A stretch of DNA of 64,000 bases from Stentor roeselii (lineage: Eukaryota > Ciliophora > Heterotrichea > Heterotrichida > Stentoridae), in the NCBI GenBank assembly GCA_006503475.1, contig RSEH01000114.1, positions 62,001 to 126,000 on the forward strand, in the 5' to 3' direction. Numbering within the stretch: position 1 is the first letter of the stretch; every line of letters starts with the position of its first letter. Both the position numbers and the translations under genes were made by a program. The notes beneath the pieces were generated by a model. It saw only the letters and a program-made list of their open reading frames with translations, ran no database searches and was not told the origin of the DNA. This document shows, piece by piece, positions 1 through 64,000 of this stretch.

Positions 1-3000
1 TATGACCAATATCACTGATAACAACTGCAGTATCCTGTGATTCTCCAGTTTCCAGCAACAGATCAAGAAGCCAATAATGCCAGTCACTATTCTTCGAAAG
101 AATCTTAGCATTTTCCGTATTCCACTTGGTCAACATCATCAAATCCTGCATGACTTTATGTTTCAAGTCGCTGCTAGCCCTCATGACCACATCTTGCAAA
201 ATACTTAACCCAGCAGTGCTCTGTATAAAATCAGAGTCATCTAAAATATCAGCTCCTTCAATACTTCTCTTCAAAACCATTTCCAAAACCGCATGATAGA
301 CCTTTTCCTCTTCCTTTTTCCTGGGAGAGGTGAAAAACGAGCTAGAACTCATATCTAGACTGACTTCTTCAATGATTTCCTGACATTTTACAGCGACGGT
401 GTTAAAGTCCATCTTTCGATTCCCTCTACAGCTTTGAGGAGGAAAGTTTCCAACAGGTAAAAAAAAGTCTGAAGGCTTTTCAAGTTCTCCTCGCATGTAC
501 TTGACGCAGTCCTTTGCAAGTTTCGCTACTTCTTTTATTAAGTTCTCGTCTTCTGTCTGTTCAGCGACGATTGACCCGTGCTCGCCGCCTGTCGGGTACT
601 TGTTGTTGATGGCGTCTGTGTCGATGATGAGTCCTTCGGTGAACTTTGGAGGCTTTTTGCGAGTCTGGCTGAAGGACTTCACGTTTCTTTTCGGGTTTTG
701 AAGGGTCAGGTTGAAGTCTTCTCGTTTTTCTTCTTCGCTTTCTCGGCTTCGCTCGGTTAGAGAGGCGAGACTTGGCTCGTCTTCTTCTTTGATCAGGTCG
801 AAACTGAAGCCTTTTTTTGGCTTTTCTGTCACTTTTGTCTCGGTTTTTAACTCTAAAGCTTTTTTTACTAGCGTTGGACCGGATTTACCAGCATCTGGAA
901 AACTGAAGGAAATCTTTTTCTTTGAGGATGGAGCTGGAGGAGGGTTGATTCCTAAGTCTTCTTTTGGACTTGGAAAACCGAATGAACGGGGAGGCTCTGG
1001 AACTTTTAGGGATGGGAATTTTTTGCTGAAATCTTCTTCTTCTTCTGGCTTGTCTCCGAAACTAGAACCCAGGGAGAGTTGAAGGGGTTTGAAACTTCCG
1101 CTTAGAAGTTTTGGGTTTTGGTTTGGAAGAATGACTGAACTGATATAATTGAAAATATCAGATTTGTTACTGAAAAGCGACATTTTCTCCGATGACGACA
1201 AAACAGAGTCGATCAAAGAAAGACACACACTCCTTATCTCAATATTTCCAGAGTTAAGCAAAACCAACAGCATTTCCAATCCACAAGCCTCCACAAAATA
1301 CTTCAAAAAAACCGAAGAAGGTGCTCCAACAATATCTCCAGGCCGATCATTAAGTACTTTTTTAAGAACCATTAACAAAGCAGCTTGAACAACATTAGAA
1401 GTCTTTCCAAATAGTGCTCCAACAACATGAACAACAGAATAAGCAATATTTTCCCCATTTCCAAGTAAAATAACTTCAACAATCGACACAATTTCTTTCA
1501 CATGAAGTTCATTTTCCGGGTAAAACTCAAGAAGAATCTCTAAAATCTTCTGAACCCCGACAGTTTTCGACACTTGCTTCGTAGCTTTCGTATAAAGAAC
1601 CTTAATAAACTTGTACAACTTGCTTTGAACTGCATCACTAGACTTACTCCAGAACTCAGGCAGCCAAAGAAGATGAAGAAGCAGCTGATCTCGAAGCTGG
1701 GGCATGATAAAGTTGTTCAGGTCTTCAATTAAGTCAATTATTGGCTCTTTTAAACCTGCAGGTGTTATTTTTGATAGGATTTCTGCTAGGGCTTTGAAAA
1801 ATTTCATCTTGCATGCCTCGATTTGGTTTTCTGGACGGTCTTTCAGGCATAGGACTAGAAGACGGAACCACTCTAAGGTTAGTTCGTGGAAAAATTCTGG
1901 AAATTCTGAGATCTTTTCGACGATTGGTAAAAATGCGCAGATTCCTCCTAGGTAGGACATTCGTAGGTTTCCCATGTGCTTGAAACCGCTTAGGCCTAGA
2001 AGTTTACCGTCTGATTTGTTCATTCCGTCATAGGCGATTTGTTCACTGACGCGCATTGGGTGGTAAAACAAGTAAAGGCTACTAGCAAGTTTCTTATCAA
2101 TCACTCGATGAAGACTTCTCAAACTTTCATGTCCCTGTGGTGCGCAGTTATAAAAAGAGTGTATAGTTTTCATACAAGAAGTCGAAACCGCATCATTAAA
2201 AACCATAGCACAAGCGAGTTGTCCGGTGAAATCCAAGCAAACCGCAGAAACCGAGAACTCCGGGTTCTGAGTTTTACAAACAGGAAAATCAACAGGAGGA
2301 CTCATGATCTCATCTCCATCAACCACAACCCTTAAAACACTTTTCCTAACTTTTCCCTTTTCATGTTCAACTCCAATGAAAGTCCAGGTAAGAGGCTGAA
2401 ACTCATGCAAAAAAATTCCATTAGAGCCCACTTCCGGATTTGAATACTCAGGTCCCAAAATCCTGTAAAACAACTTATTCCTAATAAAATACCCTTCATG
2501 TCCTCCATTCCCCTTAGAATGAAAAACAAACAATCGAGAAGGACGATCATGGCAGATATCTTCAACTCTAACCCAAAAGCAAGCAGAAAATCCTTTTCCA
2601 AAAGGATAATTTCCAGTTTTTTCATTTAAAATCTCGATCCCAGAGCCAGTCCCCGAAAAATAAAAGTAAGAATAAGGCGCAGGAGGCTTATGTTGACTGA
2701 TCAAAATCTGAAGTAACTGCAAAGAAGCCATGAGTTGACTTTGAGTTAACTTTGAATGAGCCAGAAATTGAAAGACGTGCTGGGTGTTAGACTTTTTAAC
2801 CCCTCTCGCTGTCACCAACAACTCGATAAAGTTCAAAATTTTGATTTGGACCTGGTCAGACGAGTTAAGCGCTAATGTGATAAAATTGTTTAGAACGTCT
2901 TGGCTGCCTCCTCGACTTGCTGACATCAAAAGGTTCGGATTATGCAAAAAACAACGCGCGATTTTTTCAACCTGCTCGATGAGGGTCAGCTTGTAACTTG

Positions 3001-3112
3001 TGGGAAGCTTTGGAAACAGGTCGAGAAGACGCCAGATGGACTCAGGATTTTTTATTTCGCCTCCTGAACCGATTCGCTCGAGCTCTTCGTAGAGAATATC
3101 TTCGGCATCCAT
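1..3112 (-). CDS. BEACH-family (neurobeachin-like) protein, N-terminal part, cut by the window edge
   Basis: An open minus-strand frame starts at ATG 3112 and reaches base 2 without a stop, giving about 1037 codons. Residues about 170-300 look like the concanavalin/LamG-like fold found near the N-terminus of neurobeachin, LRBA and Lvs proteins: GFSACFWVRV, then a WTFIGVEHEKGK strand, then GQLACAMVFNDA. About 300 helical, armadillo-like residues follow. A low-complexity charged and Pro-rich linker covers about 640-830, and a further helical part runs to the edge. The defining BEACH and WD40 domains would lie left of base 1, so the family call rests on the N-terminal architecture alone. BEACH proteins act in membrane trafficking and lysosome or autophagy biology. 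An LvsA-like or WDFY3-like member is equally possible. No frame break was found, so no intron is required. Confidence 0.55.
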   Translation of the reverse strand, partial: MDAEDILYEELERIGSGGEIKNPESIWRLLDLFPKLPTSYKLTLIEQVEKIARCFLHNPNLLMSASRGGSQDVLNNFITLALNSSDQVQIKILNFIELLVTARGVKKSNTQHVFQFLAHSKLTQSQLMASLQLLQILISQHKPPAPYSYFYFSGTGSGIEILNEKTGNYPFGKGFSACFWVRVEDICHDRPSRLFVFHSKGNGGHEGYFIRNKLFYRILGPEYSNPEVGSNGIFLHEFQPLTWTFIGVEHEKGKVRKSVLRVVVDGDEIMSPPVDFPVCKTQNPEFSVSAVCLDFTGQLACAMVFNDAVSTSCMKTIHSFYNCAPQGHESLRSLHRVIDKKLASSLYLFYHPMRVSEQIAYDGMNKSDGKLLGLSGFKHMGNLRMSYLGGICAFLPIVEKISEFPEFFHELTLEWFRLLVLCLKDRPENQIEACKMKFFKALAEILSKITPAGLKEPIIDLIEDLNNFIMPQLRDQLLLHLLWLPEFWSKSSDAVQSKLYKFIKVLYTKATKQVSKTVGVQKILEILLEFYPENELHVKEIVSIVEVILLGNGENIAYSVVHVVGALFGKTSNVVQAALLMVLKKVLNDRPGDIVGAPSSVFLKYFVEACGLEMLLVLLNSGNIEIRSVCLSLIDSVLSSSEKMSLFSNKSDIFNYISSVILPNQNPKLLSGSFKPLQLSLGSSFGDKPEEEEDFSKKFPSLKVPEPPRSFGFPSPKEDLGINPPPAPSSKKKISFSFPDAGKSGPTLVKKALELKTETKVTEKPKKGFSFDLIKEEDEPSLASLTERSRESEEEKREDFNLTLQNPKRNVKSFSQTRKKPPKFTEGLIIDTDAINNKYPTGGEHGSIVAEQTEDENLIKEVAKLAKDCVKYMRGELEKPSDFFLPVGNFPPQSCRGNRKMDFNTVAVKCQEIIEEVSLDMSSSSFFTSPRKKEEEKVYHAVLEMVLKRSIEGADILDDSDFIQSTAGLSILQDVVMRASSDLKHKVMQDLMMLTKWNTENAKILSKNSDWHYWLLDLLLETGESQDTAVVISDIGH

Positions 3113-3214
3113 TGTTTAATTTACTTTTTGAAATGGGTTGAAGATGTTTGCAGGTTTGGATATTTGGTGAATTTGATATTGATAAAAATTTAGAAGGTTT
3201 AGAGAATTAGAGGA

Positions 3215-3745
3215 CTAGGATTCGGTTATTCTTATCAGGGTGGTTTGGCAGAGAGGACACTCGTGGACTATGTCAAGGGAAGATGTTTTTTCCGCACAGC
3301 ATCGATTTTTAAATAATTTTTGAAGGTTTTTCCAAAATCCGATTGGTGATGGGGAGTACTTGATTATGCTTAAGATTACTTGATCGCAGTTTTTACAGTG
3401 GAACCTTCCAGGAACAGCAAAAGCGTTATTATTGAAAATTTCCTGTGAAAATTCTTTCTTTTTTTGCTCCACAAGTGAAGCCTTAGCAGTGGTAATAGCT
3501 AAACTTTCCGAGTGTTTTTCATCATCCTCTTCATTTTCAAGTCCAGCTAAAAGTCCAGTATAATCCTGACAAGTTGACTTGACAACGACAGAGACATTGA
3601 CCTTATTCGAGAATTCTTCAGAGTCAGAAGGACTTCCAGTAGTTAAAAACTTGCTAATAAAGCTGTTGCTAGTGAGTGACTCAGAGTCACTAAAGCTAAT
3701 CTGGTCATAGACAATGACTGAAATTGAATCAGTTTTTTCACTCAT
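3215..3745 (-). CDS. LITAF-like zinc-ribbon protein, 176 aa
   Basis: The first two thirds are Ser/Glu/Asp-rich and probably disordered. The C-terminal 65 residues carry CKNCDQV, then a 22-residue spacer (GFWKNLQKLF), then CCAEK and HECPLCQTTL. This CxxC...HxCxxC layout matches LITAF/SIMPLE domains, in which two zinc knuckles flank a membrane-inserted amphipathic helix and the protein sits on the cytosolic face of endosomes. The spacer here is less hydrophobic than in metazoan LITAF, so it may be a plain zinc ribbon. The gene is divergent from the kinase to its right with only 12 bp between the first possible ATGs. The zinc-ribbon reading is fairly safe; the LITAF name is tentative. Confidence 0.5.
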   Translation of the reverse strand: MSEKTDSISVIVYDQISFSDSESLTSNSFISKFLTTGSPSDSEEFSNKVNVSVVVKSTCQDYTGLLAGLENEEDDEKHSESLAITTAKASLVEQKKKEFSQEIFNNNAFAVPGRFHCKNCDQVILSIIKYSPSPIGFWKNLQKLFKNRCCAEKTSSLDIVHECPLCQTTLIRITES

Positions 3746-3757
3746 TTTTTAATTCTT

Positions 3758-5422
3758 ATGAAACTTATAATGATCGAAGTTATTAAGTTCTGCGAAGAAA
3801 ACCTGAAAAAAGAAATCGAAAATCAAGGAGCGCCACCTGCTGAGATAAAAGACCTTCTCGAAAAAGGCTTTGATAAGAAAGTAGAAGACCTGGAAAAAGT
3901 TCAACATCTGAACAATTTTTACTACTTTCGTTATTTGGCGACTTTAATCGTTTTCAGAGTTTGTGAAAATGCGCCGAGTGGAATCGAGTCATTTAAAAAG
4001 TGCTGCCGTTATTTTGACTGGCTAGTTGAGGCGAAAATCGATTGCAAGCCATCTCTAGTCAAGATCATTGAAGAGATGCTGGTGAAAGAAGTCTCTCACT
4101 GCAAGAGCCTCGATGATCTGTCGATGTGGTTAAGCCTTGCAAAGGAATTCACCGATAAAAACGAAGGCACAATGGAAGGAATTTTAAGAAGTTCTTATTT
4201 TTCTGTTGTGGAGCATGTTTGGGCTGGTATCCACTTGACCACTTCTTTACTTCAAGTGGAAGAAACTTGCAAATACCTGAAAAATCTCAGCACTATTCAA
4301 CATTTCGACCTGGTAAATGAAGACATGCAGTCAATCATCTTCAAAAACCTGGAAAGAACTCTTTACTTCGAATTCGACATCGACGGTCTTCGAGCTCTTC
4401 AAGGAGAACAACTGAAACCCGACTTTTCTCAGGGAAAGTTTATCGTCGACTGTCTCAGTCAACTGAATCTCAGCAAGGAAGACCAAGAATCTCTAAAAAA
4501 AATCAGTCTTCACTTTCAGCTTGAAGAAGACTTGTACCAAGAACCTCCGAAGTCCTGTCCGAATATTCACAAACTCGCTGATTTAAGTCAAATCTCCTTT
4601 GGTGACCTGTTCTACGCGCAAGAGACCAGCCAGTTCTACGTCAGAGTCTATCGCGGGTCTCATCCACAAGTAGGTCAAATCGCTATTAAAGAGTACATCG
4701 CGAAGAACTTAGAGATTGACCTTCAGAAGTTCCAAAGTGAAATTGATATCTTAGAAAAACTTTCATCGTTGTCGTCAGTTGAAACTTGTTTCTTGAAGTT
4801 TTATGGGAATTGGTTGAATGGTAAAAATTTGTACCTTGTTATGGAGTACCACCCTTACACCCTGATGTCTATCATTTCGGTTTACAAGCAACAAAATTAT
4901 AATATTTCTGAGAAAGACTTGTCGATTATTATTAAGAAATTGTTGCATTCGTTTGCTATTATGGAGTCTATGGGGATTTATCATAAGGATATCAAGCCTC
5001 ATAATATCTTGGTGAGTAATGACTTTGAGTTTAAAATCATTGATTTTAGCATTTCGGAGATAAAAGAACAGATTGATACTACTCTTCCAACTGATTTCAA
5101 TGTTATTCAGGGAACTAGTGGGTATGTCGCTCCTGAACTTCAGAAGTTGTTGGAGAAGGGAGAAAGAAATGGAACTTATAATGTTGCAAAAGCTGATGTT
5201 TTTTCTTTGGGACTCACGATTTTGCAGATAATTTGCATGGAGGACTTCGGAATGTTGAATCATGAAGAGTATAATGAAAGACTTATGAAAAAAGTAGAAC
5301 AGGTTAAAATCAATTGGATTCGATTGATATTAGAAAAAATGCTGCATGTGGACTACTCACAAAGGAAGAGCTTTAAGTACCTGGTTTCGATGGTGCCTCA
5401 GGATAAAACTCAAATTACTTGA
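3758..5422 (+). CDS. Protein kinase with long helical N-terminal domain (tandem copy 1)
   Basis: This is a 554-aa frame. Residues 1 to about 270 are helical and unrecognised. Residues about 280-540 form a protein-kinase domain: IAIKEY (VAIK lysine), LVMEYHPY hinge, HKDIKPHN catalytic loop (HRD as HKD), IIDFS (DFG as DFS) and GTSGYVAPE (APE). The catalytic Lys, Asp and Asn and the Mg-binding Asp are all present, so activity is plausible despite the DFS variant. A second ATG at 3770 lies directly after TTATA and may be the true start. The next gene begins 18 bp downstream, is on the same strand and has the same architecture, so the pair looks like a tandem duplication. The substrate is unknown. 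Confidence 0.8.
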   Translation: MKLIMIEVIKFCEENLKKEIENQGAPPAEIKDLLEKGFDKKVEDLEKVQHLNNFYYFRYLATLIVFRVCENAPSGIESFKKCCRYFDWLVEAKIDCKPSLVKIIEEMLVKEVSHCKSLDDLSMWLSLAKEFTDKNEGTMEGILRSSYFSVVEHVWAGIHLTTSLLQVEETCKYLKNLSTIQHFDLVNEDMQSIIFKNLERTLYFEFDIDGLRALQGEQLKPDFSQGKFIVDCLSQLNLSKEDQESLKKISLHFQLEEDLYQEPPKSCPNIHKLADLSQISFGDLFYAQETSQFYVRVYRGSHPQVGQIAIKEYIAKNLEIDLQKFQSEIDILEKLSSLSSVETCFLKFYGNWLNGKNLYLVMEYHPYTLMSIISVYKQQNYNISEKDLSIIIKKLLHSFAIMESMGIYHKDIKPHNILVSNDFEFKIIDFSISEIKEQIDTTLPTDFNVIQGTSGYVAPELQKLLEKGERNGTYNVAKADVFSLGLTILQIICMEDFGMLNHEEYNERLMKKVEQVKINWIRLILEKMLHVDYSQRKSFKYLVSMVPQDKTQIT

Positions 5423-5440
5423 TGTAGAGATATAATAAAT

Positions 5441-7219
5441 ATGTCGCTGGATATTTGCAACTTGATCGACAATCAGTACAAAAGCAACTTGCAAACGTTT
5501 AATTCTTCAAGTCAGGCTTTGAACGTCGACACTACCAAGACTTTGAAGGAGATAATGAATCAAATCACGAATATTTTTCCCTTTGGTGAAGCACATTCTA
5601 TCAGATATCTCTTTGCATTGTTTATTTATAAATTAGAAGAAAACTTCGAGTCTGAAGAGCTAAGCTATGATTATTTTGTTTTTATTGCTGGGAATGCTTG
5701 GTATATTCAAGATAGCCTCGATATTATCTTACCGTCTTTTGACTCTATCATCGAGTTAAAACTTATGAGTTCTAATAACGTTCAGGAGATTGTCAAATGG
5801 TGCAAACCAGCTAAGATCTTAAAAGATTACTGTACTAGTATCAATAAAAACTTTGAATTCATTTGTTTAATGCAGGCTCATAATAAATTAATTACCCAGA
5901 TATTGGAAATGACTGAAAATGGAAATGATGATAAGATTGTCGGAAATTGTAATTTGATAGTTGGACAGCTTTATGAAGCTTATTTATATGGAGTAGATAT
6001 AGGGTTACTTAGAACCACGATAACGCTACCCATCTGTGATTATGCTAATGAATTCTTTCAATTGGATGAACCTAGTATTCAGATTTCTTATCAAGAAAGT
6101 ACTGTCCAGCCTATTAGAAACATATTGATTCAGTTACAGAAAATTTGTGAAAGCGACCAAAATAATAAAAAATATGTTGATGAAGTTCTTACTAAAGTTC
6201 AAAGCCTTCAAATAATTCAAGTTCTTCCTATTAATCCAGGTAAACTAGTTTATCCGGTTTATCCAGTTAATCAAGTTAATCCAGGTAATTCAGGTAATCC
6301 AGTTAATCCAGGTAATTCAAGTAATCCAAGTTATCCAGGTTATCCAGTTAACTCAAAATTTGTAATAAACAAGAACTATTTAGTAATTGACAGAACCGTA
6401 CCGAAATATGCTGATACAAAAAATAACTTTCAAGTAGCTGTTTTTTCAGGAACTTACCAGAACATAAACATTATCGCCAAGCAATACTCTTCATTCACAG
6501 CTGAGTTAAAAAAAGACATAGACACAGAAATATCTATTTACGAAAAACTTTCAGATATTTCATCTCCTGAGAATTCTTTCATCAAATATTATGGAACTCA
6601 CTACGAAGGACATTCAATCGTACTCATCATGGAATCTTATCCAATAAACTTAGAAATGAAAATCCAACAAATGAGAGATGAAAAGAAACATATTGATGAG
6701 CAGATGTTCTTAAAAGTTGCTTATAAACTTGTTAACTCTTATTCACAGTTAAGAGACTTGAACATCATTCACAGAGACGTGAAGTCTTCGAATATCGTTG
6801 TAGACAATACTTTTGATACAAGAATTATTGACTTTGGAAGCTCGATAGTGCAAAATCAAGACGTGACATTGAGAACAGATAAATTCAGAGCAGTTGGAAC
6901 TGAATATTTTTTAGCTCCTGAAGTGGATCAAATAGTGAAAGGAAATCAAAATAAACAAGGAACATATAATCTTGAAAAAGCTGATGTTTATAGCTTGGGA
7001 CTGGTCTTTATACAGTTGATAACTCTTTGGAATATCACTGATCCTAATTTTCACAAAAATTATGCAGGTACCTATGTTGATCAATGTTTGCAGCATCTAT
7101 CAATACCGACAAGATCATTTTTAAAAATGATGCTAACAGTAGATCCATCTTCCAGGCCTACTTTCAAGCAAATCCTTCCAAATATTCCATTTGATCCTAA
7201 AACTTTAAGTAGAGTTTAG
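5441..7219 (+). CDS. Protein kinase, tandem paralogue 2, with an NP/YP repeat linker
   Basis: This 592-aa frame has the same layout as its left neighbour: about 260 helical residues, a linker, then a kinase domain at about 315-580. Motifs seen are IIAKQY (VAIK lysine), LIMESYPI hinge, HRDVKSSN catalytic loop, IIDFGSS (canonical DFG) and GTEYFLAPE. Unlike copy 1 it keeps both HRD and DFG. The linker is a three-residue repeat of NPG/NPV/YPV/NSG type, absent from copy 1 and encoded by a 9-bp DNA repeat. The start follows ATATAATAAAT directly, and the stop is TAG. It is a serine/threonine kinase by its catalytic loop; its pathway is unknown. Confidence 0.82.
   Translation: MSLDICNLIDNQYKSNLQTFNSSSQALNVDTTKTLKEIMNQITNIFPFGEAHSIRYLFALFIYKLEENFESEELSYDYFVFIAGNAWYIQDSLDIILPSFDSIIELKLMSSNNVQEIVKWCKPAKILKDYCTSINKNFEFICLMQAHNKLITQILEMTENGNDDKIVGNCNLIVGQLYEAYLYGVDIGLLRTTITLPICDYANEFFQLDEPSIQISYQESTVQPIRNILIQLQKICESDQNNKKYVDEVLTKVQSLQIIQVLPINPGKLVYPVYPVNQVNPGNSGNPVNPGNSSNPSYPGYPVNSKFVINKNYLVIDRTVPKYADTKNNFQVAVFSGTYQNINIIAKQYSSFTAELKKDIDTEISIYEKLSDISSPENSFIKYYGTHYEGHSIVLIMESYPINLEMKIQQMRDEKKHIDEQMFLKVAYKLVNSYSQLRDLNIIHRDVKSSNIVVDNTFDTRIIDFGSSIVQNQDVTLRTDKFRAVGTEYFLAPEVDQIVKGNQNKQGTYNLEKADVYSLGLVFIQLITLWNITDPNFHKNYAGTYVDQCLQHLSIPTRSFLKMMLTVDPSSRPTFKQILPNIPFDPKTLSRV
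6230..6350 (+). repeat. In-frame 9-bp minisatellite in kinase linker
   Basis: Roughly a dozen imperfect units of the type AATCCAGGT / AATTCAGGT / AATCCAGTT encode a Pro/Asn/Gly-rich linker between the helical and kinase domains. The period is a multiple of three, so length changes would keep the frame. Confidence 0.85.
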
Positions 7220-7360
7220 TTAACATAAATGATTGTTTTAGGAAATCTCTAAAAATTCATCTAATAAGCCTTTCCTTCTAATAAATATATAAATTTAGAC
7301 TAGTATAACGACTAAATAAAGTTTATGTTAAGTAAAATAAAATTTCTAAGTTGAACCCAA

Positions 7361-7570
7361 ATCAATCCAATCCTAAAATTTTAACTTCTCACTACAGCAC
7401 CCTATTAATTAATACATTAAAACTCTAAATAATCAATTCAATCTAAAATTTTAACTTCTCACTACAGGACCCTATTAATTAATACATTAAAACTCTAAAT
7501 AATCAATAAATCCTAAAATCTCAGCTTCTCACTACAGGACCATATTAATTAAGACAGTGAAACCCTATGT
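7361..7570. repeat. Three tandem 70-bp units running into the copine 3' end
   Basis: Units start near 7361, 7431 and 7501. The TCTCACTACAG core recurs exactly every 70 bp (about 7387, 7457 and 7527). The third unit contains the copine stop codon and last codons. Units 1 and 2 therefore look like copies of the gene's 3' end and trailer, later diverged. The rest of the gap, 7220-7360, is A/T-rich and holds nothing I can recognise. Confidence 0.85.
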
Positions 7571-9696
7571 CTAGTAATCCGATCACCAGCAGGTTTTTTC
7601 ACCCATTTAACAATCGGACCATTACACTGCGGACAATCCCTGGCAATCATTTGAATGCATTTACTACAGACCACTTCACACCCGCAGTCCTTTAAAATGA
7701 CATCAATGGGTTGAACTTGGCACATAAAGCAAAAGTTCTTCTTTTTCGCTTCCTTCACAATGACAGTCTTGAAATTCAAGCTCGGTTGTTTTAAAATAGA
7801 CTTAGGCGGTTTCGCATCGTTTTTCTTGCTCTGTATAATATCAAGTATATGTTGCGGGTCTTTACAGTAAATTCCACTATTCACAAGTCCTTCAACGAAG
7901 TTCCTATTGAACCCCATCCTGACGATTTCTTCAATAAACTCAGTTTTGTCCTTTCCCAACTTGACCGAATTCGAGCCATTGCTATTCAAAGGTGATGAAA
8001 ACCTGCGACTTAAAAACCTTTTCACCTGAGTCTCTTTATTAACCTTAGGAACAATTTTTTTTATTTTCATGAATTCAGTCACCTGCTGGGGAATCTCTTG
8101 CAGCACTTCTCGCGCAAGCGCGTAAGACTTCTGCTTAAAATCTCTAAAAGGAACGAACTGGACAATATCTCGACTGGGAGCCGCTTGATAAGTCTTGCTG
8201 AACAAAGGGTTTTCATCAGCGTCTAAAAACTTCATCATTGAAAAGTCCTCATTTCCAACTCCAACAATAATAATACTGATGGGCAAGTCACAAGCAACAA
8301 CGAGTTCATCAATAGTTTCATCTAAGTCGTTAATAATCCCATCAGTGAGAATAAGCAAAATAAAGTACTGTTGTTTTTCTTGATTCACTTTCGCTGATTC
8401 GGCGTATTCTATACTTGTGTGAATCACTTCACTGAAATGGGTAGGACCGTAAAGCTGTAACTTTGGAATCACGTCTGCATAGGAAGTGATCACTTCTTCT
8501 ATGCCTTGAACTTCAGGGTCGAAAATGTTGTTGTTTACAGCGAAACAATGAGAAATGATGGAAAAACTTGGAGGAATTTTCGCTCCGAAGCCGTAGACAG
8601 GGATTTTCTTGTCTGAGTCGTAATATTGAAGGATTTCGCCGACAGCGCGAATGGCTTGGATGTACTCATTCGGCTTTTCCTTGTCTAAGTAATGAAGAGA
8701 GGTTTCAAGAGCGGGGTCGCCGTTGCTCTTGGTGAAGTCAATTGCGATCATCATGGAAATCTCGCAACCGCCTCTGACATATTCTAAAAAAGTGTGTCTT
8801 TCATTCAAACTGAAATGATGCACCATGAACTTCAAGTCAATAACTTTCCCGCCCTTCATCAAAACGTACTCAAAACACTTCTCATTCAATTTTTTCAAGC
8901 TGGTCTCACAACTTCCCATTAATTTCAACTCTTGAGTGACTTGAAAGACTTCAATCCTAACAATTTTATTCTCGTCATTTCCACAGAACCGGCTTGAAGC
9001 AATTTTGAATTTTTTCCAAATGACTTGATTTTTTTCGTAAGTCACGTTTTCACTTTGATAGATCGGCATGAAATCATCTTGACTTTGTTTTAAAATTTTG
9101 AAAATACAGCTGATTTTTGACTTTCCTGAAAATAACCCGCAGACCATTTCGACTTCACGAGTTGATTCCTGGATTTCTTCACTATGAACAGTGAAAGTTC
9201 CCAGGTCTTTCTTTTTGTTGAGGGGGTTTAAGAGAGGTTTTGTCAGGGTGTGTCCTGGAGAACAGACTATTTCATGAACGTTGAACACGTTTGTACCGAT
9301 TAATGAATTTTTCGTTGGTTTGCCGTCGATGAGGAGTTTGTTGTCGTAAACATCTAGTTTAAAGCGCAGTTGCTTTTCGAAGGAGTAGGCAAGGCGGAAA
9401 GGAGTGATGAAAGAGGGACTTGTTGTTTTTTCTTGAACTTCGGTTTGGTCTTTAAACTGAAATATGCTGTCTTCTTCGATTAGGAAGTAGACGACTGGGT
9501 TTATTGATGTAAAACGATCGATCACTGATAGGTCTGTGCATTTTACTGATAGTTCTACGAAGGTCAGAAGGTCTTCTTCGTCGGTTTTACCTCGGACTGG
9601 AAGCTCTGCTATCTCGTCTATTTCGCTTTTGTGAGTCTTTTCTTTTACTGATGTCGCGTAGATTTGGGAAGCTCGGTTTGAGCAGGCACATCCCAT
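7549..9696 (-). CDS. Copine with C-terminal UBA-like and RING domains, probably N-myristoylated
   Basis: A 715-aa frame opens with MGCACS, a strong N-myristoylation/palmitoylation signal. Two C2-like regions follow (about 35-180 and 185-300), then a copine-type vWA domain (about 320-540) with the MIDAS-like start IDFTKSNGDP and the copine strand LLILTDGIINDLDETIDEL. Residues about 585-622 resemble a UBA domain (IVRMGFNRNFVEGLV). Residues about 654-695 form a RING of C3HC4 type: CFMCQ, CGCEVVCSKC, CPQCNG. Plant RGLG ubiquitin ligases combine a myristoylated copine vWA with a RING but lack C2 domains; animal copines have C2s but no RING. This protein has both. A role as a calcium-responsive membrane-bound E3 ligase is inferred. 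Confidence 0.88.
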   Translation of the reverse strand: MGCACSNRASQIYATSVKEKTHKSEIDEIAELPVRGKTDEEDLLTFVELSVKCTDLSVIDRFTSINPVVYFLIEEDSIFQFKDQTEVQEKTTSPSFITPFRLAYSFEKQLRFKLDVYDNKLLIDGKPTKNSLIGTNVFNVHEIVCSPGHTLTKPLLNPLNKKKDLGTFTVHSEEIQESTREVEMVCGLFSGKSKISCIFKILKQSQDDFMPIYQSENVTYEKNQVIWKKFKIASSRFCGNDENKIVRIEVFQVTQELKLMGSCETSLKKLNEKCFEYVLMKGGKVIDLKFMVHHFSLNERHTFLEYVRGGCEISMMIAIDFTKSNGDPALETSLHYLDKEKPNEYIQAIRAVGEILQYYDSDKKIPVYGFGAKIPPSFSIISHCFAVNNNIFDPEVQGIEEVITSYADVIPKLQLYGPTHFSEVIHTSIEYAESAKVNQEKQQYFILLILTDGIINDLDETIDELVVACDLPISIIIVGVGNEDFSMMKFLDADENPLFSKTYQAAPSRDIVQFVPFRDFKQKSYALAREVLQEIPQQVTEFMKIKKIVPKVNKETQVKRFLSRRFSSPLNSNGSNSVKLGKDKTEFIEEIVRMGFNRNFVEGLVNSGIYCKDPQHILDIIQSKKNDAKPPKSILKQPSLNFKTVIVKEAKKKNFCFMCQVQPIDVILKDCGCEVVCSKCIQMIARDCPQCNGPIVKWVKKPAGDRITRHRVSLS

Positions 9697-9933
9697 TTAG
9701 GATATTTGTAATGATTTTAATACGCATTTTACGATTTGAGTGAATGGAGAGATGAAGAACTGAAATAACTGAAGGTATCCGCTGGGTGAAGAAATTAGAA
9801 AAGGGGTTATAGGCAAAAGGGTTTTATTAAATGTGAATTTAAGGAGTTCTAACCATTTACATTCAATTATCTAATATTTTCAATCTCAATACAATAAAAA
9901 AGTGAATATAAAATCATCCTCATAATTCTTTAA

Positions 9934-12435
9934 CTAAAGATTAAACTTTTCCTTCGCAGTCTTAATAGAAAACCACCGATGACTAATAACATTTGCTAAA
10001 ACCAGCCCCACAATACTCAAAACAATAGCACCCTTATTAAAATCATCAGTCAAAGCATCAAACGACTTTTCAGGCATAATCCTTGTGACAAACAAATCAA
10101 GTCCAAAAAACGCTCCAATACAAGTAGACTCAAGTGCAGTAGGACTAGTCTTAACAAACTCAAGTCCTTCCAATTCCAAGAAATACGTAGGCTGATTAAC
10201 AAAGTTGATATTGACAAGAGGTTTATAAACAGGTAAAGTCGGTTCATCAAACAATCCATCTTCACTTTTATCCTCATATTTTCTTCTAGGAGACAATAAA
10301 GAACAATCAATCATATAAACCTTGCCACTTTCCAAGACCATCAAAAGCATGGGTTTCGTGATTCCTTGCAAGGTCTTTGTGACCTTCATGTCCTTAACTG
10401 GATAGTTGAAGATGTAGGTCTGTGTGAAAACATTGACTTCGGGAGACCACTTCGAAGAATAAGAAGTGCTGAACCCATGCGAGTAATATTTTTTCAAGAT
10501 TTCAGCTGCTGAGTACTCAACTTCGCCTTTGAACAGCTCGATTGACAGGATTTCGAATCTTTCGTATTTTGAGTTAAGGTAGTGGGTGTAAAGCTTGTGC
10601 TCGTGAAAAGCTAGAAACACTGGACCTTTCACTCCTTCCTGATGGAGACGGTAAACAATGTGGCCTGAAATGCTGTTTATTATGTAGATGAACAGGTCGG
10701 AGGACTTTAAACTTGCCACTGCGAATAAGTTCTTGTCCAGGTACTTGTAAATCATTCTTGATGTACCTGTCGCTATTGCGGGCTGGTGAGTATTTCCTAC
10801 ACTTGTTGAGCAGAACTTCACGATTTTCTCGTTTTTTGGTAAAGAGATTGACCAGGTCACCTTGTACCCCCCTTCAGAGAACTCTAGTCCTTCAATAGTC
10901 CCGTTACTTGAGTGGATTTGATGAGCCATTATTTTTTTAGGACTTTTTCCGTATATTGTAAGAATTTCCCTACTTCGTAACAAGTGAATTGAAAGGTCCT
11001 CATTTTCACCTCTGGTCAAAACCTGCTGACTATCAAAGTCAAAAATTTTTTCATTGATAATTTTTCCTTGAATGATGTTTAAGGTTATGATTTTCGACTT
11101 TCCTTGAAAATTTGATAAAACTTTCGCTTCTTCAGGGCCAGTTTGAACGATTTTAACAAGACCTGGAATGAATTTTTTCCAGTAAATGTTAGAGTCTTGA
11201 GATTGTATGGCGAATAAGTAGCTTGATTGACTGTAAGCAAGAATCAGTTTTTTTATTCCAAAGTTATCTCTTTCAAGAGGCTCGACTAACAGACTAGCAG
11301 GGGAGACCTGTGACTGGACTCTCAGTAAAAAGTTAGAGAAAACATCTTGCCAGGTGTTGTGAGAAGCAAGATTTCCGAAGTAAAGATTGTGAGAATGCAT
11401 TTCTTTTGTGGGTAGTTCCATGAAATACAACTGTTTCAGATGGCCTAGTCCTTCTTCTCGATGCCATTTCACTTTTGTGTCACGGAAACTGAGAAGAGAA
11501 AAGTCTTGAAAAACAACAAAACCAAGAATTTCGCCTTTAGCGTTGTTAAAAGTTAGACATTTCTCGATACCTTCAACGTTTGAGGTCCCTTCGATTAACA
11601 GACTTCTATCCGGCTGGTTAATTGAAATTCCTCGTGAATCGCGAGTAATCCACGAAAGCGAATTTTCACAATAAACCGCATTTTTCATTTCACTTTCCTT
11701 AAACCCATGATCATTAATTTCAATGATTTTCCCATCCACAATTAAAACCTTATCCAAAGCTTTTTCAATATTTCCAAACTTCCAATCAAACTCCTGTATT
11801 TTCCCTTCATAAAAAACTTTAACCCTCTGCCCTTCTTTCCTCAAACAAGCATCTTTCAAAACAAAAACCTCTTCTCCACGAAATTCAATCAGCTCCACAT
11901 TCCAAGTCCTTAAAGTGATCTTCGCGATTTGATCATGAAGCAAGACAAAGACCAAGTCATTGACCTGTGCCAAGACCTTGACAGGATTTTTAAGCTGAAT
12001 CATTTTGCTAAGATTTCCTTCTAAGCTAGTCAAAAAAGAGACTCCATTAGAATGCAGAACAGCGACAAGATTAAGAGAATTATGGTCAACAGCTTGAAGC
12101 GAAATGCAAGTATGTTGTTCTTTGGTCCACAGGACCTGCCCATCAAGTATCGACCACATGGTGACGGCGGCTCCTGCGCAGGTGTAGATTCCAGTTTGTG
12201 AGTAACTTGACAAGGGCTTCGAGTCAAGAGAATTAAGAACCCTTCGCCACATCAGTTCGCCTGCAGGACTGACAAGTCCCATGACTGACCGAGTGGAGAT
12301 GACGAGTGAGTATCCTTGATGAACTGGGTAAATTTCAAGAGCTTTGCCGAGGTTCGTCTTGTGCCAGTCGTATATTCCGATCTGGTCTTGGTACATGCTG
12401 AGAGCTGTGAGTATCAAGAAAAGAAGCCGAAACAT
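9934..12435 (-). CDS. EMC1: ER membrane protein complex subunit 1
   Basis: This is an 833-aa frame with a signal peptide (residues 1-16, MFRLLFLILTALSM). The mature start QIGIYDWHKTNLGKA matches the EMC1 N-terminus (VGxYDWxxxxxGK). A long luminal beta-propeller region of the PQQ-like type follows. The C-terminal signature block GLDLFVTRIMPEKSFDALTD precedes one TM helix and a short basic cytosolic tail. EMC1 is the large luminal scaffold of the ER membrane insertase for tail-anchored and multipass proteins. The length is somewhat shorter than the roughly 990 aa of the human protein, a difference that would have to lie in the propeller. No intron is needed. Confidence 0.92.
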   Translation of the reverse strand: MFRLLFLILTALSMYQDQIGIYDWHKTNLGKALEIYPVHQGYSLVISTRSVMGLVSPAGELMWRRVLNSLDSKPLSSYSQTGIYTCAGAAVTMWSILDGQVLWTKEQHTCISLQAVDHNSLNLVAVLHSNGVSFLTSLEGNLSKMIQLKNPVKVLAQVNDLVFVLLHDQIAKITLRTWNVELIEFRGEEVFVLKDACLRKEGQRVKVFYEGKIQEFDWKFGNIEKALDKVLIVDGKIIEINDHGFKESEMKNAVYCENSLSWITRDSRGISINQPDRSLLIEGTSNVEGIEKCLTFNNAKGEILGFVVFQDFSLLSFRDTKVKWHREEGLGHLKQLYFMELPTKEMHSHNLYFGNLASHNTWQDVFSNFLLRVQSQVSPASLLVEPLERDNFGIKKLILAYSQSSYLFAIQSQDSNIYWKKFIPGLVKIVQTGPEEAKVLSNFQGKSKIITLNIIQGKIINEKIFDFDSQQVLTRGENEDLSIHLLRSREILTIYGKSPKKIMAHQIHSSNGTIEGLEFSEGGYKVTWSISLPKNEKIVKFCSTSVGNTHQPAIATGTSRMIYKYLDKNLFAVASLKSSDLFIYIINSISGHIVYRLHQEGVKGPVFLAFHEHKLYTHYLNSKYERFEILSIELFKGEVEYSAAEILKKYYSHGFSTSYSSKWSPEVNVFTQTYIFNYPVKDMKVTKTLQGITKPMLLMVLESGKVYMIDCSLLSPRRKYEDKSEDGLFDEPTLPVYKPLVNINFVNQPTYFLELEGLEFVKTSPTALESTCIGAFFGLDLFVTRIMPEKSFDALTDDFNKGAIVLSIVGLVLANVISHRWFSIKTAKEKFNL

Positions 12436-12469
12436 ACTTTATTAATAAAGAGATTTATTAGCGAAATGA

Positions 12470-14368
12470 TTAACTAGGTGAATGATGCAAAGGTTTACTT
12501 TCTCGGATAAGATCACTTTGCATGACTCCTGAAAGACTTATAAACTGAAGAATCGAGTCGCTGTACCCTCCGATCATCAAGTTCTTGAAGTCTTTCTCGT
12601 ACTGAGCCCCCTTGAGTTGCTTTGCTTGCCCTGCAAGGTCGACTGTGACGTAGCGCATATCAGGGTTGACTTTCTCTCTATACTCATTGATGATATCAAA
12701 GCTCTTGTTGAACTTTTTTCCACTTCTCGAGAAGATATCATACCCAGACATTTCAGATATCATCATATCAGTGAACATGATGAAGTTATCATACCACTGT
12801 TTTCCTTCAATAGCTTCTTCAAACCAATCAAAAGGAAACTCGGTGCCTCCTCCAAGTTTAGCACTCATTTCATTCATCTTCTCCAGCAATTCAAAAATAT
12901 TATCGCCTTGCAGGTCGACTTTCATCCAGCACTTGTCATTGCCGTACTTTCTGCTTGAAAACAGATAAACGTCAGAGTTTTCACTTACTGACCTGACCAT
13001 CAATCCGAAGAGGAACCCGACGTCTTGACAGCGATTGTAACTTGTGACTGACTTGCTGGAGACTGGCTGGCTCATTGACCCGGAGCAGTCACAGAAAATC
13101 GCCGTCTTTCCTCGGATGGGGTCCACGTTTAAAGCAGTGGCAAGCTTGATGGCCTCGTCTATTGAGTTCTTGTAAGAGTCGAGGATCTCCTGGGTAGGGA
13201 CTTCCTTTGGGATGATGACTTTCTTCTTGATTGGAGGCTCGACTGAATGGCCTGAACGCCATCTTCCTCCTCTGGCTCTTCTGACTCTTGGAGGACTTCT
13301 GCCTCTTCGAGGACTCGTTGAACGGCTTCGGGCTGCGGGGAACCTTTCAACGACGTGGTTGCCTTCGTCGTCTGTGTATTCGACCACTTCATCTTCTTCA
13401 TTTTTAGGAACTTCCGGATCACCTGATTTAAGCCTTTGAAGCTCTTTCAAGTCGATTTCGATGCTTTTGTAAGCTGAGAGGAACCTGAATGGGAAAAGAC
13501 GAGACTTTTGGATCACTTCAGGGTTGGAAAGCTTTTCTACTACTGCAGAATGAGTCTCGTTGTCTACTCCTGTTAGGAGAATGTTTCGCAGGTTTCGGAG
13601 CATCGCCATTATTGGAAGCTTTCCTTGCTTTATCAGGTCTTCCCAGCATTCAGCTTTGTTTCCGTGCTGGGCTAAGGTTGTCTCCCAGGTGTATGGCGTT
13701 TTTATTTTTAGACGCTTTCCTGCCATTTCGGATTTGAAACTCTCGGCGCTTCCGTAGCCTGCTTCTACGTAGGCTTCTGGGGTTTGAGGGTACTTCTTGC
13801 CGAGGACGCAGTCTACTAGCATTCGGGGCTCTTTGACGTGGCATAAAGTAACAACCTTCTTCATCGACAACTTATTAGTCCCTTTTAGAAGTTCCCTTTT
13901 CCTCTTAGCCTCAGAGCAGTATTTCCCAAGTTGATAAACATTGAACTCTGGGAATTTCCCTCGAATGAGTTTCTGAACAACAGTAGAAATCTTCAACTTC
14001 GGTGGGCTTCCAATTTCTTCCTGGTACTTCTGAATGAAGTCAATCAAGTCAGAAGGCAAGTTGATAGCACTATTGAAGTACTCCTTAAGACTAGGGTGTG
14101 TCCTTGGTTTAGTAGCAGCCCAAGCAAGTATAAAGTTGGAGACCGACCGTAAGTTGAGCTTCTGTCGTGAATAAGCTGCCAACTTCGGTATGAATGAAGG
14201 CTCCAGTTCTTCCACAGCCTTCAGGTCGAGGCGAATGCTTTGAACAACCTGATCCTCAGTCTGGTAGAACTTCGGTTCTCCAAGCAGACAGGTAGACACC
14301 CTTAAAACCAGTCGTTCGAAGGGATTTTCGACCACAGATGTTATCGGTTTATAGTTATAGTAATACAT
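12470..14368 (-). CDS. TROVE-domain/vWA RNA-binding protein (Ro60 or telomerase p80-like)
   Basis: In this 632-aa frame, residues about 10-330 are a TROVE HEAT-like ring: NPFERLVLRVSTCLLG, the SRQKLNLRSVSNFILAWAA helix pair and MAMLRNLRNILLTGVD. Residues about 415-610 are a vWA domain with an intact MIDAS (DCSGSMS) and FTDMMISEM. Between them, about 340-385, is an insertion rich in SR, SP, RG and basic residues (RSRSTSPRRGRSPPR). TROVE proteins encircle misfolded small RNAs and Y RNAs; the Tetrahymena telomerase-associated p80 also belongs here. Sequence alone does not tell Ro60 from a p80-type protein. The gene sits 34 bp upstream of EMC1 on the same strand, which need not imply co-function. 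Confidence 0.88.
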   Translation of the reverse strand: MYYYNYKPITSVVENPFERLVLRVSTCLLGEPKFYQTEDQVVQSIRLDLKAVEELEPSFIPKLAAYSRQKLNLRSVSNFILAWAATKPRTHPSLKEYFNSAINLPSDLIDFIQKYQEEIGSPPKLKISTVVQKLIRGKFPEFNVYQLGKYCSEAKRKRELLKGTNKLSMKKVVTLCHVKEPRMLVDCVLGKKYPQTPEAYVEAGYGSAESFKSEMAGKRLKIKTPYTWETTLAQHGNKAECWEDLIKQGKLPIMAMLRNLRNILLTGVDNETHSAVVEKLSNPEVIQKSRLFPFRFLSAYKSIEIDLKELQRLKSGDPEVPKNEEDEVVEYTDDEGNHVVERFPAARSRSTSPRRGRSPPRVRRARGGRWRSGHSVEPPIKKKVIIPKEVPTQEILDSYKNSIDEAIKLATALNVDPIRGKTAIFCDCSGSMSQPVSSKSVTSYNRCQDVGFLFGLMVRSVSENSDVYLFSSRKYGNDKCWMKVDLQGDNIFELLEKMNEMSAKLGGGTEFPFDWFEEAIEGKQWYDNFIMFTDMMISEMSGYDIFSRSGKKFNKSFDIINEYREKVNPDMRYVTVDLAGQAKQLKGAQYEKDFKNLMIGGYSDSILQFISLSGVMQSDLIRESKPLHHSPS

Positions 14369-14543
14369 AATAAATGGAAATTTTTTTCATTTTTTTTACC
14401 TTTTTCAATATGTAGAAAATTCGGTAGAATTAGATGAAAAAAGTAAGAAAACAACAGAAATTTGAAAAGTCTTAGTGGTCTAAGGAATATTAAGAGGGGT
14501 TTAAGGAATATTAAGAGGAATTTAAGAAAGTATTAACTATTAA

Positions 14544-15926
14544 CTAATGCTGAACTGGAGCTCCCATTGGAATGTGACCTCCGTTCACTCCTGGAGCGAA
14601 TGCTAACACTGGCTGATTGTGCATCACTGGCACCATCGGCATGTTTCCTCTTTGAGCTTGCTCCTCGAAGGTTCTAGCTGCTCTGTAGAGCTTGATGGCG
14701 AAGAATAGCAGAAGAGAGTAAACGACTAGGACGAGAAGTCCACAAAGGGCATGATGTCCTCCGTGGTGACTTCTTTGATGTTTGCCGTGCTTGTCACCCT
14801 TGTCGTGTTTGCCGTGTTTGCCGTGCCTGTCATCTCTATCGTCTCTATCGTCTCTATCGTCTCTATCGTCTCTATCGTCTCTATCGTCTCTGTCGTCTCT
14901 GTCATCTCTATCATCTCTGTCGTCTCTGTCATCACTATCAGAGCTGCTACCTGAGTAACTTTGTGAGTCGCTGTCTGATTCATCATCGAATCTTCCTGGA
15001 TGTCTTCTTCCTCCTTTTTCATCATCAGCATCATCTGAATCATCAACATCATCACTGAATCTCTTTCTCAACATTCTGATTTGATTTTCAAAAAACTCAT
15101 CTCCTAAAAGTCTTCTCAAAGTTTTTCCACCAGGGAAGCTAGGCTTGTCTCTCGGAATATCAGGATGTCCTCCTTCGATCCCATCATCATCATGTCTCAA
15201 TTTCCTTCCGCCTGGTAAGACATCATGTCCAGGTTTATCCCTCGGAATATCAGGGTGTCCTCCTTCAATACCTTCATCAGAGCCCCAAAGTTTTTTCCCT
15301 TTATGTCCATGTTTTCCATGATTTTTCTTTCCACCCTTTCCCTTATGCCACTTGCCCCTTCCTCGTCGTCTCTTACAACTGAAGATTCCAAAAGCGACAA
15401 GTGAAACAATACCAGTGAACAATAACATTTTAATAAAGCATCTGGCACTTTGGGAAGTTTTCAGCTTTGAAGCTTTGAGACCTGCCCTGGCAGTGAAAAG
15501 GATGAGAATGAATAGGAGAATTCTTCCCGTTATATATAATTTGCATGAAGGGTGGTCTCTGGACTTCTTATCCGGGTAGGCTAGCTCGACGAACCAGGCA
15601 ATGTGCACCACCAGATTGATCGCAAGGACCAGGGCTGAAAAGATTCTGACCCACTTGGACCAACGGTTGAGAGAGGTCTGGGCATCGACTGCTTCCATGT
15701 TCATCACAGGACCTGATACTACCGGATAAACCATCTGACTCACTGGCATCTGACTCTCAGGTATCCTGGGGGGTGGCCTGTACCCTGATGGCGCTGGGGG
15801 TGCAGACGGTGCGTTAACCACTTGGGGAAGTGGTGCATAATGTAGGCGACCGTCACTTCCCATTACTAAACCACCTTGCGCTGGCGCAAGGTTCGGGTAA
15901 AGATTGCTTCTGTCTTGTAGTTCCAT
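14544..15926 (-). CDS. Four-TM protein with long His/Asp/Arg-rich loop
   Basis: This is a 460-aa frame. A Pro-rich cytosolic N-terminus (about 1-90) precedes three hydrophobic helices at about 92-115, 128-150 and 162-185. A roughly 200-residue soluble loop and a fourth helix (LCGLLVLVVYSLLLFFAIK) follow, then a short tail. The loop holds KGKGGKKNHGKHGHKG, two copies of GIEGGHPDIPRDKP, about a dozen DDR units, and a His/Lys-rich end (HGKHGKHDKGDKHGKH). Four TMs are reminiscent of MARVEL- or tetraspanin-like topology, but no family motif is visible. The alternating acidic and His-rich tracts suggest cation binding, which is speculation. The start follows GTTATAA directly. Confidence 0.75.
   Translation of the reverse strand: MELQDRSNLYPNLAPAQGGLVMGSDGRLHYAPLPQVVNAPSAPPAPSGYRPPPRIPESQMPVSQMVYPVVSGPVMNMEAVDAQTSLNRWSKWVRIFSALVLAINLVVHIAWFVELAYPDKKSRDHPSCKLYITGRILLFILILFTARAGLKASKLKTSQSARCFIKMLLFTGIVSLVAFGIFSCKRRRGRGKWHKGKGGKKNHGKHGHKGKKLWGSDEGIEGGHPDIPRDKPGHDVLPGGRKLRHDDDGIEGGHPDIPRDKPSFPGGKTLRRLLGDEFFENQIRMLRKRFSDDVDDSDDADDEKGGRRHPGRFDDESDSDSQSYSGSSSDSDDRDDRDDRDDRDDRDDRDDRDDRDDRDDRDDRDDRHGKHGKHDKGDKHGKHQRSHHGGHHALCGLLVLVVYSLLLFFAIKLYRAARTFEEQAQRGNMPMVPVMHNQPVLAFAPGVNGGHIPMGAPVQH
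14829..14937 (-). repeat. 9-bp coding minisatellite (DDR)n
   Basis: About twelve copies of TCTATCGTC or TCTGTCGTC variants encode Asp-Asp-Arg on the minus strand. Near-identity of successive units suggests recent slippage-driven expansion. Confidence 0.9.
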
Positions 15927-16884
15927 TTATAACAACAGAATCAGGTTTTACCATTCAAGATGAAAACTGGTTGAAGATTTTGTAGGGAATTTATAAAAGA
16001 AACAGAATTTTATGATTGGGTAGAGGAGAATTAGAAGGTTTAGTTGGGAGAATAATTTGCCATTTATCGAAATTGTTGTTTATCATCAATTAGAGGAAGG
16101 TGGAAGATTTGGATTTCGAAGTCAAGGCTATGAAGGAAACAAAGGTTGGAATTTAGGAAGATTACAAGTTCGAAGAGTTAATATGATGATGTTGATAGAG
16201 TTGAGATGGCTACTGTGATGATTAGAGAGCATACTTGGACTTTTAACCAAAGTTTACTTGTTGAAATTAAGGACCCTTTTGATGAACAGGTACTATTTTA
16301 AAAACATAGGTATTTTTTTACTCTATTGGATGAGTTTAAATTACTGAAGAAATTTACTTTTGAAATTCACTTGAATGAAGCTTTATTAATTTTAAATACA
16401 GAAATTAATAATTTAGAATTTGTAAAATCTTCTAATTTGTGCTTGAGCTTAAATTATTAAGAATAAGAAATTTTCTATAAGCCATGCTACTTTTTCTGAG
16501 TTATTTTATTCCAATTATCTTTGCATTCATATAAACTTGAATATTTCTAATAATCAAAAAGATTCAATTGAAATGGTGATCTTCTGAATTTTTATTTAAA
16601 CTTTATTATATTAAAATTCACAGCATCAACACTCTTTTTATGAAAAACCTTAGAATTTCTATTTTATTGAAAATCTCATAAGAATCAAAGAGTTAACTAT
16701 TTTTCGGGTATTCATTCAATGTCTCTGCTAGAATACTCTACCCAGAAAACACTGTAAAACTGCATAAAACATAATTTCCACATCTTATTTTCCATAAAAA
16801 AAAATCTATCCAGGTAATCATTATTCTTAAATTTGATAAATAAATAACCAAGATCTTCACAACACAACCAAAAAATTATAAAAT
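15927..16884. other. Intergenic stretch with one decayed gene remnant
   Basis: No intact frame is present. Just upstream of the minus-strand gene the plus strand is G-rich and C-poor. A C2-like remnant is listed separately at 16057-16290. From about 16300 to 16884 the DNA is A/T-rich without recognisable structure, ending in the TTATAAAAT that abuts the next start codon. Confidence 0.6.
16057..16290 (+). pseudogene. Possible decayed C2-domain gene fragment
   Basis: Two short open pieces in different frames read like adjacent parts of a C2 domain. The first is LPFIEIVVYHQLEEGG continuing to LGRLQVRRV. The second is HTWTFNQSLLVEIKDPFDEQ, which resembles the NPxWNxxFxFxVxDPxxD stretch typical of C2 domains. 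A frame change lies between them, no 15- or 16-nt GT...AG joins them, and neither side extends into a longer frame. A host gene relic is the simplest reading; chance resemblance cannot be excluded. Confidence 0.35.
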
Positions 16885-19374
16885 ATGGGAAAATGTTTTT
16901 CAGTTTCGTCTTTAAAATCAAGACACAACTCAACCTACTCTTCTCCTGACTATGACCTAACAGATGAGCTGAAAAACGTCAAACAAGTTCCGAATTTTCC
17001 AATCAACCCAATTGCAAAGTCATTGATAATAAGTGCATTATCAAAAAACTATTTATTTAACGACCTCTCTCTCTTCGAGCTAGAAAGACTCTTAAAAAGA
17101 ATCAAATTTTGTGTTGCCGAAGAAAATAACTACATCTTTCATCAAGGCTCAACAGGTTCCTATTTTTATATAATCAATTCCGGAAGAGTTGAAATCCTCG
17201 TCGACGGTAAATCAAGAGGAATCCTCAACCAAGAAGACTGTTTCGGCGAACTCGCTCTTTTATCAGACTCAATTCGACGAGCTTCAGTCAAAGCTTTATG
17301 CAAATCGAGTTTTTGGGTAATTTCAAGAAGAGCTTTTTTAGCAGCTTTGAAAGACTTATTCAAAAAAAATTACGACAACTTCAGAAAAATCATTTCAGAG
17401 TCAGTCTTTTTTAGGAATTTCTCTGATGCTCAAATTGATGCAATTTCAAGACTTTCAGTCAAAGGAAGCTACCAGGACAAGGAAGTCATTATAAGAGAAG
17501 GGGTTGTTGAAAAGATGCTTTTTTTATTGAAGAGAGGATGCGTCGTGTTTCGAAAAGGAAGTGAAGAGTTTTTAAGGATATCGAACTCTGGAGAAATGTT
17601 TGGGGAAGACATGATTTTGACTGGTGAAAAAAGTAGACTTTGGTGCTTCGCACATGGACAGACTGAAGTGATTTCGATCAATTTATTCAATCTTCAAGCG
17701 ATTTTTGGAGAAAATTATGAGGAAATCATGCTGAGAAATGTTGCGAAAATTTCTATAATTGCTGACCCGCATCTCAACTTTTTAGATAAGGATAAAGTGA
17801 TAAATCTTTGCTTGAATCTCAAATGGAGAAGGTTTCAAGATAGGGAATTAGTTATTAGCAAGAAGTACCAAAAATTTACTTATTTTCGAGTTGTATGTAC
17901 TGGAGTCATTAAAACTAAAGGAAACAATTCAAATTCAATCAATTCTTATCAGGTTATCGGACTGGGCAACATGAATGAAAAAAACTTGAAAGAAATGGAT
18001 TACTTTTCAGATGGACCTTCAATTATCGGGGAAATTTCGATTGAAGAAATCAATGAATCGCTTGGGATTGACACTAATAAATTATTTGAAAGCTTAGATC
18101 GCATCAAGTTTATTAAAAGTATTGCTTTGTTTTCGGGACTTTCCCTTGATTCTATTAAAAAACTCAGTGAAGGGATCAAATCGTATACTGTTCAAAAAGG
18201 AGGGGTTCTGTTTGAAGCTGATGATCCTAGTAAAGAAATTTTTCTTGTGAAAAGTGGGATTATTGAAATCGTATCGTCAAGTGGTAAATCTTTAAGATTC
18301 TTTGAAAAATACGAAATTTTTGGTGAAAAATGTTTATTTGAAAAAAAACGTACTGCAACTGCCAAATGCAAAGAAGAAGCCGAGCTCTATCTTGTAAGTC
18401 GTTCTCTTCTCAAGTCACTTCCAGAACTTCCCAGTATAATTTTAGAGGCAAAAAGAAAAGAGTACTATCAAAGATCAGTAAACCTAGCAAACATGATAGT
18501 CACAACTGAAGTTTCTCTAAACTTTAAAAGAAAAACATTTTATATCCGTGATCCAATAGAGGGACATATGTATAACCTCATAATTATCCCAAAATGTGAG
18601 TTAGAGTCAGAATTAGACTGTTTAAGACTCGCAAAAGAAAGAATGATCATGATTCAAATCGAACATCGACAGCTCATCAAGTTAGTCTGTTCATCTTTTG
18701 ATTACCAAAACGTTTACTTTATCACTGAGTTCATCGAAGGAAGAAGTTTACAGTGCCTTTTACCTATTCCTGAAAATATTGCCAAGTTTTTTACTCTGCA
18801 TCTTATACATATTCTGGAGTATCTGCACGATAAAAGCATTGCTTACAGAGATTTTAACACAGAAAACATCCTGATTAGCTTGAAGAATATTCCATATCTT
18901 TATAACTTTTCGTGTTCTAAAGTAGTTGAAAATAGGACTTATTCACGAGTAGGGTCTCCTTATTATCGATCCCCTGAAATGATCATGGGTCGAGGGTATA
19001 CAAAATCGACTGATATCTGGTCACTTGGAGTAGTTCTTTTCGAGTTAATTTACAACCGTCTTCCTTTCAAGATGTCTAAAAAAGACACTCCTGTAGACGC
19101 TTATGAAAAAATCCTTAAAGTGAAACACGGATTCGAACCCTCTAAAGGCGAGGTAATAAATGATTTACTTCTGGGAATGTTAAGTCCAAGTTCTTCACGG
19201 TTTGACTTTGCAACAATTCAAAGAAACCTTTGGTTTTCGAACCTTGATAAAGAATCAGTCATTCACCCGAAGCATGAAGACCTGGAGATGCTTGACCGTA
19301 AAGCGACTATCGAAATTAAAACATTTACAAAAAGCTTTAAAGCCATCAATTTAATGAACGTAACTCTTACTTAG
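16885..19374 (+). CDS. PKG-like protein: three cNMP-binding domains plus a probable pseudokinase
   Basis: An 829-aa frame starts MGKCFS, a likely myristoylation/palmitoylation signal. Cyclic-nucleotide-binding domains are seen at about 55-165 (FGELALLSDSIRRASV, an intact phosphate cassette), about 180-280 (FGEDMIL, degenerate) and about 405-515 (FGEKCLFEKKRTATA, intact). A kinase domain follows at about 540-775: FITEFIEGRSL hinge, YRDFNTENIL catalytic loop, GSPYYRSPEM and DIWSLGVVLFEL. The DFG motif is replaced by NFS (YLYNFSCSK), so the Mg-binding Asp is missing, and the usual VAIK lysine is not clearly placed. It resembles a protozoan cGMP-dependent kinase that may have lost catalysis and act as a nucleotide-gated scaffold. 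Confidence 0.82.
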   Translation: MGKCFSVSSLKSRHNSTYSSPDYDLTDELKNVKQVPNFPINPIAKSLIISALSKNYLFNDLSLFELERLLKRIKFCVAEENNYIFHQGSTGSYFYIINSGRVEILVDGKSRGILNQEDCFGELALLSDSIRRASVKALCKSSFWVISRRAFLAALKDLFKKNYDNFRKIISESVFFRNFSDAQIDAISRLSVKGSYQDKEVIIREGVVEKMLFLLKRGCVVFRKGSEEFLRISNSGEMFGEDMILTGEKSRLWCFAHGQTEVISINLFNLQAIFGENYEEIMLRNVAKISIIADPHLNFLDKDKVINLCLNLKWRRFQDRELVISKKYQKFTYFRVVCTGVIKTKGNNSNSINSYQVIGLGNMNEKNLKEMDYFSDGPSIIGEISIEEINESLGIDTNKLFESLDRIKFIKSIALFSGLSLDSIKKLSEGIKSYTVQKGGVLFEADDPSKEIFLVKSGIIEIVSSSGKSLRFFEKYEIFGEKCLFEKKRTATAKCKEEAELYLVSRSLLKSLPELPSIILEAKRKEYYQRSVNLANMIVTTEVSLNFKRKTFYIRDPIEGHMYNLIIIPKCELESELDCLRLAKERMIMIQIEHRQLIKLVCSSFDYQNVYFITEFIEGRSLQCLLPIPENIAKFFTLHLIHILEYLHDKSIAYRDFNTENILISLKNIPYLYNFSCSKVVENRTYSRVGSPYYRSPEMIMGRGYTKSTDIWSLGVVLFELIYNRLPFKMSKKDTPVDAYEKILKVKHGFEPSKGEVINDLLLGMLSPSSSRFDFATIQRNLWFSNLDKESVIHPKHEDLEMLDRKATIEIKTFTKSFKAINLMNVTLT

Positions 19375-19473
19375 CAAGAAAATCTTCACCAAATCGCGCC
19401 AGATGTTGAAAGATTTGACTGGATGAAACATTTCTAATTTAATTTGAATTGGCTAAGTAATAATAAACTTACA

Positions 19474-20961
19474 ATGTAAGGGTTAGTTAGGTCTCGCTCG
19501 ACTAGTGTCAATTTTAAAAGTAGCTCGAATAGGAATAGGCAGATTGGGAACTATGTTTTAACGAAAACTATTGGAAAAGGAACTTTTGGAAAAGTCAAGC
19601 TTGGAACTCATAATTTGACTGCGATGAAAGTTGCTGTGAAAATTTTAGAAAAGGAAAAAATCAAGGACAGCTCAGACACCGAAAGAGTATCAAGAGAAAT
19701 CAAGATATTAAAGCTAGTGAAGCATCCAAACATCGTCCAACTCTACGAAATAATCGAGACCTCAAAAGAGCTCTACCTGATAATGGAGCTAGCAGAAGGT
19801 GGAGAGCTATTCGACTTCATAGTAGCCCGTTCAAGACTAAAAGAGCATGAAGCCTGTAAATTCCTTTCACAGATCCTCCAAGGTGTTGAATATTTACAAA
19901 AAGTGATGGTTGTTCATCGAGACCTAAAACCTGAGAACCTTCTAATAGACTCCAACAAGTCAATAAAAATCGTTGACTTCGGTCTAAGCAACACCTACAA
20001 ATCAGGCGAAACTCTAAAAACCGCCTGTGGAAGTCCATGTTACGCAGCTCCTGAAATGATCGCTGGAAAACGTTATCATGGATCGACTGTCGATGTCTGG
20101 AGTTGCGGAGTGATTTTATTCGCTATGATCTGCGGATACCTGCCCTTCGAAGACCCGAACACTTCTCTTTTGTATAAAAAAATCCTCACAGCTGACTATA
20201 AATGTGCCAAGTGGGTCAGTAGTGAAGCGCAGGACCTTCTAAGAAAGATTTTAAACACTGACCCTGAGAAAAGATTCACTATTGACATGATCCGAAGTCA
20301 TCCTTGGTTCACTTCTCATTATTCTCGAAATGAAATCAGTGAAAACTTGACAATTGGAATTCAGGAAGATGTTGTTAAAGGTGTAGAAAGCTTGGGTGTT
20401 GATAGAGTCAACTTGATTGAAAGTCTTAATTCTGGAAAATTTAATCATGCCACTGCTACTTATTGGCTCATGCAGAAGAAAATGACTGGAAGTAGGCCTA
20501 AAGTTCCTCATCCTCCTTCGAAAACTCCTGAGTTTTATATTCAGAAGATTAGGAAAAGTGATGGACATGAAAGTGAAGGGAATTCAGGAAAAGATCCTGA
20601 AGTTATTAGGATTTATGGAAATATTGTTAGGGAAATGAGACCGAAACAAGTTGCAAGGACCAGGATTTATGCGAAGTCTCAGTCGCCTCATCCTCCTAGT
20701 GAACCCAGACCTTCTACTTCTCTTGGGTATCAGGCCCCTAAACAGCCTGTCACGGGAAAACCTATCAATGAATATCGAAATCTTCGTAAGGGTTATTTAG
20801 AAAGCAGAAGATATAAAGTCACTCATCGGGAACAACCTAGTAATAACGGATTTTTGAACTCTTTCAATTTTAGCATGCATGAAAAACCGGCGAGGACTGG
20901 AACTTCTGTTTCAGCTACTAGAAGGAAAATTGAGAATTTTGAGAATTCTTTTAGGTTTTGA
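19474..20961 (+). CDS. SNF1/AMPK-like serine/threonine kinase, start codon split by a 15-nt intron
   Basis: The spliced CDS joins 19474-19475 and 19491-20961, giving 490 aa. Without the intron the frame lacks its start and glycine loop; with it removed the protein begins MSRSTSVNF and reads NYVLTKTIGKGTFGKVKLG. Kinase motifs: GKGTFG, AVKILEK, HRDLKPEN, VDFGLS, CGSPCYAAPE and DVWSCGVILFAMICGYLPF. This is the classic AMPK/SNF1/KIN subfamily pattern, with a Thr in the activation loop (TLKTACGSP) for LKB1-type phosphorylation. A UBA-like segment follows (about 290-335, ATATYWLMQKKM), then a basic Pro/Ser-rich tail. Role: energy or stress kinase, inferred from family. Confidence 0.92.
19476..19490 (+). 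other. 15-nt intron inside the start codon
   Basis: GTAAGGGTTAGTTAG lies between AT and G. Removing it creates the ATG and joins the kinase glycine loop in frame. Confidence 0.85.
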
Positions 20962-21725
20962 TGTAGATATGGTATATATAATATTTGTTAATAGCTTTAA
21001 TCCTCGTGCTACCAAATGAGCCTTCAATAATCTAATTACACTCAGAATTAATCCATAAAATATAATGAAGAAATTACTCGTCGCCTTAAGACACGGTGAA
21101 AGAGCAGATCGTCACCGAACCGATCGTGCGAACCGAATAAAGGACGACCTTGCGTAACCAATAAAGGCCTTATCCAAGTACAGCATTCATCAGACAGTTT
21201 AAGATCAATGATTCCATAAACCAGTGCACATCATATTTCTCAATTTCTGAAACAATTTAGAAGCATTAATCATGGCGAAGGTTTTTATAGTTCCAGTGCA
21301 AATTTAAAGTATTTCAATATCCAGAAGAAGTGCGAAAAGAAACCTGGTGGAACATCATTGAAATCCAACACTAAATTTCGCCACTTTTCCTTAAAACTTC
21401 CGTGAGGGTTAAAAAGGGTAAGATAAAACTAAAGCAGGTACATTCCTAGTGTCCAAGAAGATATTTCCATTGTTATTCACATCTATACGTTATTGGAGCT
21501 GAAAAAGTCTTGCTTGAAGTCACTTCGAGAAATTTAATCAGAATTATATAAATTCATATCTCAAGTTACCATCAGGACATTAGAACACAAGTACTTTATA
21601 CCTATTCTCATACAATCCAATAACTATCTCCCCTCTAAAAATAAATAAACTAACCCAGTTAATCACTCAAGAAATAATTTCCTAAATCATCTTCTCCAAA
21701 CCATTACTAATAAAAGATAATCTAC
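20962..21725. other. Intergenic stretch with a histidine-phosphatase relic
   Basis: No intact frame is present. The 5' part of the stretch holds the relic listed at 21065-21300. The remainder, to the 14-3-3 stop, is A/T-rich with fragments that might be later parts of the same decayed gene, but they are too short to assign. Confidence 0.5.
21065..21300 (+). pseudogene. Decayed histidine-phosphatase (phosphoglycerate-mutase-like) gene
   Basis: ATG at 21065 follows AATATA and opens MKKLLVALRHGERADRHR, containing the catalytic RHGER motif of the histidine phosphatase superfamily. The frame stops after about 30 codons. The shifted frame continues PCVTNKGLIQVQHSSDSL, matching the family's LTxxGxxQA segment at the right distance. 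No 15- or 16-nt intron repairs the shift, so this looks like a host gene that has lost function. Possible later remnants occur up to about 21500. Confidence 0.5.
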
Positions 21726-22469
21726 TTAATTCCCTTCTTCAGAGGTCCAAAGCGAAAGATTATCCCTGATAAGCTGCAAAATCATTGTAGAGTCCTTATA
21801 AGCGCTTTCATCAGTCAAATTCTCTAAATTCTGAATAGCATCATCAAAAGCTTTCTGAGCCATAGTGCAAGCATCACTCTGCTGTTGCATGATTTCATAG
21901 TTAAAAACTGAGAAATTAAGCGCAAGTCCAAGTCTCGTCGGATGAGTGCTATCCAAGTCGGCGACTGCTTTATCATAAGCCTGTTGATAACACTCCTGTG
22001 CACTTTTGCTACTTTCATCTCTATACTGCCCTTGAGCGAACTCACAGATATACCTATAATAATCCCCTTTCATCTTCAAATAAAATACTTTTCCCTCAGC
22101 GTCATTCGTGTGAGGCAACAAGTCCGAGTCAATCAGTCGAAGGATCTCGCGGCAGAAGCTTCTTAACTCGCCTTCAACTTTTTCCTTATAAGCCGAGGCT
22201 CTTGACTTGTTTTCTTCGTTTCCACGTCGAGCTTCTTTGGACTCGATTGAATTCAGAACCCGCCAGGCTGTTCGTCGATTCCCGACCACGTTTTTATAAG
22301 CCACGGACAAAATGTTCCTTTCTTCGACGGACAGTTCTGAATGCTCTTTCGAGATAAAGGCCCTGACGAATTCGATCATTTCTTCGTATCGCTCTGATTG
22401 TTCTGACATTCGACAGAGAAGGAGAAGTTCGGGTTTTGAAAGGGAATTTAAATTTTCAAGTTTCACCAT
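21726..22469 (-). CDS. 14-3-3 protein
   Basis: This is a 247-aa frame of standard family length. Signatures seen are ERNILSVAYKNVVGNRRTAWRVL (box 1, NLLSVAYKNVxGxRRxxWR), YLKMKGDYYRYICEF, and LGLALNFSVFNYEI with a C-terminal DNLSLWTSE. Residues that bind phosphoserine peptides (the K in YKN, the paired Arg, and the RY of YYRY) are present. It is a cytosolic dimeric adaptor for phosphorylated clients, and several kinases are encoded nearby. It lies 50 bp downstream of another minus-strand gene. Confidence 0.97.
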   Translation of the reverse strand: MVKLENLNSLSKPELLLLCRMSEQSERYEEMIEFVRAFISKEHSELSVEERNILSVAYKNVVGNRRTAWRVLNSIESKEARRGNEENKSRASAYKEKVEGELRSFCREILRLIDSDLLPHTNDAEGKVFYLKMKGDYYRYICEFAQGQYRDESSKSAQECYQQAYDKAVADLDSTHPTRLGLALNFSVFNYEIMQQQSDACTMAQKAFDDAIQNLENLTDESAYKDSTMILQLIRDNLSLWTSEEGN

Positions 22470-22519
22470 TATTAGAAATGTTGGGATTATCGAATTAATC
22501 CCGGTTATGAAGGGTTTTT

Positions 22520-23161
22520 TTAGTGAGGGTTATTTGGAATTTTTTTGAAGTTTTTTAGGGTTTTTTGCATTTTTGAATAAAAGGCTACTGGGTCGACCTG
22601 ATGGTAAAAAATTTGTCTTGCGAGGTCTTTGACTGGAGGACGAAAAACTTGAAAAATTATCTCGTTTGATGAGGTGACTTCTGGGTTTACTGTGAAGTTG
22701 AAGTGATCGAATCTTCTTGAAGCTAAAGCTAAATAATTAAATTCATGTTGTTTCCATACAAAAGTCCTCTCAATAATCTCTTTTCTCTCAGTCAGTTGTT
22801 CCAAGTCAGGTTTTATTCTTTTTATCCTTAAAAGGACATCATCTGAAATTTCCTGCAAAAATTTATCATCTAAAACACTCTTCACAATCAAATCACGAAC
22901 AGTACTCTGAACCGACTGTGACCTGATAACATTCGCAGCGAATTCTTCAAATTTACTTGCTCCAAAAGGATCTCTCAAGAACTTCCTAACTAAAACATTG
23001 ACATAATCGTAAACTATTTCTTCAAGTCCCGGGTCATCAAGTACTTTATTCACAAGTCTCGTGATGACCTCTTCACTTCTTTTTTCCAGATAATACCCGA
23101 CGACGAAGGCAACTGTGAAAAGACCTGCACTTGCCGTGAATGCCTCTCGAATGACTCCCAT
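22520..23161 (-). CDS. Unrecognised 213-aa protein with an N-terminal membrane anchor
   Basis: I place the start at ATG 23161 (MGVIREAF). The frame stays open further upstream, but that part would overlap the divergent SAMHD1-like gene. Residues about 8-25 (TASAGLFTVAFVVGYYLE) form one hydrophobic anchor. The rest is helical with pairs of charged heptads (EEIVYDYVNVLVRKFL, VQSTVRDLIVKSVLDDKF), reminiscent of mitochondrial inner-membrane or scaffold proteins with repeated amphipathic helices. No known family motif was recognised. The start codon lies only 6 bp from the ATG of the neighbour. Confidence 0.7.
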   Translation of the reverse strand: MGVIREAFTASAGLFTVAFVVGYYLEKRSEEVITRLVNKVLDDPGLEEIVYDYVNVLVRKFLRDPFGASKFEEFAANVIRSQSVQSTVRDLIVKSVLDDKFLQEISDDVLLRIKRIKPDLEQLTERKEIIERTFVWKQHEFNYLALASRRFDHFNFTVNPEVTSSNEIIFQVFRPPVKDLARQIFYHQVDPVAFYSKMQKTLKNFKKIPNNPH

Positions 23162-23167
23162 AATATA
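23162..23167. promoter_or_regulatory. Six-base spacer between two divergent start codons
   Basis: The sequence CAT-AATATA-ATG places the two start codons head to head with only AATATA between them. At least one transcript must begin inside the partner's coding sequence, or both must be nearly leaderless. Confidence 0.6.
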
Positions 23168-24409
23168 ATGAAAAGAGAAAAGGGGGAAAGAATCGTTTAC
23201 GACCCAATTCATGGACACTACTCATTGCCAAGAGAACTTTGGCAATTTATTGACAACCCTGTTTATCAACGACTTCGAGATCTGAAGCAGTTGGGAACCA
23301 CTTGTTTTGTTTTTCCTGGCGGAAATCACAGCAGATTCGAACATTGCCTCGGGGTAGGCCACTTGTCACGTAAGTTTATTAAGAGTTTGGCGAAGAGGCA
23401 ACCTGAATTAGAGATTTTGAACTCGGATATCAGGAATTTAACCCTTGCTGGACTTTTACATGATTTGGGACATGGCCCCTTTTCTCATATTTTTGATACG
23501 GATGTTGTTCCCGCTTTGGGTATTTTTGGATGGAGTCATGAACAGGCTTCTGTTGATTTGTTGAAGTTTATGGTTGATCAGTTTAGAATTGATATTGAGG
23601 AGAATGATTTGAATAGAGTTTGTGATATGATTTTAGGAGATGGGCAAGGGTATTTGTATCAGATTGTTAATAATAAACTGAATTCTATTGATGTTGACAA
23701 GTTTGATTATATTGAAAGGGATTGTCATTGTCTTGGGTTTAGGGAATTTCCTTTTGATACTCAGAGGATGATGAAGAGGTCACTAGTAATCAATGACACT
23801 ATTTGCTTTGACGAGAAAGTTGTTCATAGTATATACAGTCTTTTCTCCAGTCGTTTTAACCTATTCCAACAGTGCTACTCACATCGAGTAGGCCAGGCGA
23901 TCGGTTTAATGATCCGAGACGCGCTGGTAGCCGCAAAAGAACCATTAGACCTAGTAAACCGAATCGAAACCCCAAGTCTTTACTACAAACTGACAGATAC
24001 CGTGATAGACGAAATTTCAAGTTCAACCAATCCGGAAATGGAAAAAGCTCAAAAGATAATCAACGACATTAAAAGCAGAAAAATTTACCGTCAGGCAGGG
24101 CAGATCATTTTCAGTAAAGACACTCCTCATGACCATATAAATGAAGAAAAAATTGCAGGGTTCTCTTCAGGCCTCAGACCTGAAGATTTGATTGTGAAGA
24201 AGTTTAAATTGACTTATGGAAACCCTGCTGACCAGGTTTGGTTCTATGATGAATTTTCACAGATGCACTTGATTCCTCGGGAAAAAGTTAGTAGTTTGAT
24301 ACCTGCTAATTATTGTGATCGGTTTCTTAGGGTCTTTGTTAAGGAGGAGAGTAAGTTGGAAGATGCCAAAAATGCTTTTAAGGCATTTTGTAAGAAGGAG
24401 ATGAATTAG
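23168..24409 (+). CDS. SAMHD1-like HD-domain phosphohydrolase
   Basis: This 413-aa frame reads YDPIHGHYSLPRELWQFID, then RLRDLKQLGTTCFVFPG, NHSRFEHCLGVGHLS and AGLLHDLGHGPFSHIFD. The H...HD...D metal ligands of the HD domain are in place (H of RFEH, HD of LLHDLGH, and a later D). VDKFDYIERDCHCLG matches the SAMHD1 core substrate region. Family members are dNTP triphosphohydrolases that lower the cellular dNTP pool. No N-terminal SAM domain is present, as is usual outside animals. The allosteric dGTP sites were not checked residue by residue. Confidence 0.92.
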   Translation: MKREKGERIVYDPIHGHYSLPRELWQFIDNPVYQRLRDLKQLGTTCFVFPGGNHSRFEHCLGVGHLSRKFIKSLAKRQPELEILNSDIRNLTLAGLLHDLGHGPFSHIFDTDVVPALGIFGWSHEQASVDLLKFMVDQFRIDIEENDLNRVCDMILGDGQGYLYQIVNNKLNSIDVDKFDYIERDCHCLGFREFPFDTQRMMKRSLVINDTICFDEKVVHSIYSLFSSRFNLFQQCYSHRVGQAIGLMIRDALVAAKEPLDLVNRIETPSLYYKLTDTVIDEISSSTNPEMEKAQKIINDIKSRKIYRQAGQIIFSKDTPHDHINEEKIAGFSSGLRPEDLIVKKFKLTYGNPADQVWFYDEFSQMHLIPREKVSSLIPANYCDRFLRVFVKEESKLEDAKNAFKAFCKKEMN

Positions 24410-24552
24410 ATGTGATAGTTTAATTTTTTATTGAGGATGAAGTATGGGTTTAAAGAGAATTTAGGAGATTTACTCTAAAAAATTAATCAATTCCAAACAT
24501 TAAAAAAGCTATTTCTCAAAACTCCTACTTACATATCCTATCTTCATAAAAT

Positions 24553-27030
24553 TTATCTCCTTCCTCGCCTTCCTTTTAAATAATTAAAAGAACTTAACCC
24601 CAGTTCAATTTTCTTATCAAGAGTGACCTCAGGATTACAAAATCCGATTAAAATATCTTTATCAACATCCAAAGAGTCAGTCATATCACAAACTCTACAA
24701 AACGCTTCAATAAATTCAAAGAAGTTAGCGAGCATAAAAACATTGCTAGAAATTTCATCAACTCTCGTAGTCAAAGCCAAATGAAAGCAAATATGTCCAT
24801 ATCTACTAGTGAACCTTTCATTAAAAAAGCCATGTTCCTGCATCACAAACATAAAATCCTCTTCACAAAGTCCTCTTTTTTCCGAGTTTTTCGAGACTTT
24901 TCCCTTAGAACTTTCATAAACAGCATTTAAAAGTTCTTTATTTGCCGTGAGGACCAAGTCACATTCTTCATTAAACAGTCTGTTGACCCTCCATTCATTT
25001 GGCAGAACATTCATAAAAACATTACTAGTGAAAAACACTGAAAGTGCCTCAGCTTCACTTTTACTTGCCCCATTTCTCAAGAACTTGTCAAAAGCGAGTC
25101 TGATTTGAAGTTCAAGAAATTCATGTCTGACGACGCTGAAGTTATTATTGAAATGAGTGCTTGTGCTTGAAGTCGTGCAAGCTTTGATGTTCAGGTCAAG
25201 GTCAGATAACTTGAAAAACTTATCAAAAATGCCTTTTTTTTGATACAGGTCCGTCAAGTTGTTTAGACTTACACTGAATAAAGTATTGTTTCCGCTTAGA
25301 CCTGCCAAAAACTTGTAAGTGAAGTAGCTGATTTTTTATTACATTTTTTGGTACTCTTGGCGAATTATTTCTTTGCAATCATTACGAATCTGCTCGTTTT
25401 TTAGAAATTTTGAGATTTTTGAGTTTGTCCAGTCGGCCTCGAAACAACGGTTGAAGAAGTCTGGACCTTGTTGAGAAAAATTTGAGAAGATTGAGGATTC
25501 AGGGGTCCAGGGAGGTATTTCGGGCTCAGGGATGTCACCAGGGGGAGGAAGGTATTCGCCTAGGACTGGCCTGGGTACAGCATTACATTCTTTTCCATCA
25601 TTAATGATGAAGTTGACAACAACAGCCATGACTTCTTTGTTAAAATCCGCGTAAAAGTGGCATGTCTGTTTGACAGGTGGTTCACTCACTTCAAAAGGAT
25701 ACTCATTAGAGATCTGCGCGACGCCTCTATACGTGAAAAAAAATCGATTTTTCCCCTTCGGAAGAGCTCTTACTCCGGAATAAACCCCATCAGTCGACCT
25801 GAGAAGAAAAGGTTTAAAATCATCGACTTCCAAATGAATATAAACAGGTTCCTCCTGCTGATTCAATTTATTCAACGCAAAATGTTGAAGCCTTCTATTC
25901 CAAACCACCCTGTAAGGGTCCCACTCAATGAAAAAGTCTTTCCAATCATTACAAATCCAGCAGTTTTCATAACATCTTCCCAAACCCGCACAAATCCTTA
26001 TTTTTTTCCTAATATTTTTATCCCCCATCAAAAACGGAAGAGGATTTAAAAACCCAAGAGCATCAATAATTCCATAATTTCCATCAAAATGCAATCCCCT
26101 TATTTTTTGGTTATTTTTTAAAAGACCTGCAATGATTTCTGTGTCATTTACTGAAAAATTGTTATTCGATAAGTCAAGATGAATTAAACTTTCACTAGTG
26201 AACAGGTTTTTAAATAGTTTCAAAGCACTTTCATGGATCCTGTCATGACCCATCGAGTTCCAAGACAGGTCTAAGGTCTGAAGTCGGTTGTTATTTTTAA
26301 TAGCCTGAGTTAAAACGATGATATCAGGGCCTCTGATGAAGTTCCATTGAAGGTCCAGTATTTCAATGGAGTTGTTGTAGTCCAGCATGTCAGCCAGAAG
26401 TGCCCCAGAGCCCAGTCCAATTGCGTTATTCGCCAAATTCAATTTTTTCAGAGTCTTGTTAGACTTAAGCGCCGTGCACACATCAGTAAGTCCAGCTAAA
26501 CTAATCTTCGTGTTTTCCAAGTTCAGTTCTTCCAGACAACAGCGAAAACTCGTTAAAATCTCGCATAAAGATACCATCGCCGAGTTACCTAAAGAGTTAC
26601 TTGACAAGTCGATGATCTTAATATTTTCCTTGTTTATCGAGTGAAGAATGCTCGAAACTCCTTTTTCCTTCATCCCGTTACCTTTCATGTTAAGTGACTG
26701 AAGTCTTTCTATACTTTTTATTGTTTTTGATAGAAGCTGTGCTCGACTGTCGCCCAGGCCGTAGTTGTTGATGTTCAAGTTCTGAATGTCAAGCTTGGGG
26801 ACTTGAATTGTTGACTTTGGAAGAGGATTCAAAAACTTGGATCGAGATTTAGTTCTTTGGAAAGAGTCTTTGAAAGACGTGAAAAGATCCACCTTGCTTT
26901 TGACTAGAATCGCACTTTCTGGTGATGGGGTTCGCACTGGTTTACGGTTTGATGATAGCTTTAAAGGAGTCTTTGAACGATTTGCCTCGAAAATGATGAT
27001 TCGTGAGTTTCTGAATTTTTTTGAGGACAT
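24553..27030 (-). CDS. LRR (RNI-like) protein of 820 aa, two exons
   Basis: Exon 1 is 27030-25343 and exon 2 is 25327-24553, joined by a 15-nt intron at 25328-25342. Read unspliced, exon 1 ends in a false ATG TAA and the rest appears as a frame without an ATG. Spliced, the frame continues QEYQKIYFTYKFLAGLSGNN. A basic N-terminus precedes seven or eight LRRs of the RNI type at about 80-320 (LxxLNLxxNxIxxxGaxxLaxxL, for example LKKLNLANNAIGLGSGALL). A beta-rich region (VYIHLEVDDF) and a roughly 260-residue helical C-terminal part follow. LRR-RNI proteins of this layout are common in ciliates and usually have no assigned function. Confidence 0.88.
25328..25342 (-). other. 15-nt intron in the LRR gene
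   Basis: On the minus strand it reads GTAATAAAAAATCAG. Its removal joins AT and C into an Ile codon and fuses two frames that otherwise look like separate genes. Confidence 0.85.
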
Positions 27031-27288
27031 TTATGGCAGATGATGCCTCTGCTTCGCATTTTGTTGGATTTTTTTACTCTGGATTGTCAACGGTGGGTGG
27101 ATAGAGGTGATGTTTGACTGGATTACTTAAAATCTTGAAATTCATTAATGTCCATTCAATATGTGATCACGCTATAGTTAAAATTCGTCTTCCTAAACTG
27201 ATTACGGTCTAACCCCCACCTTCAAATTGAAGACCCACCATGATGAAAGTCGAAGATATTAATTCTTCACCTTTAAATTCCTTTATAA

Positions 27289-27826
27289 ATGCCAAACAAG
27301 TGCAGAATTTATATTGGAAGACTTAGTCGAAGAACCCGAGTTCGTGACCTCGAAAAAGAGTTCGCAAGATATGGAAGGATCCGAGACTTAGAGATTAAGC
27401 ACGACTACGCATTCATTGTAGGCTGAGACGCAGGAGTATTCTGACCCGCGTGACGCGGAGGACGCAATTTACCACATGGACAACCGCAACTTCGACGGTT
27501 CACGTATCATTGTGGAATACGCAGGGATTCGAAGGGAAAGAAGAAAAGGGCCGAGCAGCGAGGATCTCTGCTACAATTGTCACAATCCTGGTCACTGGTA
27601 AACTCTATTTAGGGCGAACGAGTGCAAAGAAGAAGACTGCAGAGGCAAATGCTACCGCTGCGGAGCGACAGGGCACATCAAGCGCGACTGCAAAGCATCG
27701 AGATCCAGGTCTCGCTCGCCGAAACCTTCTCCTAAGGAAAAATCCCCGACGCGTGAACGAAGTCCTTATAGTTCTGAAGGTCATTCAAAGTATAGTGTAG
27801 TTAGCAACCAAGAATACGAGGCCTAG
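27289..27826 (+). CDS. SR splicing factor: RRM, two CCHC zinc knuckles, short RS tail
   Basis: The spliced CDS joins 27289-27417, 27434-27597 and 27613-27826, giving 168 aa; no single frame shows it. Residues about 5-75 are an [15 protein letters not shown] (RNP2), then [20 protein letters not shown], where YAFIEY is RNP1 and spans intron 1. Two zinc knuckles follow: [14 protein letters not shown] (spanning intron 2) and [14 protein letters not shown]. The tail contains [16 protein letters not shown]. This is the plant RSZ/RSZ32-like or human SRSF7-like layout. It is probably nuclear, in splice-site choice; the context is notable in a genome of 15- to 16-nt introns. The start follows CTTTATAA directly, and the stop is 10 bp from the convergent CFAP410 stop. 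Confidence 0.92.
27418..27433 (+). other. 16-nt intron 1 of the SR gene
   Basis: GTAGGCTGAGACGCAG interrupts the RNP1 motif between Ile and Glu. Removal restores YAFIEY. Confidence 0.88.
27598..27612 (+). other. 15-nt intron 2 of the SR gene
   Basis: GTAAACTCTATTTAG splits the Trp codon TG|G of the first zinc knuckle. Removal restores CX2CX4HX4C. Confidence 0.88.
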
Positions 27827-27836
27827 TTTAGTTAAT

Positions 27837-28502
27837 TTACCGATTATTCAACTCTGTGAGTCTTTTGTTGATGTCTCGTCGGACCAGTTCTAAGCTTCCG
27901 TCGTCTAGTTCTTTAATGAGTGCCAAGACTGCAATTAAAACATTGTCATTCTTATTCTCCGGTTCCTTCCTCTGACGACTTCTAGGAATTTCCTTAACAG
28001 CAGGAGACATTTCTTTTTCCCTTCGAGCAGGTTCTTCCCTAATCTCAGGTTCCTTTCGTTCCTCCCTTCGATTCCTCGAAGCAGGAGGTGCATTACTTGC
28101 ACTTTGTGCTCTTTCCTCAGTAGTAACCGCCTGATTATCCAACTTGACCAAATTAGGAAGGGCGGCTAAAACAGTTTCCCTATAATTCGGGACTTCAGCA
28201 CAAGGATTATCCCACAACCAAAGCACTTTTAATCCAGGAAGTCCTTGAATATATCTAATTTCCGAAAGGTCAGCAATCAAATTCTTCCTAAGATAAAGTT
28301 CAGTGAGTTTTTTGCAATATTGAAAAGGTTTCAGCGATGAAATTTTATTCACACTCAAAGAAAGGACTTCAATGTTCGGCATTTCTTTTAAAATGCGAAC
28401 GTCGTCGATGTCGTTGCCCCAAAGGTTCAGGTTTTTGACTGAGTCGAGACTATTCGCTTTGGTCCTTTGAAGGATGAGGTCTGCGGTGAGAGGTTTAGAC
28501 AT
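27837..28502 (-). CDS. CFAP410: CFAP410 (C21orf2) ciliary LRR protein
   Basis: In this 221-aa frame the N-terminal 145 residues match CFAP410 closely: ILQRTKANSLDSVKNLNLWG, EMPNIEVLSLSVNKISSL, ELYLRKNLIADLSEI and VLWLWDNPC, then an LRR-cap (LPNLVKLDNQAVTTEE). A charged disordered linker follows. The last 35 residues (NVLIAVLALIKELDDGSLEL) match the C-terminal helical oligomerisation domain known in CFAP410. The protein acts at basal bodies and cilia with NEK1 and SPATA7 in animals. Its presence fits a heavily ciliated cell. Confidence 0.92.
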   Translation of the reverse strand: MSKPLTADLILQRTKANSLDSVKNLNLWGNDIDDVRILKEMPNIEVLSLSVNKISSLKPFQYCKKLTELYLRKNLIADLSEIRYIQGLPGLKVLWLWDNPCAEVPNYRETVLAALPNLVKLDNQAVTTEERAQSASNAPPASRNRREERKEPEIREEPARREKEMSPAVKEIPRSRQRKEPENKNDNVLIAVLALIKELDDGSLELVRRDINKRLTELNNR

Positions 28503-28541
28503 TTAAATTTATGGAAACTTGATGAATAGCTTTTAGATGAT

Positions 28542-29708
28542 TTAAGTGTATTGGACTGAGGAGAGGTTTGCAAGTGACTCGTTGGGGGATGAAAGGGAAA
28601 TGGAAGGTGGAAAGTTGTTGACGAGTTTTTCAGAACTTTCGTTTGAGTCTTCGAAATAAGACCCTTCTTTACTGCTTGTTTCTAATGGAATGAATTTTTC
28701 AGGAGTTAGGTTCAGTTTGAAGATTTTACTGTTGTCGTAGTCTACTAGAAAAAGAATGTTTTTGTAAATTACTGGAGATTGCTGCATCCATTCTAAACTT
28801 AAGTTGATTGCTAGGATTGAATGAAAATTCTCAGATTTACAGATAATGCAAGTTTCTTGAAGAATGAACAAGTTTTTAGAGAAAGTGGCTAAAGCTGATA
28901 TTTTTCCGTATTTTTCAGGAACTTTGAATGAATTGAGTGGTGAGCAGTCAGGTCGAATGACTTTTAAATCAAAGTCTCCTGAGTTATAACAGATGTTCCC
29001 TTGAAAAGCCACTGTTGAAATAACCTTGCCTTTGCATTCTTCGATTTGAATAGTTCTAAGAGAATTGGTTATCAAGTTGATGATTTGAATGCAGGTAAGT
29101 TTTTGATTTTTTGTTGATTTTCCACCTATGACGAAAAGTTCATCTTGTAGCACGACAGAAGCCGGCATGTAACAAGGAAACTTTAAGCCACACAAGCGTC
29201 GGTAAGAGTGTTTTTCCAAGTTAAGCTCATAAACATCACTGACTGGAATGAACCTTGAAATACTTGTTCCACCCACCATGTAAACCTTATTCAAAGACGT
29301 GCAGATTGAGACATAAGAAAGAAGTTCAAAGCCAGGGTTGATTGAAATAATTTTCTTCTTTTCCAGATCGAATCTTTTCACTAACTTTTCCTTGAAAAAG
29401 AAAAGATTCACGAATTCTTCAAGAATAAGAGGTTTAGGTTCGATATTTTTTAATACTTTTAAGATTTCTGGGTTGAGTTCAACTGAACTCTTAGGAATTT
29501 CTTGAATAAGATTCGAAATCATGTCGAAAAGAAAATTTGTCTTGATAAGTTTTTTTTGTTTCAAATAATCTTTTCGGTCTTTCCAAGAAAAGCATTTAGT
29601 CGGGTTGCAAGGCGGTTTTAAATGATTTTTCAAGGAATGTTTGCAGAACTTACCAGAACTACAGACGCATTTATACATCAAGACACAATAAAAGCACTCG
29701 TCACCCAT
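28542..29708 (-). CDS. Kelch-type protein with Cys-rich N-terminus, 388 aa
   Basis: The N-terminal 45 residues are Cys/His-rich (CFYCVLMYKCVC, CKHSLKNHLKPPCNPTKC) and could bind zinc. A helical stretch follows. Residues about 130-350 form a kelch-like propeller: VYMVGGTSISRFIPVSDVYEL, ELFVIGGKS, ICYNSGD and further degenerate blades. The C-terminal 35 residues are Ser/Asn-rich. The CFAP410 start lies 39 bp downstream on the same strand. It could be a cytosolic adaptor; no partner can be inferred. Confidence 0.75.
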   Translation of the reverse strand: MGDECFYCVLMYKCVCSSGKFCKHSLKNHLKPPCNPTKCFSWKDRKDYLKQKKLIKTNFLFDMISNLIQEIPKSSVELNPEILKVLKNIEPKPLILEEFVNLFFFKEKLVKRFDLEKKKIISINPGFELLSYVSICTSLNKVYMVGGTSISRFIPVSDVYELNLEKHSYRRLCGLKFPCYMPASVVLQDELFVIGGKSTKNQKLTCIQIINLITNSLRTIQIEECKGKVISTVAFQGNICYNSGDFDLKVIRPDCSPLNSFKVPEKYGKISALATFSKNLFILQETCIICKSENFHSILAINLSLEWMQQSPVIYKNILFLVDYDNSKIFKLNLTPEKFIPLETSSKEGSYFEDSNESSEKLVNNFPPSISLSSPNESLANLSSVQYT

Positions 29709-29758
29709 AATTAAAGAATAATTACCCTATGATAGTCCATACAAGACCTGGAGAATAC

Positions 29759-30646
29759 TTAACTATTGACTTTCAGCTTGAAACTAAACTGAACATGCAT
29801 CGCGTCTAAAACATTCAACTGGCCCGTTGTCAACACCCGAACCATGTCATTAATTCGACTGGAAATGCAAAGAGCTGCTCGTCCATCATCACAAAATCTA
29901 AACTTCACACTTCTTCCATCATCTCCAAAGACTTGAGCAGCAAAGGCAGACTGCGGAATTTTTTCTTCTAATCCAATTTTGCAAAATGCAGAAATAAAAA
30001 AGTTTTCTCGAGGCTGAAACCAGAAAGATGACTGAAGAATCCCTGAACGAAAGCCTTTTTTTTCATTGTTTGAAAAGGTCACTACTGCTCTTTGGTCAGG
30101 CTTTAAGTACCAAAGTCTCAGATTTCTAGATAAAAACTCTTTTGAATCAAAGGAATAAGTCATGTCCACCCCTCCTCCGAAGGTCTTAGTTGAAGAAAAG
30201 GCAAAAACTGAGGATAATGACAGTGATTTTTTACTGGATAGGGAAAGATCAAAGTTAATATTTTCGAAAGTCTGCTCGAGTTTCAATGTTTTTGAAGAAG
30301 TTCCTTCGAATTTGTTGGAGAATAGGTCGAGTGTTAACTTTTGAATTGGAAGGGATTTTGGAGTGATTTTTAGAGTTGAGGTGGATTCTTTTGTTGTTGA
30401 GACTGAATGTTTTAATGAGAAATTCAGTGATTCGTAGCAAAGGGATGCCTGGGATTGTGTGGAAAGAGTATCGTCTTGGGATTGAAGGTGAGTGAATGAT
30501 GACTTGAAAAACTTTGGATGATTTGCAAGGCTTGAGGTTATGCTTATTGAACTTAACTGATTTAAACAAAAACCTTTGGAAAAAAGGTCTTCTTGAAGTT
30601 TTGGTAATTGGGAATACTGAGGAAGAGTCGTTTTTGGGTTTGACAT
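29759..30646 (-). CDS. VDAC-like mitochondrial porin
   Basis: At 295 aa the protein has the typical VDAC length. The N-terminus PQYSQLPKLQEDLFSKGFC resembles the VDAC start (P.Y.dLgK.a.D.f.KGy). The rest is a run of alternating polar and apolar strands with little helix (SLNFSLKHSVSTT, TLDLFSNKF, SSVFAFSSTKTFGG), ending in LTTGQLNVLDAMHVQFSFKL, close to the last VDAC strands. The eukaryotic porin signature is degenerate, so a Tom40-type or other beta-barrel is possible. It would sit in the mitochondrial outer membrane and pass metabolites. Confidence 0.6.
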   Translation of the reverse strand: MSNPKTTLPQYSQLPKLQEDLFSKGFCLNQLSSISITSSLANHPKFFKSSFTHLQSQDDTLSTQSQASLCYESLNFSLKHSVSTTKESTSTLKITPKSLPIQKLTLDLFSNKFEGTSSKTLKLEQTFENINFDLSLSSKKSLSLSSVFAFSSTKTFGGGVDMTYSFDSKEFLSRNLRLWYLKPDQRAVVTFSNNEKKGFRSGILQSSFWFQPRENFFISAFCKIGLEEKIPQSAFAAQVFGDDGRSVKFRFCDDGRAALCISSRINDMVRVLTTGQLNVLDAMHVQFSFKLKVNS

Positions 30647-30810
30647 ATTGGATAGTATAGGGAAAAAGTAAGAATTTTCATTTGGGTCTAGGATTTTTTT
30701 ATTTTTTGGAGAAGGTTGAAGGATTTTTTATAGTTTTAGAATGGCTCTATCATTATTTATTCTAAAACTCTCTTAACTATAGCAAGGTTATTATTTAATT
30801 ATTTCATGCA

Positions 30811-31794
30811 TTAATTCGATAAAAATTCTCGAATTCTTAAAATCTTTCTAGAAACTTCATCATTAGTATTCAAAAACGCTTTACATTTAACACAACAGCT
30901 TTCTTTCTCTTTATTTTCCAGCTGAAGTTTCAAAGCATTGAATTCCTGCATTAATTCCGAGTATTTTGTCAAGTACTTATTTCCAGTAAGATTTTTATCA
31001 TTAACATAACTAGCAGCATCTAGTTTTGCCTGAAGTTCAATGATTTTCCCCCTCAAACTTTCATTTTCCTTCCTGATCTTAACATTTTCCTGATTGCTAT
31101 TCATGATTTTCCTTTCAAACTCTCCAGTTTTACTATCTAATACAAGTTTCAACCGATACTCCAATTCCATCTGTTCACTTTTATCCTTATCAGTCTTTAA
31201 AAACTGTTCAAAATTATGAGAATCTTGAGATTTACTTTCAACAAGTTCTTTAAACTTCCTTTCAAAATTTTTTTTACTTTCTTCTCTGATTTTAAATCCT
31301 TCAATTTCAAGTTTTTCTTTAAATTTCAACTCGAAGCTTTCTTCTGCAGCAGAAAGTTTAGAAATGTAAAATTTTGTCAAATTTGCTATTTCAAGTTGTT
31401 TGTCTTGTTCAACCTGATTCCTGATCTGAATGATTAACATGTCGTAGTCTTTCTTTATTGAAGAAAGCTTTTGTTTTAATTCAAAATTTTCAGCTCGTAG
31501 GTTTTTCAAGTCTTCTTCGAGGTAGTAAAGCTCTGGAGACTTTAACCCGTATTCGATGTTCGTGTTGCTGATGTCTGGACGTGATAAAAGCTGGTTTTGA
31601 CTGTAGTCTATGTGCATTGATCGTGATTTTGAGTGAGTTTTTCCTTTTTTTATTTTTGGACTTCGAGAATTTCGAGAGACTTGTAAGGCTTTTACTTTTG
31701 TTTCGTACTAGGTTTTTGTTACCTTTTTTATTGCGAGTTTCAACTCTGATGCAGAACTTTTACGTCGGTTGGAGATTTTTGTCTTGGAATTCAT
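30811..31794 (-). CDS. Coiled-coil protein, 322 aa, two exons
   Basis: Exon 1 is 31794-31723 (24 codons, MNSKTKISNRRKSSASELK) and exon 2 is 31707-30811. A 15-nt intron containing an in-frame TAG is removed. Without splicing the frame begins only at an internal Met 54 residues in. The N-terminal 60 residues are basic and Ser-rich. Residues about 80-300 are a nearly continuous coiled coil (LEEDLKNLRAENFELKQKL). A CVKCKAF pair lies near the end. Function is not recognised; cytoskeletal or basal-body scaffolds often look like this. Confidence 0.82.
31708..31722 (-). other. 15-nt intron in the coiled-coil gene
   Basis: On the minus strand it reads GTAACAAAAACCTAG. Removing it eliminates the stop and extends the protein by 54 residues to an upstream ATG. 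Confidence 0.82.
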
Positions 31795-32116
31795 TTTATT
31801 TTGTTTACTAGAGGGTCTGCTGGTTGTATTATGATGTGAACAGAGGTGAATAGAATAATTTGGAAAATAATTGGGTTTTTTATTCATGTGGATATTGGGT
31901 TGATTTAGAAAAGAGGATTAAATATTATTTAATTTTAAGGAATTAGTTTGGAGTGTGATTTGATCTTTGGCGGTATTTTTGGATTTAAGTTGGATGTGAT
32001 TGGATTAAGCAAATTGAGGACTGTTATCACATCAAAAAGTTCCAAAATAATCCTTCCCCAAAACCCTCAACCCGAAATCTCCCAACTTAAACCCAAAGAA
32101 TTCATAATTTAAATAA
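31795..32116. other. Divergent intergenic region, strongly skewed
   Basis: There is no gene here. The left part is G-rich and C-poor on the plus strand, facing the minus-strand gene. The last 80 bases before the plus-strand start are C-rich and G-poor. The composition flips in the middle. Confidence 0.65.
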
Positions 32117-33016
32117 ATGTCCAAGGCCCTCGAAAAGAAAATAATTGACATCTGCGTCTTCCTCCACACAGAACTCTCCTCAATGCAGACTCAGCTTGAC
32201 GACTCAATAATGGACTTATCAGAAGTTCTTCGCTTAGAAGTGAACCAAGCACTCGAGTTGATCTGTGGAAACATAAAAGACCTTCTAAAGCTAAAAAGAA
32301 GTTTCATCCAAATGGACGACTACAGGAACTACAAAGCTCATGAACAATACCAAAAAGCTCTTCAAAAACTAGAATGCGAGGTAAGAAACCACATCAAAAT
32401 CGAACAACAAATGAAACTTCACATCGACTCCACCCAGGCAAAGCTGGAAGAACTGGAAAAGTTTAAAGACGACAGAAATTCCGGAAATTCTGAAAGTTTA
32501 AGAAAGGAAAATTTGAAACTTTCAGAAAAAATCAAGATTTTAGAGAAACAGATGGAAAATAATGAAGAAAAAAATAGACTTTTGAAGGAAATTAGTTTAT
32601 TGAAAAATTTGAATCAGAAAGAATCTTTGAAGAATAATGAACTGGTTAAAGTTAATCATCAGATGGAAATTGAACTCGCTTATTTGAAGAGAAAAGTTGA
32701 GATGCTTACTCGTGAAATCGTTTTAAACAGAGGGTCTAAAGAAAATCGCCCTGAATCTGGCAGTAAGAGGAAGTCTTACGAGGATCATCAGGATGAAATC
32801 AGGGTGGTTTCTTCACAGCTAACAGAAAGATGCAGAAATGACGGAAGGACTTTAAATAAACATTCTGAGAAAAAACATGTGTCCAAGTCACCGATTTCAA
32901 GAGCGGATCTAAAAAGGACTGAAAGTCAGTTTCTCTCATCAAGCAGAGGGATTAAAAAGTGCAGTACGATAAATGACAGAATAAGAAAACAGTCACACGC
33001 AAGTTCATCTAATTAA
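32117..33016 (+). CDS. Coiled-coil protein, 299 aa
   Basis: The N-terminal 60 residues are helical (IDICVFLHTELSSMQTQL). Residues about 70-205 are heptad-rich coiled coil (LKLSEKIKILEKQMENNEEK). The C-terminal 90 residues are basic and Ser/Arg-rich (SGSKRKSYEDHQDE, KKHVSKSPISRADLKR), probably disordered and phosphorylatable. No family motif is recognised. The stop is 17 bp from the convergent stop of the 7TM gene. The start follows AATTTAAATAA. Confidence 0.78.
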   Translation: MSKALEKKIIDICVFLHTELSSMQTQLDDSIMDLSEVLRLEVNQALELICGNIKDLLKLKRSFIQMDDYRNYKAHEQYQKALQKLECEVRNHIKIEQQMKLHIDSTQAKLEELEKFKDDRNSGNSESLRKENLKLSEKIKILEKQMENNEEKNRLLKEISLLKNLNQKESLKNNELVKVNHQMEIELAYLKRKVEMLTREIVLNRGSKENRPESGSKRKSYEDHQDEIRVVSSQLTERCRNDGRTLNKHSEKKHVSKSPISRADLKRTESQFLSSSRGIKKCSTINDRIRKQSHASSSN

Positions 33017-33033
33017 TTTTAATAAATTAGAAA

Positions 33034-34275
33034 TCATTTAAGAGTCCCCATGGGAAGAACACTTTTAGATAAAGTACTCAACTGGTAAAATTCACTTTTT
33101 TCACTAAGTAGATACTGTGTATAAAAGAAAATGATGATTTGCATCAAGTTATTCAGAACAAAAATAACAAGTTTTCTACTCCAAGGCTCAAAAACCCAAG
33201 AAAAAATCACAATAAAAGGAAGAGACAAGAAGTAAAAACTAACGCAAATCATGAAGTTGAATAAAAAGTTCCGTAATCGAATCGCTGCGAATTTTTCGAG
33301 TTGCTTTTCAAGGAAGAGGAACCAGGCCCAAGAAAGAATCCTCAACAAAATGATGAAAAATCCAGAAAAACCTTCATAGTCTGAGTACTTGTCGTAAGCA
33401 TCGTCACCGATTTTTCCTATTGCGACAATGATCAGGTTTATTGCTATTATTAACATTGATATTGGAATGTAAATATCTGCTTCTGGAAAACCTTTGTATT
33501 TTAAGGTCCATCCACTTGCTATTAGGATGAAAAGAACTGAGATTAGAATTGTTGAAATCACTTCTAAGGCTTGGCTGATGATGTCGATGAAAAATAATCC
33601 TCTTCCGTTGTACCAGAAGACCCATAGATGGACTATTTTGAAGAGGATTCCTGCGAATTGGGTTAGAATTGAACCGTTTAGAATGAACATGCTCAAAGGC
33701 ACATCATCATTTTTTTCATAGCTCACAATAATCCGAAACATATTTCTCGAAAGAAAGAAAAAGTAAACAATCAAAATAAAAATATGAGCATATTCCAACC
33801 CCATATCCTCAGCAGAAAACTCCGATCCATTAGAATTGATTAAATTCAATTCAACCCTAACTTTAACCTTTTCCTTAATCTGACAAGATGCAACAGTATG
33901 AAACCAAAATCTTGCCAAATTTTTTTGATTTAAACTTCCAATAACTTCTCGACTCCAACTTCCATTATTCGGCATTTCAATGATAAAATAAGTACTAGCT
34001 CCTTTTAGTTTCTGTTTGCATTCAGTAGTTTCAAGAGCATCATTCCATGTCCGGTCCATATAAACATTAGAAATAACTTTTATCACTTCCTGGTCATCAC
34101 TTCTCGAAGCGACGAGTTGGAATCTTGCCTTGAAAGAGCCTCTTCCATTGATCATAGCGAACTTCGTCAAGTATTTCCAAGGGTCGCTGGGTGAAAGAGT
34201 GACAACTGTCGTGAGTTGCTTTGAAGAGGTTTGGATAAAAAAGAAAGAAGAGGCAAGAATAACGAGCCAAAACAT
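33034..34275 (-). CDS. GPR180/TMEM145-like (GpcrRhopsn4) seven-TM protein
   Basis: This is a 413-aa frame. A signal peptide (1-18, MFWLVILASSFFFIQTSS) precedes an extracellular beta-rich domain of about 150 residues with two Cys. Seven hydrophobic helices run from about residue 160. The segment NGRGLFFIDIISQALEVIST and the following SGWTLKY match the GPR180/TMEM145 family (NGRG.p...l......ls.llf.lll.llawGWT). Family members are membrane proteins with a GOLD-like luminal domain; a sorting or receptor role is inferred only. The C-terminal tail is short and cytosolic. The start follows TTATAATAA. Confidence 0.82.
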   Translation of the reverse strand: MFWLVILASSFFFIQTSSKQLTTVVTLSPSDPWKYLTKFAMINGRGSFKARFQLVASRSDDQEVIKVISNVYMDRTWNDALETTECKQKLKGASTYFIIEMPNNGSWSREVIGSLNQKNLARFWFHTVASCQIKEKVKVRVELNLINSNGSEFSAEDMGLEYAHIFILIVYFFFLSRNMFRIIVSYEKNDDVPLSMFILNGSILTQFAGILFKIVHLWVFWYNGRGLFFIDIISQALEVISTILISVLFILIASGWTLKYKGFPEADIYIPISMLIIAINLIIVAIGKIGDDAYDKYSDYEGFSGFFIILLRILSWAWFLFLEKQLEKFAAIRLRNFLFNFMICVSFYFLSLPFIVIFSWVFEPWSRKLVIFVLNNLMQIIIFFYTQYLLSEKSEFYQLSTLSKSVLPMGTLK

Positions 34276-34318
34276 TTATTATAAATTGTAGTGAATATTG
34301 AATTATTAAGAAAGATTA

Positions 34319-37300
34319 TTACTTACCTAGGGACATGTTGGTTCTAGACCTGTAAAGAGTCGCTTCTTCATTAAAAGACTCACTTCTGCTATCTTTTGGA
34401 GTAAATGGAAAGCTTTTAGCCCCGTAGTTATTCGCGAAAGTGTTATCCTGGTAAATCATCGCCATGATTCTTCGAACTCTTCGAAAGTAATACTTGAGGA
34501 CATTCTTGTGGTAAAACCAGGCACTTACATATTCGTAGTACTTTTCTGAGTAGTTCATCAGGCCTCCTATTGAGCTTAAAATACCGAAAACTGTTCCGAT
34601 CAAAGCAGAAAACAACTCAACTTGACTTGTTTTGTCGTCGCGGCTGATGTGAAGACAGGTGTTAAGCACCTGAAGATTCACTTGCACCTTAACACCTGAA
34701 CCGTATGAAAAACTTTCAGATTTGTATTGAGAACCTTTCACAACTGGAGTGTCTTTTGAGATATGAAAACCTGAATTCGATTTTGAAAGACTTTTAAATA
34801 AAGTTGGAATCAAACTAAAGGTAAAGATTGAAGGGTTTATTCCTTTGAAGTAAGTTGAACTGTCACTTGCTGTTAAAATTTTAGCAGAACTGGTTTTTCC
34901 AGGAATTGAAGAAGTGGAGGTTAAATTGACTGAGATGTAAGAACAGAAACTGAATTCTTCTGAAAATTCTAAAAGGATTGAGTTAGAAGTGCCGAGTTCA
35001 CAATTTGTGCAGGTCATTTTTACTTTGCAGATTTGGTTATCTTTGAAACAAGAGGATTTTAGAGGTCCTTTAATGCCGAAAGGGGTGATTTTTGAATTGA
35101 CGCATTGTCCTTCACTTTCACAGAGTCCTCCATAGTAATAAAGTTCAACATCAAAGTTAAAATCCGCTTGAAAGTCTTCAGTGATAGTGACAAGCGGTAC
35201 CAAAGTCCTGACTTCAACAGTGTTCAAGATATTATACCTAACAATAGTCAAAACAATAAAAGAAAATGCAGAAACTACAAAGATCATAGAGCAACACCCT
35301 CCAAGGTTAGTTTTTTTGATATACATTGGAACAAGTTGTTTATGATTATGCAGATTGGTATAAATATCCAAAAGATACAGTTTTTGCCTGACTTTAGTCA
35401 AAAAAATCACAGTGATAAGTCCAATCGCGAATAAAGCTGCGATTAAAGAGATTATCAAGGTACTGTAATAAGAGTACTCCTTTGATTTGTCCTTGAATCC
35501 TTCAGGTTGAATCGTGTCATCTTCTCCAAGGATTTCGAATTCACTGGGATACGCGCTGCCGTAGGGACAGTAATAGTTACTTGGGCAGTCTCGGCAGAAA
35601 CTCTGACCTGTTTGGTTGTTCCAAGTCCCTGAGTTGCAAGGAATGCACTGCTGCTGAGAACTTGCTGCTGATATCTTGTTATATGTCCCTTTTGGACAGT
35701 CTTCACAGGACTTCATGTTCACTGCCAGGCTGTATTTTCCACTTTCACAAGGGAAACAAGAGTCGTTTTTTAAATAACACCCTGAAGAACAGAAGGTTTT
35801 TCCCAAGATACTCTTTAAGTCAAGTTCCAGAAGAGAATTTGTGGCTTTTGAGGAGAAGAAAAAGTTACCTTTCATGGTGACTCCTCCGAAAATAAACAAA
35901 CTACTGCCGTGATGACTGATTGAAGACGCATAAAACGAGTGATTCACTTTAAAGTTCTGTGATTTGTGACTCTCCAAATCATAAACCATCAAATTTTTCT
36001 TAGAATGCGAATTCCAAGTGGTTCCTCCTAAAGTCACTAAAAAGTTATTCACTCTAAAATCAGCTGAATTCGCACCTCGAACAACTTGATTCAAATGGTC
36101 AGTCCAAACAAGACTCTCGATATCAAAACTTGAAATCATCTTCAAACAATTAGTCTTAGGAGTCGAGACAATCCAAATTTTCGACTTTTCTTTATCAAGA
36201 CTGCAAAAATGTTTAACACCCGTCGCAGTTCCAGAGCCTATAAGCGAATATTCATTAGTTTTCAAATTAAATCTCCACATTTCATTGAAAACTTGCAGGT
36301 CTTTAACTCCTCCATATATAAAAATACTGTCTTGATGATAAACAATACAAGCGCCTTCACGAGGAGAAGGTTTTTCTTCTAAGGCTAAGTCTAACTGTCT
36401 CCAGGTATTTGCGAAGCCGTTGAATTCGAACAAGTCGTTGAAGTACTCGTCGCCTTTTCCTGAAAAGATGAAAATTCGGAAGCCTTCACTTGTGAAGCCG
36501 AAATTGCATCGGCCTTGAGGAGGGACTCCTGATGGGGAAAGTTTTGACCAGGACTTGGAAGGGATGCTGAAGGACCAGAGGTCGTTGAAGTAAATATTTT
36601 TCATGCACCCTCCGAACATGAATAAACTTGTTTCCATCGGAACGAGACTTGATGATGACCTGCTTGGTGGAGAGATTGAATTGGATGAGAGAAGGACTGT
36701 TGAGAGATTTGAAGATATTTGGAAGAAATCGTTGTGGAAGGAAATGTTGTCTTGACCTCCAAAGATGTAAGATGAGGAGGATGAATAGGTACTTGATGAG
36801 TAGATGGCTTTTAGGCTCAAATGGATATCTTGGATTTTGCAGGAATTTAAGGTAATTAATTGGCTCTCTTGAAAATTTTTGTTCTCGTCGATTCCTGGAA
36901 AGATCAGGAGATTTGATTGGTTCAAAAAAACAGCTGAAGTATGAAGCCTCTTTTTAACTGTTCCATTTAAAAGTACTTCTTCAACTTGGTACTTAGAAAG
37001 ATCAACTCTCAACAATTTCTGATTAAAAACCGGCGAATCTCCATCTAAATAATACCCTCCAACAATCCACAAACTTTCATTGAAGCATATCAAAAAAGGG
37101 TAAATCATTCCACTTAACTCACTGATCTTAATTTGATAAACAAAAAGTTGATCCAATTCAAATCTGCTCATCTCTTACACATAAAGATCTTCATTAGTTT
37201 CACTTTCAGACTCCCCTCCAATAACATAAAGAAAATTACCTTCTTCATATCTTTTCGCAAAGCCCATTGCAAAAAGTCCAGGAATACTTCCTGAGTACTT

Positions 37301-37684
37301 AAGTAGTTCCCACTAATTAAAACTCACTGATTTTAAATCCAAGTCAAGTTTCCATAGTTCACTTGATATTCCTGAATCGGTAAATCCTCCAAAAATGTAA
37401 AAAAACTTTTCGTCTTTTGATAGAGTTGAAGCCATGCTATGACGAGCTGATGGGGTTGGTCCTTCGAATGTTTCAACTTCCCACATTGAAGTTGATAAGT
37501 CAAAAACTGAAAACTCGGAAGTGACTCCTGAGGAATCTTGACCTCCGAAGATAATCACTTGATTTGAACTTTGAAGATACTCGATTGAGGATAAGGAACG
37601 AGGAGTTGGGGATACTTTTGTTGAAGGATAGTAATTGAATTCTAGAGATGAAGAGTGAAAGATGAGGAGGGAAAGGATAAACAT
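34319..37684 (-). CDS. Kelch-repeat and Cys-rich membrane protein, 1111 aa, three exons
   Basis: Exons are 37684-37328, 37312-37179 and 37163-34319. Two 15-nt introns join what would otherwise be a short secreted kelch fragment, an unseen middle exon and a large frame. The spliced protein has a signal peptide (1-13) and about ten kelch blades to about residue 610 (QVIIFGGQDSSG, FFYIFGGFTDSG, LFMFGGCMKNIYFNDLWSF). A GCC2/GCC3-like Cys-rich segment covers about 630-715 (CEDCPKGTYNKISAASSQQQ). Three TM helices lie near 730, 790 and 1020, with a Cys-bearing extracellular domain between the last two. It is a probable cell-surface protein of ciliate type; the ligand is unknown. Confidence 0.88.
37164..37178 (-). 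other. 15-nt intron 2 of the kelch membrane gene
   Basis: On the minus strand it reads GTAAGAGATGAGCAG. Removal joins GT|A into a Val codon, giving DLYVFELDQLF. Confidence 0.82.
37313..37327 (-). other. 15-nt intron 1 of the kelch membrane gene
   Basis: On the minus strand it reads GTGAGTTTTAATTAG, the only GTG start among those found. It ends in a TAG that would otherwise stop the frame. Confidence 0.82.
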
Positions 37685-38042
37685 TATGGTTTATTTGAGT
37701 TTTTTGTTAGGGTTTTAAGAGATTTGATAGATGATGATGAATTTGAGGTTTTTTGGGTTGGATAAGGATTATTAATTTTGAATGCAATATTTTGTATATT
37801 CATCAATAATCTTTTCATTGAAATTAGTATTTTATTTCATTAATTAGATATAATATAACTTGTCTTAATAAATATCCCGAAAAATATTTAGTCTAAGATA
37901 AATCTATCTAAATAATAAGTAAGGCTTTATACTCAGCTATTCAATCAGGAATAAGCCAAACCTCAAATAATTTATTTCAGCTCCTCAATCCAACTTAAAA
38001 CATTATATTTCCTTCATAGTTCTGTTGTAAAATTTAATAAAA
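37685..38042. other. Divergent intergenic region
   Basis: There is no gene here. Bases 37681-37740 have about 15 G and 1 C on the plus strand, the mirror of the C-rich flanks of plus-strand genes. The rest is A/T-rich with nothing recognisable. Confidence 0.65.
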
Positions 38043-38984
38043 ATGAAGAACACTTTTAATCAAGAGGCGTTCAAAAAAGCTTTTGTGATTAATACTATCA
38101 ATCAAAACCCAAATGAAGAAAACCAAAAATTCGAAACTTACGCTCTCCAATCAATTCAAGCACAAGACCCGCATAAAAAAAGATACTCCTTCGAGCCAAG
38201 CTTTTTTGACATAAGAAATGAAATAGAAACAAGACTCAAGCAATACCAGCAACTTCGAAATTTCATAGTAAAAGAAACCAAAACCTTCATCTCGAAAATC
38301 CAAGAGAGCTGCAATGAAAAATTAAGAAAAATCGATTCTGAAATAGCAAATTTCAATTTTTATCTCTTAAATCAAGAATATTTAATGAATTCTGAACATT
38401 TCACCACTATGGCAAAGAAAAAATTAGAGATTAATTTCCACAGCTTGAAAAAGCCAGCTTTGTTCTACAATTACTCATTTACTATAGAAAAATTCAAAAT
38501 CCCAAACGATATAACTCAAGCCAAGAACTTCGTTTTTTCAATTTTTCCTAATTTTCAAGAGACAACATCAAGTATCACTGCTTTGGAGATTTCTCTAAAT
38601 GGTTATTACATTGTTGTTGGAAGGGCTGATGCTAAGGTAAGGGTTTTTAAAAGTGAGAGTGGTGAAATGATTCAACAGTACACTGACCTCAAGGCAACAG
38701 TTGTTTCAGTTGGTATTTCTAATGATTGTCAATTTATTATGGCAGGATTATTTGATCAGAATGTTTTTATTTGGGGTTTGAACTCGACTTCTGTTTTGAA
38801 AGTTTTTAAATCTCGGTATCTTCAATTGAAAAAAGTTTGCTTTACTAATGATTTGAAGTATATTGCTTGTGTCGGTGAAGGAAATGTGGTGGAAGTGAGG
38901 AGAATGAAAGGCTTTGAAGAAGCTTTTAAGAATGGAATTGTTCCTGATAAATGGCTTGAAAGACATCAAGAAGTTCATTTATAG
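38043..38984 (+). CDS. Small WD40 protein with helical N-terminus, 313 aa
   Basis: Residues about 55-110 are helical or coiled (IETRLKQYQQLRNFIVKETK). Residues about 180-300 hold about three WD40-type blades: ITALEISLNGYYIVVGRADAKVRVF, TVVSVGISNDCQFIMAGLFDQNVFIWGL and VCFTNDLKYIACVGEGNVVEV. Three blades cannot close a propeller alone, so the protein may dimerise, or the WD part may be a relic of a larger gene; the frame ends in a clean TAG. Long gaps on both sides mark the change to the gene-poor part of the window. Confidence 0.75.
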   Translation: MKNTFNQEAFKKAFVINTINQNPNEENQKFETYALQSIQAQDPHKKRYSFEPSFFDIRNEIETRLKQYQQLRNFIVKETKTFISKIQESCNEKLRKIDSEIANFNFYLLNQEYLMNSEHFTTMAKKKLEINFHSLKKPALFYNYSFTIEKFKIPNDITQAKNFVFSIFPNFQETTSSITALEISLNGYYIVVGRADAKVRVFKSESGEMIQQYTDLKATVVSVGISNDCQFIMAGLFDQNVFIWGLNSTSVLKVFKSRYLQLKKVCFTNDLKYIACVGEGNVVEVRRMKGFEEAFKNGIVPDKWLERHQEVHL

Positions 38985-39214
38985 AAGCTAGTTAGTAATT
39001 AGGAAATTTTTCAAAGTTTATTAGTAGGATTTTTTAATTATATTCAATATTGAAGCTTAATATTGATTCATTATATTATTTAGATGTAAGTATATCATTC
39101 AGAACTAGTGTTTGTATATAATTAGTCTTTTTGTTGCAAAATTTGATAATTGTTAAGACATCTTTAATTATCAATAATATAATTGAGCTTTATTAAGTAT
39201 CTATTCTAATTACT

Positions 39215-40423
39215 CTATCCGCTTAAATCTAAAAAATTTATTTCTATTTGTTTTGGGTTATCTCGATATTTCCTTAGTTTTACACAAACAAAGTAGCCAA
39301 TCATAAAAATAAGAATTCCATAAACTACAAAATAGAAATCATCACATGGTTGATAAATAAAATTCAAAAAGTAAATCCCAGAACTGCATTCACATAAACT
39401 TTGAATGCACTTCTTACACGACAGAGGACAAGGTACACATTCATATTTTGTATTTAGCATATATCCTTCAGTGCAGCCGGTGCAAATATTTGATTCATCA
39501 CATCGAAGACATCCAACTGGACAACATCTGGAATTTTTTAAATTTTTCCCTGAGGTGCAGCTCGTACATGAATCACTGGAATTCGAACAACTTAAGCAAT
39601 TTTCTGAACACTTAGAACATGATTTTGAACAATTTATGCAACTGGAATTCGTTAAATAAAAGCCTAAATTACAAGACAAACAAGTCTCAAATGGAGAGAT
39701 CTTGCATGTCTTGCAACCTAGTTGATAGCAAGTTATCGGTTTTCCATCACTTATGTAGTACTCGTCTGATGTTGTAGCAAAACAAATAGAGTCACTTGAA
39801 CAATTAGAACAGTGATCAGGACAACATTTGTTTTCCATAAGGTTCAATGGATATTCACAAGAAGTGCAAGTTAGATTTTGTGCATCTCCTTGACAACTAT
39901 TGCAGTTTTTTCCGCAAGGAACACATCGAACTCCTAATCCATTTTTACCAATTACAGTTGCATGTTTTGGTTTACAGGTGCAAGTATTATTCTGGCATGA
40001 TGAACAGGTTTGAAGATCGCACTTTTCACATTCAGCCGATTCTGAGTTATCATTATAAACTAGCTGGTATCCAGTTTCACATTTTTGACATCCAGAGCCT
40101 GATGAAATAGTACTGATGCATTCAATGCATCCTCTACTACATTCAATGCAGGCTCTTCGTTTAGAACTCCAAGTATATCCCTTTTTGCATGCTTTACAAC
40201 TAAAACTATTTGAGCAAACTTCACAATCTGAACTGCATGGATAGCATGCTAATCCAGATAAATAGGAATTGCTATCACATTTCAGACATTGATAGGAAGT
40301 GCAGTCTAAGCAATTTTCGTACAAAAGTTTGCAATCTCTGCAACTGTTGGTTCCTGTCAAATAACTTCCATATGGACAGTATCCAGATGCTGATACACAA
40401 GTCAGAATAAATAAAATCAGCAT
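39215..40423 (-). CDS. Furin-like Cys-rich membrane protein, 402 aa (family member 1)
   Basis: A signal peptide (MLILFILTCVSASG) precedes about 340 residues of CxxC-spaced furin-like/VSP-like repeats (CKLLYENCLDCTSYQCLKCD, CSSDCEVC, CSGC-type). One TM helix (FVVYGILIFMIGYFVCVKL) and a short tail follow. The C-terminal block CDESNICTGCTEGYMLNTKYE and SSGIYFLNF is nearly shared with the 52.3-kb gene, so the two are paralogues. Such proteins resemble protozoan surface proteins (Giardia VSPs, Paramecium and Tetrahymena surface antigens), though ciliate antigens are usually GPI-anchored and this one has a TM. Start context is CTATAAATA ATG. Confidence 0.85.
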   Translation of the reverse strand: MLILFILTCVSASGYCPYGSYLTGTNSCRDCKLLYENCLDCTSYQCLKCDSNSYLSGLACYPCSSDCEVCSNSFSCKACKKGYTWSSKRRACIECSRGCIECISTISSGSGCQKCETGYQLVYNDNSESAECEKCDLQTCSSCQNNTCTCKPKHATVIGKNGLGVRCVPCGKNCNSCQGDAQNLTCTSCEYPLNLMENKCCPDHCSNCSSDSICFATTSDEYYISDGKPITCYQLGCKTCKISPFETCLSCNLGFYLTNSSCINCSKSCSKCSENCLSCSNSSDSCTSCTSGKNLKNSRCCPVGCLRCDESNICTGCTEGYMLNTKYECVPCPLSCKKCIQSLCECSSGIYFLNFIYQPCDDFYFVVYGILIFMIGYFVCVKLRKYRDNPKQIEINFLDLSG

Positions 40424-42425
40424 TATTTATAGTTATTTTTAGTTTTATTGGATCTTAAGTGAATAGAAAATACTTTGATTTTGGCTGCATAAGTTTCAAG
40501 GTTTATATATTTTGGATAATTTGGAAACTTTAAATAAACTGGCTTTGAATTATAATGGTTCGGAATGGCTAGACTATGATTTAACAGTCTCTGACATAAC
40601 ACTTAATATATTGGATTCCAAACATCTTCAAATAATATTTCAACAGAGATTATTAATTATTTTAAGAATTTATATATAAAAAATGAGCCTAGTTCTAATA
40701 ATCATTAGTTTTTCTCTCCTATATTTTATCTTAGTGTTACCAGAATTAAAATTTGGTTACTGCCTATCTTGTGTTTAACTCTCAAATTTCATATATAAAC
40801 ATAGATATCAATCTGGAAATAGTGATCTAATGTGATGAAATGATAGAGCTTATTTGAGCATAATTATTTAAAAGTAGCATATATATACTAATCTCTTATA
40901 ACAAGTATCCAAATCAATACTTGAAATAGGTTTAATTTTCAAAGATTAGAATTAATTAAAGGTAATTTTTATATCAAAAAGAATTCTTATTGGATATATA
41001 CTTAAAAAATCAAAAAAAAGTAGAGAAACACTAATCAAAGATTAAATTTATCGAAATATTTTAAAATACTTCACATACCTTAAAAAAAAATTAATGAAAC
41101 CATCTGTTTTATGGTTTTTTAAGATGAATCATTCAAATTTAGTGAATCCTTACTTTTTAATTATTTAAAATATTAGAACTACTTAATTAAAAAAATTGTA
41201 ATTTACTTAAAATTTTGTTTTCAAAGTTAGATCTTGAAACAAACGTATTTTCTTAATAACATTTACAAAAAAAATTTTTTAATTGGAGCACAATGAATTA
41301 TGATCTGTTATGATGATTCTAGAAAATTTTTATAGTATTTTGAAGAAATCAAGTTTCATTTCATAATTAGTTTGAAAAGATATTCAACTGAGACTTTAGA
41401 AAAAATTTAGTGTATACAAGGGCTAAATTAATACGTCACTTGATCATAAACCAGAGTTTTTGTGTAATTAACAGTTTTATTAAAAGGAGCAGATTTATAA
41501 AACCTTCTTATAATTATCTCAGACTTCTTTAATCAGGAAAATTTATCTTAAACCACTCATATTAACCTGAGAACATCGCAATAGTATTTTCAACTAACAT
41601 TAAGTAATAAATATTAAGTTAAACTACTTATATTAAAAATCTTTCTACAAGTAAGATAGATCTGCATTATTTAATTTTATTATTTCGATAAAGGCTTATT
41701 CGAGCGTCAATTTTTATATTCATATTACCTCAAATAACTTTTATCAAATAAAAATTCTCTAAAAATCTTACCAAAACATTAAATACTTTAGTTCATCTTG
41801 ATTAAAATACCAAATGAAATCAAAACTCCCTATCTTCAAGAAAACATTTGAATAAATACTGATATTCTTGATAAAGAATCATATTCAAGCGCTTATTCAA
41901 AACTTATAAAAAACTTTCTTAATCTAATTAATCACTTGCACTCATCTTTAAATTCTAAGCTTTAATTTCGAAGTCTTCTATGTAAATATTCTGACTCTAA
42001 TAAAATACTTAATAATTCCAAAATAAAGAAGTTCGCCCATCGAAATCTTAGCTAGTCCTCAACACATAAAATTCATAATTTTCTTCTATGAAATTTGAAT
42101 TCTTATAAATAATCTAAGCTTAATAAAACTCCCTAAACAGGACATAGACAAGCAATCGATACTCAGAGTAAACCTAAAAGTAAATCTCAAGGATCACCAC
42201 ACTTGAAGCAACCAAAACTACCTTTATACAGATAAAACCATCACAAAACTAAAAGTCCTGAAATCATCTCGCATCAATAAGTTCTCAAAAAAATCCAAAA
42301 AAAATCACGATCGTCTAAATTCAAAACCAAGTCAACCTCACTTAATCCCACCCTCTAATAAAAAACCCCAAACAATTAATTCACCAGGTCTGAAAATATA
42401 TCCTCCATTGTTCTTCCAATATAAA
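40424..42425. other. 2-kb A/T-rich gene-free stretch
   Basis: No frame of coding character is present on either strand. G exceeds C near the left (upstream of the minus-strand gene). C strongly exceeds G in the last 150 bases before 42426. Short hairpins such as AAACCAT..ATGGTTT near 41096 are within chance for this composition. No tRNA or repeat was recognised. Confidence 0.6.
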
Positions 42426-45400
42426 ATGCTCCTAGCACTGCTTTTTTTTCTTTCGCTCGGCGAAAAAATTGTTGAATATCGTTTCGGTTATAACTTCGGT
42501 GAAATCTTTCGAGATTTTTCCAACAATGGTCGACATGCAGTGAATGGTGACTCTCATCTGACATTTGAGAAAAACGTCAAGTCCACTGACCGAGGCGTTT
42601 ATTTTAACGGTCAAAGAGATCAAGTCATAGTCTTTCCAAGAAATAGTTTTGTTGATCATGATCTGGCCTTGGCTCAACCATTCACGATTGTTTGTTGGTC
42701 AATGATGGAAGATGAAAGTGGACAGTTGATAAAAAGGTTTAAAACAAATGATGAAAATAATGAATATTTTTGGATTAAAAGGGAAAGAAATGGAAAAAGG
42801 ATTCAATTTAAAGCAAAATTACTTGGAAGTGAATCTGGGTTAATAGAAGGGAATAATGATTCTTATTTACATAGTAATTTTCAGGCAGACGTTTGGGTAA
42901 TGATCTCAATGATTGTATCTGGAAAGATGTTCAAATTGTTTAAAAACACTCAAGAGGTTATTAGTTATCAATTTCCGGGAGATTATACAGAAAATGGGTC
43001 TTTTTCTATGGTTTTAGGCGATTTTAGTGTGAATTCGGTTAAAGGATTCATCTGGAATTTTATTTTACTTGACAGTTCTAATGGTCACATGGATTTTTTT
43101 TCTACAAGTTCGAGCACAACTTGCTTAACTCAAATGTGTAACTCTTGTGCATACTCTGTGGTTGATACTTATAATCAAGGTTGCATCTCAACTATACTTG
43201 ATCACAATAAAAACTCAAATGATCAAAAATGCCTTGGAAAAGACGGAAAAAAAAACAAAAAAGGTGAAGACTATGGATGCTCCACTTATGGGCCACTGGA
43301 CTGTGACGATTGCCAATCAAACTCATGTTATCAAAATCAATCTAATAATTATTGCTTATGTCCCCCTGAGGTTTCTATACCTTCTAACAGTTCTTGCGAA
43401 TGTCCTGTAGGCTTTCGTTTTTCATTTGATCTTTGCTGTGAAAGTTCCTGTGCCACTTGCAATAGATCTTCATATTCAACTTGTTTGTCCTGCATAGCTT
43501 TAAATGCAGTTCCTGATGGAAATTTGGGGTGCAAATGTAATGATGGATACTTCGGAGATAAGCCACTTTCAAACATCAATTCTTGCACCGCATGTCATAG
43601 TGAATGCTTGACTTGTATAAATTCAAATAAATGCTTGAAATGTAAAAGCTTGAATGCCAGTCCAGATGTAAATTCAGGCTGCAAGTGTAACCCTGGTTAC
43701 TTCGGAAGTTCTCTTGTACTTTTAAATAGTTGTCAACCTTGTAACGAACAATGTTTTACTTGTTTAAATCCTGATCAGTGCTTAACATGCAAAAGTTTGA
43801 ATGCCAGTCCAGATGTCACTAGAGGATGCAAGTGTAACTCTGAGTACTTCGGAAGTTCTCTTGTACTTTTAAATAGTTGTCAACCTTGTAACGAACAATG
43901 CTCTACTTGTTTAAATTCAACTCAGTGCTTAACATGCAAAAGCTTGAATGCCAGTCCAAATGATACCACAGGATGCAAGTGTAACCCTGGGTATTTTGGA
44001 AGTAATTTACTTGCTTTACATAGCTGCCAGCCATGTAATCTGGAATGTGCAACTTGCTTGAATTCTAATCAGTGTTTATCATGTAAAAGTTTAAACGCTA
44101 GTCCAGATAAAACATCTGGCTGCAAATGCAATGCTGGGTATTTCGGAAGTTCCCTTCAATCACCAAATAGTTGCCAGCCTTGTGGAAAAGACTGCTTAAC
44201 CTGCTTGAATTCTCTGGAATGCCTGACATGTAAAAGTCCGCACGCGGTTCCAGATAAAACATCAGGATGCAGATGCGACTTAGGCTTTTTCAGAAGTTTT
44301 CTTGAACCAGTAATTCATTGCGAGCCATGCAACGATGAATGCCAGACGTGCCAAGAAGCAGGTAAATGTTTATCATGTAAGAACTCGAAAAAAATTCCTA
44401 ATAATTTAATCTCCACGGAGCTCTGCATATGTAAGAAAGGCTTTTATCTTGACTTCCTCTCTGATGACTGTCAAGAGTGCCCAGTGAAATGTTCAGCTTG
44501 CTCCTCTAATGAAAAGTGCTCTGAATGTAAGTCAACTAGCATGACTGGAGACCTCTGCTCCTCATGCCATTCATCCTGTAAGACTTGCGAAGGCAGCTTA
44601 GAGTCAAACTGCTTATCATGCAGCGAAGGCTTTTTACTTCTAGGATATTGTTTAAATGACTGCCCTTTAGGCTTTAAACCTGTAAAAAACACTTGTGTCG
44701 CTTTAAATGAAAAAAATTTAGTACTTCAGCTAAGTTTTCAGTCATTCGGTAAAACTTTTTACGATTCTGTGAATTTTTTACCCTTAGAAGTTGAAAATAT
44801 TCAAGAATCTGTCATTCCTGGGATTTTTTCTTCTTGGCTACGAGGAATTTACTGCAAAGGAACAGGAGTTTTAAAGATGGAGATTGAAAAATCTTTACTT
44901 TTTACAAGTTTTCTTTATTCTTTTTGGACATACCCGATTTCTGAGAATGGCCTGGTTTTCGCAAGGTATGTTTTAACTGGAAGACACTTGAATAGCGAGT
45001 CAGAACTTCAAAGACTTGAGATAGTTTCACTTAGGGTAAGGTTTTCACTTGAGATACTTGGAAAAATTTCAGAAGTTACCAGTTCAGATTCGCTTTCGAT
45101 AAATCAATGGAATCACATAACCCTTCTCCTTGAAAATATCAACTCAAATCAAATCACAGTATCAGTGAACAACATTTCCACGATATTTATTCTAGAATCA
45201 AATGAAACTTACCAGGAAGATTTCAGTTCTTTACTAGTTCTAGCCAATGACCTAGCAGGTACTTCTCCATTTAAAGGCTTTATTTACCTATTTGAAATTT
45301 ATTCATCTTCTTCCTCTTTACCAGAAATTCAAACTTTTTCATCAAAATGCGACTCAAATTGCACTTTTTGTCCTGTTTCAGGATCTTGCATTCCTTCCTG

Positions 45401-47069
45401 CAGGTATGACGAGTACTTCGACGAAACTAGTAATTCTTGCATCAAGTGCAATAAAAAATGCAGAACTGGGTGTAAAGGGCTAAAGTCTTGTGTCTTGTGC
45501 GATGATGAAAACTGTTTAATTTGTCAAAGTTTTCTGAAGGCTGCTTGTAATGAGTGTGCCACAGGCTTCCAGATGATTAACGGGTCTTGCTTTGAATGCC
45601 TTCCACCAACCTTTTATCAACTTTCTTCGAAAACTTGCAGTCCTTGTCCTGAACTCTGCTTAACTTGTGATCAGACCACTTGTCTTAAATGCCAGAAAAA
45701 CAGTGAGTTAAAGAAAAATATTTGTCAATGTCTCAAAGGTTATAAAAAAATCGCTGAAAATTGCATCAGAGAGTTTTTTTCTGTGAAGTTTTGGATGGAT
45801 TCGGAAAATAATGTTTTTATTGTCTTTGAGAATCAACTTAAAATGGATTTAAAGGAGGATCAAATCGAGGTTTTTCAGGATTTTAAAAAAATTTCATTTA
45901 AAATGGAGAAAGTAGAGAAAAAAACTTTTAGGGTTTCACCGGAGTTTAGGGAAATTGAAGGGAAAAGTGTTATTTTAGTCAATTTTACAGAAGAGATAGT
46001 TTCTGTAGATAATAAAATATTAGAAAAAGCGAGTTTTTTCGATGAAATTTCAGTCAAGGTTACTCAAGAAGAGATAGAAACGTGGGAAAAAGCGAATAAT
46101 TCAAAAGTAATGGGAAGAAATGCTCTTGTTGGGCAGGCTGCTGCAGTTGTGACTTTTAGTTTAATGACTTTAGACCCTTCAAGTTTTTTTGATTTTTTGA
46201 ATACAGCTGAGATGTTTTACTCAGTTTACTTGTTTAATTTGAAACTTCATCCAGTTTTAGTAGAGTTCCTCCTGGCCTATCGAATCCAAGGATACATTCC
46301 GAACTTATTCGATTATATCATCGACAAGTCAAAAGGAGTGGAATTATCAGAAAAACTAAAAAAATACGGATTCGAAGTAAATTTTGTGCTGATAAACTTA
46401 GGTCCTCATATTCAAACTTTCGCTTTTTTCCTGATTTTTTTGATATTTGTGCAAATTTTTTCATGTTTTAAAAAATGTTCAAAGAGATTAAAAGGACTTA
46501 GAAAAAAATTCAAGTTTGAGGTTTTTTTGAGATTTTGGATTCAGACTTTTTTCGAATCTGTTGTGACTTGTTACTTTAGTTTAAATGCGATGAAACTTGA
46601 GAATTCTTATCAAATCATGGATTTTGTAGTAATAGTTCTGATAACTGTAATAACAATTCAGCTATTTCAGATTTTAGGAATCTGTTTTTTTTCATATCTG
46701 CTCTTCAAAAGTACTAAAACCAGAACAGAAGAAGAAAAAAAAGAGTTTCTTTCAAAATTTGGTACCTTTTTCGAAGAGTTTAAAGATAAAAGTCTTATGT
46801 TTAAACTATTTTACCTGTTGTATCTGATGAGAAGACTGACTCTTCTGGTGTGTTATTGCTTTATAGACCATGGTATTCTTCAAATAAGCTGCTCGATTTT
46901 CTTTTCAGCGCTTGTAATGATTATTTAGATTCCATTTTATGTGATCACTTTGAGAGTTTTCAACAAAACTAACCAAAACATCTTTCATTTGATTAATGAG
47001 TTGTTGATTCTTGCATTCAATTTCTTGATTTTCAGTTCTTTTTTGAATGGGCAGATCAGAACAATCTGA
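42426..47069 (+). CDS. Large LamG plus furin-like repeat, multi-TM surface protein (family member 2)
   Basis: I choose ATG 42426 over 42408 because the signal peptide MLLALLFFLSLG starts there and AATATAAA abuts it. The CDS joins 42426-46913 and 46929-47069 (1542 aa). Order of parts: a LamG/lectin-like domain (about 15-210); Cys-rich region with 147-bp repeats (about 280-760); a second lectin-like domain (about 770-985); more CxxC modules to about 1120; a beta-rich segment; then about six TM helices. The frame ends in TGA at 47067. A further TM segment in another frame follows directly (next entry) and probably belongs to the same protein, but no 15- or 16-nt intron links them. Confidence 0.82.
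43530..44414 (+). repeat. 147-bp in-frame repeats in the Cys-rich region
   Basis: The TGC AAG/AAA TGT anchor recurs at 43680, 43827, 43974, 44121 and 44268, exactly 147 bp apart, with one earlier unit at 43530 (150 bp). Each unit encodes 49 residues of the type CKCNPGYFGSSLVLLNSCQP. Confidence 0.9.
46914..46928 (+). other. 15-nt intron near the 3' end of the large surface gene
   Basis: GTAATGATTATTTAG removes the false stop and continues into IPFYVITLRVFNK. The identical 15 bases recur in the downstream duplicate at 49942-49956. Confidence 0.82.
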
Positions 47070-47292
47070 AAGGTTAGGACGAGCTTGTTCTTATTTAATC
47101 ATTGCAGCTTTGATTTTAAATATTTTTTTCAGTGCTCTTGAAACAGTCACTAAAACAATCATGAGAATAAAGGATTACTTAAACAAGAGAAAAAACACAA
47201 GAATCACTGTTTATAGATTAAATGAAACTGTTTGTGTCAGTCAGACATTTCCTAAAAATAACGAAGATCCTCAAGTTAAAGGTTTAGAATAA
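47047..47292 (+). CDS. 81-aa TM segment/ORF, last piece of the surface gene or a separate small gene
   Basis: The frame MGRSEQSERLGRAC continues into one hydrophobic helix (SYLIIAALILNIFFSAL), then a basic and polar tail. It overlaps the end of the previous frame by 23 bases in a +1 register. It is certainly coding-like: the copy at 50075-50320 has an identical protein and differs by eight bases, all synonymous. It may be the final TM of the large protein, reached by a noncanonical intron (GT at 47035 to AG at 47059 is 25 nt and gives the right frame) or by frameshifting. It may also be an independent small membrane protein. Confidence 0.7.
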   Translation: MGRSEQSERLGRACSYLIIAALILNIFFSALETVTKTIMRIKDYLNKRKNTRITVYRLNETVCVSQTFPKNNEDPQVKGLE

Positions 47293-47670
47293 TTAAATAG
47301 AGATTTTATAAAAGTTTTGATTTAATAGTGTTGTTTTTGGAATTGCTAGATTTTTATAACAGGAATCTTTTAAATATAATGAATTATATCACAAGCAGCC
47401 CTAGCCGAATTTTTGAATAATTACAGTTGTTCAAACTGTTTAAAGATTAATAGGGAGAGAGTAGCTATCTACTGAGATCAGACTAGATTAATTCAATATA
47501 TCATAAAATAATTAGCCAATTGAAAATATCTAACTAATTCAAATAATCTAAAGCTAGCACTTGAAATGATGAATTTTCATATAAAATATCTCTGATTATG
47601 AACTTGTATATTTATTATATACTAAAATAAACTGCAAAGACTTCGGAAATTATTACCATTTTATTAATAA
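47293..47670. other. Spacer of the duplicated unit, copy 1
   Basis: This is A/T-rich DNA without a gene, clearly homologous to 50321-50741 (shared GAGTAGCTATCTACTGAGAT and flanks). It lacks the 17-bp repeat expansion seen in copy 2. Confidence 0.7.
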
Positions 47671-48117
47671 ATGCTAATCTCATCTATCAAGCAGCCAGAG
47701 AAGCCAACTCAAAAGATTCAAAAATCGATGCCGACTAGAGCGAGAAAAAAATACAATAAGTGCATAAAACAACACAATTTCGTTTTTCCGCTTAACTGTA
47801 AGGATTCAAATCCTTTTATATTAAGGCCATTTAATCATTTCAAGAGTCAAGAAAGATATAACAATTACCTTATCAATAGAAATTATATTATTCAAATTTT
47901 GAGCATGGCATATAAGAAAAACTTTAACAAGTTAAATTTGCAACAAGAGGAAATTCCAGCTGTTGAAGACGTTTTGATTGACACGAAAAATATTTTGAGG
48001 AAAAAGAAATTTGGAGAGATGTACAGGTTTACAAAGAGAGAGAAAACAGAAAGAAAATTTGAAAATTTTAAATTTCTATCATGTGATCAAGGAATTTACA
48101 ATAGTTTATTTAGTTAA
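47671..48117 (+). CDS. Unrecognised basic 148-aa protein, copy A
   Basis: This is a Lys/Asn-rich protein without signal peptide or TM. The first 22 residues (MLISSIKQPEKPTQKIQ) and the last 20 (ENFKFLSCDQGIYNSLFS) are identical in copy B at 50742-51188, as is IDTKNILRKKKFGEM. The middle differs heavily, with about 33 of 148 residues changed. No motif is recognised. Retention of two intact copies in a decaying duplicated segment suggests that it is a real gene. It could be nucleic-acid-binding from charge alone, which is weak evidence. Confidence 0.65.
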   Translation: MLISSIKQPEKPTQKIQKSMPTRARKKYNKCIKQHNFVFPLNCKDSNPFILRPFNHFKSQERYNNYLINRNYIIQILSMAYKKNFNKLNLQQEEIPAVEDVLIDTKNILRKKKFGEMYRFTKREKTERKFENFKFLSCDQGIYNSLFS

Positions 48118-49011
48118 TAAAGAGATTTGAAAAGTTATATGATTATTAATGATATTTGGTAAATTTATGTTAATTTGAATACAGAATTGAAATCTTCTCA
48201 ATTTTCACTAATTATTTACCTTTACAAGAAAATTATTAGATAAAATTAGTATTTTCCATCATTTTCCAAGTTAATTAAACTCAAATATAATAAAAATATT
48301 ACGTATCTTGGATTAAAGGTTATATATTTATCATAAAATGTTTATATATCATTAGGACGATTCAAATATAGTAAAAATCAATAATAAGCAATATTTTATG
48401 ATTCATTCGAAAATAGTACTATTGATCTGTACTAATTAAAATATTGTTTATTAATAGCGAAAATGTTATCTTGACAATTGAAAAAAAATTGCAATCATAC
48501 GATTTTTAGTCCTTCTAAAATTTCATTCCGATGATTTAATGGAGAAGGAGAATTTCAAGATAATAAAAAGTAGAGATACATCTGGCGATTGAAGGCTAGA
48601 TCGAAGATTAAATTTGAGGTTAACCTGCAACTTAAGGTCCTGCTAGATTCGACTTTCCTGAATTTTTGAATCTTTTCTTAGTAAATTATATGATAAACTC
48701 ATATTATTGGTCAATCATATCGATTTCTTTATAAATTGCTATACTCCTTTAAAATTTTTCTATCAGAGCTTTGATTATATTGAAGTATTTCACTAAGTGG
48801 TTTCAAAATATTATCAAAAAGTCTTTTTTTGTTTAAATAGTAAAGATTTGGTTTAAGATTCTTTTATGTCTTTTAAAAAATAGAATTGGAGAGTAAATAT
48901 TTATTAGATCCAAGGTTATGGCGTGTCAAGGCAAAACTTTTAAAACTGGGTTTGGAATTTATCGTTTTGCTGATAGATATGATGCTTTGAGATATTGATA
49001 TTATTAATTTT
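48118..49011. other. Gene-free tail of duplicated unit 1 with an extra block of about 420 bp
   Basis: Bases from about 48570 to 49010 match 51222-51660. Bases about 48152-48570 have no counterpart in copy 2, so they are an insertion here or a deletion there. No terminal repeats, target-site duplication or ORF were seen in the extra block. Confidence 0.6.
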
Positions 49012-49941
49012 TGAGTTGTCAACCTTGTAACGAGTAATGTTCTACTTGTTTAAATTCAACTCAATGCTTAACATGATAAGCTTAAATGCAAGTCAAGATA
49101 AAAATTTAGGATGCAAGTGTAACTCTGGGTACTTCGGAAGTTCTCTTGTACTTTTTAATAGTTGTCAACCTTGTAACGAACAATGTTCTACTTGTTTAAA
49201 TTCAACAAAGTGCTTAACATGCAAAAGCTTGAATGCAAGTCCTGATGATACTGGTGGATGCAAGTGTAATCCTGGATTTTTTGGAAGTAATTTAATTGGT
49301 TTACATAGCTGCCAATCATGCAATCTGCAATGTGCTACTTGTTTGAATTCAAATGAGTGTTTATCATGTAAAAGTTTAAATGCTGTGTTTAAATTATTGA
49401 TTCTTTGTCTTTATTTTTAGATTGAGATGATTATTTTAGGATATGTTTTAATTGAGGGCATTAGGATTAATAAAATCTTTGAATAATGAGATAGTTAGTT
49501 ATTTATTTAAAGTTTAATTATATAAGTATTTTCAATAAATGCCTTTAAATCTAACTACTTGCAGATGTAAGGTATTAGAAAAGGATTCGTTCTATTACTT
49601 AGTTCATTTTTTAGGAACATTTAATTATGAAATAATAATTTATATCTTACATTCACGATTCAGTTCTGATAACAGTAATAAAAATTCAGCTATTTCAAAT
49701 TTTAGGAATTTGTTTTTTTGGATATCTGCTCTTTAAAAGCACTAAAACCAGAAAAGAAGAAGAAAAAAAAGAGTTTCTTTCAAAGTTTGGTACTTTTTTC
49801 GAAGAGTTTAAAGATAAAAGTCTTATGTTTAAACTATTTTACCTGTTGTATGTGATGAGAAAACTGACTCTTCTGGTATATTATTGCTTTATAGACCATG
49901 GTATTCTTCAAATAAGCTGTTCGATATTCTTTTTAGCGCTT

Positions 49942-49956
49942 GTAATGATTATTTAG
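49942..49956 (+). other. 15-nt intron in the duplicate copy
   Basis: GTAATGATTATTTAG is identical to the intron at 46914-46928 and lies at the homologous position. Confidence 0.75.
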
Positions 49957-50074
49957 ATTCCATTTTATGTGATCACTTTGAGAGTTTTCAACAAAACTAA
50001 CCAAAACATCTTTCATTTGATTAATGAGTTGTTGATTCTTGCATTCAATTTCTTGATTTTCAGTTCTTTTTTGA

Positions 50075-50320
50075 ATGGGGAGATCAGAACAATCTGAAAG
50101 GTTAGGAAGAGCTTGTTCTTATTTAATCATTGCAGCTTTGATTTTAAATATTTTTTTCAGTGCTCTTGAAACAGTCACTAAAACAATCATGAGAATAAAG
50201 GATTATTTAAATAAGAGAAAAAATACAAGAATCACTGTTTATAGATTAAATGAAACTGTTTGTGTCAGTCAGACATTTCCTAAGAATAATGAAGATCCTC
50301 AGGTTAAAGGTTTAGAATAA
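50075..50320 (+). CDS. 81-aa ORF, copy 2
   Basis: The protein is identical to 47047-47292 despite eight nucleotide differences. The ATG, the overlap with the upstream frame and the TAA are all kept, although the large gene in front of it is destroyed. This favours either an independent small membrane protein or recent gene conversion. Confidence 0.6.
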   Translation: MGRSEQSERLGRACSYLIIAALILNIFFSALETVTKTIMRIKDYLNKRKNTRITVYRLNETVCVSQTFPKNNEDPQVKGLE

Positions 50321-50741
50321 GTAAATAGATATTTATAAAGTCTTGATTAATAGTGTTGTTTTCGGAATTACTAGATTTTTTCAATCAGGAATCTTTTAAA
50401 TATAATGAATTATATCACAAGTAGACCCGACTTTTTGAATAATTACAGTTATTCAAACTGTTTAAAGATTAATAGGGACAGAGTAGCTATCTACTGAGAT
50501 CAGACTAGATTAATCCAATATATTATAAGATTATTAGAGAATTGAAAATATCTAACGATTGAAATAATCTAACGATTGAAATAATCTAACGATTGAAATA
50601 ATCTAACGATTGAAATAATCTAAATAGAGCGACACTTGAAATGATGATTTTCATATAAATATCTCTTATTATATACTTATATATTTCATATAAACTAAAA
50701 TAAACTGCAAAGACTTAAGATTATCACCATTTTGTTTATAA
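50321..50741. other. Spacer of the duplicated unit, copy 2
   Basis: Homologous to 47293-47670 but with four copies of a 17-bp unit. No gene. Confidence 0.7.
50551..50618. repeat. 17-bp tandem repeat, four copies
   Basis: TCTAACGATTGAAATAA is repeated four times without mismatch, plus a partial unit. The homologous site in copy 1 (about 47530) has a single divergent unit, so the expansion is younger than the duplication. Confidence 0.92.
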
Positions 50742-51188
50742 ATGCTAATCTCATCTATCAAGCAACCTGAGAAACCAACTCAAAAGATTCAAAAATCGAT
50801 GCCGACTTTTGCAAGAAAAAAATACAAGAAGTACTTAAAACATCACAGATGGTATCTTCCACTTAACAGTAAAGATTCAAATCCTTTTAATTTAAGACCA
50901 CTTAATGATTTCAAAAGTCAAGAAAAATATAATGATTACCTTATCAAAAGAAATTATATTATTGATATTTTAAGTGTGGCATCTAAGAAAAACTTTAGCA
51001 AGTTTAATTTGAAAAAAGTGGAAGTTGCTCCTGCTGAAGATGCTTTGATTGACACGAAAAATATTTTAAGGAAAAAGAAATTTGGAGAGATGTGCAGGAT
51101 TATAAAAGAAGAGAAAACAGTAAGAAAATTTGAAAATTTTAAATTTCTATCGTGTGATCAAGGAATTTACAATAGTTTATTTAGTTAA
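50742..51188 (+). CDS. Unrecognised basic 148-aa protein, copy B
   Basis: Same length as copy A with no gaps, and about 78 percent identical by eye count. Changes cluster in the middle and both ends are invariant. The frame is intact. Same context: about 420 bp after the 81-aa ORF. No family is recognised. Confidence 0.65.
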   Translation: MLISSIKQPEKPTQKIQKSMPTFARKKYKKYLKHHRWYLPLNSKDSNPFNLRPLNDFKSQEKYNDYLIKRNYIIDILSVASKKNFSKFNLKKVEVAPAEDALIDTKNILRKKKFGEMCRIIKEEKTVRKFENFKFLSCDQGIYNSLFS

Positions 51189-52299
51189 TAAAGAGATTTG
51201 AAAAGTTATATGATTCAATTCAGTAGAAGTCCGAGGATTGAATATTAGATTAATGATTGAAATTTCAGGTTAATCTGCAACTTAATGTCCTGCAATAATT
51301 CTACTTTCCTGAATTTTAGAATCTTTTGTATAGAAAATATATGATAAACTCATATTATTAGTTGATTCATTTCGATTTCTTTATGAGTTGTTAACAACCT
51401 TTAAAATTTTCTATTAGAGCTGCGATAACATCGAAATATTTTACAAAGTGGGTTTCAAAATATTCTAAAATGTCTTTTTTTTCAAAGAGTTAGGATTTTG
51501 GTTTAGATTCTTTTATGTCTTTTTGAAATAGTAGAATTAGAGAGTAAATATTTTTAGATCCAAGGTGTATGGCTTGTTCAGGCAGTACTTTTAAAACTGG
51601 GCTTTGGAATCTATGGTTTGTAGATGGGTTTGATGCTCTAAGATATTTATTATTGATTATGAACTTTTGAGTTTCTGAGATAGGTAAAGAGTTGATTTGT
51701 CACTACTTTGATGTAAAATTAACTAGTTTCAATTAAATTGATTGGAAATTTAAGTCTAATATTATGCAACTTTTCTTCGTTAAAATCTAAGGAATTTGAA
51801 ATTTCAGAAAGTAATCCAACAAAAATATAAAGAATAAAGTCTTCATTATAATACTGAAGATAAGAAGCATCAGAATTTTTAAATATCCAGATTATGCTAA
51901 TTTCGTAATCATATCTTAAAATGTTTAGAAAATAATTGATAAGTTTTTATATTAGAATATATACAGACAAGTGAAGGGTCAAGTAAACAATTGAAAATTC
52001 AGTTTCAAATTAATTAAATAATAATCAACTCAAAGGCCAAAAAAACTACAAATTAGAATTTTTTTATTCAAATCTATGATTCTTTTAAAAGATTATGAAC
52101 TGTCGTTAATCCATAATTTCAAATTCACAATCACTCTATGTTAATAAAACTATTATCGATTATTTTACTGATTTTTAATTAATCCTGAAATGATCGATAT
52201 TCTTTAAATTGATTTTGTTCAAATTTCTTATAAAAACAATTTAGCTAATGATGCTTCTATTATCTATATTTCTAAAAAGTAAATGTAAATAATTTAAGA
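51189..52299. other. Gene-free stretch: duplicated tail, then unique A/T-rich DNA
   Basis: 51222-51660 is the copy-2 version of 48570-49010. From 51660 to 52299 I see no gene, repeat or RNA. Confidence 0.6.
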
Positions 52300-54312
52300 A
52301 TGTCGTGGTTCTATTTAACTTTGAATCTCGCATATACTTCAGACTATAATTGTGAATACGGTACTTTTTACTTAATCGCTGGTGATGGATGCTTCTCATG
52401 CCAGAAATACTTTGGAAATTGCTTGGATTGCACTTTTAATAGATGTATTATATGCAATGAGAGCTATTATTGGAATGAAATAAAATATTCTTGCTTACCT
52501 TGCGAAGTAGGATGTAAATCATGTTTATCCTCAGAAGGAAAAGGTTGCGATTCCTGTTTTAATGGAAACTATCTAATTTATGATGAAACCTTGAAAAAAA
52601 ACAGGTGTGAATCTTGCAATCTATGTGAAAAATGCATCGATAGTAAATGTGTATGCAAACCAGGTCACTCAACTGTTCAATTAGTAACAGGGGTTCTATG
52701 TGTTCCTTGTATGCCTAATTGTAAGAGTTGTCTTGGAGATGGTAAAAATCAATATTGCCTCTCTTGTGAAAGCCCATATTCCTTGATAAATGGTCACTGT
52801 TGTCCTCCAGGTTATTTCTTAAATCTTAAAAACTCAATCTGCCTTCCCTGCAAGTCAAATTGCAAAAGTTGCATTTTAGAAGGTGATCAACAATATTGCC
52901 TCTCTTGTGAGTCTTCCTTCTCCTTGATAAATGGTCACTGTTGTCCTTCAGGTTTTTTCTTAAATCTTAAAAACTCAACTTGCCTTCCCTGCATGCCAAA
53001 CTGCAAAAGTTGCATCGAAGAAGGTGAAGAACAATATTGTCTCTCTTGTGAGTCTTCATTTACTTTGATAAATGGACACTGTTGTCCTCCAGGGTGTTTC
53101 TTATGTCTTAAGAACTCAACTTGCGTTCACTGCATGCCAAACTGCAAAAGTTGCATCGGAGAAGGTGAACAACAATATTGTCTCTCTTGTGAAAGCCCAT
53201 TTTCCTTGATGAATGGGTATTGCTGTCCTCCAGGATATTTTTTATATGTTAAGAATTCAACTTGCCTTCCCTGCATGCCAAACTGCAAAAGTTGCATTTT
53301 AGAAGGTGATCAACAATATTGTCTCTCTTGTGAGTCTTCCTTCACCTTGATAAATGGACACTGTTGTCCTTCAGGGTTTTTCTTATATGTTAAAAACTCA
53401 ACTTGCCTTCCATGCATGCCAAACTGCAAAAGTTGCATCGGAGAAGGTGAGGAACAATATTGTCTCTCTTGTGAGTCTTCATTTACTTTGATAAATGGAC
53501 ACTGTTGTCCTCCAGGGTGTTTCTTATGTCTTAAAAATTCAACCTGCGTTCCCTGCATGCCAAACTGCAAAAGCTGCATTGGAGAAGGTGAGCAACAATT
53601 ATGTCTTAATTGTGAGGAAAATTTTTCTTTGATAAACGGGTATTGCTGCTATCCTAATTGTATTAAATGCTTCCAGAACTCGACTTGTGTATCGACAGTA
53701 TCAGATGAATACTACATAAATGGCAGTACCCCTGCCTCTTGCAATAAGAATGGATGTAAAACCTGTAAAAGTTCCTTCCCAAATCACTGCCTCTCTTGTT
53801 ACTCAGGTTATTATTTAACAAACTCTAATTGTGAGAATTGCTCAAATTCATGCGAGACATGTTCAGACAACTGTCTTACTTGCTCAAAAATAAAAACCAA
53901 TTGCACTTCATGTAAACCTAAATTTTACTTAATTGACTCGAAATGTTGTTCTGAAGGAGATGTATTGATTAACTCTTTATGCTGCCCAAGAGGGTGTCTT
54001 AGATGTGATGAATCTAAAAAATGTTCAGGGTGTGCTGAAGGGTTTATTTTGAATACGAAATATCAGTGTATTGATTGTCCAAAATTCTGCAAGAGCTGTG
54101 TGAAAAGTGAATGTGAATGCTCTTCAGGGATTTACTTTAAAAACTTTTATTATCAGCCTTGTGAAGGACTTTTTTATGGTGTTTATTTTATTATGGGGTT
54201 GATTGCGCTGGGATATTTACTAGTTATTTATGTGTGTAAAGATAAATCGAGAGAAGAAGGAAAAGGACGTTCAAATAGTGTTAGCATACTAGAATTTATC
54301 TTAATTAAGTAG
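52300..54312 (+). CDS. Furin-like Cys-rich membrane protein with 141-bp repeats, 670 aa (family member 3)
   Basis: A short signal peptide (MSWFYLTLNLAYTSD) precedes Cys-rich modules. Seven near-identical 47-residue repeats (CMPNCKSCIGEGEQQYCLSC) cover about residues 135-463. Unique Cys-rich modules and one TM (YGVYFIMGLIALGYLLVIYV) with a basic tail complete it. The C-terminal 130 residues are paralogous to the 39.2-kb gene (CDESKKCSGCAEGFILNTKYQ, CECSSGIYFKNFYYQPC). It would be exposed at the cell surface; the repeats make it prone to length variation. No intron is needed. Confidence 0.87.
   Translation: MSWFYLTLNLAYTSDYNCEYGTFYLIAGDGCFSCQKYFGNCLDCTFNRCIICNESYYWNEIKYSCLPCEVGCKSCLSSEGKGCDSCFNGNYLIYDETLKKNRCESCNLCEKCIDSKCVCKPGHSTVQLVTGVLCVPCMPNCKSCLGDGKNQYCLSCESPYSLINGHCCPPGYFLNLKNSICLPCKSNCKSCILEGDQQYCLSCESSFSLINGHCCPSGFFLNLKNSTCLPCMPNCKSCIEEGEEQYCLSCESSFTLINGHCCPPGCFLCLKNSTCVHCMPNCKSCIGEGEQQYCLSCESPFSLMNGYCCPPGYFLYVKNSTCLPCMPNCKSCILEGDQQYCLSCESSFTLINGHCCPSGFFLYVKNSTCLPCMPNCKSCIGEGEEQYCLSCESSFTLINGHCCPPGCFLCLKNSTCVPCMPNCKSCIGEGEQQLCLNCEENFSLINGYCCYPNCIKCFQNSTCVSTVSDEYYINGSTPASCNKNGCKTCKSSFPNHCLSCYSGYYLTNSNCENCSNSCETCSDNCLTCSKIKTNCTSCKPKFYLIDSKCCSEGDVLINSLCCPRGCLRCDESKKCSGCAEGFILNTKYQCIDCPKFCKSCVKSECECSSGIYFKNFYYQPCEGLFYGVYFIMGLIALGYLLVIYVCKDKSREEGKGRSNSVSILEFILIK
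52702..53688 (+). repeat. Seven exact-period 141-bp units with a 423-bp higher-order pattern
   Basis: Units begin at 52702, 52843, 52984, 53125, 53266, 53407 and 53548. By amino-acid markers units 2, 3 and 4 pair with 5, 6 and 7: ILEGDQQ with CCPSGFF; EGEEQ with CCPPGCFLCL; then V.CMPN with IGEGEQQ. A 3-unit block was therefore duplicated as a whole. Confidence 0.92.
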
Positions 54313-56046
54313 TTTAAAATAGTTGAGAGAATACTAGGTTAGTTTCTACCTTGGATAAATGCTATCTTTACAATTATTTGTATTAAGTAATTTATAAGAT
54401 CTGCATACAAGTTTATAATTATTTTAAAGAATATGGAAATAATGAAAAGTTGAAAGTATCTTAGTTCTTGATATTATATAAAATAATATGGAATTTTAGT
54501 TAAACGAACATAAAATTTATGAATCTCATTTTAATCTATCCAGGTTCAAAAGATTTAAATTATTTATTCATAATTTTCGATAGTTTAAATCATGATTCTT
54601 ACTTGTGAATAGGATTTAACTCGTATTTCGGAATGAGTTGTTGTTTTAAATAATTCATTGCTAGATTGATAGCTGATAAATTTAGTATATTTGTATAAAC
54701 CTCGAATTGAACTTGCATCACAACTACTTGGTAAAACCACCGATTTAGCTAATTCATGAATGTTACAATTTTCAAATTGAAGTAGAAATTTTATAGACCT
54801 CTAGAGTCTTCAATACCGGAGTTTCTTGTTTATAAAACTTTATTTTTTTTAATGAATTTCTTGGGCAGTCGTTAATAACACTTTGAATTACTTAAATTAA
54901 TCCTCAGTAAAGTATACAGTAAACTTGATTATATCTAAACACTGAAAGATTACAATATTGAGCAATCATAACCAATAATTTTCTTAATTTTAAATAAAAT
55001 TATTTAAGAAAATTGATAAATTTTAGTAGATTTTTTATATGACTATAAATTTTATCAGAGTGCTAAAATGGAAATGTTATCTTCAAAAACTTGAAATTTA
55101 CCCAAAATAGTATACATCTTTTATGATAAACCTTTTGGTTCAAATCAATCCCTTTAGTATTTAGGATTAACAGAGGAATCAAAAATAAGGATTATAACAA
55201 TAAATATATTTTCTAAATGATCTCTTTGTATTACAATACTTGCTAATTTTCTCAAGAATAATCGGGTTGATAGTCATTAAATAAGCATCTTAGATATTGC
55301 TGCTTTATTTTAAAACAGCTACAAATCCAGTTGCCCAATAAACTAAGAGAGTTCTCGAAATTATTAAATATGTAAAATTCCAGTAATCAATTAGTAATTA
55401 CTAATATTTCATGTAATTTAAAATTTTTATTATTTAAAATTTTAAATGAAGTCTTAACTTGAAATAAATCTATATGAAATTCATATTTCTTGACTTAAAA
55501 TTTTCAATAGACTTTTTGATTAGCACTGATATGATGAGTGATTAAGAAAAATTTCAATAGAATGACTTTCTTATTCATTTATAATTAATACTAAAGCAGG
55601 ATTTTTTCATAAAATTTATTTTCATTATAAAGTAATTTTAAAACAGTAAAGATGAACTGCTCTTTAAAAATTTCTATTTCCAATTGACTGAAAAGTCATT
55701 GAGTAAGTTCAAGATTTCATTTAAATTCTGATATTTCTTGGTAAATAATCCTTTATTTAAACAAAGTAAAAAACTCAAAAAATTCCAAAATTTTAAAAAA
55801 TCACTAAATTCCTACATCTAAATCTTCCATATCACAATTTCTAAGAGAATGGATTCAACTCAAAAGACAATTTCAATAATTTGCAGAAAATGACTTTAAA
55901 AAATACATCTAATGTACCAAATTAATAACTAAATAAACGATTCCATTATCAACCGATATTAAAATCCTTTAAATCCTTTCTGATATAACTCCATAATTTC
56001 CAACTAATCTTAAACCCTTTTAAACCATTCCAATTATCTACCTAAA
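54313..56046. other. 1.7-kb A/T-rich gene-free stretch
   Basis: There is no coding-like frame on either strand, and no tRNA or repeat family. GGTTCAAATCAATCC near 55137 resembles a tRNA B box but lacks an acceptor stem and A box. Confidence 0.6.
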
Positions 56047-57252
56047 CTAATAAAAAGTCCTTTGATCTCTAATCCAAACTTTCCTAACTCCAAAAGCTGC
56101 GACTGCCACAATTCCAAGAACAACCATTCCAGCAGTCGAAACAGAATTTTCACTGACAATCGGAGTTTCTTTCTTCAACGCTGTCGGCTGTGGGCATGTT
56201 TTAGTAGAAAAGTCTGAACTGAGTTTACAAACACAAAGTCCATAAGCGCAATGACTGCATGTTGAAGGACACTCGTTACACTTATCATCTTGATACAGGT
56301 ACCCGACTTTACAACCCAAGCAAGAATTTATCTTATCACAGGAAGTGCAGAATTTTCCACAACAGCTTCCGTCTATCAAGTATTTTCCGGTTGGACAAGT
56401 ACTGCAAACTCCTGGAACTTGACAACTTCCACAGCTGGTAGGACAGACGATGCAGGTACCGTTGAGTAGTTGGTAACCTGTTGAACAGACGTCGCAAGTG
56501 TTGGAGTTACTGCATTTGGAACATCCTTCGATACATTTTGAACAAATCGGGCCATCAAGCCAAAAACCATCATTACAGGTGGCACAGACTCCTTCTTTAC
56601 AACTAGAACAATCACCTGGGCAACTCTCGCAAGCACCTTGAGAAAGGAATTTTCCATCAGGGCAATTAGTGCAGGTCTTATCAGATAAGCAACCCTTACA
56701 TGAGGCAGGACAGCACTGTGCTCCATCAAAAACCAGGTCATCCTTGCATTGATTACAGGCTCCAGGGCCTGAGCAAGAATTGCAATTATCAATGCACTGT
56801 GTACAGTTTCCATTAGTCTCGAGATATAGCCCAGAATTGCAAGAAGTGCAAGAAATTGGTGAAGAGCAAACATCACAACCTTCTCCACAGTCTTGACAAA
56901 CTTTACTTTGATCGAGATACAATCCTGAAGCACAGCTTTGGCAAAAGTTTGACTTGCATAGAGTGCAATCACTTGGACAAGGTTCACATGATTTTTTGGA
57001 GTTTAAAATGAAGTTATCTTGGCAAGTATTGCATCCTAAAGTCGAGCAATCGATGCATGATGTGCAAGGCCTGCAAATCAACTTGACTTTGTCCCATTTG
57101 AGTCCCGGCTTACACTCACTACAAGTTTTTGATGAAGTGCAGGAATTGCAGTCTGTAGCACAAGGACTGCAGGTTCCTTTAGAATTAGTATAATACCCTG
57201 GTTTACATGCAGAGAGTGCAGCAGGGATGAGAAAGGCTAGTACAAATAACAT
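56047..57252 (-). CDS. Furin-like Cys-rich membrane protein, 401 aa (family member 4)
   Basis: A signal peptide (MLFVLAFLIPAALSA) is followed by about 340 residues of CxxC furin-like modules (CATDCNSCTSSKTCSECKPG, CSGPGACNQC, CPGDCSSCKEGVCATC). One TM (GMVVLGIVAVAAFGVRKVW) and an RDQRTFY tail follow. The repeats are more diverged from each other than in member 3. The start follows GATTATAA directly. Nearest relatives in the window are the other Cys-rich genes; the C-terminus is distinct from members 1 and 3. Confidence 0.87.
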   Translation of the reverse strand: MLFVLAFLIPAALSACKPGYYTNSKGTCSPCATDCNSCTSSKTCSECKPGLKWDKVKLICRPCTSCIDCSTLGCNTCQDNFILNSKKSCEPCPSDCTLCKSNFCQSCASGLYLDQSKVCQDCGEGCDVCSSPISCTSCNSGLYLETNGNCTQCIDNCNSCSGPGACNQCKDDLVFDGAQCCPASCKGCLSDKTCTNCPDGKFLSQGACESCPGDCSSCKEGVCATCNDGFWLDGPICSKCIEGCSKCSNSNTCDVCSTGYQLLNGTCIVCPTSCGSCQVPGVCSTCPTGKYLIDGSCCGKFCTSCDKINSCLGCKVGYLYQDDKCNECPSTCSHCAYGLCVCKLSSDFSTKTCPQPTALKKETPIVSENSVSTAGMVVLGIVAVAAFGVRKVWIRDQRTFY

Positions 57253-57430
57253 TTATAATCGAATTCGTCCACAGAAAAATGGTTGGCTAACTTTCAATCA
57301 AATAGAAATCCATCTAGACTTAGAAAGAATATTTTTAAATGATCTATGACCATTAGATGTGTGGATATACTATTCATTAGGTCTTTCATTTTTTACCTTT
57401 AATTTTACTTCAAATCTTTAACTAACTAAA

Positions 57431-59509
57431 CTAGTTGCTTTTCAGCAAACCAGTTCTCATTGAGCTTTCACCTAGAAGTACTTGTTGACCAGATTTTCTT
57501 GAGAATATCGTTGAAAACACTAAAATTGCACTTATAGCAATTAACGCGTAAATCAAAATATTCGAGTCATTTTGAGAACCATCTTTATCCTCAAAAGTAA
57601 AGGTTTGATCTTTATTCATCTCTAACGGTTCGAACTTGCTCGAAACTAAGCCAGTTGTATTTGTGGCTTGATTAGGATCACAGATACATAGGCCATATTC
57701 ACAACTTTTACAAAGTGCAGGACATGTGATGCATCTACCTTCAAAAAAGAAAAAACCTTTATTGCAGCCTGTGCAAGTTTGGTCTTCGGTGCAAGAATTA
57801 CAGTTGGCAGAACAACACTTTCCATTTATCAAATTCATTCCTTCTGCACAAGTTTCACAAATATCATAAGAAGCAGGGCAAGTTTTACACCTATTTATGC
57901 ATTTATCACATAAATTAGATGTTAAAGCAAACCCATCGTAGCATTTAGAACATGCTGTATTATCAGTGCATTTGTCGCATCCTTCTAAACAAGGTTTGCA
58001 TAAGTTATTTGAAAGGTAGAAACCTGACTTACACTGACAAACACCTCCGTTGCAGCTATCACAGAAACTCGGACAGGTAATACACTCAGAATTGCTCAAG
58101 TAAAACGTATCTTTGCAACTAAGACACTCTCCTGAATCCGTACAAGAACTGCAGCTAGTTTTACAACATTTAGACCCGATTAATTCTAATCCAGACGCAC
58201 AACTTCCACAGGTTAACAACGTACCTGAACAAGTCAGGCAGTTCCCTTGACAAGGTTCACAAGCTCCGTTGATCATAGCGTAACCAGCAGCACATGTGGA
58301 GCAGCTGTTTCCATTTGTGCAGGTGGCGCATTTAGATTGACAAGAATTACAAGTAAAGCTCTGATAATAAAACCCATCTTTGCATTCGCATAGGCCGTTT
58401 GAACACTTTTTGCATGTTGATGGGCAGGTTACACAGGCGGATTCACTGTTTAGTAAATAGGTCTCTTCACATCCAGAACATTTACCAATATCATCGCAAC
58501 CAGTGCAAGTTGTTGAACAGCATTTATCATTGATCAACTTCTTATCACTATTACATGCTGTGCATTTTGTTGCTGAATTCGAACACGTTTTGCAGTTACC
58601 TGAACAATTTTCACAAGTTCTTTGACAAGTTTGGCAGTCTGGGTTGGTTAGGAATTGATTTCCAGCGCAACCAGTGCAAGATAAGACTGGTGAAGTTTGA
58701 CATGTATGGCACCCAATATTAGAGCAAGGTGTGCATAGTCCATTAGATACGTAGTATGAGCTCGAAACACAGCTAACACATTTATAGTTTTGACATTGAC
58801 TGCACTCATTATTAGGGCATTGATAGCATGCTCCGTTACCTCCTAGATAATAGCCAGTTGAAGATTGACAAACTGTGCATTTTGCGGAAGTATCACATTC
58901 TACACAATTAAAGCTGGTAGGGCAGCATCTATTGTTAATAAGATTATATCCAGAGGAGCACAAATTACAAACTTGATTGACACCTTCGCCTGCGCACTGA
59001 TAACAGCCAGCCATACAAGGAACACACCTTGAATATGGGCTATTTCCTATCTGAGTATGTCCCTGTTTACAAGTGCATACACCATTTTGACAATAAGCAC
59101 AAACAGTCAAATCACACTCTTTACATTGTATATTTCAATAATAGTTATCATAAGCCAGCATGTACCCATACAAGCACATTCTACAGTTAGTTCCACGCAC
59201 ATCACAATCAGAGCACCCAGTTTTGCAAGTTTGACATGATCTAAAATTGTGACTAAAAGTAGTACCAGCATAACATTCAGAGCAGCCATCAGGACTAATA
59301 CAACTGCTGCACTGATAAGGGCAAGCCAAGCAATTAGCCCCAACAACAGCATAACCTCGATCACACTGAATACAAGCGTCAATTCTGCAATCGGCACAAT
59401 TGCTGTACCTACTTCTGCATAACTCACAATTCCCACTCCATGTATAATACCCGGAAGGGCAGTTCGAGTCAGAAGCTAAGGCAAAATTCAGAATTAATGT
59501 TAGCCACAT
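57431..59509 (-). CDS. Furin-like Cys-rich membrane protein interrupted by one in-frame TGA (family member 5)
   Basis: A signal peptide (MWLTLILNFALAS) starts a 692-codon Cys-rich frame that ends in a TM (SNILIYALIAISAILVFSTIF) and a short tail. A single TGA at 59137-59135, about codon 125, interrupts LAYDNYY and NIQCKECDLTVC. Both sides are in the same frame and fully family-like, and no GT lies close enough upstream to place a 15- or 16-nt intron there. Either a recent nonsense mutation, UGA read-through, or a sequence error is present. The N-terminal 120 residues are paralogous to members 1 and 3. Confidence 0.78.
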
Positions 59510-60617
59510 TTATTATAAGGTTATTCAAAAATTTGATAGAAATTTAAAATAATTTAATGGATTTTGATTAAGGTTTTCGCAGGTAAGATTCAAAGATAAT
59601 TTTTTTTTTTGGGTTGGTAGATGGAGGGGAATTGACCTTTGTGGAATTTTTTTAGTTTTATGATTCAATCGGTTTGGAATTTGGATCAGATTGTGAGTTT
59701 TATACTGGAATCGTCGGAAGATAGCTAAGAGACCATATTTTTAATGGTATAAATTTGGGGAATCTTAGGGAAGAGAGTTTATAATATCAGTTATTTAGAG
59801 TAGAGTTGATCAGAATTTTTTTGGAAAATTTTATGATTTGTGTTTCTTTTATTATATATTTGAAATTTTTACAAAAAGTGAGTATGATTTTTATAAACCT
59901 ATTTTATCGAGAGTTTAGTATGTATTAGATGATTTTAAAATTTTCAGCACTGAAGGAATATATGGGCTTAATCGGGCATTCAGTAATATGAAGACTTCGG
60001 AGATTAATTTTTAATATTAGAAGCTGTAAATACTCAATTCCTATTCTAGTTTATCACCTAAAAGACATTTTCTTTCAGAATATATATATCGACATAATTT
60101 TTCAAAGGATTATAAAACCTTTTAAAATTGTCTAAGTAGCAGTACTCATTAAAAGTATTTAGATATCATCTTCAGCAGTAAAATCTAAAATTTCAAAATC
60201 CGAATCCATTATTCATGCGAAAAAAAAAATGATCCTACTCATCATTCATTGTATATGCCTAGCTATTTAAGCATAATTTTTTCATAAGCTTTTAAACTTT
60301 CCACAAATAACCCTCGTAATTTAACTTATGGTACCTTACTTGCCATTTAAAATTCTAATTTCTCTATTCAATATTTAAGAAAATGAAAAACCTCCAATAT
60401 ACCTAACAAAAATTAATTCAACCCCAAGCTACTCATTTCCATCAGCCAATACCCTTATTCCCCAAATTAAACTTCACCTTCTTCAAAATCCCAAAATTCC
60501 AGTTTTCAAAATCTGATAATTCTAAAATTAACCCTCCTCAATCCGCAAAAAACCCTTTTCTCCAAAACTTCAAACAATTTTTCTAAAATTCCCAAAAAAT
60601 TCACTAAAACTAATCAT
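59510..60617. other. Divergent 1.1-kb gene-free region with strongly opposite base skews
   Basis: Left of centre the plus strand is G-rich and C-poor (59520-59720). The last 190 bases before 60618 are C-rich and nearly G-free: 60481-60540 has about 16 C and 2 G, and 60541-60600 about 16 C and 1 G. No gene, repeat or RNA was recognised. Confidence 0.65.
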
Positions 60618-62105
60618 ATGAAAATCCAAACAAGTACCTCCAAACTTTCCTTACCAACCCTTCCAACTCAGCCAATAAAAGCAAGAGCCCTTCCAAGCCA
60701 CAGCATCTCAAAGCCATCAATCTCGACCCTTACGGAGAAAGCGCGTATTCGAAACTACATCTCTCTCTACTCCTCAACCACTTTAAAGCCATTCTCAAAA
60801 CAAGCCGACCGAAGCGACCAAGACTTAGAAGAAGTGTCAACACAAGGAAAGTCTCTGATAAAGCTAAACTCAAAAATCAAGAACATTTCAGAAGTCTCAT
60901 CAAAGCCAGCAGATGCAACACTTCAAAGGAAATCAAATGACCTTCTTTACGAAATCCAAAAAGCGAAAAGTGACAAATTAGAGCTAATGCGAGATGTATC
61001 GACTTATGAATACGAGTTCAGCGGACAACCTTTTGTATTAGAAAAACTTTCAGAGATAAAAGACCTGGCTTTTGAAATTCCTGACATTGACTTAAATTCA
61101 CAGTCTTTGGACCTGTTGTTTGAAAAGGCTTTGAAAGACTGTCTGGATCTCTCTGAAGTTCGAGGAAAGTTTTCACCGGAAGGTGAAAGTTTTGACGTGA
61201 AGCGGTCAGCGTATTCTAAAGCGAAGACGACTTTGTTGAAATGCTCTGTTAGGATCTCGGAGATTCCATGTGTCGCTCATGTTTTTGGAACTAAATGGTT
61301 GGAAGAACTGGAAGTTTCAATCCTGGCACAGTCAAGTTTCGCATTTAAAAAATCGATAAAACACAGTATTTTGTCTCTTTATACAACGCAGAAGGAACTT
61401 TCAGATATTTTAATCAATGAGGTGCTTTCTAGATTTTACTTTAAATTCTACAACTCAGAGAAAACTTTTGAATTGATTTATGACCCTGAACATGGAGAAA
61501 GCTTTAAAGTGATTTTTTTTTTCATTAGAGGATTTGGGAAGTGCTTTTTGTCACTTTCAGTGATTCATGGAAAACTTTACATAGAAGTCATTGAACAAAA
61601 GGAAATTTTAGAAGTACCTGTCGAGGTCCTCCAGGTGAAAAATTTGAAAACTTTGAAACTTTCAGTCGTGAAGCAAATCGTGAAAGATTTCATCTACTTC
61701 GACAAATACACCCGGAGTTTCTACTGGCAAGACGGAAAAGAACTGGAAAATGTTTTCAGCTTCAAAGAATCTTCTTCAAACCTACTGAAAGAAGACTACT
61801 TGAAAGAACTTCTCACTATGAAAAGCTTTAAAATCATTCAGTCCTTTACAGTAGAAGTCAACGAGACACAGTTCACAATAGAGCTTCATATCTACAAACA
61901 ACAGTTAAAACTTGTTTTTTTTTATCTTAATGAAGCTGTCGAAATCCCGCAAGAGTCTCGGCACTTTAAATTCTTGAATGATTTGCAGTGGTTTGAGTTG
62001 AAATCGAGTCCTAAAACGTTTTCGAGAAGTCTTGAATTGAAACAACTCATTTTTAAGCTGTTCTCGAAACAGATGGGCTCAAAGTTCACTAATGTAAAGT
62101 CTTAA
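60618..62105 (+). CDS. Unrecognised 495-aa protein
   Basis: The N-terminal 110 residues are Ser/Thr/Pro-rich and basic (STSKLSLPTLPTQPIKARAL), probably disordered. The rest alternates helices and beta strands. It contains two similar segments: FYFKFYNSEKTFELIYDPEHG with VIFFFIRGFGKCFLSLSVI, and FTVEVNETQFTIELHIYKQQ with LKLVFFYLNEAVEIP. This suggests a duplicated beta-rich fold that might be lipid- or protein-binding. No signal peptide or TM is seen. The gene lies 10 bp upstream of the GBP gene on the same strand. No family is recognised. Confidence 0.75.
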   Translation: MKIQTSTSKLSLPTLPTQPIKARALPSHSISKPSISTLTEKARIRNYISLYSSTTLKPFSKQADRSDQDLEEVSTQGKSLIKLNSKIKNISEVSSKPADATLQRKSNDLLYEIQKAKSDKLELMRDVSTYEYEFSGQPFVLEKLSEIKDLAFEIPDIDLNSQSLDLLFEKALKDCLDLSEVRGKFSPEGESFDVKRSAYSKAKTTLLKCSVRISEIPCVAHVFGTKWLEELEVSILAQSSFAFKKSIKHSILSLYTTQKELSDILINEVLSRFYFKFYNSEKTFELIYDPEHGESFKVIFFFIRGFGKCFLSLSVIHGKLYIEVIEQKEILEVPVEVLQVKNLKTLKLSVVKQIVKDFIYFDKYTRSFYWQDGKELENVFSFKESSSNLLKEDYLKELLTMKSFKIIQSFTVEVNETQFTIELHIYKQQLKLVFFYLNEAVEIPQESRHFKFLNDLQWFELKSSPKTFSRSLELKQLIFKLFSKQMGSKFTNVKS

Positions 62106-62115
62106 GGTAAATAAA

Positions 62116-64000
62116 ATGAAAAAAGACTCCTCTTTTCAAAGTCGTGAAGAAGATCCGATCTCATCGAGGACGGATAGTCCGCTTTCGCTCATAAGCGTCC
62201 CTGCGGCTTTTGAGTATGTCGACGAGGCGATTTCACTGCTTTCTTACAATCCGGTGTCGAAAATATTCACACTCAATGCAGAAGCGCTGGAGTTTTTGAA
62301 GTCTCTGGGCAGTCCAGTGTCAGTAATAAGCGTTGCAGGTCTATACAGAACAGGAAAATCCTACCTGCTGAACCGTGTCCTACTGAACCGTAAGTCTGGT
62401 TTCGGTGTAGGTCCAACAATAAACCCTTGCACGAAAGGAATCTGGCTTTGGGGCCGTCCTCTAAACGGCAGTCTTCCAGACGGTTCACCCTGCAGCGTAG
62501 TGATCGTCGACACTGAAGGTCTAGGTGCTTTAGACCAAGACAGCGACTACGACACTCGTGTTTTCAGCCTGGCTGTTCTCATCTCTTCAAGTTTCCTTTA
62601 CAACTCCGTCGGAACCATCGACGAAGACGCGATTCAGAAGCTGTCACTCGTCGTCAACCTCACAAAGCACATTCAACTCAAAGCCCGGAATAATGAAGAA
62701 GCAGGGTCCGAAGAATACGCGCCTTTTTTCCCTAAGTTCGTTTGGGTCTTAAGAGACTTTACCTTGAAACTCGTCGATGAAGACGGAGAACCTATCAGTG
62801 CAAAGGAATATCTTGAAATCGCTTTAAAGGTGCAAAAAGGATATTCTGATGTTGCTGAGGAAAAAAATCGAATTCGAAGACTTTTAAAAGAATTCTTCGT
62901 TGATCGTGAATGTTTCATGATGGTTCGCCCTGTGAAAGGAGAGGAAAGTCTTCAGAACTTGGAGAGTAAAGAGTTTGAAGAGCTGAGATATGAATTTGTG
63001 GAACAGGTCTTGGCACTTCGAAAAAAAATGCTTACTGGAATCAGCCCGAAGTGTATGAATGGACGTCCTTTGACGGGGGAAATGCTTGCAACGCTTATTG
63101 AAACTTATGTAAATGCCATGAATAAAGGAGCGGTTCCTAGCATTGAAAGCGCATGGAGCTATATTTGTAAGACTGAATGCGCAAGAGCTCTGCAGGATGC
63201 TCAGGAAGTTTATGAAAAAGTTGTCATGAACTCGGTTTCTGCTAAATTTCCTATGCATGAAGAGGAGCTAAGACTTTTGCATCAGGAAGCGAAAAAACAG
63301 GCTTTTGAAGTGTTTAAGGGGAAAGCTGTTGGTGATGATGTTAATTTGGTTAGGCAGAAGTTGAAGGATATACTTGTGGAAAAGTATGCGAATATTAAAG
63401 CTGATAATGAAAGTGAATCGGAAAAAAAATCTTCGATGTTTTTGAGTAATGCTTATGGGACTATTGATCATAAACTTAGGAATAATGAATACAAAAACTT
63501 CTTAGACTTCGAAAAAGACATAAAAAAACTCCAACGTTTCTTCAGAGAGCGTGGTCCAGAAGGTCCATTCCGCGAAGAAATCCTTCTCGAGTTCTGCCAA
63601 AAAAAAATCCTCGACACAGCCGACTACTTCTTAAAAGAGTCCCAAGGAGAGTTATCCTACCTGGAAGACACCTTCACCGAAAAAGTAAAACTTCTCGAAA
63701 GCGATTTAAAAGATTGCAAAGACGAAATGTCTAAAGAAAGAGCCGACTGGCAACGACGTCTAACATCAGCAGAAAGCGAAAAAACTGAATTTTCCGCAAA
63801 AGAAAACAGTCTCAGAGAACAGCTAGCTTCCTTGAAATTCGAAAAAGAAAAAAACGAAGCCGATTCCCGAAATGCTTTAAAAACCATCAGGACTGAACTC
63901 GGAGCACAACTCGAGACTGCAAATTCGAAAGCCTGGGAATTTGAGGAAAAAATGAAGGAAATTGAAAGACTTAGTTTACAGAAAGATTCAGAGTTTCAGG
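62116..64000 (+). CDS. Guanylate-binding-protein-type large GTPase, cut by the window edge
   Basis: ATG at 62116 opens a frame with no stop to the edge, giving 628 codons. The GTPase domain is clear: VISVAGLYRTGKSYLLN (G1), TKGIWLWGRPL (switch region), VIVDTEGLGALDQDSDYDTR (G3 with DTEG), SSSFLYNSVGTIDE, and VWVLRDF (the GBP-type RD in G4). The helical GBP domain follows, then a heptad-rich coiled coil (KEFEEKMKEIERL-like) at the edge. GBPs are dynamin-superfamily GTPases that bind membranes; in ciliates and plants they occur without an immune role being known. No CaaX box can be judged because the C-terminus is missing. Confidence 0.9.
   Translation, partial: MKKDSSFQSREEDPISSRTDSPLSLISVPAAFEYVDEAISLLSYNPVSKIFTLNAEALEFLKSLGSPVSVISVAGLYRTGKSYLLNRVLLNRKSGFGVGPTINPCTKGIWLWGRPLNGSLPDGSPCSVVIVDTEGLGALDQDSDYDTRVFSLAVLISSSFLYNSVGTIDEDAIQKLSLVVNLTKHIQLKARNNEEAGSEEYAPFFPKFVWVLRDFTLKLVDEDGEPISAKEYLEIALKVQKGYSDVAEEKNRIRRLLKEFFVDRECFMMVRPVKGEESLQNLESKEFEELRYEFVEQVLALRKKMLTGISPKCMNGRPLTGEMLATLIETYVNAMNKGAVPSIESAWSYICKTECARALQDAQEVYEKVVMNSVSAKFPMHEEELRLLHQEAKKQAFEVFKGKAVGDDVNLVRQKLKDILVEKYANIKADNESESEKKSSMFLSNAYGTIDHKLRNNEYKNFLDFEKDIKKLQRFFRERGPEGPFREEILLEFCQKKILDTADYFLKESQGELSYLEDTFTEKVKLLESDLKDCKDEMSKERADWQRRLTSAESEKTEFSAKENSLREQLASLKFEKEKNEADSRNALKTIRTELGAQLETANSKAWEFEEKMKEIERLSLQKDSEFQ

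Follow-up and report, generated by a model that had tools for sequence, protein, structure and literature searches.

A large gene in the window (the whole 64,000-nucleotide stretch of DNA analysed) breaks into the +1 frame near its 3' end, and we consider it probable that this break is a recent one-base lesion that removes the last transmembrane (TM)-like stretch, that is, an ordinary mutation and not a new way of reading a gene. A lesion is favoured because none of 86 spanning relatives carries the shift, the tail behind the break shows no sign of long relaxation, an undiverged tract lies over the break and the second copy of the gene is decayed. As such, a tempting case of recoding or odd splicing is largely cleared by comparison with relatives from the same genome, as one extra base in one tandem pair.

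The product of the large gene is probably a cell-surface protein. The first ATG of its 4.7-kb exon 1, which is open throughout in this upstream copy, lies at 42426 and starts a stretch that resembles a signal peptide by eye; two Laminin_G_3 stretches (Pfam PF13385, E 6e-11) follow, then Cys-rich repeats and finally a C-terminal domain with several TM-like stretches, again judged by eye. The features of the pair are as follows.

42207..46913, forward strand: exon 1 of the large gene, one open frame
46914..46928, forward strand: 15-nt intron at the intron site of the family, GT-AG, GTAATGATTATTTAG
46929..47069, forward strand: exon 2 in frame 0, with the frame running over 46929-47066 and a TGA stop at 47067-47069
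~47050..47061, forward strand: interval with one extra base compared with aligned relatives, from the alignment; the two copies differ at 47052 (C/G)
47053..47292, forward strand: C-terminal tail in the +1 frame, with the last TM-like stretch and the end of the protein, TAA at 47290-47292; assigned by homology and synonymous copy differences
49014..49384, forward strand: decayed remains of the Cys-rich region in the second copy, interrupted by in-frame stops and one indel
49662..50320, forward strand: C-terminal piece of the second copy, which shows the break too, TGA at 50095-50097

The sequence-only reading had placed a TGA at 47067 against a coding +1 frame from about 47047, and these coordinates hold: the +1 frame is open from the ATG at 47047 to the TAA at 47290-47292 (81 aa). 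That this tail is coding goes beyond chance: its best match elsewhere in the genome, leaving out the pair, has an E of 2.4e-17, and all eight bases that distinguish the copies are synonymous in the +1 frame, compared with none of the eight in either other frame. The extra base falls at alignment column 331 or 333 depending on the run, and the UGA stop comes five sense codons after the GGG at the break. TGA seems to act as a stop in this genome, where it ends 3 of 27 frames in the window (32 frames minus five overlapping longer ones). In Blepharisma stoltei, UGA is read as tryptophan (PMC9942806). Such a reading was rejected here, with 190 TGG and no TGA codons at the Trp columns of 50 loci; the single TGA met, in L037, sits inside a 15-nt intron (by eye).

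The C-terminal domain has at least 129 matching places in the 44.4-Mb genome, some of which may be fragments, the pair making up two of them; 88 of the 127 others were aligned as relatives (48 longer and 40 shorter stretches, both strands tried). Homologues of the C-terminal TM part, to which the sequence-only reading had pointed, could thus be followed across the break in 86 of the 88, all but L099 and L109, and none of the 86 has a shift there; in L024, L025, L026, L032 and L036, for example, the two halves are adjacent and in frame. When introns of 11-30 nt were allowed, at half the price of a frameshift, the pair alone among 90 loci showed a frameshift over columns 231-410, in a local alignment that may stop early in place of shifting, as in L099 and L109. 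With introns limited to 15-17 nt, shifts were proposed in the pair, L062, L063 and L067 in the first run, and in the pair and L063 once the family profile was used; the L067 shift was then gone, as was that of L062, which by eye is a missed 15-nt intron. Another run under the same limit gave proposed shifts in L108 and L109, and those of L063, L108 and L109 turned into 14-nt introns once 11-30 nt were allowed. The pair therefore carries one extra base (net +1) compared with its in-frame relatives. Lesions in this domain are otherwise rare, with one clear case in 88 relatives: L064 (C346:10745-11644) has an in-frame TAA at domain column 245 and is possibly another broken member.

The second copy lies 3,028 bases downstream, and the claim that it has the same break at 49957-50320 stands, with 98% identity and 8 differences over these 364 bases. 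The two copies belong to a duplicated block of about 1.5 kb (46634-48144 and 49662-51215, 88.4% identity), which also contains a 148-aa open frame downstream of each copy (47671-48117 and 50742-51188). Upstream of the block, the second copy retains just a Cys-rich remnant with stops and an indel, and it is therefore a 5'-truncated relic. Before the intron (46641-46913), 10 of the bases at which the copies differ are synonymous; the other 8 are nonsynonymous and affect 7 codons. Changes in the second copy include R264K (R in 48/48 relatives), S288L (S in 34/48), C270Y (C in the five closest relatives) and T228K, the last judged by the nearest relative only; at column 217 the upstream copy looks derived, the nearest relative agreeing with the second copy, and the remaining columns, 204 and 261, point to neither copy. 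Relaxed constraint is thus seen in the second copy; in the upstream one, exon 1 and the tail gave no sign of it.

The divergence of the two copies bears on the age of the break. All seven differences after 47052 leave the amino acid unchanged in the +1 frame of the tail (P 5.4e-5 under random substitution; Fisher test in comparison with the part before the intron, 0.057), and a break older than the duplication combined with an untranslated tail is rejected at the same P of 5.4e-5. As all tail differences are synonymous, the tail was translated for most of the time since duplication, and the break must be either recent or still bypassed by the ribosome. Had the break preceded the duplication, recoding would follow; if it arrived later by conversion, recoding would not be needed. 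The 118 bases before the ATG (46929-47046) were earlier described as identical between the copies, and the identical tract is in fact longer, 46907-47051. It opens a low-divergence tract (46907-47177) that covers both the break and the intron and holds 2 neutral differences in 70.3 neutral-equivalent sites, counting 47052 as one of the two and treating it as neutral; the flanking sequence holds 10 in 53.7 on the upstream side and 6 in 22.3 on the downstream side. Scan P values were 0.0087 for at most two differences, 0.024 for none and 0.068 for at most one, and low divergence over the break suggests gene conversion. The upstream tail shows no apparent sign of long relaxation, because its identity to 46 of 48 relatives is as expected from the identity of their domains, with a mean residual of -0.0006 that ranks 23 of 47. 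In addition, the commonest residue at column 336, S (39/85), survives as a +1-frame codon at 47065-47067, although that codon would go unread both in frame 0 and after a shift at the UGA, which may be a weak hint of recency; E337 would be read after a shift at the UGA and hence does not discriminate between the readings.

Together, these data are consistent with the insertion of one base (net +1) in a single gene of a very large ciliate family, and the adjacent decayed partial duplicate has it too. Gene conversion between the neighbours, over a tract of about 46907-47177, may have copied the lesion, perhaps out of the dead copy and into the intact one, and we infer that the lesion is recent. 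Translation would then most likely terminate at the UGA at 47067, and the protein would lack the last TM-like stretch and the tail. Against a lesion stand the otherwise open 4.7-kb exon 1 of the upstream copy, column 217, where the upstream copy looks derived and the second copy resembles the nearest relative, a conversion tract that rests on scan P values of 0.009 to 0.07, and the apparent scarcity of lesions in this domain among relatives (one clear case in 88). In human CYP21A2 and SBDS, a frameshifted gene copy is shared with a neighbouring pseudogene by gene conversion. The present pair is similar in that an open gene lies beside a decayed partial copy and has an indel in common with it inside an undiverged tract; it differs in that the effect here would be a C-terminal truncation, and the direction and timing proposed for the conversion are tentative.

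Alternatively, the ribosome might read frame 0 to about LNG or to the UGA and skip one base there, giving a full-length protein. Such +1 frameshifting had been proposed on the ground that the break is kept in two copies; it is possible in principle and, in our judgement, unlikely, and two copies lend it little weight, the second being a decayed neighbour within an unusually undiverged tract. It would fit the otherwise open exon 1 and the purifying selection on the +1 tail of the pair (8/8 synonymous), although the break may postdate most of these differences, and by our reading of the alignment the product of a shift at the UGA would match the relatives in length, with the family-like E337 next. 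However, the shift would be private to one tandem pair (0/86 spanning relatives), and the GGG, CAG and GAG codons at the likely break are common in the family (148, 223 and 259 uses). Folding of the 100 nt behind the break was no more stable than that of shuffled sequences (z 0.98) and thus gave no stimulatory RNA structure in that stretch. The undiverged tract extends back across the intron to 46907, beyond any shift site, and because it includes the intron a ribosomal signal leaves the low divergence unexplained; the persistence of S336 in the +1 frame, ahead of the point where a shift at the UGA could use it, is a weak further argument. It is correspondingly improbable that the gene is still read through by a private +1 frameshift at GGGN or the UGA.

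An error of sequencing or assembly, in which the extra base is absent from the cell or the reads of the two copies are mixed over the 145 identical bases, is likewise doubtful. The identical 145-nt tract ends at the break, as a short-read collapse might give, and the copies differ inside the break interval; on the other hand, the break is in both copies with different bases, and the other 88 loci show no frameshift over columns 231-410, which argues that single-base errors are uncommon here. The sequence-only reading was right that no 15/16-nt intron solves the break, none such being chosen in the alignment; no other small intron was chosen there with 11-30 nt allowed either, and up to 49 nt only a 25-nt one appeared, with frameshifts forbidden. 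The 25-nt GT...AG segment noted at 47035-47059 does exist, its atypical size was correctly recognised, and its removal would restore the frame, but we regard it as very unlikely to be an intron. In its favour, the alignment (11-49 nt) chooses it when frameshifts are forbidden, and the difference at 47052 would become intronic. Nevertheless, a one-base shift outscores it by 27.5 and 29.5 units, even though the shift was priced double, and no intron is chosen there in the 88 relatives; introns at the family site are 15 nt in 73 of 77 cases and 14 nt in the other 4, and all 8806 annotated Stentor introns are 15 or 16 nt (PMC9505925). Its GTT start occurs in 0 of 73 family introns, and its G at -6 contrasts with A in 70 of 73. 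Least probable are two overlapping genes, as had also been suggested; an ATG at 47047 does open the +1 frame, but the relatives carry both parts as one in-frame protein.

Antizyme mRNA is translated by +1 ribosomal frameshifting. In Euplotes, +1 frameshifting takes place at UAA or UAG, mostly with AAA in front (PMC10235951), and the present break resembles both systems in its net +1 within a few codons of a stop in frame 0. It is unlike the Euplotes sites in having UGA, five sense codons after GGG, and in being private to one pair, and any shift at it is hypothetical. The antizyme family (PF02100), taken as a yardstick of +1 shifting, had no match in this genome and none in 14 control genomes either, so that it has no bearing on the question. 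Among the papers listed in a search of the ciliate, Blepharisma and Stentor literature, no title dealt with ribosomal frameshifting in heterotrichs. Translation of the tail, should it occur, would count as evidence that a heterotrich-like ciliate uses +1 frameshifting, and a private shift would represent an isolated step of the kind that is general in Euplotes, in a ciliate with a TGA stop and 15-nt introns.

The intron site of the family showed a further peculiarity. Heterotrich introns are about 95% 15 bp, the rest being 16 bp (PMC11441545), and PMC9505925 gives, for Stentor coeruleus, 8173 of 8806 annotated introns as 15 nt and 633 as 16 nt, mostly with A at position 10 (15 nt) or 11 (16 nt). 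The introns of the present family are alike in being 15 nt long, GT-AG and with A at position 10, whereas the 25-nt candidate at the break has only GT-AG in common with those of S. coeruleus. Together with TGA as a stop, intron length and branch position suggest a heterotrich-like ciliate close to Stentor. Among the 88 relatives, 71 have a 15-nt intron at the site, 13 have none and 4 need 14 nt to keep the frame; the 73 15-nt introns (71 relatives plus the pair) begin with GTA in 70 cases, GTG in three and GTT in none, and 70 have A at position 10 (-6). The four candidates, each a 14-nt GT..AG intron found by alignment, are the following.

L063, C17:47512-48282, reverse strand
L099, C493:5943-6827
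L108, C481:15266-16036
L109, C440:8948-9721

All four (GTAAATNTAANTAG) start with GTAAAT, end with TAG and have A at -6, the frame continues once the 14 nt are removed, and barring this length costs 14 to 19 score units at each locus. In C481, C493 and C440 the intron letters differ and the length of 14 nt is kept; the exon after the intron in C493 and C440 is 62% and 46% identical to that of C481, and in all three this exon is part of an open frame of 186-197 aa; a fourth place, on C514, matches from residue 24 on. The locus on C17 (L063) is a separate case, in which a deletion breaking that gene is possible. Thus four family members apparently need 14-nt introns, one base under the 15-16 nt of heterotrichs. 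When the window was scanned for introns by joined frames, a strict motif gave one match, of 15 nt, and GT..AG alone gave nine, with lengths between 13 and 20 nt. Applied to the other loci, the strict motif returned 58 matches of 15 nt, single ones of 12, 14 and 17 nt, and two of 21 nt. Because 12, 17 and 21 nt were also found, the strict joined-frame scan alone fails to set 14 nt apart. The matches listed in a literature search held no report of 14-nt or 14-bp introns, and if confirmed such introns would bear on the lower size limit of spliceosomal introns. A second 15-nt intron site, at columns 202-206, is present in part of the family (e.g. L026, L041 and L057) and was not found in the window gene.
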